From contig JAUSOD010000004.1 in assembly GCA_030656215.1 (NCBI GenBank), positions 1 through 61,148 of the forward strand: a DNA stretch of 61,148 nt, read 5' to 3'. The DNA comes from Azoarcus sp. GTDB lineage: Bacteria > Pseudomonadota > Gammaproteobacteria > Burkholderiales > Rhodocyclaceae. Shown in pieces: positions 1 through 61,148 of the stretch. A program made the translations under genes and the position numbers. Each line of letters starts with the position of its first letter. Within the stretch, counting starts at the first letter, position 1. The notes beneath the pieces are model-generated. The model saw only the letters and a list, made by a program, of their open reading frames with translations. It was not told the origin of the DNA and did no database searches.

Positions 1-15
1 CGTGAGGCCGCCACC

Positions 16-62
16 CGCTTTCAGCGCCGCTTCGGGCTACGCCCTGCGCGGCGCTGAAAGCG
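16..62. repeat. Perfect 15-bp inverted repeat
   Basis: Arms 16-30 and 48-62 are exact reverse complements (CGCTTTCAGCGCCGC and its complement) around a 17-nt spacer. No gene is recognised on either side within the window, so it could be a transcription terminator stem, a REP-like element or the edge of an insertion element lying to the left. No T-run follows on either strand, so an ordinary rho-independent terminator is not supported. Confidence 0.6.
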
Positions 63-184
63 AAATCACATCAACCATGCCGTGCTCACCCAAATTGCAC
101 AACTTGACGCACACAACTCCCTTTCCATCACCTCCAGGGGGGCAATTTACGGTGTCGCCTGGCATGGATCTCCAACGGCCAGTT

Positions 185-267
185 GTGGCCGGGTCGAGCC
201 AAGCCGGGGCTCAAGTTGGCCACCGTAAACCGGTCATCCAAGAAGATCCAGCGAGGGAAATTCTGAC
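185..267 (+). repeat. Diverged 83-bp direct repeat, copy 1
   Basis: This block aligns without gaps to 2418-2500; I count 71 of 83 identical bases. Both copies begin GTGGCCGGGTCGAG. A short motif reading ATCTCCAACGGCC lies just before this copy (about 168-180) and just after the other (from about 2504), as if the unit had once been tandem. The two copies bracket the PEP-CTERM gene, and copy 2 sits directly before an IS1182-type transposase start, so the unit may be part of a mobile element's end. It does not encode a recognisable protein. Confidence 0.7.
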
Positions 268-1263
268 TGCATCACCAAGGGCCGGTTGTGGCCGGTTGTG
301 TGAGATCACGAACGGCAGCTTCGTGGAAGCGAAACTTGCGACAGCCCAGTGTGCCTGAGCGGCGGCCTCAGAGAAGTCCCGATGGCCGCTTTGGGTCGGG
401 TTGCGACCAACAACTCTTCGGATTCGTCGCCGGAAAGCCGCCGTTGGAGGTTCGCTTCCCATAAGCTGCCACTCGCTGAAGAGTCATTTCGACCCGGAAG
501 ACACATTCAACATCTCGGTGGATCAGCGACAGGTTTCTGAGAGGAGCAGTCGTTCAGTTCTGGAGCAGACTAATAACTACTCAGCTTTGCAGACGTTCAT
601 TTGCCAGCGCGTCAGTCGGAAATGCATTGGTTACCTGCCGCTCAACCGCGAATCATGTCAGTTCTTCAAACCTACCAACACGATTTCCGACCCGATGTTG
701 CCATTTCACTAATACTTGGTCCAATAGCAGCTAAGGAGCAGATTGTCCGCACTGGTCACCGCCTCCGTGGACGCAAGCATCGTTGCCGAGGTGCTCACCC
801 AGATTGCACTCAAGGTCCAGAACTTCGGCCCCGAACGCCATCTACCTCGATTCCCGCGCGACAAGCCTCACAAGTTCCATGATTACAAGCCTGCGGCGTG
901 ACCATGTCCAAAGTTGAGAGGATTGCGTGTCGCCCCTAGTCAGTAACAATGGTAGTTCCATCCGTGCTGTTGGGGCCTTCACGATGTCGAATAATTTTAC
1001 ACATCGGCCATTGTCATTATTTAACATGTTGATTTTATTTATTTTCCCGTCGGGATCGCTATTTGCTTTCTATGCGACAGCTGATTGTGCGGTCCGCAAA
1101 CTACCAGATGTGGCATTCAGCTGTCGTGTTCGACGTTGGGCGTTAGCTTGGAGCACTGGCTCGGGGGCTTCTGTCACAACCGCTTAGACTGCCCGGATAT
1201 CGTGCATGTGCAGTTGCGGGTTCTGCGGCTATAGATCTTTTCAATTCGACTGGAGTGGACGCA
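268..1263. other. Gene-poor stretch upstream of the PEP-CTERM gene
   Basis: No convincing gene was found. One short open stretch at about 742-900 (+) reads as a basic protein tail ending ...HKFHDYKPAA before a stop and may be the end of a lost transposase, but I cannot name it. From about 980 to 1070 the DNA turns AT-rich, unlike most of the window, which would suit a promoter for the gene at 1264 or imported DNA. Confidence 0.4.
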
Positions 1264-2079
1264 ATGAAAGCGCTAATTGCTGGATTGGGTGCGGTGGCAT
1301 GCGTATTTGGAGGTGGCGCTGCCAACGCCGCGTCAGTCGTTCTGTACGACCAGGATTTTGAGTCCCCGACGGGTTTCGTCAATGACGGTGGCGATGTGAA
1401 CATTTTCCGCCAAGTCAACCAGCTGTACGGTGACCAGCCGGCAGGCTTTGCCTTCGCGCAGACCAACACTGTCGAAACTCTGCTTGTCGGTGGTAGTCAG
1501 GCCTGGGCCGCCGCACAGGGTGGCGTGGGAGGGTTCAAGGATCCACAAGGCATCGCCGGAAACCACGTGCTTGGCATGCTTTCTTCCTTCCAAAATGATC
1601 TGCTCGGACTAGCCTTCAATGTAGAGGACTATAACTTCCTCAACTTCAGGCTCAATGTTTCGAGTATCGATCTGGATCGCTGGAGCGGGCCATTCGTGCC
1701 GACAGGAGGAGTGGCGCCAGTCTTCAGGTTGTCGCTTTTTGACAACCCGAGCGGTGCCAACGGCGTCGGGGGTGGCGGCTTGGTCTTGTTGGACACTTAC
1801 ACGATTACCGGTTTGGTTGCACCCAACAAATGGACGTTCAACTGGAGCGAATTCACGGTTGCTCTCGATTCGAGCGGCAATACCAACGGCAACGTGATAC
1901 TCCAGATTGATCTGCTCGAAGGCGGCTATGCCGCACTGGACAATTTCCGTATTGCGGCCTCGGACACCCCTGGAGATGTGGGTGAAGACGATTCCACTCA
2001 GGTTCCTGAACCCTATTCCCTTGCGCTGCTCGGAATTGGGCTTGCAGGCCTCGGAGTCATGAGGCGGCGCGTGGCCTGA
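1264..2079 (+). CDS. PEP-CTERM sorting-domain secreted protein
   Basis: A 271-residue exported protein. A signal peptide spans residues 1 to about 23 (hydrophobic core, then GGGAANAA). The body is rich in Gly, Asn, Asp and beta-type sequence. The C terminus has the PEP-CTERM signature: VPEP, a short hydrophobic helix (SLALLGIGLAGLGV), then the basic tail MRRRVA. In this family the tail is recognised by the exosortase EpsH/XrtA and removed on export, often in organisms with a matching exopolysaccharide locus. I chose the ATG at 1264, preceded by GGAG at 1252-1255, over a GTG three codons earlier. No exosortase gene is in the window. It lies alone between two repeat copies, so it may be a mobile or recently moved cargo gene. 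Its specific function is unknown. Confidence 0.85.
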   Translation: MKALIAGLGAVACVFGGGAANAASVVLYDQDFESPTGFVNDGGDVNIFRQVNQLYGDQPAGFAFAQTNTVETLLVGGSQAWAAAQGGVGGFKDPQGIAGNHVLGMLSSFQNDLLGLAFNVEDYNFLNFRLNVSSIDLDRWSGPFVPTGGVAPVFRLSLFDNPSGANGVGGGGLVLLDTYTITGLVAPNKWTFNWSEFTVALDSSGNTNGNVILQIDLLEGGYAALDNFRIAASDTPGDVGEDDSTQVPEPYSLALLGIGLAGLGVMRRRVA

Positions 2080-2417
2080 GCGGTTGCCCGCAACGTTCTT
2101 GATGCACGCCGCCATTGAGCATAGACGAGATTGGTGCAGATGACGGCTGATGCCGGAATGGTCAGGAGTCACCGCACATACGATGGCCAGTCCAATGAAC
2201 TGGTGTAGTCGCCTTCTGAAAGTGGCATATTCCGTTGCGCGTGAGCATGGTGCTTTGGAACCTGTCGTTCAATACGATTTGAGGCTGATGTGCTGTTAAT
2301 CAGCGCTGCGCTGACCGAGGCGGCAATGGTGGAGTTGCCTGCGTCGGCTATCCGGCAGGTATCTGAATGAAGTGGCCCGTCAGTGGCTTCTTCTGCCGAA
2401 ACGACTAGTGGCGGCAC
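2080..2417. other. Non-coding stretch after the PEP-CTERM gene
   Basis: I see no gene, terminator or RNA in this stretch. Short open frames on both strands have no recognisable content. It leads into copy 2 of the 83-bp repeat. Confidence 0.4.
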
Positions 2418-2500
2418 GTGGCCGGGTCGAGCAAAGCCGGGGGTCAAGTTGGCCGCAGTAAACCGGCCACTCAAGACGTTCCAGCGAGTGAAATCCTGGC
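2418..2500 (+). repeat. Diverged 83-bp direct repeat, copy 2
   Basis: This is the second copy of the block at 185-267, gap-free, 12 differences by my count. It ends about 90 bases before the IS1182-type transposase start at 2591, so the repeat could belong to the left end of that element or mark where such elements insert. Same-orientation copies 2.2 kb apart would also let recombination delete the gene between them. Confidence 0.7.
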
Positions 2501-2590
2501 CGGATCTCCAACGGCCGGTGATGGCCGCGGCAGTGTAAAAACGGTCGCTCTAATATGATAATGGCATTGACGTCAGCATGATCAGTGACC

Positions 2591-2812
2591 ATGAAGCGAT
2601 TCATCGAAGGTCAGAGCCGCACACAGGGGGCGCTGCTGCCTGAGAGGCTGGATGACTTCGTGTCCGAGACCAATCCGGTTCGGGTCATCGATGTCTTCGT
2701 CGATGAACGCGATCTGCGCAAGCTGGGGTTCGCTGGTGTTGATCCAGCCGCTACTGGCAGACCGGCCTATCACCCGGCGGCGCTGCTCAAGCTCTACATC
2801 TACGGGTACCTT
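2591..2812 (+). pseudogene. IS1182-family transposase, N-terminal stub
   Basis: The 74-codon fragment reads MKRFIEGQSRTQGALLPERL and continues through PVRVIDVFVDE, GRPAYHPAALLKLY and IYGYL, the well-conserved N-terminal (DUF772-type) part of IS1182/IS5-group DDE transposases. Homology stops after the IYGYL motif at about 2812, where a full gene would continue for roughly 350-400 more codons; none of the DDE catalytic region follows in any frame. It is therefore a dead remnant, cut off by a deletion or a later insertion. No inverted terminal repeat could be identified with confidence. Confidence 0.85.
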
Positions 2813-3695
2813 TTCCTATTTATTGGACGTCAATACTCAATCAATCATCCCGCGTGGAAGCGGCTACGCGCTGCAGTCGGACGACGACCATATCCCTGGT
2901 CGAGCCCGAAGCCACCAGCATCAGCGACCCCGCATCGATCGCCAAACGGCTGGAGTTCGAGATAGCTGACGACAGAGCCGAGGATCGCGCGTGTGTTGCG
3001 GTCGTTGTTACGGAGGAGGCGCTGCGGCCCTGGGTCTCGATGCGCATGATGCGGATGACGTCGGCCAGCAGTATGTCGCCACGTTCTCCTGCCATCGAGG
3101 CGGTGGAAGCCGACCGCTCGTTTATCCATCCCGCACCGCCCGCACGCGACCCCACTGCGCAAACATCACGGGCCGCGTGAGCGCCCTGACGGGTGTTCAC
3201 GGTTAATCGCATGATGAATGCGTGATGGTGGGGCATGAGCAGCATGGAAATGTTGCAAGATATGTCGATGCCTTCATCATATGCCAAACACGCGGCGGCG
3301 ATAGGCCTATTTCATCACGTTGCGAGAGATGTTCATCTTCAGCCCGAGGGCGGCTGCGCCGGCTGGTGGCGGATGCCTCCGCATTCGCGCGCTCTTCGCA
3401 GCGGCGTTACGCACTTCCACTGCGCGCGGCTAGTGCGAATGCAATATGCCGTTCGATCATGAAACAGGGCAACGCACTGGGCTGGCCGCTTCGCCGAGAT
3501 CTACCGGCAGCGCACGGCAAAACTGGATGCGCGCCAAGCCTGCTGCCGGGGTGTGACCTGTGCCAAGGCGGTGACATCGGCGATCTGCCTGCCAGTCGAG
3601 GCACTGGCTCCGTAGGCGCGGTTACCCGAGCCAAGCACCCATCCCAAGCACAGCCGCCACGGATTTCAGGCCGCCGCAGGGGTGGTTCGGGCAAC
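2813..3695. other. Degenerate DNA between two transposase-type relics
   Basis: Several open frames run through here on both strands, but none shows a recognisable domain, a good ribosome site or a sensible start. It joins the cut end of the IS1182 stub to the first recognisable codon of the Rpn-type pseudogene, so it is probably eroded mobile-element sequence. Confidence 0.4.
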
Positions 3696-4223
3696 CACGC
3701 GCAGCTCTGGTGCTTCGAACTGCGCGACCGCACGCAGCCCCACATCGTGCTGACGGGCGAACTACAATTGAACGTGATCGAACTACGCAAGGCCGACCGC
3801 CTGCTGCCGCAACACGCGGGTAAGCTCGCCGCCTGGGTGGCGTGGTTCGAACACTGGCATGAGGAGAGCATCATGAGCGCAATCACCCATCGTCCTGTGC
3901 AGCAGGCCATGGAGCAACTGAAGGGCCTGTCGGCGGATGACGAGATGCGCCGACTGGCGTTCGTGCGCGAGCGGGCGCTGCATGACGAAGTGAGCTTCAC
4001 CAATGCAGCTCGGGAAGAAGGTCGGGTGCTGGGACGGGAAGAAGGCCTTGAAAAGGGCCGCGAGGAAGGGCAACTCAAACTGCTTGAGCGACAGTTGCAG
4101 AGAAAATTCGGTCCGCTCTCTGGCGATACTCGCACTCGCCTGTAGAAGGCCAACGAGGCTCAACTGAGCGTCTGGGCCGAGAGTATTCTGTTTGCGAATA
4201 CGCTCGACGAGGTTTTTCAGTAA
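3696..4223 (+). pseudogene. Rpn / PD-(D/E)XK family transposase-nuclease, C-terminal pseudogene
   Basis: From about 3696 the frame reads HAQLWCFELRDRTQ, then LNVIELRKADRL, a WVAWFEHW segment, QQAMEQLKGLSADDEMRRLA, ALHDEVSF and a Glu/Lys/Arg/Gly-rich coiled coil (EEGRVLGREEGLEKGREEG). This is the typical C-terminal half of Rpn (YhgA-like, PDDEXK_2) recombination-promoting nucleases. The N-terminal nuclease half is not found. A TAG at 4143-4145 interrupts the frame, but the same frame continues for 25 more codons to TAA at 4221-4223 with the family's usual ending (...AESILFANTLDEVF). So the gene has lost its front and also carries a nonsense mutation. Confidence 0.8.
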
Positions 4224-4282
4224 TGACGATCGGATGCGCGGCGTAGCCGAACCACCGCCGGGGCAGATACCGTTAACCGGGT

Positions 4283-4360
4283 CCGACACTGATCTCGAGC
4301 ATTGCCCCCTGTGGCGGGTTGAAGCCCGCCACAGGGGGCAATGCTCGAGATCAGTGTCGG
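4283..4360. repeat. Perfect 36-bp inverted repeat (long hairpin)
   Basis: Arms 4283-4318 and 4325-4360 are exact reverse complements around a 6-nt loop (TTGAAG). The inner part, GTGGCGGG-loop-CCCGCCAC, resembles the REP-like hairpins at 15.1 kb; the outer part (GACACTGATCTCGAGC and its complement) is specific to this site. It lies just beyond the 3' end of the minus-strand iron-uptake operon. It could be a strong stem that protects or ends transcripts, or a mobile REP/MITE-like insertion. Confidence 0.85.
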
Positions 4361-4374
4361 GACCGGGCACCTGT

Positions 4375-4392
4375 GGCCGACTGAAGTCGGCC
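4375..4392. repeat. REP-like hairpin (GGCCGAC-TGAA-GTCGGCC)
   Basis: A 7-bp stem with a TGAA loop sits in the context TGTGGCCGACTGAAGTCGG followed by CCCT. The same sequence occurs at 15148-15170, so it is an interspersed element rather than a chance hairpin. At both sites it lies beside a GGCGGGTT-type hairpin. It is between genes, and no RAYT transposase is in the window. Confidence 0.65.
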
Positions 4393-4421
4393 CTGCCACA
4401 CCGGAAACCCCGGCGTTGCAG

Positions 4422-4886
4422 TCAGCGCGCGACGGGACCTGCCGGGGGGAGCGGCCACGCACGGCGATGAATGGCGCCGTTCCACTCCTGCACTGTCAGC
4501 CACAGGCGATCGCCCTCTCCCGCCTGCGCCGGATAGGGCACATGCGCCTCCTGCTGCGCACCATGACCATGGACGACGCCGTCCCCGCCCTCGAGTGCCG
4601 GCAGCGCCTGCGGGCCGACGTTGGCATGGGCCAGGCGGATGCGCTCCACGCAGCCGTCGCAGAAGCGAAAGCCGAAGTCCTTCACCCGCACGCCGTGGTG
4701 GTCGTAGGGGGGCGCGCTGTTGTGCGGCGTCGGGGTCACGCTGAAGGGGCCGACCGTTTGCGTCTCCCACGGCGGCGGGAACTCGGGCGTGAGCGAGGCG
4801 TAGAAGAACCACACCGGCGCGATCAGCACCAGCGCGTTAAGCCAGTACTTGGCGCGGCGCCAGCGCGCAGGCCTGCATTCGCTCAT
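4422..4886 (-). CDS. Small membrane-anchored protein of the PepSY operon
   Basis: A 154-residue protein I do not recognise as a named family. One hydrophobic segment (about residues 14-30, YWLNALVLIAPVWFFYA) follows a basic N terminus, so it is probably an inner-membrane anchor with a periplasmic body. That body has a FCDGC pair of cysteines and several histidines (PHNSAPPYDHHG, VVHGHGAQQEAH), which would suit metal binding, but this is inference. The ATG overlaps the stop of the PepSY gene by one base (TGATG), so translation is coupled. Third gene of the TonB receptor / PepSY operon, so probably iron- or metal-related. Confidence 0.65.
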   Translation of the reverse strand: MSECRPARWRRAKYWLNALVLIAPVWFFYASLTPEFPPPWETQTVGPFSVTPTPHNSAPPYDHHGVRVKDFGFRFCDGCVERIRLAHANVGPQALPALEGGDGVVHGHGAQQEAHVPYPAQAGEGDRLWLTVQEWNGAIHRRAWPLPPAGPVAR

Positions 4887-6058
4887 CAGCGTGCTCCTTC
4901 CAGTCCGGCGTCGCGCCCGTCGTCGTCCGTGCGGGTGCCGGGCGCCACTCGGGTCGTCTGGGTGAAGGTGCGTTTGCTCCAGATCAGGAAGCCGGTGATC
5001 GACATCGCGCTCAACAGCAGGCCGAACACGAACCAGATCGCCTTGGTCCAGATCCCGCCCAGCGTGCCGTAATGCAGCGGATCGGCGATATGGGCAACGG
5101 TCTGCAACGCGGTCATCGCGGCCGGCGTGCGCACCTCGGCCACGGTGCCCGACCACGGCTCGACCTGCACCCGCCACGAATATTGATCGTAGAGGAAGGA
5201 TCCACCGTCGCCGGCGATGTCGAAATGCGCCCGGCTGTGTTCGGGGAAGGACACCCAGCGCGGCGCCAGCCCGGGGATGGCGCGCTGTGCCTCGTCGAGC
5301 GCCTGCTGCAGGCCGATCATGGCAGGTGGCGTGCCGTTGGTGAGCGGCACCGCGCTCGCCTCGACCATCGGCGTGTCGTCCCAGATATGCACATCGTTGT
5401 GCCACAGCACCGCCTGCACCAGATACCATAGGCCGGTGGCGCCGAGCACCAGCAGGAACCACAGCGACCACGCCCCGGCCAGCCGGTGCAGATCGCCCAG
5501 CAGCACCCGCGCCCCAGCCCCGGTGCGCAGCTGCGGCCGGGTGAACGCGCGCCAGAAGCGCTTGTAGATGACGATGCCGGTGATCATCGCACCGAGGGTG
5601 ACGACGGACATTGCCGCCACCAGGTAGTAGCCCAGACTCCAGCTTTGATGCCACGGAAACAGCAACCAGCCATGCAGCGCACGCATGAAGCCGATGAAGG
5701 TAATGCCGCGGTTGATCGCCTGGACCTCGGCGGTATAGGGATTCACATAGGCCAGCGCCGGCGGCTTGCCGGGCTCCGCAATGCCCACCGCGGTCACCAG
5801 ATAGGGCTCGAACACAATGATCCGGCTCACCTGCGCCCCCGGCACCGCCTGCTGCACCGCCGCCACCAGCTCGGGCAGCGGCCGCGCCGGCAAACCGTCC
5901 GGATTGTCGGCGCGGGCGGCGGGGTTGGTTAGCCAGGTCAGTTCGTGGCTGATGACGGCGATGGTGCCGGTGACGCACACCAAGCAGAACACCAGCCACA
6001 CCGGCAGCGACAGCCAGCCGTGCACCCGGAACCAGAGCTTGCGATTGCGGATGGCCAT
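4886..6058 (-). CDS. PepSY-associated TM helix protein
   Basis: A 390-residue inner-membrane protein. The N terminus (RNRKLWFRVHGWLSLPVWLV) is the typical first helix of PepSY_TM proteins. Further membrane segments lie at about residues 135-165, 195-215 and 335-360, with HGW and GDLHRLAG histidine motifs and a periplasmic PepSY-like region between them. Proteins of this family beside siderophore receptors are thought to act in ferric-siderophore reduction or handling at the inner membrane. The gene starts 3 bases after the receptor stop and is coupled to the next gene by TGATG overlap. Substrate unknown. Confidence 0.85.
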   Translation of the reverse strand: MAIRNRKLWFRVHGWLSLPVWLVFCLVCVTGTIAVISHELTWLTNPAARADNPDGLPARPLPELVAAVQQAVPGAQVSRIIVFEPYLVTAVGIAEPGKPPALAYVNPYTAEVQAINRGITFIGFMRALHGWLLFPWHQSWSLGYYLVAAMSVVTLGAMITGIVIYKRFWRAFTRPQLRTGAGARVLLGDLHRLAGAWSLWFLLVLGATGLWYLVQAVLWHNDVHIWDDTPMVEASAVPLTNGTPPAMIGLQQALDEAQRAIPGLAPRWVSFPEHSRAHFDIAGDGGSFLYDQYSWRVQVEPWSGTVAEVRTPAAMTALQTVAHIADPLHYGTLGGIWTKAIWFVFGLLLSAMSITGFLIWSKRTFTQTTRVAPGTRTDDDGRDAGLEGAR

Positions 6059-6061
6059 GGC

Positions 6062-8305
6062 TCAGAACCGGTAGCTGGCGGTGCCGACCACGGTGCGCCG
6101 GGTGCCGACGAAGCAGTCGCCGCGGGCAAGGCAGGTGGTGTAGTAGGTCTTGTCCTCGATGTTGTTCACATTGAGGGCAAGGCTCCAGCGGCCGACGTCG
6201 TAGCCCACCATGGCGTCATAGAGGGTGTAACCCGGAGTCTGCAGGCTATCGCTGCCATCCCAGCTCGGGCCCGCGTAGCGCGCCCCGAAGCCGGCGCGGA
6301 ATCCGCTGATGCCGGCAAGCGAAAAGCGGTGCTGGGTCCACAGCGATGCCATCTGCTCCGGCACGCTGGGCAGGCGCTTGCCGGCGTTGCTGCCTTCGAG
6401 CACTTCGGAGTCGGTCCATGAGTACGAGCCGAGCAGCTCCCACGCCGGGGTAATGCGCAGCTGCGCCTCCAGCTCCAGTCCGCGCACACGGACCTCGCCG
6501 AGCTGGAGCTGGTTCAGGTTGTTGCTCGGATCGGGCGACTTGCGGTTCTTCTCGCGCAGGTCATACGCTGCGGCGGTGACCATGCCGGGCACACCCGCAG
6601 GTTCGTACTTCACCCCGAGCTCGTACTGCCGGCCGCGCAGCGGCTTGAACGCCTTGCCGTGGAAGTCGAGGCCGATCACCGGCTGGAAGGACTCGGCATA
6701 GCTCACATAGGGCGACACGCCACCACCACCCTTGTACATCAGCGCCAGGCGCTTGGTGACAGCCGTATCCTTCTGCCGCTCGCTACCTTCGGTGTCGTTG
6801 ATCGCATGGTCGTGGCGCAGGCCGAGCACCGCAATCCAGCGCTCGTCCCAGGTGAGCTGGTCCTGCAGGTAAACGCCGGTCTGGGTGACGGTATTCTCCG
6901 GGTCATCGACGAAGCCGGTCTCCGCCGGCGGGGTGAAGTTGCCATACACCGGGTTGTACAGGTTGAGCGTGCCGGCCGCGCCGTAGGCCCAGCGCCGCTT
7001 GGTGACCGCGTGCTGGTAGTCGAGCCCGGCGAGCACGGTCTGGCGCAGGCGGCCGCTGTCGACCACGGCCTGAGCCTGGTTGTCGGCGGTCCAGGACTTC
7101 AGCTCCGGTTTCGCCACCCAGTACACCCGGTCGATGTCGCCATTGGCCTGCAAAGTGGGGCGAAAGCGCGGATAGATGGTCTGGTAGCTGACTTCGCTCT
7201 CGGCGTAACGCAGGTTCTGGCGGAAGGTCCAGGTGTCGTTCGGCGCGTAGCGGAACAAGGAGGTCACCGCCTGCTGCTCGGTGTCGTACTCGTCGAAACC
7301 GGGCTCGCTCACGAACACATCCACCGGGATCTTCGGCAGGCCGTTAGGCGCCGGCAGCACCGTGCCGGCGTGCGGCAGAAACTGCGTGGTGGAACCGGTC
7401 TTGTCCTTCTGGAAGTTGCCGAGCAGGGTCCATTCCACGCTGCCGCTGGGCCGCCAGGTGATGGCCGGCATCAGCACGTAGCGGTCGTCGTCGACCTTGT
7501 CGACCTGGGTGTCACTGTCGCGGCCGATGGCCACCAGCCGATACAGCAGCGACTTGTCCGCATTGAGCGGCCCGGTCAGGTCGACCGCCAGCTGTTTGCG
7601 GTCGAAACTGCCGTACTGCAGCTGCACCTCGCCCTGCGGGGTATCAAGCGGACGCTTGCTCACCAGGCTGACGATGCCGCCCACCGTGCCCTGGCCGTAG
7701 AGCACCGAGGCCGGCCCCTTGAGGATCTCGATGCGCTCGAGCGCGAAGGGGTCGGGACGCGAGCTGGCGTAATAGCCGAAGGTCTGCTGCATGCCGTCGA
7801 GAAACACCACCGGATCGCTGCCACGGATGGTGGACCAGTCGCCGCGACTGTCCAGCCCGTAGGTTTCGCCGCGCACGCCGGCGCTGTAGCGCAGCGCATC
7901 CTGCACCGTCTGCACGCCCTGGTCGCGCATGCGGTCGGCGGTCACCACCGAGATCGACTGCGGCGTTTCGACGAGTGGGGTGTCGGTCTTGGTGGCGGAG
8001 GCGCCCCGCCGCGCCACGTGCCCCGGCACCGGCCCGGTCGCAGTCTCCGCGCTGCTGTCGGTGACGGTCACCGGGCTCAGCACAACCGGGCTCGCATCGT
8101 CCCCTGCCGCTACCGCAGGGCCGCACGCGGCGGCCGCGATCAGCGTAAGGCCGAACGCCCGAACGGCTGCGCGAGTGGACGGTCGCGCCGTCGAAGGCTG
8201 CGATGCGCATGCCGCACCCGGCACCGCACCCGCAATGGAGGATTCCGCTGCGCCCGCCCGCGAGGAGCGCAGCGCAGCGATGAAAAGGTGGTCAGGCGAA
8301 TTCAC
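6062..8305 (-). CDS. TonB-dependent siderophore receptor
   Basis: A 747-residue outer-membrane receptor. An extended N terminus leads to a signal peptide at about residues 48-67 (AFGLTLIAAAACGPAVAA). The plug has siderophore-receptor motifs: TPQSISVVTADRM, the ALRYSAGV run, and VLYGQGTVGGIVSLVSK. The barrel ends with Phe (TVVGTASYRF), as outer-membrane proteins do. There is no extra N-terminal signalling (STN) domain, so it is not a FecA-type transducer. The start is GTG at 8305 with AGCAGG upstream. It heads a three-gene operon, with a Fur-like site about 135 bp upstream. Ferric-siderophore uptake is the likely role; the ligand cannot be read from sequence. Confidence 0.92.
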   Translation of the reverse strand: MNSPDHLFIAALRSSRAGAAESSIAGAVPGAACASQPSTARPSTRAAVRAFGLTLIAAAACGPAVAAGDDASPVVLSPVTVTDSSAETATGPVPGHVARRGASATKTDTPLVETPQSISVVTADRMRDQGVQTVQDALRYSAGVRGETYGLDSRGDWSTIRGSDPVVFLDGMQQTFGYYASSRPDPFALERIEILKGPASVLYGQGTVGGIVSLVSKRPLDTPQGEVQLQYGSFDRKQLAVDLTGPLNADKSLLYRLVAIGRDSDTQVDKVDDDRYVLMPAITWRPSGSVEWTLLGNFQKDKTGSTTQFLPHAGTVLPAPNGLPKIPVDVFVSEPGFDEYDTEQQAVTSLFRYAPNDTWTFRQNLRYAESEVSYQTIYPRFRPTLQANGDIDRVYWVAKPELKSWTADNQAQAVVDSGRLRQTVLAGLDYQHAVTKRRWAYGAAGTLNLYNPVYGNFTPPAETGFVDDPENTVTQTGVYLQDQLTWDERWIAVLGLRHDHAINDTEGSERQKDTAVTKRLALMYKGGGGVSPYVSYAESFQPVIGLDFHGKAFKPLRGRQYELGVKYEPAGVPGMVTAAAYDLREKNRKSPDPSNNLNQLQLGEVRVRGLELEAQLRITPAWELLGSYSWTDSEVLEGSNAGKRLPSVPEQMASLWTQHRFSLAGISGFRAGFGARYAGPSWDGSDSLQTPGYTLYDAMVGYDVGRWSLALNVNNIEDKTYYTTCLARGDCFVGTRRTVVGTASYRF

Positions 8306-8440
8306 GTGTTACCTGCTCAGCAAGGGTTGCTGGCTGGCTGGCGCACCCCGGGCTCGGGGTGGCGTGGCTGGCTGGTCGTCGCGGCGCTCGCGGCCCTACC
8401 CTGCTCACCGGCAGGATGGACGCGTCGACACCATAACGCG

Positions 8441-8462
8441 AAGAGTTCTTATTATTATCGAT
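8441..8462 (-). promoter_or_regulatory. Possible Fur box upstream of the siderophore receptor
   Basis: The minus strand reads ATCGATAATAATAAGAACTC in an otherwise GC-rich stretch. The first half matches the Fur consensus GATAATGATAATCATTATC well (GATAAT-ATAA); the second half is poor. Position and AT content fit an iron-regulated promoter. Call rests on a partial match. Confidence 0.4.
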
Positions 8463-8517
8463 GTTCTGCGGATTGTAAATCGTGCGTGCAGGCCCGCCGG
8501 CGGGGGGCGATTCGTGC

Positions 8518-8616
8518 ACAAACGCCAAAACCGGCTATCTGGTGACCGGTGACAAGGACTTGCTGGCGCTGGCCGAGCGCTTTCCGATCATCACCCCCGG
8601 CGCAGTTCTGGGCCAT
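8518..8616 (+). pseudogene. PIN-domain toxin, C-terminal fragment
   Basis: About 33 codons read TNAKTGYLVTGDKDLLALAE then RFPIITPGAVLGH. VTGDKDLLAL is the conserved last acidic motif of PIN-family toxins (the 'putative toxin component, PIN family' group). The rest of the domain and any antitoxin are missing, so this is a relic of a toxin-antitoxin pair. The same open frame runs on into unrelated sequence. Confidence 0.65.
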
Positions 8617-8700
8617 GCACGGCGGGCTGTAGCGTACTCACCGCTCTTGCGACCCGCCGAACGAGTGGAGGCAGATACAACTGGCCGCGGAAGTCGACGC

Positions 8701-8910
8701 CTATGCCGTTTGCAGCAGCTTCTCAAATGTGGCCGTGCTCAGCGGGCGGTGGAAATAGTAGCCCTGGCCGGTTTCGCCGAGATCGGCCATCAGCGTCCCT
8801 TCGGTGAGCTCGAGGCAGATCGCCGCCGGCGGAATGCCCTGCTCCGCGAGCAGTGCGCACACGTGTTCGACGAACTGCGGCTCACGCATCTGCTGGGCGG
8901 CGACGTTGAG
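8701..8910 (-). pseudogene. EAL-domain relic with internal deletion
   Basis: The minus strand reads LNVAAQQMREPQFVEHVCAL, then LAEQGIPPAAICLELTEGTL, and then jumps to LGETGQGYYFHRPLST and FEKLLQTA. The first part is the middle of an EAL phosphodiesterase domain (LELTEGTLM motif). The last is its C-terminal end (normally AEGVET...GYYF.RP). The DDFGTGYS region between them is deleted, and a stop precedes the first codon. Its ending does not match the intact EAL protein next door (9357-12350), so it is not a recent copy of it. Confidence 0.75.
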
Positions 8911-8925
8911 TCAGCGCCGGCGCGG

Positions 8926-9291
8926 ATGAGCGACCGCTTCAGTGCTTTGACCCGACCGGTGCTGCTGGTCAATAGCGACACTGACGAGGATCGCTATTGG
9001 ACGGGAGTGTCGCCTTCGACCCGTCAGGCCGTTTTCCGTTACTTGCCCGACGGCGGATCGGGCGGCGAAGGAATGGGTGGCGGAGGGATGGCTGGGATGG
9101 GCGGCATGGGTGGTGGAGGAGGAGGACGCCCCGGTGGCGGTGGCGTCAGACAAGGCGCAGAAATCGCGGTACAGGCGGTCAGCCCCGCGTTCCTCGATGC
9201 CACCCTGCGCGACGACGACATGGCCACAGAATGGCTCACGCGCAATGCGACGAAGTGGGTCGAATCGGTCGGGCGGCTGGAGATGCACTAG
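8926..9291 (+). CDS. Unrecognised short protein with a Gly/Met-rich insert, possibly a hydrolase tail
   Basis: A 121-codon frame starts MSDRFSALTRPVLLVNSDTD and contains RYWTGVSPSTRQAVFRYL, then a low-complexity Gly/Met stretch (repeats of GMGG and GGGG), then AEIAVQAVSPAFLDATLRDD and ATEWLTRNATKW. The PVLLVNSDTD segment and the AFLDA...W ending look like the C-terminal third of an alpha/beta-hydrolase, which would make this a truncated gene among other relics. I cannot confirm that. No clear ribosome site. Confidence 0.4.
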   Translation: MSDRFSALTRPVLLVNSDTDEDRYWTGVSPSTRQAVFRYLPDGGSGGEGMGGGGMAGMGGMGGGGGGRPGGGGVRQGAEIAVQAVSPAFLDATLRDDDMATEWLTRNATKWVESVGRLEMH

Positions 9292-9356
9292 GAGCTCGGC
9301 AGCGTGGTGATGCAACTCGGCAAATGCACCGCCTCGTCCTCGTCCCGGAGTTTGCC

Positions 9357-12350
9357 TCAGCGCTGCCTGGCGGCGACCAGTGCCGGAATCTGCTCGGCCG
9401 GGACCGCAGGGCTGCAGTGGAAGCCCTGGTACGCGTCGCAGCCATGCGCGCGCAGGAACTCGAGCTGTTCGACGGTCTCGACCCCTTCGGCAATAACCTT
9501 GTGCTCCAGCTCGGCCGCGATGCCGATAACCATGCGGACGATCGCGGCATCGTTGGCATTTCGCTCCAGATCGCGCACGAAAGCGCGGTCGATCTTGATC
9601 TTGTCGATCGGGAAACGCTTCAGGTAGGACAGGCTGGAGTAGCCGGTGCCGAAATCGTCGATCGACAGCCCCACACCGATAGCCTTGAGCGCCTCCATCA
9701 GCTGTACGACCCGCTCCGGGTCCTCGACGATCACGCTTTCGGTAATCTCCAGCTCCAGATACTGCGGCGCCAGCCCGGTGGCCTCGAGCGTATCGCGGAC
9801 CATGGCCACGACATCCGACCCGTGAAACTGGATGGCCGACAGATTGACGGCAACCACCTTGGGCGGCATCCCGGCATCCTGCCAGGCCTTGTTCTGCTGG
9901 CAGGCCTTGTCCAGCACCCAGGCACCGATCGGCAAAATCAGGCGACTTTCCTCGGCGACCGGAATGAACCTGACCGGTGACACCATGCCGAGATCCGGAT
10001 GCCGCCAGCGCAAGAGGCTCTCGAAACCAACGATCTCGCCGCTAACCAGGTCGACCTGAGGCTGGTAGTGCAACTCGAGCTCGCCGCGTGCCAGCGCCCC
10101 GCGCAGGTCGCTTTCCAGGCGCAGGCGCTCGGCCATGCGCTCATTCATGTCTGTCGAGAAGAAGCGGAATCGGTTCTGCCCCGACGACCTGGCATGATGC
10201 AGGGCCGCATCGGCATTGCGCAGCAAAGTCGCTACGTCGCAGCCATCCTCAAACAGACGGCAGATGCCTGCGCAGGCGGTCAGCACCACGTCGCTGTCCT
10301 CCACGGCAATCGGCCTGGCAAGATTGTCGAGCAGCGTGCGGACGACGGTCTCCCCGGTACTCGGGCTGCTTCGCTGGCTGAGCAGCACGCCGAACTGATC
10401 GCTCCCCATCCGCCCCAGGACATCGCCACTGCGCAGGGACCGGCTCAGCCGCGCGCCCAGCCGGCGCAACACCGCATCGCCAGCAGCGTGTCCGAAGGCG
10501 TCGTTGATGCGGTTCAACTGATTGTCGACACCGATGACAATCAGCACCCCGTGCTTGCCGGCGGCCAGCCATTCACCCATCAGGCGAGAGAAGCCCTGGC
10601 GGTTGGGCAGTTCGGTCAGTTGATCGAAATGGGTCAGCGATTCGATGCGGGCCTCGGTGGCCTTGCGCTCACTCAGATCGGAGACGAAGACCGACCAGTT
10701 GACCACGTCACCAGCGTCGTTGTGGATCGCACTGATGTGGCAGCTGATCGGCAAGGAGCTGCCGTCCTTGCGGGTAGCCTTGAGCTCGCCCTGCCAGCGC
10801 CCCTGGGTGTCCAGCAGGTGCAAGATGCCGTCGAGCTTCGCCTTGTCGTGCGCATCCTCGATGATGAAACGCGGCAAACGCCCCTTGAGATCCGCCAGTT
10901 CGTAACCGCTGATCGTGGTGACCGCCTCGTTCAGCGTCAGAACCCGGCGCTCCTTGTCGAGAATCAGCACAGCGTCGCTGCCATGGTCGAAAAAGTGCGT
11001 GATCAGGCGCTGGCGCTCCTCCGCCTCGAAGCGTTCGCTCAGATCCCAGGCGACACCGGTCAGGCCTCGGATTTCGCCAGCATCGCCATACACGGGAACC
11101 CGCAGGAACTCGAAGGGACGCAGCCTTCCCGCCAACTGCAGCGAAATCACCTGGCGCACCGGCGCGCCCTTGCGGTAGACCTCGAGTTGTCCCTCGCGCA
11201 GGAGCTTCGCTTCCGCCTCGGGAAACAACTCATCGACCGTGCTGCCGACGACACCCTCCATCGGGAAGCCGCGCATCCGGCAAAAGGCTTCGTTGACCGC
11301 AACGAAGCGCCCCTCGTTGTCGAGCATCCAGGCCGGGTCGGGAATGGAGTCGAGCAAGGCCCTGGCCTCGTGGATCTTCTCCGCGTAAGCCCGGGTCATC
11401 TTCTCGGCCAGCAACTCGGCCCGTCGGTAGACCCTACTCCAGGACCGCATCAGGGCGATCAAGGCGCCCAGCAAGAGCAGCCCGAGTACACCGTAGATCA
11501 GCGCCCGGCGCTGCCATTCGTCCAGGACCTCCTGCTCGGCGAAGCCAACCGTGATCACGAAGGGGAAACCCTCGACGCCCCGATATGCGAATACGCGGGT
11601 CTCGCCGTCGAGCACCCCCACGCGCCGGAAGCTGCCGGCCATTTCGCCCGCAGCCATGCGTGTCGGAATCGGACTCTCCTCGATGCCCCTGCCCTGCCGC
11701 TCTGGCAGTGCAGGCCAGCGGGCGAAGAGTTTCATGTCTCTGCTCCACAAGGCAATGATGCCTTGTTGGCCGACCTCCAGCCCCCGGTAAAAGCGCTCGT
11801 AATAGTCGGCTCGCAAGGTAGCGAGCACGATGCCACCGAAACGACCGGCGCGATCCTCCAGACGACGCGCGAAAACGATGACCACTGCGCCGGTCACGCG
11901 CGAAACGATGGGCATCGAAATCACCAGCCCGGCTGCCGGGTCATCGCGCAGACGGATGAAATAGGGGCGGTCGGCAATATTGACATCCGACAGCACACCG
12001 CTGGCATCGTAGAGATAGCGCCCGTCAGCGTCGGCCACCCGGAAGCTCTGCACCTCCGGAAAATCTCTCACGTGGCGCTGCAGCTCAAGTTCGATTTCGT
12101 CCCGGGGAGCACGGTCGGCAACCGAGTACTGAAAGCGCAGGGCGAAATCAGAAAGATGCCGGTCAATCTGTCGCCCCGTGCCCTGGAAATGCCCCTCCAG
12201 CAGTCTGGTCAGCGTTCCGCCCAGACTCTCGGCCGCGCGCAGCTCCCGCTCGCGCGATTGCTGCAGATCGAGCGCGACCCAGCCGAGCAGTCCGCAGAAA
12301 CCTGCCATGACAATCAACGCCCCTGCACGCCACGACCATTTCGCTGCCAT
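9357..12350 (-). CDS. Cache-PAS-PAS-GGDEF-EAL protein, probable c-di-GMP phosphodiesterase
   Basis: About 997 residues from the ATG at 12350; in-frame starts up to 12419 are possible. Order: TM helix near residues 8-26, periplasmic double-Cache-like sensor to about 290, second TM near 295-310, PAS (about 335-450), second PAS (about 460-575), GGDEF, EAL. The GGDEF site is degenerate (RMGSDQF), so cyclase activity is unlikely, although the inhibitory-site motif RSGD stands five residues before it. The EAL domain keeps its key motifs: FESLLRW (A to S in EAL), VNLSAIQF, ELEITES and DDFGTGYSSLSYLKRF. The likely role is hydrolysis of c-di-GMP in response to a periplasmic small molecule. It is monocistronic. 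Confidence 0.88.
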   Translation of the reverse strand: MAAKWSWRAGALIVMAGFCGLLGWVALDLQQSRERELRAAESLGGTLTRLLEGHFQGTGRQIDRHLSDFALRFQYSVADRAPRDEIELELQRHVRDFPEVQSFRVADADGRYLYDASGVLSDVNIADRPYFIRLRDDPAAGLVISMPIVSRVTGAVVIVFARRLEDRAGRFGGIVLATLRADYYERFYRGLEVGQQGIIALWSRDMKLFARWPALPERQGRGIEESPIPTRMAAGEMAGSFRRVGVLDGETRVFAYRGVEGFPFVITVGFAEQEVLDEWQRRALIYGVLGLLLLGALIALMRSWSRVYRRAELLAEKMTRAYAEKIHEARALLDSIPDPAWMLDNEGRFVAVNEAFCRMRGFPMEGVVGSTVDELFPEAEAKLLREGQLEVYRKGAPVRQVISLQLAGRLRPFEFLRVPVYGDAGEIRGLTGVAWDLSERFEAEERQRLITHFFDHGSDAVLILDKERRVLTLNEAVTTISGYELADLKGRLPRFIIEDAHDKAKLDGILHLLDTQGRWQGELKATRKDGSSLPISCHISAIHNDAGDVVNWSVFVSDLSERKATEARIESLTHFDQLTELPNRQGFSRLMGEWLAAGKHGVLIVIGVDNQLNRINDAFGHAAGDAVLRRLGARLSRSLRSGDVLGRMGSDQFGVLLSQRSSPSTGETVVRTLLDNLARPIAVEDSDVVLTACAGICRLFEDGCDVATLLRNADAALHHARSSGQNRFRFFSTDMNERMAERLRLESDLRGALARGELELHYQPQVDLVSGEIVGFESLLRWRHPDLGMVSPVRFIPVAEESRLILPIGAWVLDKACQQNKAWQDAGMPPKVVAVNLSAIQFHGSDVVAMVRDTLEATGLAPQYLELEITESVIVEDPERVVQLMEALKAIGVGLSIDDFGTGYSSLSYLKRFPIDKIKIDRAFVRDLERNANDAAIVRMVIGIAAELEHKVIAEGVETVEQLEFLRAHGCDAYQGFHCSPAVPAEQIPALVAARQR

Positions 12351-12470
12351 CGCCACCCCGAAGTCCGCAGAAGTTACAGGCGCGCACTTTAGCATGCGGT
12401 TTTTGGGGCGACCGGGCACCGCAGAAATAGTGAAGCATCATCAAACCTGGAGCGCTGCCCTGCAAGGTTT

Positions 12471-13376
12471 TCAGACCGCCTCGCGCTGCGTCAGGTCCTT
12501 CAAGCCCCAGATCGCCGACAGCTCCGCCACCACTGCGCGGATCACCGGATCGTTCGTGCGCTTGCGCAGGTAGGCAAAACGCAGACTGAGCGTGGGCAGC
12601 TCCATCGGCAGCACGTGCATCTGCCCGGCCCGTTCAGCCGCCTCGACCTCGCTCCGACGCATGATGCCGAGCCCGACGCCGGCGGCGACCATGGCCTTCA
12701 TTGCGTCCTCCTGATCCGCGAGCATGGTCTTGACCGGCTTGCAGCCGTGCGCGTCGAACAGCGGCTGCATGAGTTGATAGTAGGCACAGCTCGGCGAGGT
12801 GTAGACCCACGGCAGGCGGGCGAGCGCCCGGATGTCCGGCGAGTCGATCTGGTCGCGCAGCGCATGCGGTACGGCGATGGCCATCTCCTCCTCGCGCAGG
12901 ATGTGGGATTCGAGCAGCGGCTCGTCGCAGTCGCCGCTGACGAAGGCGGCATCGAGCCGGCCGATCCGCAGGGCCGGAATGTTGTCGCCGGTCCGGCCCG
13001 CCAGGAACTCGATGCCGAGTTGCGGGTGGTGTGCGCTCAGACCGGCCTGCAGTTCCACCAGGCGCAGAAACTCGGCGTCGGTGTTGAGTCCGATGCGGAT
13101 GCTGCCCAGCAATTCGTTCTGCATTCCTTTCGCAGCCTGCAGAAAGTCGCCGGCGGTGGCGAGCGTGCGTTGGGCCTGGTCGAGCAACTGGCGGCCGGCC
13201 GGGGTGAGCTGCATGCCCTTGGGGGTACGGTCGAACAGGGTGAGGCGAAGCTCCTCCTCCAGCGCCTTGATGTGAGCGCTGATCGCGGGCTGGCTGGTGA
13301 ACAGGCGCTCGGCGGCGCGGGTCAGGTGCTGCTCCTCCGCCACCGTGACGAAGGTTCTGAGGTGATAAAGCTCCAT
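12471..13376 (-). CDS. LysR-family transcriptional regulator
   Basis: A 301-residue regulator starting MELYHLRTFVTVAEEQHLTR. The winged helix-turn-helix is at about residues 1-60 (AAERLFTSQPAISAHIKALE) and the substrate-binding domain follows from about 90. The frame extends 41 codons upstream, but the family start is clearly this ATG. It is divergent from the small DUF1127 gene at 13536, with 159 bp between them; LysR proteins often control the divergent neighbour. No metabolic gene beside it reveals the inducer. Confidence 0.9.
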   Translation of the reverse strand: MELYHLRTFVTVAEEQHLTRAAERLFTSQPAISAHIKALEEELRLTLFDRTPKGMQLTPAGRQLLDQAQRTLATAGDFLQAAKGMQNELLGSIRIGLNTDAEFLRLVELQAGLSAHHPQLGIEFLAGRTGDNIPALRIGRLDAAFVSGDCDEPLLESHILREEEMAIAVPHALRDQIDSPDIRALARLPWVYTSPSCAYYQLMQPLFDAHGCKPVKTMLADQEDAMKAMVAAGVGLGIMRRSEVEAAERAGQMHVLPMELPTLSLRFAYLRKRTNDPVIRAVVAELSAIWGLKDLTQREAV

Positions 13377-13535
13377 GCGTTGGCTCCACTGGCTGCGTCT
13401 TCTTTGCAAGTAAAGCGCAGATGGACGGCTGGCGCCATCACATTTCCTGAACAGGGGAATCCCGAAAAACGATTGGATCGCGACGCGCGCAATAGCCAAG
13501 CTTCAGCCATCCCAATCCGGTTCGAGGAGAACATC

Positions 13536-13763
13536 ATGAGCCAGACCAGCCACAGCTTGAGCGCTCCCGCAGCACGTCGATTCAAGTTGCGTCGGCCCAT
13601 CGCGACCGCGTTGGACATATTCGCGTCCCGCCTGCGGACGTGGCGGCTACGGGCGGGGCAACGCCGTGAGCTGCGCGAACTTGACGATGCGACGCTGCGG
13701 GACGTAGGCCTGAGCCGGTCGCAGGCCCGGTTTTGCGCGGATCAGACCTTGTGGCGGGAATGA
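13536..13763 (+). CDS. DUF1127 small basic protein
   Basis: A 75-residue, Arg-rich protein. The C-terminal part reads RRELRELDDATLRDVGLSRS, the DUF1127 (YjiS-like) motif. Members are short regulators; in alphaproteobacteria some have been linked to phosphate and RNA metabolism, but the role here is unknown. GAGGAG precedes the ATG at a normal distance. Divergent from the LysR gene, convergent with the MFS gene. Confidence 0.85.
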   Translation: MSQTSHSLSAPAARRFKLRRPIATALDIFASRLRTWRLRAGQRRELRELDDATLRDVGLSRSQARFCADQTLWRE

Positions 13764-13797
13764 GACGACGGCGCGTGGGGGCGCATCGTAACACCCG

Positions 13798-14964
13798 CTA
13801 CGCCGCCCGCCGCCGCTTTGCCGCCAGCCATGCCAGCGCCACGCCGATGAGCGCCACCGCGGGCAGCGAGCCCAAGTTCAGCAGCATCCAGCCCTGCGTG
13901 GTGACCAGCGCGCCGGAGGCGAATGCGGTCAGCGCCATGGTGGTGAACACGGCCAGATTGATCGCGGCCTGGGCCTTGTCCTTTTCTTCGGGACGGTAGG
14001 CCTCCATTGCCAGCGTGGTGCTGCCGGTGAAGAGGAAGTTCCAGCCCACGCCGAGCAGGAACAGACCGATCAGGAACTGGTGCAGATCCTGTCCGGAGAG
14101 CGCGACCGCGATGCACGCTGCATTGAGCGCCACGCCCACGCCCATGATGTTCAGTACCCCGAAGCGCTTGATCAGGTGGCCGGTGAAGAAACCCGGCGCG
14201 AACATGCCGATCACGTGCCACTCGAGCACCAGTGCGGTGTCGGAAAACGGCATGCCGCAGATGTCCATCGCCAGCGGCGTGGCCGCCATCAGCAAGTTCA
14301 TGACGCCGTAGCCGAGCGCCGCGCCGAGGGTGGCGACGATGAACACCGGCTGGCGCACGATCTCGCCCAGCGCGCGGCCGCTGCCGCCCTCCCCGTGCCC
14401 CAGCGACTCGGCCGGGAAGCGGATCGCTGCCATCACCGCCATCGCGATCAGCGCCACCACCGCCAGCGCGAGATACGACCCGAGGAAGGGCACGTCCAAG
14501 GTATCGCGGGTATGGTTGGCCAGATTTGGGCCGACCACCGCCCCGATCAGCCCCCCGGCCAGCACCAGCGACACCGCCTTCTCACGGAAGGACACCGGCG
14601 CCAGTTCGCCGGCGGCAAAGCGGTAGAGCTGCCCGTTCGCGCTGTAATAGCCGGCGATCACCGTCCCCGCCACCAGCAACCAGAAGTTCCCAATCGAGAG
14701 CGCGAACGCACACAGCAGCGCCGTCACGAAGGCCACTACCAGACCAAGCTGAAACGAAATCTTGCGCCCCCAGCGCCGCTGACTGCGCGCCACCAGCCCG
14801 GTCGACAGCGCGCCGCCGACCACATAGCCCATCACCGGCAACGTCGCCATCCAGCTCACCGGCGCCAGACGCAGGCCGACCAGCCCGTTGATGGCAATGA
14901 AGACGACGTTGTTGCTGAGGAACAAGCCCTGCGCAATGGCCAGCAGCCAGAGGTTCTTTTTCAT
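13798..14964 (-). CDS. MFS transporter
   Basis: A 388-residue permease with about 12 membrane helices. It starts MKKNLWLLAIAQGLFLSNNV, and ARSQRRWGRK after helix 2 corresponds to the MFS motif A loop. The frame could begin 61 codons earlier, but that part is low-quality and includes the hairpin DNA upstream, so the ATG at 14964 is preferred. The RPEEKDKAQAAINLAVF loop in the C-terminal half is typical of the drug/sugar efflux subgroup. Substrate unknown; it stands alone. Confidence 0.87.
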   Translation of the reverse strand: MKKNLWLLAIAQGLFLSNNVVFIAINGLVGLRLAPVSWMATLPVMGYVVGGALSTGLVARSQRRWGRKISFQLGLVVAFVTALLCAFALSIGNFWLLVAGTVIAGYYSANGQLYRFAAGELAPVSFREKAVSLVLAGGLIGAVVGPNLANHTRDTLDVPFLGSYLALAVVALIAMAVMAAIRFPAESLGHGEGGSGRALGEIVRQPVFIVATLGAALGYGVMNLLMAATPLAMDICGMPFSDTALVLEWHVIGMFAPGFFTGHLIKRFGVLNIMGVGVALNAACIAVALSGQDLHQFLIGLFLLGVGWNFLFTGSTTLAMEAYRPEEKDKAQAAINLAVFTTMALTAFASGALVTTQGWMLLNLGSLPAVALIGVALAWLAAKRRRAA

Positions 14965-15087
14965 CGAGGTCGAATGTGAGGCGTACGGGTCCGTACTGTA
15001 ACGGCTTTCGGGGTGGATACGCCCATCACGTCTGCCACCATAGATACTGTTATCCGAGTCAAGCACTCGTCGCGAGCACATCCGCGG

Positions 15088-15170
15088 TAGGGCGGGTTTC
15101 AACCCGCCGCAGCTGGCGCATCGAGCACCAGCGTCTGGCCCGAGCACTGTGGCCGACTGAAGTCGGCCCT
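15088..15170. repeat. Pair of REP-like hairpins
   Basis: Two stems occur: GGCGGGTT/AACCCGCC at 15091-15098 and 15101-15108 (2-nt loop), and GGCCGAC/GTCGGCC at 15151-15157 and 15162-15168 (TGAA loop). The second, with its flanks TGT and CCCT, is the same as at 4372-4395, and the first resembles the core of the 36-bp inverted repeat there. They lie between the MFS start and the MATE stop. They form a small dispersed family in this genome. Confidence 0.7.
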
Positions 15171-15261
15171 ACGGCGGCTGTTCGCGCCCCATGGTTTCAC
15201 GCGGGCAGACATCCGGGCGGGTTCGAGCACCAACGCCAGACTTTACGGCCTGCAAAGAGCC

Positions 15262-16557
15262 CTACGAGAACCGGGCCAGTGCCGGGTAGTACCAACCGAG
15301 CGAAAGCGTGCGCGCCAGGTAATTGACGTACAGCGCTGCCCACAGGCCGTGGTTGCCCCACGGCTGCAGCAGCCACCAGGCGAGAAGGAACACGGCGAGC
15401 GACACCAGCATTGCGTTGCGCATCTCGACGCTGCGGGTGGCGCCGATGAAGATGCCGTCGAGCTGGAAGGCCCACACCCCGGCCAGCGGCGCGAGCGCGG
15501 CCCATGGCAGGTAGTCGCGGGCGGCGGTACGGGTGGCGGAATCGGTGGTGAGGGCGTCCACCACCCACGGCCCGACAAGGAGGAAGGCGACGCTGATGAG
15601 CAGCGCAACGGCCACTGCCCAGACCGTGGTGAGGCGGACCGCGGCGCGGAAGTCTGCGCGATTGCGGGCGCCCACCGCGCGCCCGACCAGCGCCTCCGCC
15701 GCAAAGGCGAGACCGTCGAGGAAGTAGGCACTGACCGAGACGAACTGCATCAGCACCGCGTTGGCCGCGAGCGTGACGTCACCATGGCGGGCGCCCTGGG
15801 CCATGAACCAGACAAAGACGAAGATCAGCGCCAGCGAGCGGATCATGATGTCGCGGTTGACCGCCAGCGTGCGCCGCAAGCGATCGGCCAGCAACAAGCG
15901 GGCAAGGCTGAGCCGGGCCCCGTTGCGGCGAATGTGGACGATGGCGACCACCAGCCCGACCAGCACGGCCAGGTATTCGGCCAACAGGGTGCCGAGCGCG
16001 ACGCCGCGCACGTCCAGCCCGAGGACGAGTACAAAATAGGCATCGAGCGCGATGTTGGCGAGGTTGAGCACCAGCTGCAGCACAAGGCCGATATCGGTGC
16101 GCCCCATGCCGATGAACCAGCCCAGCAGCGCATAGTTGGCGAGGGTGGCCGGCGCGGCCCAGATGCGGATGTCGAAGTAGTCGCGCGCCAGCCCCTCGAC
16201 CCGGTCGCTGCCCTCGATCAGGCCGAAGGCGAGCTCGCGGATCGGCCACTGCAGCCCGATCAGCACGGTGCCGACCACGGCGGCAATCAACAGCGCCCGC
16301 CCCAGTCCAGCCACCAGCTCCTCGCCGTCGCCGGCGCCGAGCGCCTGTGCAGTGAGGCCGGTGGTGCCCATGCGCAGGAAACCGAAGGCCCAGAACACGA
16401 AGGTAAACACCAGCGCACCAAGCGCCACCGCGCCAATGTAGGCGGGGTCGGGGATGCGGCCGACGATGGCGGTATCGACCACCCCGATCAGCGGCGTGGA
16501 CACATTGGAGAGCATCACCGGCAAGGCAATGCGCAGGATGGCGCGGTGGTTCAGCAT
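15262..16557 (-). CDS. MATE-family (DinF-like) efflux transporter
   Basis: A 431-residue membrane protein with about 12 helices in two halves, starting MLNHRAILRIALPVMLSNVS. The segments PLIGVVDTAIVGR, GTTGLTAQALGAGD and, in the second half, FLDGLAFAAEALVGRAVGAR are characteristic of the DinF branch of MATE. These exporters use H+ or Na+ gradients to expel drugs or metabolites. The ORF extends far upstream, but the family start is the ATG at 16557. It is divergent from the gene at 16702. Confidence 0.9.
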   Translation of the reverse strand: MLNHRAILRIALPVMLSNVSTPLIGVVDTAIVGRIPDPAYIGAVALGALVFTFVFWAFGFLRMGTTGLTAQALGAGDGEELVAGLGRALLIAAVVGTVLIGLQWPIRELAFGLIEGSDRVEGLARDYFDIRIWAAPATLANYALLGWFIGMGRTDIGLVLQLVLNLANIALDAYFVLVLGLDVRGVALGTLLAEYLAVLVGLVVAIVHIRRNGARLSLARLLLADRLRRTLAVNRDIMIRSLALIFVFVWFMAQGARHGDVTLAANAVLMQFVSVSAYFLDGLAFAAEALVGRAVGARNRADFRAAVRLTTVWAVAVALLISVAFLLVGPWVVDALTTDSATRTAARDYLPWAALAPLAGVWAFQLDGIFIGATRSVEMRNAMLVSLAVFLLAWWLLQPWGNHGLWAALYVNYLARTLSLGWYYPALARFS

Positions 16558-16701
16558 GGACGGCAGTCTGCCCGCTTTTCCGTGGCGCGAGGCGCGCGAT
16601 GGACGCCCAAGACCACTCACGCCTGGCATCGAACCTGCTACTTCGCACCCTGCAAGACACAAAGCACCACTTTTTGTCGCGCTTTTGTCGGAAACCAAAC
16701 C

Positions 16702-17184
16702 ATGGAGAGCATCGTGCCCGCATTGACCGAGAACACCACCTTTATCGATTTGAAGCCCGCCAAGTCCACCGGTCTGAGCCTGACGCAGCTGGGCGTGCCC
16801 CTGCTCGACAGCACCGTGGTCAAGAAGGGGAAGCTGCATGAGTTCATCCAGCTGCTGGAAGACGGCAAGGTCGGGCGCCGCTTTCAGAACATCCGCGTGA
16901 CCGCGGTCAAGACCAGCGAAGGTGGTATCGAGTCGGCGAAAGTCATTGTCCAGGTGGAAGTCTTCGGTGACGACAACGTGCCCTTGGCGGCCAACAGCGG
17001 CTTCGGGGCAGCACTGCTTGCGGGCCAGGAAGGCCTGATGGATCTCGCGCCGAACAGCGTCTTCCTGCCCTATGCCCGCTCCTGGTTCGAGAACCAGTTT
17101 GTGTACGAAGTCCCGACCGAGCTGTTCGACAGGGCCGATCGGCTGGCGTTTACGGTCAGGGCCGACCAGGTCCGGATGATCTGA
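16702..17184 (+). CDS. Conserved-looking cytoplasmic protein, unknown function
   Basis: A 160-residue protein I do not recognise. It has no signal peptide or membrane segment. Composition is ordinary and balanced, with ESAKVIVQVEVFGDDNVPLA in the middle and the end YEVPTELFDRADRLAFTVRA, so it looks like a real folded protein. It starts ATGGAGAGC; upstream AAACC gives no strong ribosome site. The start lies 144 bp from the divergent MATE gene. Function unknown. Confidence 0.7.
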   Translation: MESIVPALTENTTFIDLKPAKSTGLSLTQLGVPLLDSTVVKKGKLHEFIQLLEDGKVGRRFQNIRVTAVKTSEGGIESAKVIVQVEVFGDDNVPLAANSGFGAALLAGQEGLMDLAPNSVFLPYARSWFENQFVYEVPTELFDRADRLAFTVRADQVRMI

Positions 17185-17315
17185 GCGGCCGCCCGGATCG
17201 TGAAGCTGGCCGAGGAATGGCGACTGCGCGAACGCCGCGCCGGAGATCTCGAACGCGAACGCGGCGAATAGCCGGACGACGCAGCGTCGTGCGCCCCCGG
17301 CCCGGCCGGAAGGAC

Positions 17316-18590
17316 TCAGCCTTCGACAGCCCCGGGGGCAGCCCCGCGCCCTATCGCCGCGGCAATAGCCCGCCGCTCCAGGGTCCAGCCATCGCGCTCT
17401 TCATCAGCGGGGCCATTGCGGTCGAACGAGATCGGCGCGACGGCACGCAGCCCTGCCACCGGCTGGACACTTTCAGCGAACTGCGGCAGCTCGGCTGAGG
17501 AGGACTGCTGCAAGCGGAAGACCATCGCGTTCACATACATGGTGGCGGCGAGGCCGGCGTAGAACGGATTCTGAGCGATGTTGCGATGGGCCATGGTGGC
17601 CGCATCCACCAGCGTTGGAGTGGCCGGGGCGGCGCCTGCTGCCTCCGGCGCCACGGCCGTCGCTGCAAGCGCCGGCGTGCCCGGTGTGGCGACAAGCGCC
17701 GTAGGGGACAGTGCGGGCGTGGTGACCGTGGTCGTATCCGGCTCCGCTTGCGTGACCAGCGCCTCGATGTCCGCCGCCACTGTGGCTGCGGCTGTAGCAA
17801 AGCGCAGCGTCGGCGTGGCCGCAGCAGCAGCATTCAGGACCAGCGCGGAATCGGTGCCTGCCGTGTCGGTCGCGCCTGCGCGCGGCGGTGCGACGACGAC
17901 GGGCTCCGGAGAGGCGACCGCAATTGCGCCCGCCGGGGCCGGGATGAAGGCACTCGGCGGGTCCGCTCCGGCCGTGGGCGGCGTTGTGCCGGCCACAGGG
18001 GCGAAGGCGATTGCGCCCGGCGGAGTCGGGATCAGGGTGCCGGCGGCATCCGCGGCAGACGGGCTTGCCGCAATCGGCAAGGTCGGGGCGAGGATGACGA
18101 CTGCGCCTGACGGGGTCGGAATGAAGGTGATCGCGGGGTCGGCGCCGGCAGCGGGCGGCGCCGGTACCGCCACCGCAATTGCACCGGCCGGGGTCGGGAC
18201 AAACGCGATCGCGCTTTCGCTGCCGTCCGTCGCGGGGGTGAGGGTGAGGATGCCCGGCGCGCTCGCGACGAACGAGAGCGCGTCGTTGATCGTGGCGGCG
18301 GCGGGTCCTGTTGCAATCGGCGCCACCGTCGGTGCAGCGATATCGCTTGTACCCCGCGCACCCGGGATGAAGGTGGCGCCCGTGCTGGCCGTCGCTTGCG
18401 TCTCGAGCAAGCCGTTGGCGTTGTAGGTGAGGGGCGCACGCGGCACCGCACCCAGACTCACGATGACGCTGGGCGTGCTCGGCGCGGACGCTGCGTCTTC
18501 TGCCAACTGCGAAAACCGCTCCCATGTCGGGAGGGCGGAACTTACGAATGGCAGGGAAGACGCCGACACATTCTGGATCGCGGCGATCAA
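17316..18590 (-). CDS. Ala/Pro/Thr-rich repeat protein, unknown function
   Basis: About 424 residues from a TTG at 18590, chosen because AAGGAGG lies 7 bases upstream; an ATG ten codons earlier lacks such a site. A short non-repetitive head (LIAAIQNVSASSLPF) is followed by four imperfect repeats built on F/L-[IV]-P-x-P-x-G-A-[IV] at about residues 128-143, 154-169, 184-198 and 213-228. A long Ala/Thr/Pro region comes next, and then a conserved-looking end (MAHRNIAQNPFYAGLAATMY, VFRLQQSSSAELPQF). No signal peptide or TM is evident. The head and tail look folded, the middle looks like a flexible spacer. The family is not recognised. Confidence 0.6.
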   Translation of the reverse strand: MIAAIQNVSASSLPFVSSALPTWERFSQLAEDAASAPSTPSVIVSLGAVPRAPLTYNANGLLETQATASTGATFIPGARGTSDIAAPTVAPIATGPAAATINDALSFVASAPGILTLTPATDGSESAIAFVPTPAGAIAVAVPAPPAAGADPAITFIPTPSGAVVILAPTLPIAASPSAADAAGTLIPTPPGAIAFAPVAGTTPPTAGADPPSAFIPAPAGAIAVASPEPVVVAPPRAGATDTAGTDSALVLNAAAAATPTLRFATAAATVAADIEALVTQAEPDTTTVTTPALSPTALVATPGTPALAATAVAPEAAGAAPATPTLVDAATMAHRNIAQNPFYAGLAATMYVNAMVFRLQQSSSAELPQFAESVQPVAGLRAVAPISFDRNGPADEERDGWTLERRAIAAAIGRGAAPGAVEG

Positions 18591-18928
18591 GAAGTCCCCT
18601 CCTTCAAGACTGGGCGCCAACGATGACCGTGTGTACGGGAGCGATGACGCGGAGCTTCCATGTTTGGCACATGGCGTGAAACACCACCCGGCTTCACCGA
18701 ATGTGAATCACAAGGCTTTGATGGAATGGGACGGCCCTTGGTTCCGGATCGTGCACGTCCTTGCAGATCCTTGCATTCCGATGCGTAACCGAACGCTGCC
18801 ATCCCCTCGCGCAGGACCACTCCGATTGGCGAGGGCGGGCACAATGAACCAAAAGCAGCGTGCAGCCGTCAGACGACCATTGCCTGTTTTACTGTTTTAC
18901 CTATGTGACCCGCCGGAGGGCCCGAACG
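18591..18928. other. Intergenic region, divergent promoters
   Basis: 338 bp between the starts of the repeat protein (minus) and the small membrane protein (plus). GC content is a little lower than in the flanks. I see no RNA gene, repeat or clear operator. Confidence 0.4.
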
Positions 18929-19192
18929 ATGAATATCGACAAGCGCCAGTTGCCGCAACGAAGCGAATTGCTACAGGTGGCGAATCACTTCTTCTTCGCC
19001 ACCGCGCTGTTGTTCGTCGCGCATCAGAACATGCTGCATGGCGATACGGGTCGAACTCAGCCGCTGTTCGTTGCGCAGGCAAGCAGCCTGCAACCGCAGA
19101 CACCGCCGCCGGGCTTCGACCCGGACGAGATGTCGGTCGAGGAGGTCGACTTGCCGGGCAGCCCCGACGGGCTGTTCGCCCGCAAGCACTAA
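18929..19192 (+). CDS. Small protein with one membrane segment, unknown
   Basis: 87 residues, MNIDKRQLPQRSELLQVANH, then a hydrophobic stretch FFFATALLFVAHQ, a Gln/Pro-rich part (QASSLQPQTPPPGFDPDEM) and an acidic end. GGAGGG lies 8 bases before the ATG, which supports translation. An upstream in-frame start at 18860 is less likely. Convergent with the glycosyltransferase at 19214. No known family recognised. Confidence 0.55.
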   Translation: MNIDKRQLPQRSELLQVANHFFFATALLFVAHQNMLHGDTGRTQPLFVAQASSLQPQTPPPGFDPDEMSVEEVDLPGSPDGLFARKH

Positions 19193-19213
19193 GCGCCAGA
19201 CGACTGCGCTAGC

Positions 19214-20377
19214 CTATGAACCGGTAGCGCGGCGCGCGATGGTCTGCCGATAGAACTGCGCGAGTTGCCTCGCCATGGTGATGTCCGACCAACGGCTCGC
19301 GGTTTGGCGGGCCTGGTCGGCGAGCAGCTGACAGCCCGCGCGGTCGGCGAGCAAGTCGCCGATGACATGCCCGAAGGCCTCGGCGTCGTCCGGCGGAGCG
19401 TGGCAGCCCGGTGCATCGATCAGAATGTCGGCCGTGCCCATCGCCGCCAGCGCGACCACCGGCAGGCCGGAAGCCAGCGCTTCGAGCAGCACGAGGCCCT
19501 GGGTCTCGGTGCGCGAGGAAAAAACGAAGAGATCCGCCGCCGCATAGCAGTCGAGCAGTTCGCGTTCGCGATCGAGATAGCCGATGAAGCGGACCGCATC
19601 GGTGATGCCGAGCCAGGCCGCCTGCTGCCCCAGATCCGACTGTGCCGGCCCTTCGCCCGCGATCAGCAGCAGGACATCGGGGCAACGGCGGCGCGCATGG
19701 ACCAGGGCCTCGAGCAGGAAGCCGATGTTCTTCTCGTGCGCCACCCGGCCGACGAACAGCGCCACCGGCCGATCAGGGCCGATGCCGTGGGCGGTGCGGA
19801 ACGCGGCGCCGTCGCCGCGCGCGAAGCGCGCCAGCGGGATGCCCGTCGGTACCATGGCAAGCGACGAGGTCACGCCATAGGCGGTGAGACGCCCGGCCAT
19901 GGCCGACGAGGGAACCACTACGGCGTCAACCGCGTTGCACTGACGGCGCGAGAAGCGGCGCGCCAGCCCGCGCAACCAGGTCGGGGGCAAGACCGGTACG
20001 TAGTGCTGGAGATACTCTTCGAACAGGGTGTGGTAAGTGACGACAACGGGCAGTTTGTGCGCGCGTGCCGCGGCCACCCCGGCGTAGTGCGCCACGAAGG
20101 GCGTCTGGATATGGATCAGGTCGCAGCCAGCCGCCGCCGCACTCACCGCCTGATGCATACGGCGCCACGACACCAGCCGGTCTTCCGGGTCGTTGGGCAG
20201 CTTGCGCCCGGGGACGCGGACGATGCCGGCACTTTCCGCCTCGTCGTCGTACCGCGGCACCACCAGATCGACCTGGACGTCGTGCCCGGCGAGCGCACTC
20301 CTGAACGTCTGCATCGAGGTGGAAACGCCATTGACCCGCGGAAAGTAGACATCTGAAACCATCAGGACGCGGATCAA
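19214..20377 (-). CDS. Glycosyltransferase family 4 (second of operon)
   Basis: A 387-residue GT-B glycosyltransferase. The N-terminal domain has DVYFPRVNGVSTSMQTFRSA and the C-terminal nucleotide-sugar domain has VALFVGRVAHEKNIGFLLEA and the acidic motif SRTETQGLVLLEALASGLPV. The start is most likely the TTG at 20377, which overlaps the stop of the preceding gene as TTGA; no ATG precedes the core in a sensible place. With its neighbours it forms a GT / metallophosphoesterase / GT operon. Probably transfers a hexose from a nucleotide sugar to a lipid such as diacylglycerol (inference from context). Confidence 0.88.
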   Translation of the reverse strand: MIRVLMVSDVYFPRVNGVSTSMQTFRSALAGHDVQVDLVVPRYDDEAESAGIVRVPGRKLPNDPEDRLVSWRRMHQAVSAAAAGCDLIHIQTPFVAHYAGVAAARAHKLPVVVTYHTLFEEYLQHYVPVLPPTWLRGLARRFSRRQCNAVDAVVVPSSAMAGRLTAYGVTSSLAMVPTGIPLARFARGDGAAFRTAHGIGPDRPVALFVGRVAHEKNIGFLLEALVHARRRCPDVLLLIAGEGPAQSDLGQQAAWLGITDAVRFIGYLDRERELLDCYAAADLFVFSSRTETQGLVLLEALASGLPVVALAAMGTADILIDAPGCHAPPDDAEAFGHVIGDLLADRAGCQLLADQARQTASRWSDITMARQLAQFYRQTIARRATGS

Positions 20378-21204
20378 GCGCTGGCACTCCCGGTAACGTT
20401 TCCTACCGCATTGCCCTGCACCGGCGCGGATTCGTCCGCGACCACAGGGGCACGTTTGCGGGATGGATCCGCGCCCCAATGCACCACCTCGATACGTCCG
20501 TCGAGATGCTCGACGATTGCGCTGCAGGTATCGACCCAGTCGCCGCAATTCAGGTAACGAACCTTGCCGATGCAGCGATCGGCGGCCCAGTGGATGTGAC
20601 CGCAGATCACGCCATCCATGTTGCGCTGGTCGGCGGCATGGGCTACCGCGTCCTCGAAGTCGAAGATGAAGCTCACCGCCTTCTTGACCTTCTGTTTGGC
20701 AAAACCGGCCAACGACCAGTAGCCGGGGATGCGCAGCAGTCGGCGGATACGTGACAACTGGATGTTGATCCGCACCAGTGCGTTGTAGGCAACGTCGCCG
20801 AGCACCGCGACCCAGCGGTGATGGCGCGTGACCTGGTCGTATTCGTCACCGTGGATCAGCCAGTAACGGCAGCCATCGGCGGTTTCGTGCACCCACTCGG
20901 ACTCGACCCGGATGTCGCCGAAGGCAACACCGGCGTACTCGCGCAGCACTTCGTCGTGATTGCCCGGAATGAAGAACACCTTGCCGCCGTGGCGCGCCCG
21001 ACGGAGCACCTTCTGGATCACGGTGTTCTGGACCTGCGTCCATTGGATGCTGCGATTCATCGCCCAGAAGTCGATGATGTCGCCGAGCAAGTAGAGATAT
21101 TCGGACTCGTACACCTTCAGGAAGTCGAGCAGGCGCTCGGCCTGGCAGGCCCGTGTGCCAAGGTGGACATCGGAGATGAAAATGGCACGCACATGCTGGG
21201 TCAA
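20374..21204 (-). CDS. Metallophosphoesterase, LpxH/PlcP-like
   Basis: A 276-residue calcineurin-type phosphoesterase. Metal-binding motifs are complete: SDVHLG (D12, H14), LGDIIDFW (D42), GNHDE (N82, H83), LIHGDEYD and GHIHWA. The family is annotated UDP-2,3-diacylglucosamine diphosphatase-like and includes PlcP, the phospholipase C that releases diacylglycerol from phospholipids during phosphate starvation in rhizobia and marine alphaproteobacteria. A position between two lipid-type glycosyltransferases favours the PlcP role over lipid A synthesis. It begins 2 bases after the first GT ends and overlaps the second by 4 bases. Confidence 0.85.
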   Translation of the reverse strand: MTQHVRAIFISDVHLGTRACQAERLLDFLKVYESEYLYLLGDIIDFWAMNRSIQWTQVQNTVIQKVLRRARHGGKVFFIPGNHDEVLREYAGVAFGDIRVESEWVHETADGCRYWLIHGDEYDQVTRHHRWVAVLGDVAYNALVRINIQLSRIRRLLRIPGYWSLAGFAKQKVKKAVSFIFDFEDAVAHAADQRNMDGVICGHIHWAADRCIGKVRYLNCGDWVDTCSAIVEHLDGRIEVVHWGADPSRKRAPVVADESAPVQGNAVGNVTGSASA

Positions 21205-21206
21205 GC

Positions 21207-22385
21207 TCAGACCCTCCCCGAAAACGCGGACGACAGCATCGGCGCGGCCACCCTGTCGGCACGCCAGGCGCGGGTCAGGGCATCGGCAAAACTGTCGTTT
21301 ACGCGCGCCCAGTCGATCCGCTCGGCGGTACGGCGCGCAGCCTGACCGAGATCGACCCGCAGGGCATCGGCACAGGCCAGTTGCAGCGCACGTTCGATGA
21401 ATGCGCTCTCGTCGCCGGAACGCACCACGGCCCCGTTGTCGAGATCGCGCATGTGCTCTGCTGCCGCCGCGTAGGCGTAGGCCACCACGCCAAGCCCGCT
21501 CGCCATGGCCTCGAGGGTGACGTTGCCGAAGGTCTCGGTCAGGCTCGGAAACAGGAACAGGTCGGCCGATGCGTAGTGGGCGGCAAGGTCCTCGCCATGG
21601 CGCATGCCCGCCAGCACCACGTCGGGTTGCTCGCGCGCGATCGCCTCGCGCATGGGACCGTCACCGACCACGACCATGCGTGCTTCCGGGCGATGGGCGC
21701 GGATCGCGGCGAACGCGCGCAGCGCCAGCCCGAGGTTTTTCTCCGGCGCCACCCGGCCGACGCAGATCACGGCCAGCCCGTGCGGCGATACGCCCCACTG
21801 GCGGCGCAAGGCCTGACTGCGGTGCGCGGGCGAGAACAGGGTGGTATCGACCCCGCGCGAGATCACCTCGACCCGGGCGTAGCCTTGCGCGGTGAGGATC
21901 CCGGCCAGCTCGGCGGTCGGGACGTAGGTAGCGGCGGTACGGTTATGGAAGCGACGCAGGTAGGCGGCGACCGGCTGGCGCAGCCAACCCACGCCGTAGT
22001 GCGTGCTGTAGTGGTCGAAGTTGGTGTGGAAGTCCGAGGTCACCGGCAGCCGCAGCTTCTTCGCCGCGCTCACCGCGGTCCACCCCAGCGGCCCCTCGGT
22101 GGCGACATGCACCAGATCCGGCCGCTGGCGCGACCATTCGCGTATCAGCCGCGCGCGCGCCGGCAGACCGAGCTTGAGTCCGTCGTAGCGCGGCAGCTGC
22201 AAGCCACGCGACAGCACTTCCTCCAGCCCGCCCGCGGAAATCGCGGTGTCGGTCGGGGTCTGCCGCGGCCGCACGAGCTGTACCCGATGGCCACGCTGGA
22301 TCAGGCCGTCGACCATGCGTGCAAGCGTCATCGCCACGCCATTGACTTCAGGCGGCCAGGTTTCGGTCACCAGCGCAATGCGCAT
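21207..22385 (-). CDS. Glycosyltransferase family 4 (first of operon)
   Basis: A 392-residue GT-B enzyme beginning MRIALVTETWPPEVNGVAMT; an ATG 16 codons earlier (22433) has no better ribosome site. Motifs: SDFHTNFDHYSTHYGVGWLR in the acceptor domain, VICVGRVAPEKNLGLALRAF and SLTETFGNVTLEAMASGLGV in the donor domain. It resembles Agt-type and mannosyl/glucosyl transferases that glycosylate diacylglycerol. It is the first gene of a three-gene operon with two tight junctions. A Pho-box-like array lies upstream. Confidence 0.88.
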   Translation of the reverse strand: MRIALVTETWPPEVNGVAMTLARMVDGLIQRGHRVQLVRPRQTPTDTAISAGGLEEVLSRGLQLPRYDGLKLGLPARARLIREWSRQRPDLVHVATEGPLGWTAVSAAKKLRLPVTSDFHTNFDHYSTHYGVGWLRQPVAAYLRRFHNRTAATYVPTAELAGILTAQGYARVEVISRGVDTTLFSPAHRSQALRRQWGVSPHGLAVICVGRVAPEKNLGLALRAFAAIRAHRPEARMVVVGDGPMREAIAREQPDVVLAGMRHGEDLAAHYASADLFLFPSLTETFGNVTLEAMASGLGVVAYAYAAAAEHMRDLDNGAVVRSGDESAFIERALQLACADALRVDLGQAARRTAERIDWARVNDSFADALTRAWRADRVAAPMLSSAFSGRV

Positions 22386-22457
22386 CCGGCTGTCCTGGCA
22401 CAACTCCTCGGTGGTGAAATCGAGCGTTCTCATGCCGCCGCAGCTTAGGCGGCAATC

Positions 22458-22497
22458 AAGACATGACTGTGACGTACCGGTTGCAGCGCGATGACGC
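22458..22497 (-). promoter_or_regulatory. Possible Pho box array upstream of the glycolipid operon
   Basis: Read on the minus strand there are four 7-mers spaced every 11 bp: GCGTCAT, CTGCAAC, ACGTCAC and ATGTCTT. PhoB sites are 7-bp direct repeats (consensus CTGTCAT) separated by 4 bp. Matches are 5, 4, 4 and 5 of 7, so the periodicity is right but each unit is weak. The array ends about 70 bp before the chosen start. Confidence 0.35.
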
Positions 22498-22639
22498 GAG
22501 CCCTATACAGCGTTTCAACGAAAGTCCCGGCACGCGCCTGGTCACGGTGGCGAGACCGGGTTTCAGGTCGGCCGCGGGCGTCCTATATTGTGAATATGGC
22601 ATCTGCCTCCGATGACACGCTTGAACCGGGGAGAAGATC

Positions 22640-22963
22640 ATGGTCGTCGTGGTATTCCGTACCTGGCTGAAAGCCGGGATCGACGAGCAGACACTGACAG
22701 CGATCGGCGAGCGGATGTACGAGATCGCCACCGCCATGCCCGGATTCATTTCCTACAAGGATTTCGCCGCGGCCGACGGCGAGAACGTCTCGATCGTCGA
22801 GTTCGAATCACCAGAAACACTCCTGGCATGGCGCAATCACCCCGAGCACATTGCGGTTCAGGAGCAAGGACGGACGACATTTTTCGCCGACTACCAGGTC
22901 CAGGTGTGCGCGCCGATTCGCAGCTACCGCTTTGCCGGCGGCGTGCGCCAGGACCTGGGCTGA
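22640..22963 (+). CDS. Antibiotic biosynthesis monooxygenase (ABM)-domain protein
   Basis: A 107-residue ferredoxin-fold protein: VVVVFRTWLKAGIDEQTLT, then MPGFISYKDFAAADGENVSI, VEFESPETLLAWRNHPEH and FFADYQVQVC. These are the usual ABM-domain landmarks (PGF.S....A.DGE...I.EF.S.E....W..HPEH). Such proteins act as small cofactorless monooxygenases or haem/quinone-handling enzymes; many have unknown substrates. GGGGAG precedes the ATG. Its stop lies 6 bases before the STAND NTPase gene, so the two are probably co-transcribed. Confidence 0.87.
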   Translation: MVVVVFRTWLKAGIDEQTLTAIGERMYEIATAMPGFISYKDFAAADGENVSIVEFESPETLLAWRNHPEHIAVQEQGRTTFFADYQVQVCAPIRSYRFAGGVRQDLG

Positions 22964-22969
22964 CAAAAC

Positions 22970-25819
22970 ATGGACGCAAACCAGCCGCTGCACCTGAAGA
23001 TCTTCCTCTCGTCGCCGGGTGACGTGGTCGAGGAGCGCGAATTGGCGCGCAAAGTCATCCAGGCCCTGCCGCGCAGCGCGGCCTATCGCGGCAAGGTCAC
23101 CACCGATGTGATCGCCTACGACGATCCCGATGCGCCGTCGCCGATGCCGGCGGGGGTCAACCCACAGGTGTCGGTGGATCGATACAAAGGCCCCGCGGGA
23201 CAGTGCGACCTCACCGTGGTGCTTCTGTGGAGCCGCCTGGGTACCCCCGTTTCGGCCGAGATCGTGCGTCATGACGGCAGTCGCTACGAATCGGGCACGG
23301 TATCCGAATACGAGAACGCCCTTGCCGCGGGCAAGGACGTGTGGCTGTTCAAGCGCACCGAGAAGCCGCGATTCGACATCGACCTCGACGACAAGGCGAT
23401 TGCGGAACTCAAGGCGCAGTACCGGGCGGTCGGTGATTTTTTCGGCCGCCTGAGCAATGCCGATGGCTCGGCCGCCGGCGGTCGACACGAGTACGCCACG
23501 CCGCAGGAATTCGAAGCCCTGTTCGGCAAGCTGCTCGAGGCCTACTTCACCGCCCGCCTTGACAGCATCCCCGCTGCAGCCGAAGCGTCCGCCCGGGCAA
23601 AGGCGGGTACCGATGAGGCTCCATTTCTGATGCCGGACCACGACCGCGACCACGACATCGTCGGCCGCGAGGCACTGGTCCGACAACTGCGGGAGCGGGT
23701 GCTGGGGGGCAAAAGCCAGAGCCTGGTGTTCCTGCCCGGCATCGGGAAGACGGCAATCGCCCAGGAGTTGCTGGCGGATCGCCCCGCCATTCTCGAGCGT
23801 TTTGACGGCGTACTATGGGCGAACCTCGGTCGCCAGCCCCAGGTCGGCGAGCAACTGCAGCGCTGGGCCTCGGCGCTCCATGTGCCCGACGAACGCAAGG
23901 CCAGCCTGGCCAGCATCGACGATTGGAAAGCCACGGTCAAGGACGCCATTGGCGCCCGTCGCATGCTGGTGGTGCTCGACGACGTGTGGCAGAAGAAAGC
24001 CGCGCGGGAGTTCATGCATCTGGTGCCCAACGGGGTGTTCATCATCACCACCCGCCTCAAGGATGTCGGCCTCATGCTGGGCGATCCCGAACTGGTGCCC
24101 GAACTCGACTCCGAAACCGGCCTCAGGCTGTTGACCGATATTGCCCCGAAGGCAGTCGCCTTCGACGCAGAGGGGGCAAGCAACCTGGTGAGCGCGGTCT
24201 ATGGCCTGCCGCTGGCCCTGGTGCTGATCGGCAAATACCTGCGCCGAGAATCCGCCGACGTCGATCCCGACCGCATGGCCAGCGCCTTCCAGATCGTCGC
24301 CGAGGCTGGGCAACGGCTGGAACTCAACCCGAGCGAGGAGGACGGCTCGCGCTCGCTGGCCGAGATCATCGAGATCAGCTTCACCGCCTTGCGGTCCGAC
24401 GAGGCGCGGCGCGCCCTGCTTGCGCTGTCCATCTTCCGCCCCAAACCCGACACCTTTTCCAAGGAGATCGCGCTCCGGGTGGCCGAGGCCGAGCCCGCCG
24501 TCCTGTACGACCTGAGCGACATCGGCCTGATCGAGCACTACGGCCAAGGCGAATACACCATGCACCGGGTGATCGCCGAATACGCCCGCACCAAGCTGCC
24601 GCTGACCGAATCGCAGAACCTGCATCACAAGGCGCTCGACTATTATTCGCGCAAACTGCAGCAGGATATAGACGACAACCCGGTGGCCTACCTGGGCTGG
24701 TACCGCTACGAGCAGACCGACTGGCAAGCCACCAAGGACGCCTGGCTCTACCACCTGGCCCACACCGGCAACGCGGTCACCGGGGTGCTCGCCTTCCTGC
24801 GGGTCTATTTCGATGCCTTCTGGTGGTGGGGCTATTACCAGCGCTTCCCGTTCTGCGAGCGCCTGCTGCTCGAATGGCGCCAGCGCCGCAGCGTGGATCC
24901 ACGGGTCAAGCACGGCCTTGAACTGGTCGCCACGTTCCAGGAGGCCTATCCGGAAGGCCATGAAAAGGCGGCCAAGGGCAACTGGCCCGAAGTCGAACGC
25001 AGCCTGACCAAGCTCCGGCAGAGTCTCGGCCTGGAGGGGGAGGCGGCGAATATCAGCGACCCGGACGCGCGCCGGGTACGGGGCTTCACCGACTTTCTGC
25101 TCGCCGAGGCCCACGGCTACGGCCGCAACGACCGCGACGCCGCGCTCAAGCGCTACACAACCGCCCACGATCTGTTCCAGCGCGATGGCGACCTGTGGGT
25201 GGCGGCCTGGATCTGGTTCTACGTCGGCCAGTATCTGCTCGACCAGGGCGAGCCGGCGCTTGCCGGCGACTATGCCGTGCGTGCGCTGGAAGAGGCCGGC
25301 AGCGCGGCCGGTGGCGAGGACGCCCCGCTCGAGGAGCGCGACACCGAACTGCTCGCCAACAACTTCCGCCTGCTCGGCGATGTGGCCCTGGCCGCGGGAA
25401 ACCTGCACGCGGCGCTGCCGCAATACTGCCGCGCCGCCTTCTACGCCTATGCCTTCCAGGCCATTCCGGAACCGGCCGACAGCTACACCATGGCCTTCTA
25501 CGGCGAAATCACCGGCCGTATCGCCGATCGCGCTCTCGCCCTGGCCGCCACCGATGCTACAGCCAGCCACGCACTGTGCCAGCACCTCCAGGACTACTGG
25601 CAAGCCTACTGGGCGCGTCATTCGCGCCCGTCGACCGACACGCTGCAGGCTGCACTGGCCGTGCCAGACCCCGCCGCCATCGCCGCGGCGATCTTCCCGC
25701 CCGCGCTGAGCGGGGATGTGCTCGCCGGCGCAGCGGATTACGCGCGCGAGGTCAAAGCCATCATCGCTCCGCTGGAGCAGGCCCTGGACGAATATTCTGC
25801 CCCTCTCGACGGGAGGTGA
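22970..25819 (+). CDS. DUF4062-NB-ARC (STAND) NTPase, possible defence protein
   Basis: A 949-residue signalling ATPase. Residues 8-195: a DUF4062-type domain (LKIFLSSPGDVVEERELA). Residues about 230-480: NB-ARC module with P-loop FLPGIGKT (K260, T261), Walker B RMLVVLDDVW (D337-D338), VFIITTRL and the GLPLALVLIG motif. A winged-helix part follows (DIGLIEHYGQGEYTMHRVIA). The C-terminal half is alpha-helical and TPR-like, a probable sensor. The first P-loop glycine is replaced by Phe. STAND proteins oligomerise on ligand binding, and many bacterial ones are anti-phage systems; DUF4062 is a recurrent N-terminal partner. The defence role is inference. No TM segment. Confidence 0.85.
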   Translation: MDANQPLHLKIFLSSPGDVVEERELARKVIQALPRSAAYRGKVTTDVIAYDDPDAPSPMPAGVNPQVSVDRYKGPAGQCDLTVVLLWSRLGTPVSAEIVRHDGSRYESGTVSEYENALAAGKDVWLFKRTEKPRFDIDLDDKAIAELKAQYRAVGDFFGRLSNADGSAAGGRHEYATPQEFEALFGKLLEAYFTARLDSIPAAAEASARAKAGTDEAPFLMPDHDRDHDIVGREALVRQLRERVLGGKSQSLVFLPGIGKTAIAQELLADRPAILERFDGVLWANLGRQPQVGEQLQRWASALHVPDERKASLASIDDWKATVKDAIGARRMLVVLDDVWQKKAAREFMHLVPNGVFIITTRLKDVGLMLGDPELVPELDSETGLRLLTDIAPKAVAFDAEGASNLVSAVYGLPLALVLIGKYLRRESADVDPDRMASAFQIVAEAGQRLELNPSEEDGSRSLAEIIEISFTALRSDEARRALLALSIFRPKPDTFSKEIALRVAEAEPAVLYDLSDIGLIEHYGQGEYTMHRVIAEYARTKLPLTESQNLHHKALDYYSRKLQQDIDDNPVAYLGWYRYEQTDWQATKDAWLYHLAHTGNAVTGVLAFLRVYFDAFWWWGYYQRFPFCERLLLEWRQRRSVDPRVKHGLELVATFQEAYPEGHEKAAKGNWPEVERSLTKLRQSLGLEGEAANISDPDARRVRGFTDFLLAEAHGYGRNDRDAALKRYTTAHDLFQRDGDLWVAAWIWFYVGQYLLDQGEPALAGDYAVRALEEAGSAAGGEDAPLEERDTELLANNFRLLGDVALAAGNLHAALPQYCRAAFYAYAFQAIPEPADSYTMAFYGEITGRIADRALALAATDATASHALCQHLQDYWQAYWARHSRPSTDTLQAALAVPDPAAIAAAIFPPALSGDVLAGAADYAREVKAIIAPLEQALDEYSAPLDGR

Positions 25820-25878
25820 GCACACGGCTCAGCGCGGCATGCAGGTCGCTGACGACGCGCTCGATCATGAGCGTCCTT

Positions 25879-27780
25879 TCACACCACCGCCGCCGTCGGC
25901 TCGCGCAGAAACGTGGCCAATTCATTTACCGCCATCGGGCGACCGAGCAGATAACCCTGAAGAATATCGCAGCCGGCCATGGCGAGGAATTCCGCCTGGA
26001 CCTCGGTTTCCACCCCTTCGGCCACTACCGAGATATTCAGCGCATGCGCCATCTGGACCACCGCACGCACGATGGCGGCGTTCTCCTCGTCACCTGGCAC
26101 TCCGCTGATGAAACTTTGGTCGATCTTCAGCGTGCTGACCTGGAAGCGCTTAAGGTAGCCTAGCGACGAATACCCGGTACCGAAATCGTCGATGGCCAAG
26201 GCAAAGCCGGCCGCGCGCAAAGCCTCGAGTACGCGGGCCCCGCGTGCTTCAGTCAGCGCGCTTTCGGTCAGTTCAAACTCGAAATGCGTTGCACGCTCTC
26301 CATAGCGCGCCAAGGTTCGGCTGGCGCGGCCGACGATGGCGTCGCCGCGCAACAGCTGAAGCGGTGACACGTTCACTGCCACCTTGGGGACCGCCACGCC
26401 GGTCGCTCGCAACTCGGCAAGGTCGCGACAGACGCGGTCGAGCACCCAGTCACCCAGCTCGGAAATCAGCCCGGTGTGTTCGGCAACCGGAATGAACTCG
26501 GCCGGCGATACAAACCCGCCATCTTCTGTTCGCCACCGTGCCAGGGCCTCGACACCGACGACACGGCGGGTGCGTGCACACACTTTGGGCTGATAGGCCA
26601 CCCACAGCCCCCCGTCGTGCTCTTTCAAGGCCAAGCGCAGGTCGGCTTCGAGCCGCAGATCGTGGCGGACCTTGCCGTCAATCGACTCGGAAAAGAACTG
26701 GTATCCGTTCTTGCCCTGTCCCTTGGCCACATACATGGCCATGTCCGCGTGCCGCAGCAGAGCGGCCGGGTCCTCGCCATCGGCGGGCAGCATGGCGATA
26801 CCGACACTCAGGCCGATGTGGGTCGGAGTGGGTTCGGTCGGGAAGGGCACGGAAATCGCGGCAATCAGCTTGCGTACCACGTGCGCGGTGTAGTCGGGAT
26901 CACCGACGCCGTAGAGGACGGCCGCGAACTCGTCGCCCCCGATGCGGCCCACCACATCCCCGGCCCGCAGAGTGCTGCGCAGGCGCTCGGCGACCATGGC
27001 GAGTACCTGGTCGCCGACTTCGTGGCCGAAGGAGTCGTTAACCTTCTTGAAATCGTCGACATCGAGGAACAGCAGTGCGGCGGGCACAGCCTGGCGGCGC
27101 ACGTGGTCCACCACCTTGCGCAACTCGTCTTCGAACAGGCGCCGGTTCGGCAGCCCGGTGACCTGATCGTACAGGGCGAAGTGCTCCAGTCGCTCCTCGG
27201 CTCGCGCAGTCCGTCGCCGCAAGCGCCGGGTCAGGCGGTAGGCGAGCGCAAGGGCGACCACGGCAATGCCCACGACACCTGCTGCGTACTCAAGCAGCCG
27301 GCGGTAGAGGGAAGTGAAATCAACCTCGAGGACCAGGGTGCCGATCATCGCCCCATTGAAGTGGATATCCTCACGCAGCAGGCCACCACTGGCACCGAAG
27401 GACGTGGTATCGGGCACGCCAACTGAGCCCGCAGCCGGTTCGCCGTCCACGCCGCTCAGGTTCGACGGAAACGACCGCGTGCCGGACGACTCCGCCGCCA
27501 GCAGCATGCCGTTGGCGCGATACAGGGCGGCTGCAACGATGCGCGGTGTATGCCGGATGGCGGCAATGATCTCCTTGCCGCTGCGCGCATCGTCGAACAC
27601 CAGCGCGGCACTGCTATTCTCGGCGATGATGGCCGCCTCGGTATGAAGTTCCTCAAGCAACACCTGCCGCCCGACCACATATTGGTGCACCATCAGCAGG
27701 ACAAAGGCAATGCCTAGCGTGAGAACGGTGGAAACCAGGCTCAGCCAGCGTGAACGGCGAATGCGGACGATTGGTTCCAT
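25879..27780 (-). CDS. GGDEF-EAL protein with periplasmic sensor (YfiN-like)
   Basis: 633 residues from the ATG at 27780 (MEPIVRIRRSRWLSLVSTVL). TM helix at about 12-32, periplasmic CHASE8-like sensor to about 160, second TM at about 162-182, then GGDEF and EAL. GGDEF is intact (RIGGDEFAAVL) with the RxxD inhibitory site (RAGD) five residues before. EAL is intact too (VEALARW, VNVSPLQL, FELTESAL, DDFGTGYSSLGYLKRF). Either or both activities are possible. It begins 2 bases after the YfiR-like gene ends, and YfiR represses the cyclase YfiN in Pseudomonas, so this pair is probably a periplasmically gated c-di-GMP switch. Confidence 0.9.
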   Translation of the reverse strand: MEPIVRIRRSRWLSLVSTVLTLGIAFVLLMVHQYVVGRQVLLEELHTEAAIIAENSSAALVFDDARSGKEIIAAIRHTPRIVAAALYRANGMLLAAESSGTRSFPSNLSGVDGEPAAGSVGVPDTTSFGASGGLLREDIHFNGAMIGTLVLEVDFTSLYRRLLEYAAGVVGIAVVALALAYRLTRRLRRRTARAEERLEHFALYDQVTGLPNRRLFEDELRKVVDHVRRQAVPAALLFLDVDDFKKVNDSFGHEVGDQVLAMVAERLRSTLRAGDVVGRIGGDEFAAVLYGVGDPDYTAHVVRKLIAAISVPFPTEPTPTHIGLSVGIAMLPADGEDPAALLRHADMAMYVAKGQGKNGYQFFSESIDGKVRHDLRLEADLRLALKEHDGGLWVAYQPKVCARTRRVVGVEALARWRTEDGGFVSPAEFIPVAEHTGLISELGDWVLDRVCRDLAELRATGVAVPKVAVNVSPLQLLRGDAIVGRASRTLARYGERATHFEFELTESALTEARGARVLEALRAAGFALAIDDFGTGYSSLGYLKRFQVSTLKIDQSFISGVPGDEENAAIVRAVVQMAHALNISVVAEGVETEVQAEFLAMAGCDILQGYLLGRPMAVNELATFLREPTAAVV

Positions 27781-27782
27781 GA

Positions 27783-28331
27783 CTACTCCAAGACCGTACG
27801 GGCCAGGCGCAACGCTTTCGAACTGAGCGTCAGCCCCGCCCGACGGACGGCACCCAGGTGAACATCGAACACCACCCGACCGGCCACCAGTTCGAGATTG
27901 ATCATGACGCCGTGATCCAGAAGACCCGGGGTGTCGCCGGTGAGCAGCACCCCGCCCGCGCGCAGGGCGGGCAGCACATCGGGGAACTGCGCCACGTCGT
28001 CGGGCGCGAGGTAGACTGCGTGGCACTGCGCGAGCCGCGTGGCATCGGTTCGAATCGTGCTCAACTGCTGATTCCTGAGCACCTTCCCGTCGAGCCGGAC
28101 CAGTGCGGTCGCGACCGCACTGTCGCTGAAATAGCAGATCGCAAGCCGGCCACGCGGCGGCAGCCCGCTCTCCGGCCACTCGACGAAATGCAGCATGTTG
28201 GCCAGGATCGCGGCCTTCAGATCTGACTCCGGCGCTTGCCGCTGGGCCAGCGCAGGCACCGGCAAGACCAGCAGCAATGCAAGCATGAAGCCGTGCAGGA
28301 AGCACGAACGAGTCAATTCCGTGGCGCTCAC
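27783..28331 (-). CDS. YfiR-family periplasmic protein (DUF4154)
   Basis: 182 residues with a signal peptide (residues about 12-29, LHGFMLALLLVLPVPALAQ) and the DUF4154 features: ILANMLHFVEWPES near the mature start, LAICYFSD, CHAVYLAP and the hydrophobic VMINLELVAGRVVFDVHL near the end. YfiR senses the periplasmic redox or envelope state and inhibits YfiN. The start is GTG overlapping the receptor stop (GTGA), so the three genes are tightly coupled. The order receptor, yfiR-like, GGDEF-EAL suggests that a TonB substrate and c-di-GMP are linked. Confidence 0.85.
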   Translation of the reverse strand: MSATELTRSCFLHGFMLALLLVLPVPALAQRQAPESDLKAAILANMLHFVEWPESGLPPRGRLAICYFSDSAVATALVRLDGKVLRNQQLSTIRTDATRLAQCHAVYLAPDDVAQFPDVLPALRAGGVLLTGDTPGLLDHGVMINLELVAGRVVFDVHLGAVRRAGLTLSSKALRLARTVLE

Positions 28332-30304
28332 AGGCCGATCGTCCAGCTCAGGCGAAACTGGCGTCGATCCTGTTCAATGGCGTCCTGCATGAATGCCGAC
28401 GAGGCCGGATCCGAATAGCGCCGATCACCCAGATTGTAGATCCCGACCCGCCATTCACCGATGCCGGCTTGCGCCCCGGTGGACAGCACGAGGTTGACGA
28501 CACCATGACCCGCGACCCTGCCGTTGAGCGTTTTGCGCTCCGACATGCCCTGCCACTGCCCCGCCGCCTTCCAGCCGCCGGGCAGCGGCACCGCAAAAAC
28601 CAGCTTGCCGAGCAGACGGGGCGAATTCACCAGTGTGTTGCCGTCGGCCATGCGCGACTGCTGCCAGCCGATGCTGCCGCGCACACGGTAGCCCCCGGCC
28701 CAATGGTGCTCGGCATCCATTTCCACGCCATGGGCCCGCACTCGCGACACGTTGGTGAACACCTCCAGGCCATCGCCTGGGTCGGTGACCTGCTCGATCA
28801 TGTCGCGCATCTCGTTGCGATACAGGCTGATGCCCGCCCGCCCCGCGCGTCCGAGACGAAAATCCGCTGTCAGCTCGACGCTGCGGGTGCGCTCCGGGCG
28901 CAACTCGGGGTTGGCCTTCTGCAGTAGTCCGCCGTCATCGTAGAAGCGTTCGTAGGCATTGGGCGGCCGGTACGCGCGATGGAACATCGCCTTGAGCGTC
29001 ATGTCTGCGTGGGGCTGAAAAATAAGGGCGATACGTGGCGAATTGATCGGCGAGTAGTCACTGTGGCGGTCGTGACGCAGGCTCAGGTTCAACAACCACT
29101 GCGGATGAAAGCGCCACTCGTCCTGCACGAACAGCCCGAGAGTACGCGAAGGATCGTCGGTATCGAGTATCTCGGTGCGGGGGGCGACATCGTGGTTACG
29201 CTGCAGTAGCCGGGTGTTCCACTGGCGCTCGGCGCCGAGCATCCAGCGGTGGCTGGGGCCGGCTGCACCACTGAGGCGGTAGTCGATGCCGCTCCAGTCC
29301 GCGCGCGCGTCATCGCGATTGTCGAGCGGGCCGGAGTAGTGATACGCGCCATCGTAGCGGTAGCTGCCGTTGAAGACGCGGAACTGCTGCTGCAAGTCGT
29401 CGCCCAGCGACCCGTCGTAAGCCAGCTCGAGCAAGGTGTTCTGATCCAGTGTGCGCGTGCCGCTTTCGCCGAAGGCGGTGGCAAAGGGCGCATTGGGCAA
29501 GTCCTTGTCGCGCGCGGCGAAGCCCCCGATCAGGCGCCAGTCGCCCCAGCGAAATTTGGCGTAGGCCTTGCGATACCGTTCGCCGTCGAGCCCGCGCGCA
29601 CTGCCGTCGGTCACGCCGTTGTCGAACTCGGGGTAGTAATGATCCTTGCCCTCGGCGCCGTAGGCGGCGAAACCAAAGAACCAGTCGCCGTCGCCGTCGA
29701 GACGCTGCCCGGCGACGATGCCCAGCCGCCGGCTCTGCCCGCTGCCGGCATCGACCGTAACCCGGGCGCCATTGACGTCGCCACCGTCGAGCATCACCGC
29801 ATTGACGATGCCGAACAGGGCGTTGCCGCCATAGACCGCCGACACCGGACCGGACACGAATTCGAGGCGCTTGATCCAGTCGATCTCGACCGGCCCCTCG
29901 TTGCCCACCTGGGCCTGATCGTAAATCGCATCGTTGCGCCGCGCGCCATCGGTGAGCAGCAGGATGCGCGAATTGTAGTCGCCCGAGCGGTTGAAGCCGC
30001 GTACGCCGAGATAGGTGTAGTTGCGGTCATTGCTGGCGTAGACGCCGGGTACGGTGGTCAACGCCTCTGCAATATTGCGATAACCCTGCTCGCGCAACTC
30101 CTCCCGGGCAATGACGGTGATCGAGGTCGGGCTGTCGGCGAGCGGCTGGGCATAGCGTGCAGCCCCGACCACCTCGACCCGCAACAGGTCATCCAGCGAC
30201 AGGTCGGCGAGGTCGAGGTTTTCGGCCAGTGGGGCCCCCGCCGGACTTGATTGGCACCAGACGCTGGCCACGATGGCCAGCGTCAGTCGCCGTGTTGTGC
30301 GCAT
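28328..30304 (-). CDS. TonB-dependent receptor, possible signalling partner
   Basis: 658 residues from the ATG at 30304 (GGGAG upstream), with a signal peptide (TLAIVASVWCQSSPAGA). Near the mature N terminus is NLDLADLSLDDLLRVEVVGA, a TonB-box-like region found in receptors that sit with signalling proteins. The plug follows (SPTSITVIAREEL, VPGVYASN, YLGVRGFNRSGDYNSRILLL) and then a vitamin B12-type barrel. Similar receptors occur beside YfiR/GGDEF genes. No cobalamin riboswitch was seen upstream. The ligand is unknown. Confidence 0.88.
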   Translation of the reverse strand: MRTTRRLTLAIVASVWCQSSPAGAPLAENLDLADLSLDDLLRVEVVGAARYAQPLADSPTSITVIAREELREQGYRNIAEALTTVPGVYASNDRNYTYLGVRGFNRSGDYNSRILLLTDGARRNDAIYDQAQVGNEGPVEIDWIKRLEFVSGPVSAVYGGNALFGIVNAVMLDGGDVNGARVTVDAGSGQSRRLGIVAGQRLDGDGDWFFGFAAYGAEGKDHYYPEFDNGVTDGSARGLDGERYRKAYAKFRWGDWRLIGGFAARDKDLPNAPFATAFGESGTRTLDQNTLLELAYDGSLGDDLQQQFRVFNGSYRYDGAYHYSGPLDNRDDARADWSGIDYRLSGAAGPSHRWMLGAERQWNTRLLQRNHDVAPRTEILDTDDPSRTLGLFVQDEWRFHPQWLLNLSLRHDRHSDYSPINSPRIALIFQPHADMTLKAMFHRAYRPPNAYERFYDDGGLLQKANPELRPERTRSVELTADFRLGRAGRAGISLYRNEMRDMIEQVTDPGDGLEVFTNVSRVRAHGVEMDAEHHWAGGYRVRGSIGWQQSRMADGNTLVNSPRLLGKLVFAVPLPGGWKAAGQWQGMSERKTLNGRVAGHGVVNLVLSTGAQAGIGEWRVGIYNLGDRRYSDPASSAFMQDAIEQDRRQFRLSWTIGL

Positions 30305-30412
30305 GCAAGCTCCCGTCACCCGGTTCCATCCCTCATCGAGCGCCAAGCTCGATCCACCGCCGCGACTGCTGCGGGCGGCAAGAACACGCGCAAAGTGCCG
30401 AATATGCCACGT

Positions 30413-31069
30413 CTATTCGAGCCCCGACAGGTAATCCGCCATGGCATCGATGTTGTTCGCGCCGAGCTGGGTGACCGCTGCTGTCATCGGCGCATAGAGA
30501 CGCCCGCCGGTCTGGGAAAGATAGCGTTTGAGGCTGAGACGGATGTACTCGCGCTGCTGGCCGGCAAGGCGCGGAAAGGCTTCTCCCCCACGCGCATCGG
30601 GCTGGTGGCAGCGTGCGCACAGGGTGGCGAACAGTTTGCCACCTTCAGCCGCGCGCGGGCCGGGTGCGGTCGTGGGCACCACCGGGGCGGCGGCGTAGTG
30701 CAGGGCGATGGCTGCCTTGTCGCGCTCGCTGAGGACCTTCATCAGGCCTTCCATGAATTCGTCCTTGCGCTTGCCGGTGAGGAAGGCGTCCATCTGGCCA
30801 AGCACATAGGCGGGATGCTGACCGGCGAGGTTGGGCACCTCCGGATAGCGACTGATCCCGGCCTCGCCGTGGCAATTGGCACAGAAGAATGCCGACTTCT
30901 TGCCTTCGATCAGGACCGCTGGGCGAGCTGCGGTATCTTGCTGCATCCGTGCGAGCCGGTGCGCTGCAGTATCCGGATCCGCTGCATACGCCTCAGGCAT
31001 GAACAAGCTGCTTGCTGCAATTGACAGAGCCAATGTCGCTAAGGCCGACCGGCTGCCCGTGTAATGCAT
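30413..31069 (-). CDS. Dihaem cytochrome c (c4-like)
   Basis: 218 residues from the ATG at 31069 (GAGGAG upstream), with a signal peptide ending at about residue 29 (MPEAYA). Two haem-binding motifs, CANCH and CARCH, each lead a cytochrome c lobe; YPEVPNLAGQHPAYVLGQMD and FPRLAGQQREYIRLSLKRYL are the conserved c4/c5-type helices, and MEGLMKVLS and APMTAAVTQL hold likely axial Met ligands. It is a periplasmic electron carrier. It sits 108 bp upstream of the receptor gene on the same strand and is divergent from tctC. Partner oxidase or dehydrogenase is not obvious. Confidence 0.9.
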   Translation of the reverse strand: MHYTGSRSALATLALSIAASSLFMPEAYAADPDTAAHRLARMQQDTAARPAVLIEGKKSAFFCANCHGEAGISRYPEVPNLAGQHPAYVLGQMDAFLTGKRKDEFMEGLMKVLSERDKAAIALHYAAAPVVPTTAPGPRAAEGGKLFATLCARCHQPDARGGEAFPRLAGQQREYIRLSLKRYLSQTGGRLYAPMTAAVTQLGANNIDAMADYLSGLE

Positions 31070-31312
31070 GACTGCTCCTCGTGAAACCCGTGGAAGGTGT
31101 GACACACCATGGATGCGCGCCTTGGTGCGCCGATACTAGCGTCATCTTTCGGCACAGACTGCGTCAGATTCCACGAACCGGCATCGATCGCGGTGGCGCT
31201 GCAGCTCGCGCCTTGCTGAAAGCCAAACGAAAGCCAGTCTCCTTATCTTCCGTTGCCATGCAGGGTCTTCCCACAGCCGCCCTGCACTGATCAATAAACG
31301 GAGGAGACCACC

Positions 31313-32296
31313 ATGATGCTCAAGAAAACCCTGGTTGCCGCTGCAACCGCCCTCATCGCCACCGTCGCCGTCGGGCTTGCACATGCCGAACCGGCCAAGC
31401 CCGAGTGCATCGCCCCGGCCAAGCCGGGCGGCGGTTTCGACCTGACCTGCAAGCTGGCGCAAAGCGCGCTGCAGGATGCCAAACTGCTCGACGCGCCGAT
31501 GCGCGTCACCTACATGCCCGGCGGCATCGGCGCGGTCGCCTACAACACCGTGATCGCCAACCGTCCGGCCGAAGGCGGCACCATCGTCGCCTACTCGGGC
31601 GGCTCCTTCCTCAATCTGGCGATCGGCAAGTTCGGCAAGTACACCGAAGACGACGTCAAGTGGCTGGCTGCCGTGGGTGCCGACTACGGCGCGATCATCG
31701 TAAAAGCCGACTCACCCTACCAGACCCTGAAGGATCTGGTCGAGGCCACACGCAAGGAGCCGGCCAAGGTCGTGTTCGGCGCGGGCGGTTCGGTGGGCAG
31801 TCAGGACTGGATGAAGTCGGCGCTGATCGCACGCGAAGCCGGGGTCAATCCCAAGTCGATGCGCTATGTCGCCTTCGAGGGCGGTGGCGAGGCGATCACG
31901 GCGCTGATGGGCGGTCATGTACATGCCTACTCGGGTGACGCCTCCGAAGTGCTGGGACACATGAAGGGCGGTCGCATCCGCGTGCTCGCGATCATGGCGC
32001 CCGAGCGCCTGAAGGGTGATCTGTCAGCGATCCCGACCGCGATTGAACAGGGCTACAACGTGGACTGGACCATTACCCGCGGCTTCTACATGGGCCCGAA
32101 AGTGTCCGATGCCGACTACCAGTGGTGGGTTGCCGCATTCGACAAGCTGCAGGGCTCGCCCGAGTTCGACAAGCTGCGCGCCGAGCGCGGGCTGTTCCCC
32201 TACAACCTGTCCGGCGCCAAGCTGACCGAAAACGTCAAGAAGGAAGTGGCGCGCTACAAGACACTCGCCACCGAGTTCGGCCTGACCGCCCAGTAA
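31313..32296 (+). CDS. tctC: Tripartite tricarboxylate transporter substrate-binding protein
   Basis: 327 residues, signal peptide to about residue 25 (VAVGLAHA). Family motifs: APAKPGGGFDLTCKLAQSAL, YMPGGIGAVAYNTV, FGAGGSVGSQDWM and GGGEAITALMGGHVHAYSGD. It captures a carboxylate in the periplasm and delivers it to TctAB. First of tctCBA, with AGGAG before the ATG. Bug-family proteins vary widely in ligand (citrate, tricarballylate, aromatic acids), so the substrate is open. Confidence 0.93.
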   Translation: MMLKKTLVAAATALIATVAVGLAHAEPAKPECIAPAKPGGGFDLTCKLAQSALQDAKLLDAPMRVTYMPGGIGAVAYNTVIANRPAEGGTIVAYSGGSFLNLAIGKFGKYTEDDVKWLAAVGADYGAIIVKADSPYQTLKDLVEATRKEPAKVVFGAGGSVGSQDWMKSALIAREAGVNPKSMRYVAFEGGGEAITALMGGHVHAYSGDASEVLGHMKGGRIRVLAIMAPERLKGDLSAIPTAIEQGYNVDWTITRGFYMGPKVSDADYQWWVAAFDKLQGSPEFDKLRAERGLFPYNLSGAKLTENVKKEVARYKTLATEFGLTAQ

Positions 32297-32355
32297 GCGC
32301 CCGCCCCATTCCTCGCCCCGCCCCCGCATCCGTCGCGATGCGGGGGCACCTGTAA

Positions 32356-32811
32356 ATGGAGACCGACATGAGCGAAAGAATCTTCGGCGGTGTACTGCTG
32401 CTCATCAGCATCGCCGGCATCTGGATCGCGCGTGCCTTCGAAGCACCGTTTTCCTACGAACCGGTCGGGCCACGCGCCTTCCCGATGCTGATCCTGGCCT
32501 TGCTCGGCATCTGCGCCGTCATGCTGATGCTGGAAAAAAAGAGTGAAGCCACCTGGCCCCCAGCCGTCGTTCTGCAACACATCGGCGCGCTGTTTCTGAT
32601 CGTGCTGGTCTATGCCTGGCTGTTCGACAAGCTCGGCTTCATCCTCGCCACGGTGTTGATGGTGGTTCCGATCGCACGCTTCTTCAGCGGAAGCTGGAAG
32701 CAGGCGGTGGCAGGCGGTGTCGGTCTGGGTGTGGGCCTGTTCATCCTGTTCGACAAGCTGCTCGACGTCGCGCTGCCGACCGGGCTGTGGCTCAACAACA
32801 TCCTGGGGTAG
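32356..32811 (+). CDS. tctB: Tripartite tricarboxylate transporter small membrane subunit
   Basis: 151 residues with four predicted helices, including ERIFGGVLLLISIAGIWIAR and GFILATVLMVVPIARFF. EPVGPRAFPMLILALLGICA is the conserved TctB segment. It complexes with TctA. Between tctC (60 bp) and tctA (3 bp), clearly co-transcribed. Confidence 0.92.
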   Translation: METDMSERIFGGVLLLISIAGIWIARAFEAPFSYEPVGPRAFPMLILALLGICAVMLMLEKKSEATWPPAVVLQHIGALFLIVLVYAWLFDKLGFILATVLMVVPIARFFSGSWKQAVAGGVGLGVGLFILFDKLLDVALPTGLWLNNILG

Positions 32812-32814
32812 ATC

Positions 32815-34323
32815 ATGGATAGCACATTTGCACTGCTAATGCAGGGCTTTGCCGTCGCCGGCACGCCCGAAAACCTGATGATCGCGCTCATCGGCTGCTT
32901 TCTCGGCACCATCGTCGGCTTGCTGCCGGGACTGGGTCCGATCAACGGCGTCGCGATCCTGCTACCAATCGCGTTCGCGATGAAACTGCCGCCGGAGTCG
33001 GCGCTGATCCTGCTGTGTGCGGTGTATGCCGGTTGCGAGTACGGTGGGCGGATTTCCGCGATCCTGCTCAACGTGCCCGGTGATGCCGGGGCGGTTATGA
33101 CCACCCTCGACGGCTATCCGATGGCACGAAAGGGGCTGGCCGGACCGGCATTGTCGATCTCGGCGGTCGCGTCCTTCGTCGGCGCGATGGTGGCCACCCT
33201 CGGCATCGTGCTGTTCGCGCCGATCCTGGCCGAATGGGCAATCGCGTTCGGCCCGGCCGAGTACTTCGTGCTGATGGTGCTGGCACTATGCTGCCTCGGC
33301 GGCCTGGTGGGCGATTCGCTGCCCAAAGCCTTGATCGCCTGCCTGATCGGCCTGCTGCTGTCGACCGTGGGCATCGATTCGAACAGCGGCGTATATCGCT
33401 TCACCTTCGAGGCGCTGCACCTGCAGGACGGCATTCCCTTCATCGTCATCGTTATTGGCTTGTTCGCGGTGAGCGAGCTAATGCTGATGCTCCAACATGC
33501 GCGGTCGGGCACCGAGCCAATGGCGATCACCGGGCGGCTGATGTTCAACATGAAGGAGTTCATGCTGGCCAAGTGGACCATGCTGCGCTGCTCGCTGGCC
33601 GGCTTCTTCATCGGCGTGCTGCCGGGTGCGGGTGCCACCATCGCTTCAGCCATGTGTTACGCCAGCGAGCGGCGCATGGCGGGCAAGGACAGCGACTTCG
33701 GCAAGGGCGACGTGCGCGGCGTGGCCGCACCGGAAGCGGCCAACAACGCCTCGGCCAACGGCTCGCTGGTACCGATGCTCACGCTGGGCGTGCCTGGTTC
33801 GGGCACCACCGCGGTGATGATGGGCGCGCTGACGCTGTACAACATCACCCCGGGCCCGACCCTGTTCCAGGAGCAGCCGGCGATCGTGTGGGGCCTGATT
33901 GCGTCGCTGTTCATCGCCAACGTCATGCTGCTGGCACTGAACATCCCGCTGATCCGGGTGTTCGTGAAGTTCCTGTCGATCCCGAACTGGCTGCTGGTGC
34001 CGGGCGTGGCGGCCATCTCGATGGTCGGCGTGTATGCGGTGCATGGCAACACCTTCGACCTGGTGCTGGGCACCGTGATCGGCGGCATCGGCTACATACT
34101 GCGGGTGATGAACTTCCCGATCGCGCCCTTCATCCTCGGCTTCGTGCTCGGCGACATGATGGAGCAGAACCTGCGCCGCGCACTGTCGATCAGCGATGGC
34201 GAGATCGGCGTGTTGTTCGGCAGCCCGATCGCAATCGGCCTGTGGGTGGTGGCGATTGCGATGCTGATCGGCCCGCGCCTGATGAAGATGCGCGAGAAGC
34301 ACGGCGAAGAGGCCGTTGTCTGA
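32815..34323 (+). CDS. tctA: Tripartite tricarboxylate transporter large permease
   Basis: 502 residues, about 12 helices. The two TctA signatures are present: LGTIVGLLPGLGPINGVAIL and, in the second half, GFFIGVLPGAGATIASAMCY; the EAANNASANGSLVPMLTLGV loop is also typical. It is the ion-driven permease of the TTT family. Last gene of tctCBA, followed by a strong terminator at 34416-34444. Confidence 0.95.
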   Translation: MDSTFALLMQGFAVAGTPENLMIALIGCFLGTIVGLLPGLGPINGVAILLPIAFAMKLPPESALILLCAVYAGCEYGGRISAILLNVPGDAGAVMTTLDGYPMARKGLAGPALSISAVASFVGAMVATLGIVLFAPILAEWAIAFGPAEYFVLMVLALCCLGGLVGDSLPKALIACLIGLLLSTVGIDSNSGVYRFTFEALHLQDGIPFIVIVIGLFAVSELMLMLQHARSGTEPMAITGRLMFNMKEFMLAKWTMLRCSLAGFFIGVLPGAGATIASAMCYASERRMAGKDSDFGKGDVRGVAAPEAANNASANGSLVPMLTLGVPGSGTTAVMMGALTLYNITPGPTLFQEQPAIVWGLIASLFIANVMLLALNIPLIRVFVKFLSIPNWLLVPGVAAISMVGVYAVHGNTFDLVLGTVIGGIGYILRVMNFPIAPFILGFVLGDMMEQNLRRALSISDGEIGVLFGSPIAIGLWVVAIAMLIGPRLMKMREKHGEEAVV

Positions 34324-34415
34324 TCCTGTCCGAAAAGCCCGGGTTCCGGCCTCTCCTCCCGTTGTCCCAGACCCGGGCCCAAGCTGCGGCACCGTCCCTG
34401 CTCGCAGCTTTCTTT

Positions 34416-34444
34416 CGGGGCGCCTTCGGGCGCCTCGTTTTTTT
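34416..34444 (+). terminator. Rho-independent terminator of tctCBA
   Basis: Stem CGGGGCGCC / GGCGCCTCG (one G-T pair), loop TTCG, followed by seven T (34438-34444). It lies 93 bp after the tctA stop and just before the stop of the convergent tctE, so it separates the two units. Confidence 0.85.
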
Positions 34445-34464
34445 GTGCCAGCGTTGGCCCTCGG

Positions 34465-35883
34465 TCATTCGCGGCCCAGCGGTAACTCCACCTCGACACA
34501 CAGACCGCGTCCGCCCTCGCCATCCTTGAGCGTGATCGTGCCGCCATGGGCCAGACAGATCTCGCGCACGATCGCCAGCCCGAGCCCGCTGCCATCGATG
34601 TCCCCGTGGCCGAGGATGCGGTAGAAGCGGCGGAATACGTTCTCGCGCTCGGCCTCAGGGATGCCGGGGCCCTGGTCGGTGACGCTGATGATCGCGTCGC
34701 CCTGCCATGCGGCCACCGCAGCCGTGACCTGGGACTCGGCCGGGCTGTAGCGAATCGCGTTGTCGATCAGGTTGGCGACCATCTCGCGCAGCATAGCCGC
34801 ATTGCCGTGCCTGACCACCGCCACCTGCGGCCCCTCCTCGAAGGCGAGATCGATGCCCTTCTTCAGCGCCAGCGGCACCAGCTCCATGGCCACGTCCTTG
34901 ACCATCGCATTGAGATCGACCGGTTCGCGATCGTCCATCAGGCCATTGACCGCCTCGGCATGCGACATTGACAGCATCTGATTGGCCAGCCGTCGTGTCG
35001 CGCGGATGCTGCGCAACAGGCTGGCAAAGGTGCGCAGCATTTCCTCCGGCTCATGCTGGCGCAGGCCGTACTCGGCCTGGGTGGTGAGCACCGCCAGCGG
35101 GGTGCGGATCTGATGCGCGGCATCGGCAAGGAAGCGCCGGCGCGCGGCCAGCATCGCCGACAGGCGCTCGGTATGGTGATTGATCGCATCGATCAGCGGG
35201 CCGACCTCGCTCGGCACATTGTCGGCCGGCACCGGGGTCAGATCCTCGTCGCCGCGCTGGCGGATGGTCTCGCGCAGTTCGAGCAGCGGGCGGAATGCGC
35301 TTCCAAGGGCAAACACGATGAGTAGCGCACCCACCCCAAGCAACAGGAGCTGTCGGTGCAGGCTGTCGAGAAACAGGTCGCGCGCCAGCGCCGTACGCGA
35401 GCCGGTAGTCTCGGCAAACACGATCTGTACCGCATCGCCACCGACCAGCGCCGGGTCATACAGGCGCTTGCGCATCGCGCCGAGACGGATGTCCTCGCCC
35501 CGATAATGACCATCGACGATCAACACCTCGCCGGACTCGGGCAGATCAGCCGGCGGCAGAAGCTCGGGGTATCCGGTGAGCAAGGCGCCCGAGGGTGCGA
35601 TCACGGCGTAGTAGATGCGTTCCTGGGCCTTGTCCTCGAACATCTCGAAGGCCGAATAGGGAATATTGACGTGCACCTCGCCCGCCACCGAATGGGTCTG
35701 CTCGGCCACGGCCTTGATCGATGCGGTCAGCGAACGGTCGTAGGCCCGGTTTACCGCTTCGAGTGCGCCACGGTAAGAAAGCCACGCATTGACTCCGAGC
35801 ATCACAAACAGCGGCGGCAGCAACCACCACACTACTCGCCGACGCAGGCTATAACGTGGCCCGGGCCGGACGTCAGCCGACAT
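34465..35883 (-). CDS. tctE: TctE-like sensor histidine kinase
   Basis: 472 residues. Two TM helices (about 17-37 and 178-198) flank a periplasmic sensor; HAMP-like linker; DHp box DAAHQIRTPLAVL (phospho-acceptor H257); catalytic domain with NLIDNAIRYSP, DQGPGIP and GSGLGLAIV. This is the TctE (PhoQ-unrelated, OmpR-class) group that controls tctCBA. Follows the response-regulator gene by 27 bp on the same strand and is convergent with tctA. Confidence 0.9.
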   Translation of the reverse strand: MSADVRPGPRYSLRRRVVWWLLPPLFVMLGVNAWLSYRGALEAVNRAYDRSLTASIKAVAEQTHSVAGEVHVNIPYSAFEMFEDKAQERIYYAVIAPSGALLTGYPELLPPADLPESGEVLIVDGHYRGEDIRLGAMRKRLYDPALVGGDAVQIVFAETTGSRTALARDLFLDSLHRQLLLLGVGALLIVFALGSAFRPLLELRETIRQRGDEDLTPVPADNVPSEVGPLIDAINHHTERLSAMLAARRRFLADAAHQIRTPLAVLTTQAEYGLRQHEPEEMLRTFASLLRSIRATRRLANQMLSMSHAEAVNGLMDDREPVDLNAMVKDVAMELVPLALKKGIDLAFEEGPQVAVVRHGNAAMLREMVANLIDNAIRYSPAESQVTAAVAAWQGDAIISVTDQGPGIPEAERENVFRRFYRILGHGDIDGSGLGLAIVREICLAHGGTITLKDGEGGRGLCVEVELPLGRE

Positions 35884-35910
35884 GCGGCCCCACCAGCCAA
35901 GCGCTTCCCC

Positions 35911-36585
35911 TCATTCTTTCGCCTCGCCGAGCAGGTAGCCCAGGCCCCGCAGGGTGTTGATCGCCACCCCCGAACCCTCGAGCTTCTTGCGCAGGCGGGA
36001 GACATAGATCTCGATCGCTTCGACCCGCGCGTCGGCATCGAAATCGAACACTTTCTCGAACAGCGCCTCGCGTGCCACTGGACGCCCGCTGCGCGACAGC
36101 AGCGCCTCGAGCACTGCGAGTTCGCGTGGAGTCAGCGCCAGTGGGCGACCCGCCACGGCGGCCATGCGGGTGTTGGTGTCGAACTCGAGAAGGCCGATGC
36201 GGACCTTGGGCACCTGGTTGCCGCTACGCCGCAGCAAGGCCTTGATCCGCGCCTCGAGTTCGCCCAGATCGAAAGGTTTCGTCAGATAATCGTCGGCACC
36301 CGTGTTGAGTCCACGCACCCGCTCTTCGGTGGCACCACGCGCAGTGAGCACCAGCACCGGAGTGGGCACCCCTTTCTCGCGCGCGCGTAGCCGGCGCAAG
36401 ACTTCCAGCCCGTCCATGCCCGGCAGCGACAGGTCGAGGATCACCAGGTCGTAATGCTGGGTGAGCAGCGCATGATCGGCGTGATCGCCACGATCGAGCA
36501 CATCGAGCACATAGCCCGCATGGCGCAGTGTCTTGGCGACCCACTGGGAGAGTTCGGCGTGATCTTCGACCAGCAGCAGGCGCAT
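35911..36585 (-). CDS. tctD: TctD-like response regulator
   Basis: 224 residues. Receiver domain with acidic pair near EDH (residues 7-9), phospho-acceptor D51 (YDLVILDLSLPGMDG) and YLTKPF; OmpR-type winged helix from about 125 (ALTPRELAVLEALLSRSGRP, IEIYVSRLRKKLEGSG). Starts at 36585, divergent from the binding-protein gene at 36685, with only 99 bp between. Likely activates tctCBA and possibly the genes at 36.7-38.8 kb. Confidence 0.92.
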   Translation of the reverse strand: MRLLLVEDHAELSQWVAKTLRHAGYVLDVLDRGDHADHALLTQHYDLVILDLSLPGMDGLEVLRRLRAREKGVPTPVLVLTARGATEERVRGLNTGADDYLTKPFDLGELEARIKALLRRSGNQVPKVRIGLLEFDTNTRMAAVAGRPLALTPRELAVLEALLSRSGRPVAREALFEKVFDFDADARVEAIEIYVSRLRKKLEGSGVAINTLRGLGYLLGEAKE

Positions 36586-36684
36586 GGCAGTGAAAGTGAA
36601 TCGAAAGCTTGGACAAGGATTATTGTCTCAAACAAGGAACAAAGCCATGGCGCACGTGTGCCAGATGCAAAAGGAGGAGCGTAT

Positions 36685-37752
36685 ATGAGCTGGAGACCAT
36701 GCCTGCTGGCAAGCGCGCTCGGCCTGTTCGCCACCTGCGCACTGGCACAGGTCAGCCCCGACCGCATGGCGGTCGGCATTGCCGAAGGCCGGGTTGTGAT
36801 CTATGCGGCCACCGACCAGAACATCGTCCAGCCTCTGATCGACGACTTCGAGCAGCGCCATCCGGGAATCAAGGTCGAGTATCACGACATGCACTCCACC
36901 GATCTGTACCAGCGCGTCGTCGACGAGGCACAGCAGGGCAGCAAGGCCGACGTGGTATGGAGCTCGGCCATGGACCTGCAGGTCAAGCTGGTCAATGACG
37001 GCTATGCCCAGACCCACCGTTCGGCCGAAACCGCGGCGCTGCCAAGCTGGGCAGTATGGAAGAACGAGGCCTTCGGAACCACCTACGAGCCGGCCGTGTT
37101 CGTTTATCACAAACCCGCGCTGCAGCCGGACGAACTGCCCGACACCCATGCCGCGCTCATTGCGCTGTTGCAACGCACGCCGGCCCGCTTCAACGGCCGC
37201 CTGGCAACCTATGATCCGCGCCTGTCCGGCGTCGGCCTGCTGCTGCACACGCAGGATGCGCAGTCCAATCCGATTGCGTTCTGGAGTCTGGTGCAGACCC
37301 TGGGCGACAACGGCATCCGCGCTTACGCCACCTCTGGCGCGATGCTCGACAGCATTTCCAGCGGCGAGACCCTGATCGGCTACAACGTACTCGGCTCCTA
37401 TGCGCTGACCCGGGCCGAGACCGATCCCGGGATCGGCGTGATCTGGCCGCGCGATTACACCCTGGTGCTGAGCCGGGTGGCCTTCATCACCCGTGACGCG
37501 CGCCACCCGCAAGCGGCCCGACTGTGGCTGGACCATCTGCTGTCACGCCACGGGCAGACCGTACTCGCGCGCAACGCGGGCTTGTTCGCGGTGCGCGAGG
37601 ATGTTTCCACCGAGACGGCCGTCGGCCTGCGCAAGCAGCTGGGTAGCGCATTCCGCCCGATCCCGATCGGTTCGGGCCTGCTCACCTACCTCGACCAGGC
37701 CAAGCAACGCGACTTCCTGCGCCAGTGGGAAACGGCGGTCAAACCACGCTGA
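36685..37752 (+). CDS. Orphan ABC-type periplasmic binding protein (PgtC/FbpA-like)
   Basis: 355 residues, signal peptide to about residue 22 (GLFATCALAQ). The fold motifs are of the iron(III)/polyamine-type binding proteins (VVIYAATDQNIVQPLIDDFE, YHDMHSTDLYQRVVDEAQQG, WPRDYTLVLSRVAFIT). No ABC ATPase or permease is nearby. Next to a two-component system it could serve as a sensory partner, as PgtC does in phosphoglycerate sensing. AGGAG lies upstream. Divergent from tctD. Confidence 0.85.
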   Translation: MSWRPCLLASALGLFATCALAQVSPDRMAVGIAEGRVVIYAATDQNIVQPLIDDFEQRHPGIKVEYHDMHSTDLYQRVVDEAQQGSKADVVWSSAMDLQVKLVNDGYAQTHRSAETAALPSWAVWKNEAFGTTYEPAVFVYHKPALQPDELPDTHAALIALLQRTPARFNGRLATYDPRLSGVGLLLHTQDAQSNPIAFWSLVQTLGDNGIRAYATSGAMLDSISSGETLIGYNVLGSYALTRAETDPGIGVIWPRDYTLVLSRVAFITRDARHPQAARLWLDHLLSRHGQTVLARNAGLFAVREDVSTETAVGLRKQLGSAFRPIPIGSGLLTYLDQAKQRDFLRQWETAVKPR

Positions 37753-37790
37753 CGCTCTGCCACCAACCGAATCCACTGCATACCCACTGC

Positions 37791-38849
37791 ATGCTCAACT
37801 CCGCATCCGGGATCGTCGCCAACTGGCGCCAGGTCCTGCCCACCCTGTTGCTGGCCCTGGTGGCCGCTTTACTCGCCCAGTACGCTGGCCTGCCCCTGCC
37901 GTGGATGATCGGCCCGCTGTTCGCGGTGGCCGGCGCGCGCATGTGCGACCTTCGCCTGCAGCCGCCCGCCGGCGGCCGCCAGGCCGGGCAATGGGCGATC
38001 GGCGCGGCACTCGGCCTGTACTTTTCGCCGGTCGTAGTGAGCCAGCTGGCCGAACATGCGCTGCTGGTGATCGGGGCGGCGCTGGCCTCGCTCGCAATGG
38101 GCAGCATCTGTGCGCTGTTTACCCTGCGCATGGCGCGGGTGGACGCCCCGACCGCCTTCTTTGCCTCACTGCCCGGCGGCGCCTCGGAGATGGCTAACCT
38201 GGCCGAACGATGGGGCGGTGCGGTGGATCGGATCGCCGCCGCCCACGCGCTGCGTATCATGATGGTGGTATCGCTGGTGCCGCTCGCGCTGACCTTGGCC
38301 GGCGCCCATGGCACCGACCTCTACATTCCGCAATCGCACGCGGTCGATTTCGCCCGCCTGCCGCTACTGGTGGCCGCCAGCCTGGCCGGGGTAGGGGTGT
38401 TCAAGCTGCTGCGCATCGCCAATGCCTGGGTGCTCGGCCCGCTGCTCGGTGTCGGGGTGTTGAGCGCGCTCGCGGTGCCCTTGTCCGCCCTGCCGGGCTG
38501 GATGATCAACGCCGGGCAGCTGCTGATCGGCTGCTCGCTTGGCTGCCGCTTCTCACGTGAATTCTTCCGCGCCGCACCGCGCTTCATGGGCGTGGCCGCC
38601 TTGACCGCATTGCTGTCCATCGTGCTCGGCTTTGCGCTCGCGCTATTGCTGGCGCGCTTCGCCGATGTTCCGCTCGCCACCCTCGCGCTCGCCACCGCCC
38701 CCGGCGGCGTGGCCGAGATGTGCATCACCGCCAAGGTGCTGCAACTCGGCGTGCCCCTGATCACCGCCTGCCATGTGCTGCGGGTGGTGGTGCTGACGTT
38801 GGGCGCCCAGGCCGCGTTTGGACAGTTCCGGAAACTCGTCGCACCTTAG
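37791..38849 (+). CDS. AbrB-family (AmoR-like) membrane protein
   Basis: 352 residues, about 10 helices in two similar halves, each with a LPGGASEMA- or APGGVAEMC-type motif (SLPGGASEMANLAERW; TAPGGVAEMCITAKVLQLGV) and LPWMIGPLFAVAGAR near the start. These are hallmarks of the AbrB/TIGR03082 'ammonia monooxygenase' membrane family, whose members are putative transporters, not monooxygenases. It follows the binding-protein gene by 38 bp and probably shares its transcript. Members are often found near TTT systems. Function unproven. Confidence 0.85.
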   Translation: MLNSASGIVANWRQVLPTLLLALVAALLAQYAGLPLPWMIGPLFAVAGARMCDLRLQPPAGGRQAGQWAIGAALGLYFSPVVVSQLAEHALLVIGAALASLAMGSICALFTLRMARVDAPTAFFASLPGGASEMANLAERWGGAVDRIAAAHALRIMMVVSLVPLALTLAGAHGTDLYIPQSHAVDFARLPLLVAASLAGVGVFKLLRIANAWVLGPLLGVGVLSALAVPLSALPGWMINAGQLLIGCSLGCRFSREFFRAAPRFMGVAALTALLSIVLGFALALLLARFADVPLATLALATAPGGVAEMCITAKVLQLGVPLITACHVLRVVVLTLGAQAAFGQFRKLVAP

Positions 38850-38921
38850 GGCGGCCCGCATAGCACCATCTTCAGCGCATCACGCCCGTACCACGGACAC
38901 GCCGCCTCGCGCGGCCCCCGA

Positions 38922-39716
38922 TCAGAATGTCCGCTTCACATGCGCGACCCATTTGTCGTCGCCAGTATCCTTGCAGCGTCCAGCGTCGTCGCAAACGGTG
39001 TAGAGCGAAGTCCTGGCGGTGGTGTCGATATAGGCGAGACCAAGCTCCCAGCCATCGTCGAAGCTCTTCACGACGCCGACCTTGTAGTCGGTGAAGTCGT
39101 AGCGTCCATAACTGCGTACTTTCTGGCGCCCCACATGCGCGTTGACGGACCATCCCGGCATGAACTCGTAGTTGGCATTCGCTTCGATGTAGGACGAGCC
39201 TCGTGATCCCCCTTCTCCGGTGCCGAATGAATCCTCGTTGAAGCCGAAGTAATCCCCCAGGGTCTGCGAGTACTTCAGATTGAAGAAGCTCCAGCTGAGC
39301 CCCGCATAGATCTCCAGCGTGTCGTACTTTTCGCGCGTTCCGTTGATCCGTCCCCCCGGAAAGATGAACTGGAGCAGCCCGATGTCGTAAGTGATCTCGC
39401 CCACGCTCCCCGCATACCCTGCATACACGTCAATCTCGCCGACCGCGTTGTTCAGCGCTGCGTCACTGACGTTCGTACCCCATACGCCGGCATAGAGCCC
39501 ACTGTCGTGTGCTACGTCGAAGCCTCCCTGCACGGCCGGTTTGTTCTGGGTGTACGAAATCCCTCTGAACACGTACTGGGAGAAAAGACCCACGTTCGCG
39601 CTCAGCGCGTAGCGGGAACTGGTCTCGCCGGTGTCCGCTGCAAGAATCAGCGGCGAAATGGAACCCAGGGCAATGAAGGCAGTGCCCAGGGCGGTCAATT
39701 TCAGTTTCTTGTACAT
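38922..39716 (-). CDS. TIGR02001-type outer-membrane protein, end of the qhp operon
   Basis: 264 residues, start MYKKLKLTALGTAFIAL (signal peptide to about 27, LILAA). The mature part begins with YALSANVGLFSQYVFRGISY, the typical TIGR02001 opening, with alternating beta strands and a terminal Phe (HVKRTF). It is probably a small barrel. The frame could start earlier, but this ATG begins the signal peptide. It lies 40 bp after qhpG on the same strand, so it may be co-expressed with the amine dehydrogenase and aid amine entry; that link is inference. Confidence 0.8.
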   Translation of the reverse strand: MYKKLKLTALGTAFIALGSISPLILAADTGETSSRYALSANVGLFSQYVFRGISYTQNKPAVQGGFDVAHDSGLYAGVWGTNVSDAALNNAVGEIDVYAGYAGSVGEITYDIGLLQFIFPGGRINGTREKYDTLEIYAGLSWSFFNLKYSQTLGDYFGFNEDSFGTGEGGSRGSSYIEANANYEFMPGWSVNAHVGRQKVRSYGRYDFTDYKVGVVKSFDDGWELGLAYIDTTARTSLYTVCDDAGRCKDTGDDKWVAHVKRTF

Positions 39717-39756
39717 CTTCTGGTCTCCTCGTGAATGAATCGATACGGCCCGCCGG

Positions 39757-41097
39757 TCAGACGCCGGCCAGGGCATGCGCGACGAGATCGCGCTCCTGCA
39801 ACCAGCACCACGCACTCCCTATGCTCGGGGGTGGGTGGCAAAGTTGCCGGGCAAGATCGGCAATACAGGGGGGGCGATGTGAGGACCTGATCAGTTCGGC
39901 AAGGGGAAAGAGATCGACCCCCTCCACGAAGCGGACGCCTCGGGCGGCATCGGGTGTCACCGCGACCCAGCGCTCCTCGATGAAACCGTCTTCGACCACC
40001 GGCCTCCGTTCGAACCGGGGTGATGGCGAGGCTTCCGTGGACGCATGCCCGGGGGACCTCGTTACTGCTTGCCAGAAGGCACTCCCGGGCCAGCGCGTCT
40101 CGGAGAGGTAATGCTCATACGCGGCTCTCGATCGCGCGCCAAAGACCGCCTCCATTCGGGACTCGAAGAATTTCAACGCTGAGTCTCGTGCATCGGGTCG
40201 CCTCAGCAAGGTGTTGACGACGGGTGCAGCGGCCAGCGCGCCCGAGATCGCCTCGAACATCCCGTGCCCCGACAGCGGGTCGACCATGTACGCTGCGTCG
40301 CCCACGCGCAGGTAATCAACGGACGAGGCGACTCCACGCAAGGTCGGGCGTATCCCCCGAACACGTACCGGTCCCGCGGGCCGGAGGAGGCGCCCGAAAC
40401 GAGAGGGAAAATGCTCGAGTGCGTCGAGACCCGCTGTGTGGATGCGCTCGAGGCCTCCCTCCGCCGCAGAAACCCTAGCCGGTAAAGTGACGATCTGGAC
40501 GTGTGCGGCTCCGTGTCCGTCGCCCCCTCCCCATGCCCACCCCTCACGGAACGACTCGATCATGGTCGTTCGCGGTTGGGGGATGGCGCCCTCAAAGGTA
40601 CGGCACAGCGCGACCAGCTCGTAGCTGATATGGCGATCCGCAGCCACCTTGGGGGCGGTGCTGCCGCGGCACTCGACCACCAGGGGCGAACTTGCAGTCC
40701 TCTGCTGCCCCTCGGGGCTCTCCCAATGCACGACCCAGCACCCTTCTGCAACGTGGGTGAGGCCACGCACTGTCCCCATGTGCAATTCGCATCCCGCACG
40801 CCGGGCATCCTCGATGAGCGCGGCATCGAGTACCCGCCGATCGACAGCAAACTCGCCATTCATTTCGATGTTCGCACCTGCCCAGCAGGACACCCGCTTC
40901 CATTGCGGTCCGAGCAGTGCTGTCGCTGCGGTGCAGCCCGCCTGCCTCAGTCCATCGGCGACGCGATGCGACAAACCCTCGACGGCAACGGTAGGCCGCA
41001 GCCTGCCGATCAGCGTCGCACGTATGCCGTGGCGGACGAGGGCAATTCCAAGGAGGCAGGCCGCAGGCCCCGCCCCCAGAATGATCACTTCGCTCAT
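39757..41097 (-). CDS. qhpG: QhpG, FAD-dependent tryptophan hydroxylase of CTQ synthesis
   Basis: 446 residues from the ATG at 41097, with GGAGGAG at normal distance; a closer upstream ATG abuts that site. FAD-binding Rossmann motif EVIILGAGPAACLLGIAL at the N terminus, DRRVLDAALIEDAR in the middle, and GDAAYMVDPLSGHGMFEAIS, the second FAD motif, at about residue 275. It belongs to the tryptophan-halogenase/hydroxylase-like flavoproteins. QhpG dihydroxylates the crosslinked Trp of QhpC on the way to cysteine tryptophylquinone. Eighth gene of the operon here. Confidence 0.88.
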   Translation of the reverse strand: MSEVIILGAGPAACLLGIALVRHGIRATLIGRLRPTVAVEGLSHRVADGLRQAGCTAATALLGPQWKRVSCWAGANIEMNGEFAVDRRVLDAALIEDARRAGCELHMGTVRGLTHVAEGCWVVHWESPEGQQRTASSPLVVECRGSTAPKVAADRHISYELVALCRTFEGAIPQPRTTMIESFREGWAWGGGDGHGAAHVQIVTLPARVSAAEGGLERIHTAGLDALEHFPSRFGRLLRPAGPVRVRGIRPTLRGVASSVDYLRVGDAAYMVDPLSGHGMFEAISGALAAAPVVNTLLRRPDARDSALKFFESRMEAVFGARSRAAYEHYLSETRWPGSAFWQAVTRSPGHASTEASPSPRFERRPVVEDGFIEERWVAVTPDAARGVRFVEGVDLFPLAELIRSSHRPPCIADLARQLCHPPPSIGSAWCWLQERDLVAHALAGV

Positions 41098-41119
41098 TTC
41101 CATCTCCTCCGCTTGATGC

Positions 41120-43273
41120 TCATCGAAAGGCCGCCCCGCGAGGTCTCGCCCCAAGCCAGACTGCGCTCAACACCATGAGGACGAGGCCGCTCCACAGCAG
41201 TGACGAGAACGGGAAGACACGGACGACGACCACCGCCTCGGCCGTCCCACTCCCACTATCGAGCGCTGCAACTGCCGCGGCGGGTGAAACCCAGACCTGG
41301 ATCGCACGACCCCAGTCGTGGTCGGTAAACGGGTGCAGGACATATCCCGCCGAACTCGCAAACCGTGCATAGCGGTAGTCCAGCACTTCGCATATCTGGC
41401 GTACCGGGCCGCTGTACCCCGCCAGCGGGGAGCGCGTGTCACGATAGAGCGCCTGCCCCGAGATCGGCCCTTTCGATGGCGTGTTCAACTCCACCTGAGC
41501 AATTGAACGGAAGTGGCCTTCCTTTCCGACGAATCCACCATCGGCCCTGCGGTCGACATCGATTGCCCTGATCCGAAAGAGATAGCCATGAGCATCCCGG
41601 GTCCATTCGCCGGGCGCGTCGTCGAGCACAAGCACCTGCTGCGAGTAAGTATTGAGGACCGTCGACAGGACGCCCCCCCAGAGGGCAAGCACGACGCCGA
41701 CATGCAGGAGCGCAAGCGGCAGCACGTATGCCGTTCCGCCACGCGTTCCCCGCCAGGCACCCCGTACCCCCCAGACAAAGCTACCGAGGGCGAGAAATGC
41801 ACCGGCAAGCAGGCTCGCATCAATGAGCGGCAGCACGCCGACGATCTGCTGCGACAGGACGCCGGCGCCCCGATACTGTTCGCTGAGGTAGCCCCCCCGG
41901 GCCCAGACGTAGGCGGAACCGAGCAGGGCCAGGCCCAGCGCAACGAGTCCCGCCCGTGGCGACAGACGCCGAAAGAAATACCACCCGCCGAGCACGCCGA
42001 CTGAGGTCAGCGGTAGCAGCAGGGCCCGGGCAAGTGCGTAACCGTCCACATCCCACTGGGAGAAAGCCCGGCGCAGTCCGGCCAGCTCCGCGCCTCCGGT
42101 CCAGTTGCTCAGCGTGGCGAAGAAGGGCTTCAGCGCCTCCGCGCGGGGCAGGCCGAGCAGCCCGCCGGCAAAGGCTGCCGCGACATGGGAAAGTGCGAGC
42201 AGACCGGCGATGACAAAGCAGGTCCGAACCAGCGCGAGGCCCAGCTCGGCTGCGCTCGGGCGAGCTCTCGGGCGGCGCCGACTCCTCTCCTCCTGCGCCG
42301 GGCGCAGGTGCAGGATGCCAAGCACAGCGAGGACGCCGGCAAGCACAAGGTGGCTCACCCAACTGTCGGCACCGACATAGCGATGCGAACTCGCAAGCAC
42401 CTCGCTTCGCGTCACGGCCATGGCCATCGCCGCCGATGCGGCTGCCAGGAATGCGGCAGCGGATACCATCCTCGACCTCGAACGGCCGGCCCCGTGGAGG
42501 ACTGCAGTGAGAAAACACCACACGGCGAAGACGGATGTCTGGACCGGGTCCCAGTGCCAGACCTGCCCATAGGTCGCGTCCTCGAATGCCCAGATCATTC
42601 CAAACCCGATGCCGCCGGTCAGCGCGGCCCATGCACGTCGCGCCGACCTGACCGCGCCAGCCGGCCACACCGAAGTACCCGCGGCAGGGGCGGCAAGAAA
42701 CAGGATCCAGGCGTAGGCGATCAGGATCAAGGGCGCATGAAGCAGCATCCAGAAGGTCATCAGATGCGCATTCATCCCCTGCGACGGCGCACTTGCCAGC
42801 CACTCGCCCGGGGTTGCCGCAAAGGGATCAAGCCAGGCGGCCGTCACCACGTAGCATGCGGTGATGATCACAGTCGGCTCGAGCGCGCCGGGACGCTCGA
42901 GCCTGGTGCGCGCAGCCAGGCTTGCACACAGGGCCGCCAGCAGGAGCATGGTCCCTTCGTCGCCACCCCAGAGATTGGCGAACTTGAGGTGGGCAGGAAG
43001 CGCCGCCGCGCTATAGAGCCACACGTAACGGACCATGAACTGATCCGTCAACAGATGCCATGCGAGCGCGGCCACTCCGCCCCACAGCATTGCAGTTGCG
43101 CTTCGCAGCAACACCACGCGCATCGCCCCCCACGGGATGGCGCCCACGACGAGAATCGCCGCGAACGCCACCAGCAGGCGCCCTGCCGTGGGCCAGACGA
43201 CGGAACACAGCGCGGTGGCGGCAAATACCGCGGCTGCGTGCCACCGCCCACTTCCATCTCGTCGGTCAGGCAC
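41120..43273 (-). CDS. CcmF/CcsA-like cytochrome c biogenesis protein within the qhp operon
   Basis: 717 residues from a GTG at 43273 that overlaps the qhpE stop by 8 bases and has GGAG 7 bases upstream. Many TM helices. The motifs follow CcmF in order: KFANLWGGDEGTMLLLAALC (compare WGxHEGS), AHLMTFWMLLHAPLILIAYA, then GQVWHWDPVQTSVFAVWCFL, which corresponds to the WWD haem-handling motif, and a later SSHRYVG segment. A large soluble part follows (about 560-680). The sequence is much diverged from housekeeping CcmF. QhpA carries two c-type haems, so a dedicated ligase is plausible, but it is unproven. I do not recall a CcmF-like gene in the described qhp operons. Confidence 0.8.
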   Translation of the reverse strand: MPDRRDGSGRWHAAAVFAATALCSVVWPTAGRLLVAFAAILVVGAIPWGAMRVVLLRSATAMLWGGVAALAWHLLTDQFMVRYVWLYSAAALPAHLKFANLWGGDEGTMLLLAALCASLAARTRLERPGALEPTVIITACYVVTAAWLDPFAATPGEWLASAPSQGMNAHLMTFWMLLHAPLILIAYAWILFLAAPAAGTSVWPAGAVRSARRAWAALTGGIGFGMIWAFEDATYGQVWHWDPVQTSVFAVWCFLTAVLHGAGRSRSRMVSAAAFLAAASAAMAMAVTRSEVLASSHRYVGADSWVSHLVLAGVLAVLGILHLRPAQEERSRRRPRARPSAAELGLALVRTCFVIAGLLALSHVAAAFAGGLLGLPRAEALKPFFATLSNWTGGAELAGLRRAFSQWDVDGYALARALLLPLTSVGVLGGWYFFRRLSPRAGLVALGLALLGSAYVWARGGYLSEQYRGAGVLSQQIVGVLPLIDASLLAGAFLALGSFVWGVRGAWRGTRGGTAYVLPLALLHVGVVLALWGGVLSTVLNTYSQQVLVLDDAPGEWTRDAHGYLFRIRAIDVDRRADGGFVGKEGHFRSIAQVELNTPSKGPISGQALYRDTRSPLAGYSGPVRQICEVLDYRYARFASSAGYVLHPFTDHDWGRAIQVWVSPAAAVAALDSGSGTAEAVVVVRVFPFSSLLWSGLVLMVLSAVWLGARPRGAAFR

Positions 43274-43928
43274 GTCGACACTCCGGACCGATGTAGTGCG
43301 CACTGCGCTGCAGCAGCTGACGGACATCGGCCGCCGCAGCCCCGGACATCAGGAGACGGCTTACGAGGCCACTCATTCGAGCCGCAGCGATACTGGCGCC
43401 CCCTCCGCAGTCGGGGCAGTTGGCGATGAGCATCGGATGAGTGCCAAAATCCGCCGTCTCGGTATCGAGCCACGCGTACTCCCCGGGGGCGCAACGCGCG
43501 TCGCCGGACACCGCGATGCACTCCTCATACCCCGCAGGAAACACGCGCAGGCCACGCGCGGGCGACGAGGCGACGAGCACTACGCCGCGACCGGCAGCCT
43601 CACGACAGGCTCGCTCCAGCCCTGCGTTCGGGCCCGCGATGCCGAAACTCATGTTGATGATCTGAACATGCTCCCGCACGAGCCAGTCGATCGCCTCCGA
43701 TACGCAATCGACCGCAGCCTCGCGACCGATGCCGAAAATCTGAGCAACGACGAGCCGCGCGCCGGTGCAATGTTCCAGCACACACTGCGCGATCTGGGAC
43801 CCATGCCCGAGCAGATCCGGATGCACGCGTCCTCGATTGCCTCGCGCGCCCACGAACCTGCGCTCGTTGTCGACGTGACGAGCCTGCTCGGCGCTGACGC
43901 CGCTGTCGATCAATCCGACTCGAACCAT
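43266..43928 (-). CDS. qhpE: QhpE, subtilisin-like leader peptidase
   Basis: 220 residues from the ATG at 43928 (GGGAG upstream). A compact subtilase: Asp in VGLIDSGV (D8), His in GHGSQIAQCV (H42), Ser in GGASIAAARMSG (S179). The usual oxyanion Asn motif (AAGN) reads VASSPARG, so that Asn seems absent or moved. There is no signal peptide or pro-domain. In the known pathway QhpE removes the N-terminal leader of crosslinked QhpC. It follows the exporter gene by 29 bp and is coupled to the CcmF-like gene. Confidence 0.85.
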   Translation of the reverse strand: MVRVGLIDSGVSAEQARHVDNERRFVGARGNRGRVHPDLLGHGSQIAQCVLEHCTGARLVVAQIFGIGREAAVDCVSEAIDWLVREHVQIINMSFGIAGPNAGLERACREAAGRGVVLVASSPARGLRVFPAGYEECIAVSGDARCAPGEYAWLDTETADFGTHPMLIANCPDCGGGASIAAARMSGLVSRLLMSGAAAADVRQLLQRSAHYIGPECRRA

Positions 43929-43957
43929 GGGATGCTCCCTTACGGCTACGCAAACCA

Positions 43958-45682
43958 TCAAAGATCGATGACCTGATCGAACATTGCAGGGTCAAGCGCG
44001 CGATGACTGATCAGGATGCGGGTCGTGTTCGGGTAGGCCTCGTCGATCGCGGCAAGGGTGCTCTGCTCCAGCGCACCGTCGAGCCCCGACGTGGCTTCGT
44101 CGATGATGAGCACCTGCGGCTCGATCAATAGCGCACGGGCAAGTCCGATGCGCTGCCGCTCTCCCCCGGACAGGCTCGCCCCCCTGGGGCCAAGCACCGT
44201 ATCGAGTCCGTCGGCAAGGCGCCGCGAGAAGTCGCTGACGCCGGCAATCGCCGCCGCGCGTACCACCGCCTCGCGTCCGGCTTCCGGGTTCCCGTAGGCG
44301 ATGTTGTCGAGAAGACTTCCGGCGAACAGGACCACATCCTGCGAGACGATGCCGATCCTGCGCCGCAGGTCGGTCCGTCGGACCTTGCGGATATCCACGC
44401 CATCGATCAGGAGCGCGCCGCAATCCGGCTCGAGATGACGATGGAGCAGATCGACGAAGGTTGATTTGCCCGCACCTGAAACCCCACGGAGCCACACCTT
44501 GCCCCCCGGACGGACATGCATGTCGAGCCCGTCGAGTACTTTGGTCGAGCGCCCGGGATAGGCGAAGTCGAGCCCGGCCACCACGATCTCGCCCCGCTCG
44601 ATGGTGGCCTCACCCTCACCCGCACGATCGCGGACGGCAGAGGGCATGTTGCGCAATTCGTCGACCCGGATCAAACCAACCTTGACGCGCTGCCACGACA
44701 GATAAAGCCCCATCAAGGCCTGAAGCGGGGCGCTGCCGCGCTGGACATAAGTGGCGAACGCCACCAAGGTGCCCAGGGTGAGCGCGTCGTCGCCATGCAT
44801 GAAGACTCCGCCGGCGACAAAGATCCCGATGATGGCCAGTGAAAGCACCAAGTTTGGAAACGCGCCACCGACGTAGGACACAATCTGCAGCGCGAGCAGC
44901 CGATCACGCGCCGTCCGGTGCAATTGCTGCAGGCGTGCGAGTTCCCTGTCCTCGGCGCCATAGGTCTGCACACATTTGACCGCGGAGGTTTTCTCGAGCA
45001 GGAAGGCCGACACGTCGACGCCGGCTTCGCGCGCGTCCCTGGACAGCGTTCTGATGCGTGGACTGACATGACGCAACACCAGGCCGTTGACCGCCATCAA
45101 TCCGGCGAGAAACAGCGCCAGCATGGGGCTGAGGAAACTGATCAGCACCACCGTTCCGATCAGCGTCAGTACGGAATTGATCGCAGACAGTACGGAATCG
45201 ACGGCAAAACGCTGAACCTCGCCAAGATCCGCTTCGAGCCGGGTCATCAGGTCACCCTGGCGCATGCGGGAGAAAAAATCGGGCGGCAGGGTCAGCACGT
45301 GCGCGAACAGGGATTCGCGCATTCGATGAAGAATGCGTGCAGACGCACCGACATGGATTCGTCTGCACGCGAGTCCCACGAGCAGCGCCGACAGGGCCAG
45401 TGCCACCATGGCTCCACCGACCTTGAGCACCATCGAAGAGCTGCCGGCCAGGATGCCATCGTCGATGAGCGCCTTCGTAAGCAGGGGTTGTGCAAGGCCG
45501 GCCAGTACCGCAACCAGCGAGAGCAGAAGAACGCCCGCCAAGGCTGCCCCCTCGGGGCGGACGAACTCGGCAGCCCAACGGTACATCCCGGAGAGTCGGG
45601 GCTCCACACCCGGAGGCCGCGGCTCGGCCAGCCCTGGAGACCGTTCCACAACCACCGCTCCGAGCACTGCTTCGGCGTTCAT
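43958..45682 (-). CDS. qhpF: QhpF, ABC exporter for crosslinked QhpC
   Basis: 574 residues, a half-type exporter: membrane domain with six helices (about 40-330), then the ATPase with Walker A GVSGAGKSTF, signature LSGGERQRIGLARAL, Walker B VLIIDEATSGLDG and switch His (LISHRAL). No peptidase C39 domain, so leader removal is left to QhpE. In the qhp pathway it carries the modified gamma peptide to the periplasm. It lies 12 bp after qhpB. Confidence 0.9.
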   Translation of the reverse strand: MNAEAVLGAVVVERSPGLAEPRPPGVEPRLSGMYRWAAEFVRPEGAALAGVLLLSLVAVLAGLAQPLLTKALIDDGILAGSSSMVLKVGGAMVALALSALLVGLACRRIHVGASARILHRMRESLFAHVLTLPPDFFSRMRQGDLMTRLEADLGEVQRFAVDSVLSAINSVLTLIGTVVLISFLSPMLALFLAGLMAVNGLVLRHVSPRIRTLSRDAREAGVDVSAFLLEKTSAVKCVQTYGAEDRELARLQQLHRTARDRLLALQIVSYVGGAFPNLVLSLAIIGIFVAGGVFMHGDDALTLGTLVAFATYVQRGSAPLQALMGLYLSWQRVKVGLIRVDELRNMPSAVRDRAGEGEATIERGEIVVAGLDFAYPGRSTKVLDGLDMHVRPGGKVWLRGVSGAGKSTFVDLLHRHLEPDCGALLIDGVDIRKVRRTDLRRRIGIVSQDVVLFAGSLLDNIAYGNPEAGREAVVRAAAIAGVSDFSRRLADGLDTVLGPRGASLSGGERQRIGLARALLIEPQVLIIDEATSGLDGALEQSTLAAIDEAYPNTTRILISHRALDPAMFDQVIDL

Positions 45683-45694
45683 CGACGGGCCTCC

Positions 45695-46804
45695 TCAGCG
45701 AGTAAACACGCGCAGCGAGGTCAGCACCTGATCGGCGCCGTTGGGGGTGCGGATGTTGCCGATCTTCTTCAGGCTTCGACTGTCATGGACAGCGATATCG
45801 CCTTGCGTTCCACCGATGTACAACTCCTCTCCGTCAGACGAGACATTAACGTTGTAGTAGGTGTGATCGAGATCGACCCGATCCATCTTCCCGCTCTCCA
45901 TGTCGGTCCGGGTGAGCTGGGTATAGACCGTGTACACCTCGTTGCGCCGTACCGGGTTCACGACCGACGAGAACAACACGACCGAGGCGTTTTCGAACTC
46001 CTTGTAGTTGACGACATCCTTTTCGAGGTCGAGCGTCCAGATGCCGGCCCGCAGCGACGCCGGGTCACCGGCCGGCTTGTCGGTACTGGCAACGTAGAAC
46101 GGTGTTGCGAACACCTTGCTCTGCTCCCACTGCGGCCAGATCGGCAGGGTGTCGGGTTCACCCCGATTGTCGCGCTGCCAGCTGCGCCACGGATGCATGC
46201 CCTTTACCTCGCCACTCTGCGGATCCAGCTTGAGCATTTCCCAGCCGTAGGCGTACAGGGTGTCACCCTTGGTCGAGTAGGCGAGCGTGGCCACACGGCG
46301 AGTGGTGGGCAACTTGCGCACTGGCTTTGCGTTCACACCCCCCGTCGTGCTGTAGACGGCAATGTAGGGATCCTGGACCTGGTACTCGCCGGGGAGCAGG
46401 CGCGTCGGGTTCACAAACACCGCCAGCTCCTTGCCGTCCGGACTGAGGTCCATCGCAAAGGGCGCCTTCCCGCGAATGTCACCTTCTGACAGCTCCGCAC
46501 GGAAAACTTCTTTCCCGCTATCCAGGTCGATGCCGGAAATGCTCTCCCAGCGGTTGTGGATTACATATGCCACCTTTCCGTCACGGGAAGGCACCAGCGT
46601 GATCGGGCTGTTGCCCATCGAGGTGTTCGGAATCGTGTGGGTCTTGATGACCTTGCGTTCCTTGGCATCCGCGACGAAGACCAGGTTGGGCCTGCTTGCC
46701 GTCACCAGGTAGTCCTTGGCGGCAATCGCACCCGTGGCATACAGCGCAAGGAAGATCGCCCCCAGCTTCAGGGCACTTGCGGACTTCGACTTTTTCATTG
46801 ACAT
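45695..46804 (-). CDS. qhpB: QhpB, amine dehydrogenase beta subunit
   Basis: 369 residues, signal peptide to about residue 29 (FLALYATGAIAA). The mature protein is a seven-bladed beta-propeller of the YVTN type: KDYLVTASRPNLVFVADA, PSRDGKVAYVIHNRWESISG, DLSPDGKELAVFVNPTR and VNVSSDGEELYIGGTQGDIA mark successive blades. In the crystal structures of QHNDH the beta subunit seats the gamma peptide with its quinone. The ATG at 46804 is preferred (AAGGAAT upstream); a second ATG is two codons in. Confidence 0.92.
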   Translation of the reverse strand: MSMKKSKSASALKLGAIFLALYATGAIAAKDYLVTASRPNLVFVADAKERKVIKTHTIPNTSMGNSPITLVPSRDGKVAYVIHNRWESISGIDLDSGKEVFRAELSEGDIRGKAPFAMDLSPDGKELAVFVNPTRLLPGEYQVQDPYIAVYSTTGGVNAKPVRKLPTTRRVATLAYSTKGDTLYAYGWEMLKLDPQSGEVKGMHPWRSWQRDNRGEPDTLPIWPQWEQSKVFATPFYVASTDKPAGDPASLRAGIWTLDLEKDVVNYKEFENASVVLFSSVVNPVRRNEVYTVYTQLTRTDMESGKMDRVDLDHTYYNVNVSSDGEELYIGGTQGDIAVHDSRSLKKIGNIRTPNGADQVLTSLRVFTR

Positions 46805-46851
46805 GTTTGCTTATTCCTTGAATTTGACCGCCGCCCCGGGCGATACCAGGA

Positions 46852-47172
46852 TCATTTCGGGAACACGGACTGCAGGGCTCGCCAATCACGCGCGGCATCA
46901 TCGTTGCCCTCATTCCAGCCGGGATAGCTGTGCAGCGTGTCCGGCACCTGTGCCGGCCACCAGCAGGGGTCGGAGCAACCGTAGAGGTCGGCCTCCATCG
47001 GCTGGCACAGTCCGGCGACACCGAGGAACGGGTCGAGCTCCCAACCGGGGTCGAAGGTCGTCGAACAGCCGGCAACATTGGCCGACATGGCGACCACCTT
47101 GTCCATACTCTCGGCACCTGGGGCCGCCTCGATCAAACGGGCTTTCTTGTTCAAAGGCTTCATGCGATTCAT
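46852..47172 (-). CDS. qhpC: QhpC, amine dehydrogenase gamma subunit, crosslinked CTQ peptide
   Basis: 106 residues: a leader of about 29 residues ([20 protein letters not shown]...) and a compact core from [17 protein letters not shown] to the end (QSVFPK). Compared with the Paracoccus gamma subunit, all crosslinking pairs are kept at a constant offset: C36-E45, C56-D62 and C70-D78 as thioether bridges, and C66-W72 as the cysteine tryptophylquinone. The core shows [20 protein letters not shown]. QhpD makes the bridges, QhpG oxidises the Trp, QhpF exports and QhpE trims. Its ATG overlaps the qhpD stop (ATGA). It has no signal peptide of its own. Confidence 0.95.
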
Positions 47173-48611
47173 AGTTCGGAACTCCTGTTGGCAACATGAC
47201 GTTGGAGAAATGCGGGATTCTTCTCCATGAGAAGCAGATAAGCTTCGATCCCGAAGTCGACCCAATCCCTGAGCAGTTCGCAGTAGTGGTACACCGGCGA
47301 GTGCGGGTCGCCGAAGTTTGCGTAGGACTCGTGGTAACAACCTCCGGAACACAGATTGCGGATACGGCAGCTCGAGCAGCCGCGCTGACTGCGGTCGAGT
47401 GCATCCTCAAGGAACCGGCCAAGCTCGGGCTTGGCAATACCCGTCGTAACATTCCCGAAAGTCGGCAAGGAGGAGCCGGTGAAGCGGTGGCACAGATTGA
47501 GATCGCCCTTGTGATCGACGGCGAGCAGCCCCATTCCTGCGCCGCAGGGCAGCGACTTTCGGCGCCCCTCGAGGAGATCGCTCAGGAGCTGATGCATGTT
47601 CGAGAAACCGATGTTCTCGTCCCTGATCGCGGCCGCCACATATTCGCGGCCGAGCGCCTTCATCGACTCGAACACGGCCTTGAGCTCGTCACCCACGAGA
47701 TTGAAGGTCGTGATCGGATTGCTCGTGACCGGCGCGAAGCCGACCTCGGCAAAACCGAGCTCATCCTTCAGATGCCGGTGAATGGCACCGACATCCGAAT
47801 AGCCCGCGGTCAGGGTTACCCGGGCCCCGACCGGCCGCGAGCGATAGCGCGACAGGAGCATTCGCGCCTTGCGCGCAACGACTTCATAGGTACCCTTTCC
47901 ACCAATGGTCTTGCGCCTCGCGTCATGGACAGCCTGGGGACCGTCCATGCTGATCGAGATACCGAATCGATGCTGATCGAAGTAGTCGGCGATTTCCTCG
48001 GTCAACAAGGTGGCGTTGGTCGTGAGCGAGAACTCCACCTTCTTCCCGAGCTGACGACAGCGCTCCTCGGTATACGCGGTCACTGCCTTGATCAGGCCCA
48101 TGTTCGACAGCGGTTCGCCGCCAAAGAAGACCACGTTCACCGTGGGTCGGGATGCCCCTTCCCGAAGCAACAGTTCGATACTGTTCCTGGCCGTCTCGAA
48201 ACTCAGCTTCATCCCCTTGGAAGGGGTGGCCAGATCCTCTTTGTAACAGTAGGTGCAACTCAGATTGCATCCGGTATTCACGTTCAACACCAGGGTACTC
48301 AGAGGGAACTCTGTCACCTTGACGCCGGGTCCGTGATCCGGAACCGCCGGTGTGTTTCGCAGTATCCCCAGAGACTTGAGGTCCTCCACGGCCTCCGCCA
48401 GGGATGCCGGCGAGCCGGCCCGATCGAATTCGGTATGAATCTCCTCGAAACTGATGGTCGAGCGGGTCCGCGCGAAGTCCAGCAGCTCGGCGGAGACCCC
48501 GTCAAGATCGAATATCCCGCTGCTCGGGACGTGCAACAGCACACGTCGCCCGCGCACCTCGAGATCGTGGAACGCGTGCGTATCCACGTACAGCAGACTG
48601 GGTTCAGACAT
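47169..48611 (-). CDS. qhpD: QhpD, radical SAM peptide-crosslinking enzyme
   Basis: 480 residues, starting [21 protein letters not shown]-terminal peptide-recognition-like region (about 1-95), radical SAM core with CNLSCTYC (C115, C119, C122) binding the cluster used to cleave [12 protein letters not shown] (the GGE motif), then a SPASM-type C-terminal domain with [28 protein letters not shown] and a final YCELL. It forms the Cys-to-Asp/Glu thioether bridges inside QhpC. The start at 48611 is preferred over 16 codons upstream. Overlaps qhpC by 4 bases. Confidence 0.93.
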
Positions 48612-48639
48612 GATGATTGACCTCAGGTTGGGGCTGGCT

Positions 48640-50253
48640 TCAGCGGATCGGGGGATCATTCCAGCGCTGCACGGTGACGATCAGCGGAGCCTGGGCCGAC
48701 ACGGTCCGGTCTCCGTCCTGCACCGCCGCAGTTACCAGCAACTCGCCAGCGTTATTGGCCGAGAAAACTCGTTTTGGATTGGGCCCGGCTTCGTTCGGCA
48801 GAAAGAGACCATTCGGCTCGATGCGCCCGGCAAAATCGAGATCCCGCATCTTTTCGGCCGCCTCATTCAGGTTCGCGAGGCCCCACTTCGCGTCCACGAC
48901 CCCCAGTCGCAGATCGTCGTCCGTGCCTGGCTTGCCATCCGCACCTGCGGCATAGGCCACGGCTTCGAGTTGAGCGGGCACTTTCGGCAGCTTTCCGCCA
49001 CCGTCGCCCACCCGAGCCATGGGATGCGCGGGCACAATCTTCACCAGGTCGATCGAGCGATAGACCTTGAGGGCCCCGTCGCTGCTGACGCCATCGAGGC
49101 TGACCGTACGCACGCCAGTTTCCGCGTCGCGCGCCACCTCCACTTCGACCACGAGCTGCTCCAAGGTCCGCGAGACGACCTTCGAAACCACCACATCCGG
49201 CCCGAGACTCACTTCTCCTTTCAGTCCAACGCCATTGATCGTCAGGGTCTCCTTGGCCCCCGCCCGCGCCATCGCGGGCTGCACCGAAAGGATGACGGGT
49301 GTGCCGCCATCTGCGCGGACAGCCTTGAAGTCGCCGCCAATCGCGTCGTTGCCCTCCTCAAACCAGCGCCCCGCCAGCTCCCTGCCTCCCTCCTTCAGGC
49401 TGAAAACCTGCAGGATGTCCTTGTCACCCTGGCGGAGCTTCGCGCGCCACTCGTGTCCGGCGTACAGGATGCTGCTGCCCTTGGCGTTCTCCACCTTGCC
49501 GTTGGCGTACTTGATCCGCATGTCGACGCGGTAAGTGTCATCACCGCCAGGGCTGACCGTTGCAGTCCCTTCATATCCACCCCAGCCGGGCCGATGCCCG
49601 ACGAGCCGCCATTTGCCTTGGGGACTCGCATGTTTGGTCTCCTTCCAGCTTTTCCACGCCTCGGACTGAAGGCCATACACCTTCCCCAAACGTTGGGACA
49701 CGTCACCGGAGGCGATCTCGAACCAGTTCCGATCACGCCCGCCGGCCTGGATCTCAATCGCCGGATACTGTCCAACGTGGAAATGCACGAGCTTCCGCCA
49801 TTCGCCCTCGGTTCGCCGTTGAACGGCAATCCGGCCATAGGAATGGCAACGGGCACAGGTCTGGCCGATCTCCTCATCCTCGAAATGCTCGATCACACTC
49901 GGGCTTCGATCGAGGATGTAGCGATAGGAGGCCGTCTCCTGCGGCGCCAATCCGTGCTCGTCCGCAAGGTATTTGACGATGTCCCGGCGCTCCGTGCCGC
50001 TCAGAACGACGCCATGGGCATAGGTCATGCGGGCGACGGTCATGTCCCACCCTTCCGGCGTCCTGCGGCTGTCACTGATCCTGTCCCACTTGCCGGGCTC
50101 GGACGCCGCGTGGCAGGTTCCACACTTCGCGCTTACGAGTGCTTCGGCTTTCGCGCTGGCCGCCGCCGCACTTGACACGATGAACGGTGCGATCAGCGCC
50201 ATCGCCGGCACAAGCCAGCGCCCCTTGCCGTGACTCCTTGAATTGATTCCCAT
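48640..50253 (-). CDS. qhpA: QhpA, amine dehydrogenase alpha subunit (dihaem)
   Basis: 537 residues, signal peptide to about 32 (LIAPFIVSSAAAA). Two haem c sites: CGTCH (C44, C47, H48) and CARCH (C133, C136, H137), within a c-type cytochrome domain of about residues 35-190; then three beta-rich domains (IPT/immunoglobulin-like; for example VILSVQPAMARAGAKETLTI). This is the QHNDH alpha subunit that accepts electrons from the quinone in QhpC. The enzyme oxidises primary amines in the periplasm to aldehydes, passing electrons to azurin or cytochrome c. First gene of the operon, starting ATG at 50253 with AGAGG upstream. Confidence 0.95.
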   Translation of the reverse strand: MGINSRSHGKGRWLVPAMALIAPFIVSSAAAASAKAEALVSAKCGTCHAASEPGKWDRISDSRRTPEGWDMTVARMTYAHGVVLSGTERRDIVKYLADEHGLAPQETASYRYILDRSPSVIEHFEDEEIGQTCARCHSYGRIAVQRRTEGEWRKLVHFHVGQYPAIEIQAGGRDRNWFEIASGDVSQRLGKVYGLQSEAWKSWKETKHASPQGKWRLVGHRPGWGGYEGTATVSPGGDDTYRVDMRIKYANGKVENAKGSSILYAGHEWRAKLRQGDKDILQVFSLKEGGRELAGRWFEEGNDAIGGDFKAVRADGGTPVILSVQPAMARAGAKETLTINGVGLKGEVSLGPDVVVSKVVSRTLEQLVVEVEVARDAETGVRTVSLDGVSSDGALKVYRSIDLVKIVPAHPMARVGDGGGKLPKVPAQLEAVAYAAGADGKPGTDDDLRLGVVDAKWGLANLNEAAEKMRDLDFAGRIEPNGLFLPNEAGPNPKRVFSANNAGELLVTAAVQDGDRTVSAQAPLIVTVQRWNDPPIR

Positions 50254-50385
50254 CGAATGCCTCTTGTATGTGCTGGATGCGATGAAGGCCGGTGCGACCC
50301 AAGGTCATATCCGACTGAATGTCACGGCAGACACTGAATCGCACCTGCCGTTGGACGAATACTAGGAGTCGTGCCTCAGCGCGGT

Positions 50386-50432
50386 TATCAAGAAACGGCC
50401 AGGGGTTCCCGCCGCACTATCAAAAAACGGCC
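50386..50432. promoter_or_regulatory. Direct-repeat operator candidate between qhpA and qhpR
   Basis: TATCAAGAAACGGCC at 50386-50400 recurs as TATCAAAAAACGGCC at 50418-50432, 14 of 15 identical, with a start-to-start distance of 32 bp, about three helical turns. Tandem 15-17 bp sites on one face of the helix are typical of AraC-family regulators such as QhpR. They lie about 130-180 bp from the qhpA start and 170-215 bp from the qhpR start. Confidence 0.6.
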
Positions 50433-50530
50433 CTCCGTTCTCCGCTTCACACGAATCCCTTGTCCGTGCCAGGGCTAATGCCTAAAGTGATAGTGACCAT
50501 CAGGACGGCCAAAGCTTGGCCGTTCAAATC

Positions 50531-50560
50531 CGATGCCGCGGGACGGACGCCGCGGCATCG
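50531..50560. repeat. Inverted repeat in the qhpR leader
   Basis: Perfect 11-bp arms CGATGCCGCGG (50531-50541) and CCGCGGCATCG (50550-50560) with an 8-nt loop. It sits 40 bp before the qhpR start. It could be an mRNA leader hairpin or an operator. There is no T-run after it, so it is not an ordinary terminator. Confidence 0.55.
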
Positions 50561-50600
50561 GCATTTCCGGATAAGGTGGCTAATAAGGAGACAAGGAGTG

Positions 50601-51632
50601 ATGGAGACAATCGTGAATCTGCGTCAGGAGGTAATCGAGCCGGAAGGCATCGATCGATCCTCCTGCATCTTCACGAGCGACGCATGCCAGCATGCAGCGA
50701 GCCTGCCCGACTGGTCACAGGAGTACCTGCAACTTTCACCCGGACGCTTTTCAGGCGAGATCGTCGAAGCGTCGACCGGACCCATACAGGTGTTCCGGGA
50801 GACGCTCAACCAGTGTGTAGACGAGAAAGCCCACCCACGACCCGACACCTACACAATTGGCGTTCCGATCGAAGTCGAACCAGGGGGGCTCTGGCAAGGT
50901 CGGGCGCTGGTGCCGGACTCGCTGATGACGCTGAATCCGAACGAGGAGCTGCATTTCCGAACGCCTCGCCAATCAAGCATCCTTGTTGCAGTCGTCGGCC
51001 GTGCTGCGTTCGAGCGGCACGCGCTTGCAGCCGTTGGCGTCGATGTGCAACCACTGATCGCCCAGTCCCGTGCCGAACAGCTTCGACCCGATCTGGCGCA
51101 GCAGTACCGTGCGACGCTCAACAACGTACTTGCCTGTGCCACCACCACCCCGGAGGTCCTCGAATACTCGGCCTCAAGCAAGGCAATGACTGAAGCGGTG
51201 CTGAACGCGGCTCTGCTGGCACTTCGCGCGCGTCCGTCAACAAGTGAGCAGCTTCGCGGCGGTCACCACGTCCAACGCTCCATCGTCGAGCGCGCCCGTA
51301 ACCACGTTCTCGCCAACCCGGAGAGTCCTCCAACCGTGAGCGAGCTCAGCGCACACTTGAAAATGAGCCGGCGCGGCCTTCATCACGCATTCATCAACGT
51401 GCTCGGCATCAATGCGGCCACCTTCCTGCGTTATGTGCGTCTGCACGGCGTTCGGAAGGAACTCCTCAGGGCAGGCAACGACCAAAGCGTCAGCGTCGTC
51501 GCTTACAAATGGGGCTTCTGGCACATGGGCATGTTCTCGTCGTACTACAAGACACTATTTGGCGAAACCCCATCGGCCACCCTGCGCCACCCCCCGGGCA
51601 TCATCTCAACTCAGCAGGTCAGACTTCACTGA
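50601..51632 (+). CDS. qhpR: QhpR, AraC-family regulator
   Basis: 343 residues from the ATG at 50601 with AAGGAG upstream; the frame extends about 280 bp further but that DNA holds the operator repeats. N-terminal sensing domain of AraC_binding_2-like type (about 1-200), then two helix-turn-helix motifs at the C terminus (PPTVSELSAHLKMSRRGLHH, VSVVAYKWGFWHMGMFSSYY...GETPSATLR). It is divergent from qhpA, the position known for QhpR, which turns on the operon in response to amines. The direct repeats at 50386-50432 are the likely binding site. Confidence 0.9.
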   Translation: METIVNLRQEVIEPEGIDRSSCIFTSDACQHAASLPDWSQEYLQLSPGRFSGEIVEASTGPIQVFRETLNQCVDEKAHPRPDTYTIGVPIEVEPGGLWQGRALVPDSLMTLNPNEELHFRTPRQSSILVAVVGRAAFERHALAAVGVDVQPLIAQSRAEQLRPDLAQQYRATLNNVLACATTTPEVLEYSASSKAMTEAVLNAALLALRARPSTSEQLRGGHHVQRSIVERARNHVLANPESPPTVSELSAHLKMSRRGLHHAFINVLGINAATFLRYVRLHGVRKELLRAGNDQSVSVVAYKWGFWHMGMFSSYYKTLFGETPSATLRHPPGIISTQQVRLH

Positions 51633-51720
51633 GCGATCAGGACGTGCTGCTGTAGATGGATGACGGATCAAGCAGCACGCACCTCCCATGCCCTTCATGT
51701 CATCCCCTGAAGGACTTACG

Positions 51721-52287
51721 ATGAAGTTCCTGCTAGCCTGTCTAATATGGATGTTCGCACTGCCCGCCGCGATTGCGGATGATGCGCTGTGGTCTGCCTT
51801 GCGCAGCGGCGGCCACATTGCCCTGATGCGCCACGCGCTCGCCCCGGGCGTGGGCGATCCTCCCGGATTCCGGGTCGACGACTGCAGCACCCAGCGCAAT
51901 CTGTCAGCGCAGGGACGCGAGCAGGCGCGGGCAAGCGGCGAGCGCTTCCGTGCCCACGGCATTAGCCGTGCGGCAGTGCATTCGAGTCGCTGGTGTCGCT
52001 GCCTGGAGACGGCCACCCTGCTCGGGCTTGGCCCGGTGACGCCGTTCGCGGCGCTCGATTCGCTGTTTCCCGATCGCAGCCTGGAGGCGGCGCGCAGCGA
52101 GGAAGTGCGCGCATTGATACGTGCTCACGGCAGCTTGGACGTGCCGCTGGTGCTGGTCACCCACCAGGCGAACATCACCCCGCTGTCCGGCATCTTTCCG
52201 GCATCGGGCGAAATTATCGTGTTGCGCGTCGACGGCGACGAGATCACCGTAGCCGGCCGCATCCCACCGCCCGCAGCGGGGCGGTAG
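51721..52287 (+). CDS. Exported histidine phosphatase-family protein
   Basis: 188 residues with a signal peptide (residues 1-19, LLACLIWMFALPAAIA). Catalytic motif LMRHALAPG (R37, H38), NLSAQGREQARASGERFRAH, SRWCRCLETATLL and the second His VTHQANIT. These are features of the phosphoglycerate mutase-like branch. The signal peptide makes a periplasmic phosphatase likely. AAGGA precedes the ATG. It is downstream of qhpR and on the same strand, 88 bp away, but there is no sign it belongs to the qhp system. Confidence 0.87.
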   Translation: MKFLLACLIWMFALPAAIADDALWSALRSGGHIALMRHALAPGVGDPPGFRVDDCSTQRNLSAQGREQARASGERFRAHGISRAAVHSSRWCRCLETATLLGLGPVTPFAALDSLFPDRSLEAARSEEVRALIRAHGSLDVPLVLVTHQANITPLSGIFPASGEIIVLRVDGDEITVAGRIPPPAAGR

Positions 52288-52308
52288 TGTTGGTGTGCTC
52301 CCTCATTT

Positions 52309-52716
52309 TCAGAGCCGAATGTCGCTCGCCGACGGCGCAATCACGCGTGGCCGTCCGCCTTGGTCGAGGGCGACGAACACAAAGGTCGCATCGGTCACCT
52401 TGACCTGCTCCTCGCCGTCACGCGAACGCCGCCAGGCTTCGACCTGGAGCGACATCGAGCTGCGCCCGATGCGGGTGATCTCGGCATACAGGCTGACCTC
52501 GTCGCCGATATACACGGGTTGCAGGAAGGTGATGCGATCGACCGACACCGTGGCGCAGCGGCCACGCGCGCGGCGCGCAGCGACGTTGCCCGCGGCAAGG
52601 TCCATCTGCGCCATCAGCCAGCCGCCGAAGATGTCGCCGGCCGGGTTGGCGTCGCCGGGCATGGCGATGGTACGGATCGCGGGCTCGCCGATGGGGGTGG
52701 GAGCAGGTTCTTTCAT
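52309..52716 (-). CDS. YciA-like acyl-CoA thioesterase (hotdog fold)
   Basis: 135 residues. PGDANPAGDIFGGWLMAQMD is the hallmark YciA/BFIT-type active-site segment, with Asn and Asp in place; TVSVDRITFLQPVYIGDEVS and VTDATFVFVALD are later conserved strands. It hydrolyses fatty acyl-CoAs, probably for CoA recycling. It is convergent with the phosphatase and lies downstream of the citrate-lyase-like operon across a hairpin. Confidence 0.9.
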   Translation of the reverse strand: MKEPAPTPIGEPAIRTIAMPGDANPAGDIFGGWLMAQMDLAAGNVAARRARGRCATVSVDRITFLQPVYIGDEVSLYAEITRIGRSSMSLQVEAWRRSRDGEEQVKVTDATFVFVALDQGGRPRVIAPSASDIRL

Positions 52717-52745
52717 TGGAGACTCGGCAGGCTATGGATTGGATC

Positions 52746-52777
52746 GCCGGTTTGCGGACCTGTGTCCGCAAACCGGC
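52746..52777. terminator. Hairpin downstream of the ACL-like operon
   Basis: A perfect 13-bp stem, GCCGGTTTGCGGA and its complement, with a 6-nt loop (CCTGTG), sits between the small ORF at 52784 and the thioesterase start. It is strong but no T-run follows on the minus strand, so it may slow or protect the 3' end rather than end transcription by itself. Confidence 0.5.
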
Positions 52778-52783
52778 TGGGGC

Positions 52784-52870
52784 TTAGAAACGGAGCAGCG
52801 TGGCCGGGGTGTAGGCAAACACGACGGCCCCCGGACCTGGCACGGCAAGATTCAAGGTGCGAAGGTCCAT
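52784..52870 (-). CDS. Possible 28-residue small ORF
   Basis: MDLRTLNLAVPGPGAVVFAY then TPATLLRF, preceded by GGAG 6 bases before the ATG, 26 bp after the large ACL-like subunit. It opens much as the end of that gene does (...NMDTRTAASRC), so it could have come from a duplicated end. The length is too short to be sure; it may be untranslated spacer. No family recognised. Confidence 0.25.
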   Translation of the reverse strand: MDLRTLNLAVPGPGAVVFAYTPATLLRF

Positions 52871-52896
52871 GCGTTTCTCCACACCTCGACCCGCAA

Positions 52897-55602
52897 TCAA
52901 CTGACGAAGCGGCAGCGCGAAGCGGCGGTCCGGGTGTCCATGTTGCGGCCCCGGTTCAGGTGGTCGTCGGCCTCCGCCGCGCAACCGAGCATGCGCGCAT
53001 AGAGGAAGATGGAGAACGCGGCGGACTCGAGCGCGCTGTCGGAGAACTCGCCCGCACGCCACGGTTTCCAGGTGAGCTTGAGCAGCAGCGCGGCGATCAC
53101 CGCGTCGATGTTCACGCAATACACCGTGCGCGACACCCCGGTATCGCGCAGTGCCTGCACCAGTGCGTGGTAGAAGTCGTGGAAGGCATTGGCCTCGCCG
53201 CGTCCCGCCATCAGCTCGCGGATGAAGACTTCGCGTGGGTCGAGATTGACCGGCTTGTCCTTGAACACCGGGTGATTCACGCCCGGGATCTTGCGGATAT
53301 CGAGGCTGCCGAGCGACTTGGCACCGGCCTTGTAGCCGGCGTACTGCTGGGCGTAGCGTAACGCGATCGCCTTCAGGTCGATGCCGTGCGCCGGGTCGGT
53401 CGGGTCCTGCAGCGCGGTGTCGCGGAACTGCTCGATCAGGAACTGCACCCCTTCGAAGCCGTTGCCGCCATGGGCGTAGCCGGTGTGAGTGAGGAAACCG
53501 GTAAGAGCCTTGTTGAGCTGCACACGTTGCGGTGTCTCCGGGCCGTCGGCGGATACCGCGCCCTTGACCCCTTGGGCCGAGATGGTGCCGGGGCCGTTGG
53601 TGAGCAGGATGCCGACCAGGGTCTGGAAGGCGAACAGGTCGGCTGCTTCGGGGGCACGTCCGAGCAGCGCATGGTAGGCGACCTCGGTGATCGATGCGCG
53701 GCCAAGCAGATCGGCGGTGGCGAAACCGTTGAAGCCGTCCGGGCGGTGCGCAGCGGCCGGGGCCGAGGCGCCGATCACGGTGCCGAACAATCGCATCCAC
53801 CACGGCAGGGTTTCGACCGTCAGGCGCGACACGCGCTTGCGCATCAGCGGGCCCCACGCCAGTGTGGTGGTGATCGCCGCGAGCACCGCATCGGCACTGA
53901 CGTGGCCGGGCAGACCGCGCAGGTAGCGCACGAACACCGAACGCGCGCCGCGTGCATCGAGACCGGCAAGCATGGCTGCGGCACGTTCGTCGGGCTCGGC
54001 GCTGCGCACCAGGCCGGCGAGCGCCTCGTCCGCATTCACCGCGGCAAGATCGACGTCCTCGGCAAGCGCATCGCGGATGCCGGCCTCGGCAAAGCGCTCG
54101 ATCATCGCCGCGGCAATCCGGCTGGCCGCTTCGGCACGCCGCGGGCCGACAATGGAGGTGGCCGCAGCAAGCACGCTGTTGGGTGCGTTGCCGGCTTCGC
54201 GCGCAGCCTGGGCGGCGGCCAGCTCGGGGCTACCGTGCAGGTTGATGCTGGCGGCGAGCGCGACATTGACCAGCTTGCGGTCATTGTCGCCGCCCGGTTC
54301 GCGCAGCAGCGCCAGGCTGACATTGGACTCCAGTGGCAGGCGCGCAGCTTCGAGCACGCTGGTGCCGTACAGGCTCGAGACCTGGGTCGCCGGATCCATC
54401 TGTGAGGCGCCCGAGGCGTCCTTCAACGCCTCGCGCGGGAACACCGCGCCGACCTGTTTCGCCAGCAGCGCGACCTGGCTGCGATACGGCTCGGGGCCTT
54501 CGACCACCGGCAGATCGATCGCTTGCGGCAGTTCGAGCGCCATGTTCGAACCGAACCACGGCTTGAGCTCCATCGTGCCTTCAGGCGCGAAATCGGGCAG
54601 CGTGGCGTTGGCACGCATCACCGCGGTCAGCGCCGCCGGGATGTGGGCAATATTGGTGACCAGCGCGCCCTTGGGCGAGAACACGGGGCTCTCGGGGGTG
54701 TAGATGCCGTCCACCCCGAACTTGTCCATGAACCACTTCTCCTTGGCCGCGGCGTCGTCATAACCGCCAGCCATCGCGCCAGCGTGGCCGACCGCGCGGG
54801 TCAGCTTGGCCTTCCAGCGTCCGACCACGCAGGCGACCACCGGCTTGGTGAACTCGGCATCGCGCTCGTAGTAGCCGCCGGGTTCGCAGTACAGCACTGC
54901 GGCCTTGCTGCGCGCGTCATTGGCCAGCGCGAAGGCGAATTCGGGCGCGGCGTAGTGGATGTAGACGTCCTTGCCGCTCGACACCAGGGTGGTGGTGCCC
55001 CAGCCGGCCATGCGCAGGTATTGGGCGATGGTGGTGGTGAAGCCGCCGGAATTCGACAGGATCGCGATCGAACCGCGCTTGAGGGTGTCGCCGGGGACAT
55101 CGCCGCCGAGCGCGCCGCCGATGCGCACCTGGTTCCACGAGTCGGCCACGCCCAGGCAGTTGGCGCCGAAGATGTCGATGCCCGCCTGCTGGCCCATGGC
55201 GCGGATCTCGCGCGCATCGTGCACCGAGATCTTCTCGGTGATGATGAAGATCTTCTTCAGCTCCGGATTGACCCGGATCAGCTCGGCCACGCCGTCGCGC
55301 GCCGCCGACGGCGGCAGATAGACCACGCCGCAGTTAAAGCGATGGCCGTCGTCCAGGCCCTCGCGCACACTGTTGTACACCGGGACGTTGCCGAGCGGCG
55401 TCTCCAGCTTTTGCCCGCGGCGCCCCGGCGAGGTACCGAACACGACGTTGCCGCCTGACCACGCGTGGCCGACCGGGGTTACCTCGCTCGACTCGCCGCC
55501 GAGGATGTTGAGCACGCACACCCGGTCGTCGCGGGTGGCAATGTGCGCCAGGGAACTGATCCCGACGTAGTACTTGAAATCACCAACACCTTGCTGATAC
55601 AT
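52897..55602 (-). CDS. ATP-citrate-lyase-like CoA-binding/citryl-CoA subunit
   Basis: 901 residues, starting MYQQGVGDFKYYVGISSLAH with AAGGAGA upstream. Order: CoA-binding domain (about 10-165), CoA-ligase domain with the phosphohistidine loop RAVGHAGAMAGG (H273), then a citrate-synthase-like C terminus (about 600-890) with THTGYAHGGNGFEGVQFLIE, IPGVNHPVFKDKP and VYCVNIDAVIAALLLK as likely His/Asp active-site segments. Bacterial AclA is about 600 residues, so this is some 300 longer; the extra lies mainly at about 330-600, Ala-rich. The second gene of a pair with the ATP-grasp subunit. It would cleave or form citryl-type CoA; the true substrate may be another tricarboxylate. Confidence 0.82.
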   Translation of the reverse strand: MYQQGVGDFKYYVGISSLAHIATRDDRVCVLNILGGESSEVTPVGHAWSGGNVVFGTSPGRRGQKLETPLGNVPVYNSVREGLDDGHRFNCGVVYLPPSAARDGVAELIRVNPELKKIFIITEKISVHDAREIRAMGQQAGIDIFGANCLGVADSWNQVRIGGALGGDVPGDTLKRGSIAILSNSGGFTTTIAQYLRMAGWGTTTLVSSGKDVYIHYAAPEFAFALANDARSKAAVLYCEPGGYYERDAEFTKPVVACVVGRWKAKLTRAVGHAGAMAGGYDDAAAKEKWFMDKFGVDGIYTPESPVFSPKGALVTNIAHIPAALTAVMRANATLPDFAPEGTMELKPWFGSNMALELPQAIDLPVVEGPEPYRSQVALLAKQVGAVFPREALKDASGASQMDPATQVSSLYGTSVLEAARLPLESNVSLALLREPGGDNDRKLVNVALAASINLHGSPELAAAQAAREAGNAPNSVLAAATSIVGPRRAEAASRIAAAMIERFAEAGIRDALAEDVDLAAVNADEALAGLVRSAEPDERAAAMLAGLDARGARSVFVRYLRGLPGHVSADAVLAAITTTLAWGPLMRKRVSRLTVETLPWWMRLFGTVIGASAPAAAHRPDGFNGFATADLLGRASITEVAYHALLGRAPEAADLFAFQTLVGILLTNGPGTISAQGVKGAVSADGPETPQRVQLNKALTGFLTHTGYAHGGNGFEGVQFLIEQFRDTALQDPTDPAHGIDLKAIALRYAQQYAGYKAGAKSLGSLDIRKIPGVNHPVFKDKPVNLDPREVFIRELMAGRGEANAFHDFYHALVQALRDTGVSRTVYCVNIDAVIAALLLKLTWKPWRAGEFSDSALESAAFSIFLYARMLGCAAEADDHLNRGRNMDTRTAASRCRFVS

Positions 55603-55634
55603 CGCTGTCTCCTTTTATTGTCCGGGGCCGCCGT

Positions 55635-56924
55635 TCAAGCTGTGGTCGCCGCGGGGGCAATGCGCAGCTTGGCTGCGACCGCTTCGCGGCCTCCGGCCTT
55701 CATCCACTCGTTCACCTCTCGCGCGTAATCGACCACCTCGCTCATTGCCGAGTCGAAGCCGAACAGGCGGTAGGGCAAGCCCAAGGCCTCGCAGGTGTCG
55801 CGCAACACGCCCATGCCGCGCACCAGGTTCGGTCCGCCGCGGCCGACGACGACATACAGCGGCGTGGGGCCGTGGGTGCCGAAGTGCTCGCGCAGCGCAT
55901 CGGCCATGGCGCGGAAGGTCTCGAAGATGTCGGTGTTGTTGGACTTGCCGCCGATGATGAAGAGCACGTTGGACTGGCGCAGCCAGTGCTTGAAGCAGAT
56001 CGTGGCCACCGACTTCATCTTCTCGTAGGGCGGGTTGCCGCCGAAATCCGAGGAGATGATGGCGTCGTCGCCGAGCATCTCGGTGACCAGCGAGTTCGCG
56101 CCGCCGCCGAAGGTCGGCGCGAGGATGGTGCCCTTGTCGTTGATCACGTACACGTCGCTCTGCCCCTGGTGGGTGCGCAGCTGGTTGATCTCCTGCTCGA
56201 AGTCCGAGTAGTCGGCGGCGAACAGGTGCGCCGGCAGGTTGAGCCGGTGCCAGCGCGGATCGTCGCGGTCGAAGCCGCACTTGAAGTCGCACGCCACCGG
56301 GGTGAGCCGGCCGCGGCGATCGGGGCGCATGCGGATCGGGTTGAGCTCGAGGGTGTTCATGCCGAAGTCGTGATAGAGCTCCCACAAGCGCGGCAGGTGT
56401 TGCACCAGCGGCGAGATGATCTGCTTGGGCGCGCCGATGTCGGCGAGCGCATTGGCGACGACGAAGGCCTTGAGGCCGGTCAGCGGATCGAACGGAATGC
56501 GCGCGATCTGAGTCTTGTCCAGCTCCTCGATGTCGACCCCGCCCATGTGGGTGAGCGTCATCGTCGGAGCGCGGAACTCGGTTGAGTCGGTAATCGAGAA
56601 ATACACCTCGTGCTCGGCCGGCACCGCGCCTTCGAAGGTCACCCCGTTCGCCTTCGCCACCTGGTTGCCATGGTGATGCTCGACGAAATAGAGCCGCTCC
56701 TTCTCCGCCAGCGCCGTCTTCAGATCCTTGGCCCGACCGATCAGCCCGGCCTTGCCCTTCTTGCCCACACCGCCCTTGAACAGCGGCTTGACGAAGACCG
56801 AGCCGTGGCGATCGATCAGGTCCTTGATCGCCTCCTCGCTCGCATCGGGCCCGAGGATCTCGGCGGTGGGAAAGTCTGCGAACTGCAGCAGGCGCGATCC
56901 GTGCAACATTCCGGTTATCTGCAT
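55635..56924 (-). CDS. ATP-citrate-lyase-like ATP-grasp subunit
   Basis: 429 residues from the ATG at 56924 (AGGAG upstream). ATP-grasp fold at the N terminus (VFVKPLFKGGVGKKGKAGLI; ELNPIRMRPDRRG) and a citrate-binding/ligase domain at the C terminus (TFGGGANSLVTEMLGDDAII, GGKSNNTDIFETFRAMADAL, VVGRGGPNLVRGMG). It matches bacterial AclB, the N-terminal half of animal ATP-citrate lyase, better than succinyl-CoA synthetase beta. Phosphorylates the His of the partner subunit. Followed by the large subunit after 32 bp. Two porin genes lie upstream on the same strand, behind a terminator. Confidence 0.83.
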   Translation of the reverse strand: MQITGMLHGSRLLQFADFPTAEILGPDASEEAIKDLIDRHGSVFVKPLFKGGVGKKGKAGLIGRAKDLKTALAEKERLYFVEHHHGNQVAKANGVTFEGAVPAEHEVYFSITDSTEFRAPTMTLTHMGGVDIEELDKTQIARIPFDPLTGLKAFVVANALADIGAPKQIISPLVQHLPRLWELYHDFGMNTLELNPIRMRPDRRGRLTPVACDFKCGFDRDDPRWHRLNLPAHLFAADYSDFEQEINQLRTHQGQSDVYVINDKGTILAPTFGGGANSLVTEMLGDDAIISSDFGGNPPYEKMKSVATICFKHWLRQSNVLFIIGGKSNNTDIFETFRAMADALREHFGTHGPTPLYVVVGRGGPNLVRGMGVLRDTCEALGLPYRLFGFDSAMSEVVDYAREVNEWMKAGGREAVAAKLRIAPAATTA

Positions 56925-57047
56925 GGTGCTGTCTCCTTTGTTGTGGGTCTGGTGATCGCGGATGTTAGGGATGGGTGCTTTCGAAACGCTTTCGCCTTCG
57001 ATCGGCATTGAGGAAAGCAAACCGCCACATACTCCGCGAAGGTGGCG

Positions 57048-57082
57048 AAAAAAATGCCCCAACCGAATAAGCCGGTGGGGGC
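57048..57082 (-). terminator. Rho-independent terminator after the first porin
   Basis: On the minus strand: stem CCCCCACCG / CGGTTGGGG (one mismatch), then CA and seven T (57054-57048). It lies 66 bp after the porin stop and before the ATP-grasp gene, so it divides porin from ACL-like genes; reading past it is possible. Confidence 0.7.
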
Positions 57083-57147
57083 TGAATACACACCATTCCT
57101 CGCGGACGGCGCGCTAGAGGAGAGATGCCGCGTGAGTCGAAGCAGGA

Positions 57148-58179
57148 TCAGAACCTGTGGCGGACGCCGGCCATGATCACCTTGGCGTTGTCACCCGCTT
57201 CCGGGGTGAGGTTGAAGCCATAATTGGCATCGCCACGGTTGTTGATCTGGGAGTAGGCGGTGTACAGCGTGGTGCGCTTGGACAGGTTGTGCATGTAGTA
57301 GATGGACGCGCCCGATGCGTCCTCGGTGTTCGCTTCGCCGCTTTCATTGCGGTTGCCGTAGGAAACGGCAACGGTACCGGCCGCGCTCACCGGAATCTCG
57401 GCACCGACCGCGTAGCTGCGCGCCTTGCCCGAACCCTGCGAGCCGCTTTCCTTGTCCTGGGTGTACAGCGCGTAAAGCTTGGCCACACCGAAGTCGTAGG
57501 CACCGGCGATGCCGTGGGTCGTCGCCCGCCCACCGGTATTGTTGGAGAGATAGCTCTGGGTCGTCACCGAGGCGGAGAGGGGACCGTTCTTATACATGCC
57601 GGTCAGGCCATAGCCGCGGCCCTGACGACGAATGTCGCTGTCGTCGCTGGGTGTCTCATTCCCGGTCCAGTAACCAGCGTCAACCGAGAAACCGGCCATG
57701 TCGGGCGAGCGGTACTTGATCATGTTGTCGAAACGGACTTGGTAGCCGCGCGCCACGGACCCGGTCTTGCGATGCAACATGCCGGCCGAGCGATCGGAGG
57801 AGCCGGTCGCCTCGAACGGGTCGATCGCGACGAAGGCCGGCGAGTACTGACGACCCAAGGTGACGCGCCCGAAGGAACCTTCAAAACCAACGAAGGACTG
57901 CCGCGTATAGCCCGAGGAGGTACCGGTATCGAGCGCGACAGCCGCTTCGAGCATGTAGATGGCTTTCAGGCCATTGCCCAGATCTTCACTCCCCCTGAAC
58001 CCAAGACGCGAGCCATTAAGTTCGCTGGTGTCCATCGCGTTGCGCTTCAGGCCGCCGGCGCGCTCCTGGGACAGGTTGACATCGAGCAGGCCGAAAATGG
58101 TGACGTTCGACTGGGCCTGCGCAAACGCGGGGAAGGTGCAGGCGACGGCCAGCGTGGCGAGCTTCATTGAGTGCTTCAT
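57148..58179 (-). CDS. Gram-negative trimeric porin
   Basis: 343 residues from the ATG at 58179 (GGAGG upstream). Signal peptide to about residue 22 (CTFPAFAQAQ). Mature part starts SNVTIFGLLDVNL, has SRLGFRGSEDLGNGLKAIYM and GFEGSFGRVTLGRQYSP, and ends in Phe (AGVRHRF), all typical of the betaproteobacterial porin_4 family. General diffusion of small solutes, probably anions. Downstream of a second, similar porin across a terminator. Confidence 0.92.
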   Translation of the reverse strand: MKHSMKLATLAVACTFPAFAQAQSNVTIFGLLDVNLSQERAGGLKRNAMDTSELNGSRLGFRGSEDLGNGLKAIYMLEAAVALDTGTSSGYTRQSFVGFEGSFGRVTLGRQYSPAFVAIDPFEATGSSDRSAGMLHRKTGSVARGYQVRFDNMIKYRSPDMAGFSVDAGYWTGNETPSDDSDIRRQGRGYGLTGMYKNGPLSASVTTQSYLSNNTGGRATTHGIAGAYDFGVAKLYALYTQDKESGSQGSGKARSYAVGAEIPVSAAGTVAVSYGNRNESGEANTEDASGASIYYMHNLSKRTTLYTAYSQINNRGDANYGFNLTPEAGDNAKVIMAGVRHRF

Positions 58180-58282
58180 GGTGTTCCTCCGTTTTTTTGG
58201 TGTGGACGTCCCGGTGGCCACACATTCGCCACCGGACGGAACGGATTGAACGCAAGCTGGCTTTCGATGCGCTTTCAACGCC

Positions 58283-58323
58283 AAAAAAGAAGTGCTCCGC
58301 CCGGAACAATCCGGAGGGAGCAC
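58283..58323 (-). terminator. Rho-independent terminator after the second porin
   Basis: Minus strand: stem GTGCTCCCTCCGG / CCGGGCGGAGCAC, 11 of 13 pairs, loop ATTGTT, then TTCTTTTTT (58290-58283). It lies 116 bp after the stop of the porin at 58439 and ends its transcript before the next porin. Confidence 0.75.
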
Positions 58324-58438
58324 AAGCGCGAGCCCCGGTGGGGCCTGCGCGGAGGAGACCGCAGCGCCCGGCGACGACCGATCGCACAGGAACAGGGCGC
58401 CGTGGCGCCCGTTCCCCTCCATCGGCCTGATCGCCGGA

Positions 58439-59515
58439 TCAGAACGTGTGGCGCACGCCCAGATTGAAACCGCGCTGGTAGGTCATACCGGCGTTGGTCG
58501 AATCGCCGGAGACCGCGGTGAATGCCTCATTGGTGGCGCGCCGGTTGTCGATGTCGGCGAATGCCGTGTACAGGGTCGTCCGCTTCGACAGTGCATGGTC
58601 GTAGCCGACCGCCCATTGCGATGCGCGATCGCCGTCCTCGTGCCTGGCCTGATTGTACGAGGCCAGCACATTGCCCGCCTTCAGCACCGGAACGGTCACA
58701 CCGACCATGAACTTGCGGGTGTTGTTGTCGCCACCTTCCGGATTGTCTACACCATAGGCGGCCGCCAGCTTGGCAACGCCAAAGTCATATGTTCCGGCGA
58801 CATCCCATACCTTGAACTTCCGGCCGCTCGTGGCACCCACTCCGGTCGAAGCAAACTTGGCCTGCAGATAGTTCAGACTGAGCCTGATCGGTCCATTGAC
58901 GTAGTTCGGGTTGATCGCCAACATCCGCATGTCGTTGGTCGTCCCGGTGAACTTGTTGTCAACACTTTCATTCTGGTTCGACGCCCACGTCCAGGCGGTC
59001 ATCAAATTGAAGCCGCTGAAGCTCGGCGAGGTATAGGTAACCAGGTTGTTCAGGCGAGACTGATAAGCCGCTGCACTGCCGAGGCCCCAGATATTGGAGT
59101 TGCGGCCCACGGTACCTTGGCCGAACGGATCGACCCGCAGGAAGATCAGATGTTGCGGGTTGTATTGGCGGCCCGCCGCAATCGTGCCGTAGCTGCCCGA
59201 CAGGGCGACATAGGACTGGCGACCGAAGGCGAGACCACCCTGATTCAAGCCACCCGTGTCGGCAGCAATTCCGGACTCGAGAACAAAGGACGCCTTCAGG
59301 CCGTTGCCTAGATCCTCCGTGCCGCGAAATCCGAGCCGAGAACCGGACCTCTGTCCCGAGTCAATCGCGTGCCTCCCCCCAACACCGGACACGGAGCTGT
59401 CGCTCAGGTACTTGTAGCCCATATCGACAATGCCATAGACGGTGACGTTGGACTGTGCCCAGACCGGCGCACTGACCAGGCCGGCGATCGTGAGGGCGAT
59501 TAGTTTCTTCTGCAT
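58439..59515 (-). CDS. Gram-negative trimeric porin (second)
   Basis: 358 residues, MQKKLIALTIAGLVSAPVWA signal peptide, then QSNVTVYGIVDMGYKYLSDS, SRLGFRGTEDLGNGLKASFV and ALSGSYGTIAAGRQYNPQHL, and the end FNLGVRHTF. AGGAG lies before the ATG. Related to but clearly different from the porin at 57148 (loops and middle differ), so the pair is an old duplication. An AT-rich region with an inverted repeat upstream is its likely promoter. Confidence 0.92.
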   Translation of the reverse strand: MQKKLIALTIAGLVSAPVWAQSNVTVYGIVDMGYKYLSDSSVSGVGGRHAIDSGQRSGSRLGFRGTEDLGNGLKASFVLESGIAADTGGLNQGGLAFGRQSYVALSGSYGTIAAGRQYNPQHLIFLRVDPFGQGTVGRNSNIWGLGSAAAYQSRLNNLVTYTSPSFSGFNLMTAWTWASNQNESVDNKFTGTTNDMRMLAINPNYVNGPIRLSLNYLQAKFASTGVGATSGRKFKVWDVAGTYDFGVAKLAAAYGVDNPEGGDNNTRKFMVGVTVPVLKAGNVLASYNQARHEDGDRASQWAVGYDHALSKRTTLYTAFADIDNRRATNEAFTAVSGDSTNAGMTYQRGFNLGVRHTF

Positions 59516-59683
59516 TTGCTACTCCTTTGTTTGGTGTCGCTATGTATCAATCTCGATGGCACCGCAGTCTCCGTCGCGGCGCATGTTCGCCAGTCAATGT
59601 GCAAATTTCGCGGAAAACTGCGTTGTTGCACCCGGATCAGTATGCCCATCGCCATTAATTGCTTGAAATGCAAAACATCGATT

Positions 59684-59708
59684 TATTAATGCACTAATTG
59701 AATTAATA
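59684..59708. promoter_or_regulatory. AT-rich inverted repeat upstream of the second porin
   Basis: Arms TATTAAT (59684-59690) and ATTAATA (59702-59708) with an 11-nt spacer, in a 60-bp AT-rich stretch that stands out. It is 170-190 bp before the porin start and 56 bp after the end of the isomerase gene. A regulator site or promoter; identity unknown. Confidence 0.4.
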
Positions 59709-59763
59709 GAAACGACGGTGCAAACATGGCCACCGCCGATCACAAACCTATGTGGGCGTGGAT

Positions 59764-60861
59764 TCAGGCGGCCTCGATATGGTCGTCATGCGGCACATGG
59801 ACCACACCCTGGAACAGGCGACGGGCGGTTCGGATCAAGCCCGCCGAGGAGAACACCGGATCATCGGGCGTCGAGTCCTGGGCCAACTGCATGCGGATGT
59901 CGAGCGTGCCGGCCGGCTGCTCGATCGTGACCAGCGCGGGATCGTCCGGATTCACCCGGGCCAGTCGGTGGACGACCGTGCCCGGCGTACTCGCCGCTGC
60001 AGCCAGACAAAGCGCACCGGTCACGGCAAAGGCCGAATGGCAGTTCCACGGCGTGAAGTAGCGAGATGCGATCACCCCCCGGCTTTGCGGCGGAGCGACC
60101 AGCGCGATCTTGGGCAGAACCTTATCTCTGGCATCGCCCAAGCCCGCGGCCAATGCCACTTGCAGCCGAATCGACTCCAGCCGTCCTTTCAACACGTTGT
60201 CGGCATCCAGTTCGCGCTTCGATTCATAACCGGTCTTGCCCAGCGAGACCGCGGGAACGAAGACCAACGGACTGGAGAAATCAACGCAGGAGATTTCGAC
60301 ACCGTCGATCACGTCGATCCGCTGCCCGGTCGGGAACAGGCGCCCGGTTTTGGCCCCGGCCGCGTCGAGGAAGTTGAGCACGATCGGAGCGCCGCTGCCG
60401 GGCACACCGTCGATCCGGGCAAGTCCGTCGTAGGTCACCAGGCCGCCCGGTGTCTGCACCACCGCCTCGACCACCTTGCCAGTATTGAGGTTGAGTATGC
60501 GCAGCGTGGTGACCGGATCGGCCGCCTGCGCCAGTCCGTTCTCGAGCGCAAACGGACCGACACCCGACAGCATGTTGCCGCAGTTGGGCGTGATGTCCAC
60601 GGTCGAGGTTTCCACCGACACCTGCGCAAACAGGTATTCGATATCGATGCCCGGGCGCGACGATGGGCTGACGATGACGACCTTGCTGGTGAGGGTATCG
60701 CCCCCACCGATGCCGTCGATCTGGCGCGCATGGGGCGAACCCATCGCCGCCAGCAGCACGCGGTCACGCTCGGCAGGATCGGCCGGCAGGTCGGCGGCAT
60801 GGAAGTAAGGGCCCTTCGATGTGCCGCCGCGCATCAGGGTGCAGGGGATGCTGCTCAACAT
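59764..60861 (-). CDS. PrpF/GalD-family isomerase (4-oxalomesaconate tautomerase-like)
   Basis: 365 residues from the ATG at 60861 (GAGGA upstream). A PrpF-type protein: IPCTLMRGGTSKGPYF near the N terminus, MGSPHARQIDGIGGGDTLTS (K60 follows), then DITPNCGNMLSGVGPFALEN with the conserved Cys (C94). These motifs are shared by GalD, LigU and 2-methylaconitate isomerase. GalD-like spacing is best, which would mean gallate or protocatechuate 4,5-cleavage, but a role on another unsaturated tricarboxylate is as possible next to the ACL-like genes. No other gallate-pathway gene is in the window. Confidence 0.82.
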   Translation of the reverse strand: MLSSIPCTLMRGGTSKGPYFHAADLPADPAERDRVLLAAMGSPHARQIDGIGGGDTLTSKVVIVSPSSRPGIDIEYLFAQVSVETSTVDITPNCGNMLSGVGPFALENGLAQAADPVTTLRILNLNTGKVVEAVVQTPGGLVTYDGLARIDGVPGSGAPIVLNFLDAAGAKTGRLFPTGQRIDVIDGVEISCVDFSSPLVFVPAVSLGKTGYESKRELDADNVLKGRLESIRLQVALAAGLGDARDKVLPKIALVAPPQSRGVIASRYFTPWNCHSAFAVTGALCLAAAASTPGTVVHRLARVNPDDPALVTIEQPAGTLDIRMQLAQDSTPDDPVFSSAGLIRTARRLFQGVVHVPHDDHIEAA

Positions 60862-60928
60862 GGTCTGGTCCTCGAATCCGTTAACGAGAACGGATTCTGG
60901 AAGCCTTCCCATGAACAATGAAGTGAAT

Positions 60929-60943
60929 TAGTAGGACTTACTA
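60929..60943. promoter_or_regulatory. Possible LysR/GntR-type operator before the isomerase
   Basis: TAGTA-GGACT-TACTA, 5-bp inverted arms around 5 bases, 68 bp before the isomerase start. It contains T-N11-A symmetry, which is the LysR-box pattern. It is short, so the call is tentative; the regulator gene may lie beyond the window. Confidence 0.35.
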
Positions 60944-61072
60944 TTGCGTTTATCGCAAAAGAGAGAAGGACCCGTCACATCATGCCGGCCGGTTCGCCTC
61001 GCGCATTCAGATACGCGTTCGCTCCACCACGCTGCCGGGGTCCGCAGGTAGTGTTCAGAAGTGTGTGCAGAA

Positions 61073-61093
61073 GCGCCTTCGATTGGAAGGCGC
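61073..61093. repeat. Perfect 8-bp hairpin near the right edge
   Basis: GCGCCTTC-GATTG-GAAGGCGC. It lies 9 bp before a possible start codon at 61102. It may be a leader hairpin or the end of an insertion element; the window ends too soon to tell. Confidence 0.5.
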
Positions 61094-61101
61094 GGGTGGC
61101 C

Positions 61102-61148
61102 ATGGCTAAGGTTGATAACCGATCCACCTTTAACCCGGTGGAGGGGGC
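61102..61148 (+). CDS. Possible start of a gene cut by the window edge
   Basis: An ATG followed by an open frame reading MAKVDNRSTFNPVEG runs off the end. GGAAGG lies 13-18 bases upstream, a little far. No family can be named from 15 codons. Confidence 0.2.
   Translation, partial: MAKVDNRSTFNPVEG

Follow-up and report, generated by a model that had tools for sequence, protein, structure and literature searches.

The question raised by this locus is what a CcmF-like, haem-handling membrane protein does in an operon for quinohemoprotein amine dehydrogenase (QHNDH). The gene, here called X, lies in a 61,148-nucleotide stretch of Azoarcus sp. DNA (contig JAUSOD010000004.1); the whole of this stretch is referred to as the window.

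Organization of the qhp operon

The genes around X were named by curated models with scores above the model cut-offs, with the exception of qhpF, which was named only by its position and domains (Table 1). The order on the minus strand is qhpADCBFE-X-G, and the operon is complete, containing all seven genes from qhpA to qhpG. The observation of a CcmF-like gene within a qhp operon is confirmed. X begins with a GTG at 43273 and ends with a TGA at 41120; an alternative in-frame ATG at 43327 would give a protein of 735 aa. The GTG overlaps the stop of qhpE by 8 nt (GTGCCTGA). The ATG of qhpG, at 41097 with a GGAGGAG stretch upstream, is 22 nt past the X stop, and a second in-frame ATG at 41103 would shorten this gap to 16 nt. 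The coordinates of X, its coupling to qhpE, and its spacing from qhpG had been given correctly in the original prediction, and the gene set named there as the described one, qhpABCDEFGR, agrees with the accessible part of PMC7876137.

Table 1 Features of the window, with the evidence for each (scores in bits)
Feature	Position	Strand	Evidence
X, CcmF-like integral membrane haem-handling protein, 717 aa	41120..43273	-	Open frame; family, fold, and residue evidence
qhpA, alpha subunit, two CXXCH haem c sites (CGTCH, CARCH)	48640..50253	-	TIGR03908 (QH_alpha), 693
qhpD, radical SAM maturase	47169..48659	-	TIGR03906 (quino_hemo_SAM), 785; true start possibly inside frame
qhpC, gamma subunit carrying CTQ	46852..47172	-	NF037958 (QH_gamma), 156 on the longer frame 46852-47352; start read off frame
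qhpB, beta subunit	45695..46804	-	TIGR03907 (QH_beta), 501
qhpF, ABC exporter	43958..45682	-	PF00664 and PF00005; named by position and domains
qhpE, subtilisin-like leader protease	43266..43961	-	NF049966 (QH_SP), 233
qhpG, flavin monooxygenase	39757..41097	-	NF049967, 385 on the longer frame 39757-41154
Candidate qhpR, divergent AraC-type regulator	50319..51632	+	PF12833; identity inferred from position
TorF-type putative porin, directly after qhpG	38922..39815	-	TIGR02001, 157
949-aa protein	22970..25819	+	NB-ARC domain, 67

The best NCBIfam match of the candidate qhpR was EutR, at 157 bits and under the cut-off of 319. The ORF cluster that includes the porin also has members downstream of X at eight further loci (L005, L006, L007, L008, L009, L011, L013, and L015). 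Scans of the window for tRNAs and Rfam families gave no matches.

X is a distant relative of CcmF

X matched the Pfam family Cytochrom_C_asm (PF01578) with 37.5 bits, above the gathering score of 29.9. On the CcmF/NrfE model TIGR00353 it scored only 70.2 bits against a cut-off of 569; the genome's own CcmF scored 736.9 on the same model. X is nevertheless a full-length CcmF homologue: hhalign aligned it over 575 columns, with 100% probability and an E value of 9e-40, to a profile built from 15 CcmF proteins and E. coli NrfE, and it contains the motif WHWDPV. Its AlphaFold model (pLDDT 88.5, pTM 0.92) had one match in the PDB with E < 0.001 by Foldseek, namely CcmF 6ZMQ (E 1.5e-14, TM 0.60/0.72). 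Both the CcmF-type character of X and its remoteness from housekeeping CcmF, as originally predicted, therefore hold.

Phylogenetic analysis of 19 X, 16 CcmF, NrfE, and three outgroup rows placed X on one side of a branch with a long stem and a support of 76, apart from the genome's own CcmF. Rooting with CcmC and CcsA was poor, the CcsA branch having a length of 10 and falling beside X, so only the split between X and CcmF was used; its support was 76–80, under the 95 mark. The grouping with the ordinary CcmF that might have undermined the prediction was thus not seen, although the support for separation is weak. The genome does have a ccm cluster, on contig C73, comprising ccmA, B, C, E, F, and G, ccmI, and a CcmH/NrfF-like gene whose sole match was to NrfF, at 98 bits, below the model cut-off. 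Since this separate cluster has its own ccmF, X was rejected as the genome's ordinary CcmF.

Active-site residues of X

Residues were counted in 56 X proteins, the truncated ones from L043 and L054 being left out of 58, and compared with those in 37 CcmF proteins (E. coli included) plus NrfE. The WWD motif aligned gap-free. Another alignment, A1, contained 47 of the 58 X proteins. The histidine haem ligands, H179/H297 (periplasmic pair) and H260/H524 (transmembrane pair), were kept in all 56, as were the conduit tryptophans W215/W252 and residues W228, W239, W241, and D242. The position of CcmF E246 was Gln in 56/56 X proteins and Glu in 37/37 CcmF proteins and in E. coli NrfE. Of the synthase pair W229/E246 (E. 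coli numbering), X therefore has only the tryptophan, again in 56/56. In every X protein CcmF N247 was replaced by Thr, F241 by His240, and L164 by His170; W236 was always Tyr or Phe. H170, H240, and C628 were invariant in X and missing at those places in the 37 CcmF proteins and NrfE. Two inserts were found only in X, one at approximately 390–415 and the other around C628, with W407 and C628 each present in 56/56. Both should face the periplasm, judging from the helix pattern of the model counted off the loops with the periplasmic histidines.

According to the accessible part of PMC10746174, substitutions E246A, E246C, W229A, and W229C left E. coli CcmF defective for synthase function, W236A impaired it severely, and W236C was partly active. 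The conduit proposed to reduce CcmE haem runs from the transmembrane haem through W216 and W253 to the periplasmic haem, and the transmembrane haem has a potential of −147 mV (PMC10663686, accessible part). As read from the alignment, X has retained the haem ligands and the electron conduit, replaced the synthase Glu, and gained potential new ligands. This changed active site suggests that X may act other than by ordinary haem attachment.

Distribution of X and its association with qhp

Six peptide patterns taken from X were run against 84,980 genomes, each representing a different species; such a scan detects only sequences near X at those six places. Sixty-eight stretches were found, 58 of them coding for relatives and representing 57 loci; the hosts were Thauera, Azoarcus, Methyloversatilis, Azonexus, several Pseudomonas, Emcibacter, Terasakiella, Magnetospirillum, and others. 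With the window included, the stretch around X contained one or more qhp genes at 47 of 58 loci (in L052, a piece of qhpE only). Adding six loci from later sampling, which overlap in part with the genomes already covered, gave 64 examined loci. Of these, 53 had qhp genes, with the nearest one at most 600 nt from X in 50 and sharing its strand in 49. This nearest gene was qhpA in 24 of the 53, and in the Pseudomonas loci qhpA is just downstream of X on the same strand. X is unlinked in 11 genomes, ten of which have qhpA above the cut-off elsewhere; the eleventh (G804) is a metagenome-assembled genome of 1.5 Mb. The predicted tie between X and qhp is thus upheld, and with the exception of one partial case, no genome shown to be devoid of qhp had X.

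Seven Emcibacter-like loci (L045, L046, L050, L051, L053, L054, and L058) have no qhp gene beside X in the stretch examined, and several Emcibacter-like loci have in common putative neighbors, named from inspection, that encode EPSP synthase, SelO, Dus, and a zinc-ribbon protein. In L041 and L047, qhpADCB directly precedes X and putative SelO- and Dus-like genes are on its other side.

When the window's genome and 60 relatives were surveyed for X, it was found in the window's genome only, the best other match having 65 bits. Even draws of 369 and 398 genomes contained eight distinct genomes with qhpA above the cut-off, the window's included, three of which have X. Of 25 genomes of genus g347, 24 have qhpA and 21 of those have X; the one that lacks qhpA also lacks X. 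In a second class, six of 289 genomes had qhpA and one of these six had X. Loci with qhp and without X are common (20 loci). These surveys show that X goes with qhp, yet qhp can do without X. Plasmid cargo was rejected as an explanation for X: no match spanning 80% of X occurred in 72,556 plasmid records, 27 of which matched QhpA. Among six of these 27 loci that were inspected, five are annotated and show no X; tblastn found X in none of the six, the unannotated Novosphingobium locus included.

Loss of X and its relation to QhpA

Orthologues of X in 10 of 10 close pairs had dN/dS values of 0.10–0.31, indicating purifying selection and therefore that X is not a chance open frame; the X of the window has no close relative among these pairs. 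A natural deletion was found in G474 (L205:9556-9616), in which approximately 2.3 kb holding X is missing and qhpADCB is retained. The flanks are 83–94% identical in DNA sequence to those of X-containing relatives, making this a clean loss. In G821 and G828, X is absent between blocks conserved on both sides; in G821 approximately 5 kb of the X-containing relative has no counterpart, which is more than X itself.

Three explanations for the presence of X were considered and set aside. On a QhpA tree of 73 rows (69 different), rows with and without X interleave, with 11 changes, at least eight of them forced by well-supported branches; X is thus not bound to a QhpA subtype. The label is clustered on the tree nonetheless, none of 500 shuffles giving a count as low. 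Altered QhpA haem motifs do not account for X, since QhpA has two CXXCH motifs with and without X; in L146 and L047 a single motif was seen in the reading frame used, the L047 frame being cut by a contig end. Finally, CcmE was found in 42/43 genomes with X and in 9/10 without it, the remaining one having ResB, so the type of cytochrome biogenesis is uninformative about X.

Proposed role of X

X very likely handles haem for QHNDH maturation, in an accessory and non-universal step; an ordinary ligase role is doubtful. With a probability of roughly 0.4, we favor a CcmF-derived membrane haem protein dedicated to QHNDH maturation, with a redox role in periplasmic finishing. X would bind two haems, a haem b within the membrane and another on the periplasmic side, and would retain the electron-transfer half of the CcmF mechanism, from the quinone pool through the transmembrane haem and two tryptophans to the periplasmic haem; the thioether-forming half would be altered. 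The electron exchange would serve to finish QHNDH in the periplasm. The likeliest reaction is oxidation of the dihydroxy-Trp of exported QhpC to CTQ, and an alternative is reductive priming of the haem or thiols of QhpA. In the accessible part of PMC7876137 (2021), cross-linking, hydroxylation, and leader cleavage of QhpC are cytoplasmic and precede export by QhpF, and the QhpA haems are tentatively credited with the final oxidation to CTQ after export. A redox step after QhpC export would suit a membrane-bound haem wire derived from CcmF, and a membrane haem protein tied to qhp is a concrete further candidate for this last oxidation. A more elaborate version is unlikely: X would have lost haem attachment, would hold its periplasmic haem permanently, perhaps tethered through C628, and would act as a transmembrane di-haem wire, converting the exported QhpC precursor oxidatively to cysteine tryptophylquinone while delivering the released electrons to the quinone pool.

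Branch rates were compared over 39 branches from 21 loci with all seven genes (L007, L010, L014, and L060 were left out). The covariation of X, uncorrected for multiple testing, was +0.42 with QhpE, +0.35 with QhpF, +0.11 with QhpA, and −0.39 with QhpC, pointing weakly to the export arm, QhpE and QhpF, rather than to QhpA; different gene histories could cause the rest. The negative value for QhpC, the proposed substrate, counts against a redox role, as do the common qhp operons without X and the −147 mV of the CcmF transmembrane haem, which would be poor for an oxidizing role unless X is tuned.

We rank this redox role above the possibility that X is a dedicated holocytochrome c synthase for QhpA, which would take haem from CcmE, borrow the housekeeping CcmH and CcmI, and attach one or both QhpA haems. 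That reading is a real contender. X has the CcmF fold and every haem ligand, QhpA carries two haems c, its gene is the nearest qhp gene in 24/53 linked loci and just downstream on the same strand in Pseudomonas, CcmE is present in 42/43 genomes with X, and NrfEFG and SirEFG provide precedents (PMC6976685, accessible part). The presence of CcmE is non-discriminating, however, given its occurrence in 9/10 genomes without X, and the synthase Glu, which E. coli NrfE retains, is Gln in 56/56 X proteins. In addition, the two CXXCH motifs of QhpA are there regardless of X (one in the frames read for L146 and L047), X has been lost with qhpA retained, and the genome has a ccm cluster. A scan of the window's eight operon proteins found no CcmH/NrfF-like protein; for other loci, the neighbors of X were grouped into clusters and inspected in part. 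Of the original proposal of a dedicated haem ligase or a factor timing haem attachment with gamma-subunit assembly, haem handling tied to qhp stands, and the dedicated ligase as stated is unsupported by this same evidence. Gln is able to mimic Glu in hydrogen bonding. Synthesis of holocytochrome by X follows closely behind the redox role because the variants in the accessible part of PMC10746174 were Ala and Cys, not E246Q, and because housekeeping CcmE and CcmH could serve X.

It is improbable that X is an assembly platform with a purely structural haem, one that docks QhpA, QhpC, and the exporter QhpF at the membrane and performs no chemistry itself. The two inserts of X, placed on the periplasmic side by the predicted helices, would suit such docking, and the rate covariation with QhpE and QhpF agrees weakly; however, both haem pairs, the conduit tryptophans, and the WWD core are invariant over 56 proteins, beyond what a scaffold would need. 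Least probable is a passenger or relic sitting by chance in qhp operons. The clean loss in G474, the absence of X between conserved blocks in G821 and G828, and the seven Emcibacter-like loci with no qhp gene beside X would fit a passenger, but dN/dS values of 0.10–0.31, the presence of qhpA in 10/11 genomes with an unlinked X, and the lack of X in the sole g347 genome without qhpA all argue against it.

Among the open-access papers searched, none contained both CcmF and quinohemoprotein; most subscription papers fall outside this scope, so a prior mention is possible. Among the matches listed for quinohemoprotein amine dehydrogenase, qhp/CTQ, and cytochrome c maturation, no such gene is named in titles or abstract starts.

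A UbiU-like gene pair and QhpG

Ten loci with X (L038, L057, L059, L061, L012, L013, L016, L017, L019, and L034) contain a UbiU-like U32 gene and a partner gene. With queries taken from loci with X, the pair was found in 0/20 loci without X, within the stretches examined. Four pairs were scanned: the UbiU-like gene matched PF01136 above the cut-off and scored 70–94 bits on NF047963 (UbiU; cut-off 440), and the partner had no family match. Nine genomes have the pair. In four of them (L038:16907-19040, L057:48-1842, L059:11776-13747, and L061:11794-13801), where it is beside qhpABCDEF, QhpG was above the cut-off nowhere; in the other five QhpG was present. UbiU takes part in hydroxylation that is independent of oxygen, and the pair may therefore hydroxylate the CTQ tryptophan without oxygen, making it a candidate oxygen-independent replacement of the QhpG monooxygenase in the four genomes. 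The window's genome has a second QhpG-like frame (G000:C73:32731-33717; 173 bits, cut-off 240), a few kb from the ccm cluster.

Comparison with known systems

X shares with CcmF, the System I holocytochrome c synthase (6ZMQ), its full-length fold, both histidine pairs, the conduit tryptophan pair, and the WWD core W-x-W-D-P-V. It differs in being only approximately 27% identical to the genome's own CcmF over the part aligned by BLAST; in the changes E246 to Q, N247 to T, F241 to H, L164 to H, and W236 to Y or F; in its inserts with invariant W407 and C628; and in the position of its gene with qhp, apart from other ccm genes. X is a natural experiment on which CcmF active-site residues serve electron transfer and which serve haem attachment.

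NrfE of NrfEFG and SirE of SirEFG are likewise CcmF-type paralogues encoded beside a client cytochrome, being dedicated to NrfA and SirA, respectively (PMC6976685, accessible part; for nrf, also the E. coli genes). Unlike theirs, the operon of X showed no NrfF/NrfG-like protein when its eight proteins were scanned, and QhpA, its putative client, has ordinary CXXCH haem motifs; NrfE, moreover, retains the synthase Glu that is Gln in X.

The remaining comparison is with MauG, a di-haem enzyme of tryptophan tryptophylquinone biosynthesis for methylamine dehydrogenase (PMC7876137, accessible part). The role proposed for X would be analogous, a haem-based oxidation that completes a tryptophylquinone cofactor; the analogy would extend to role alone. 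MauG is not known to be a membrane protein of the CcmF fold. If the more elaborate version of the redox role is true, X would be a haem ligase turned redox enzyme and the membrane counterpart of MauG.
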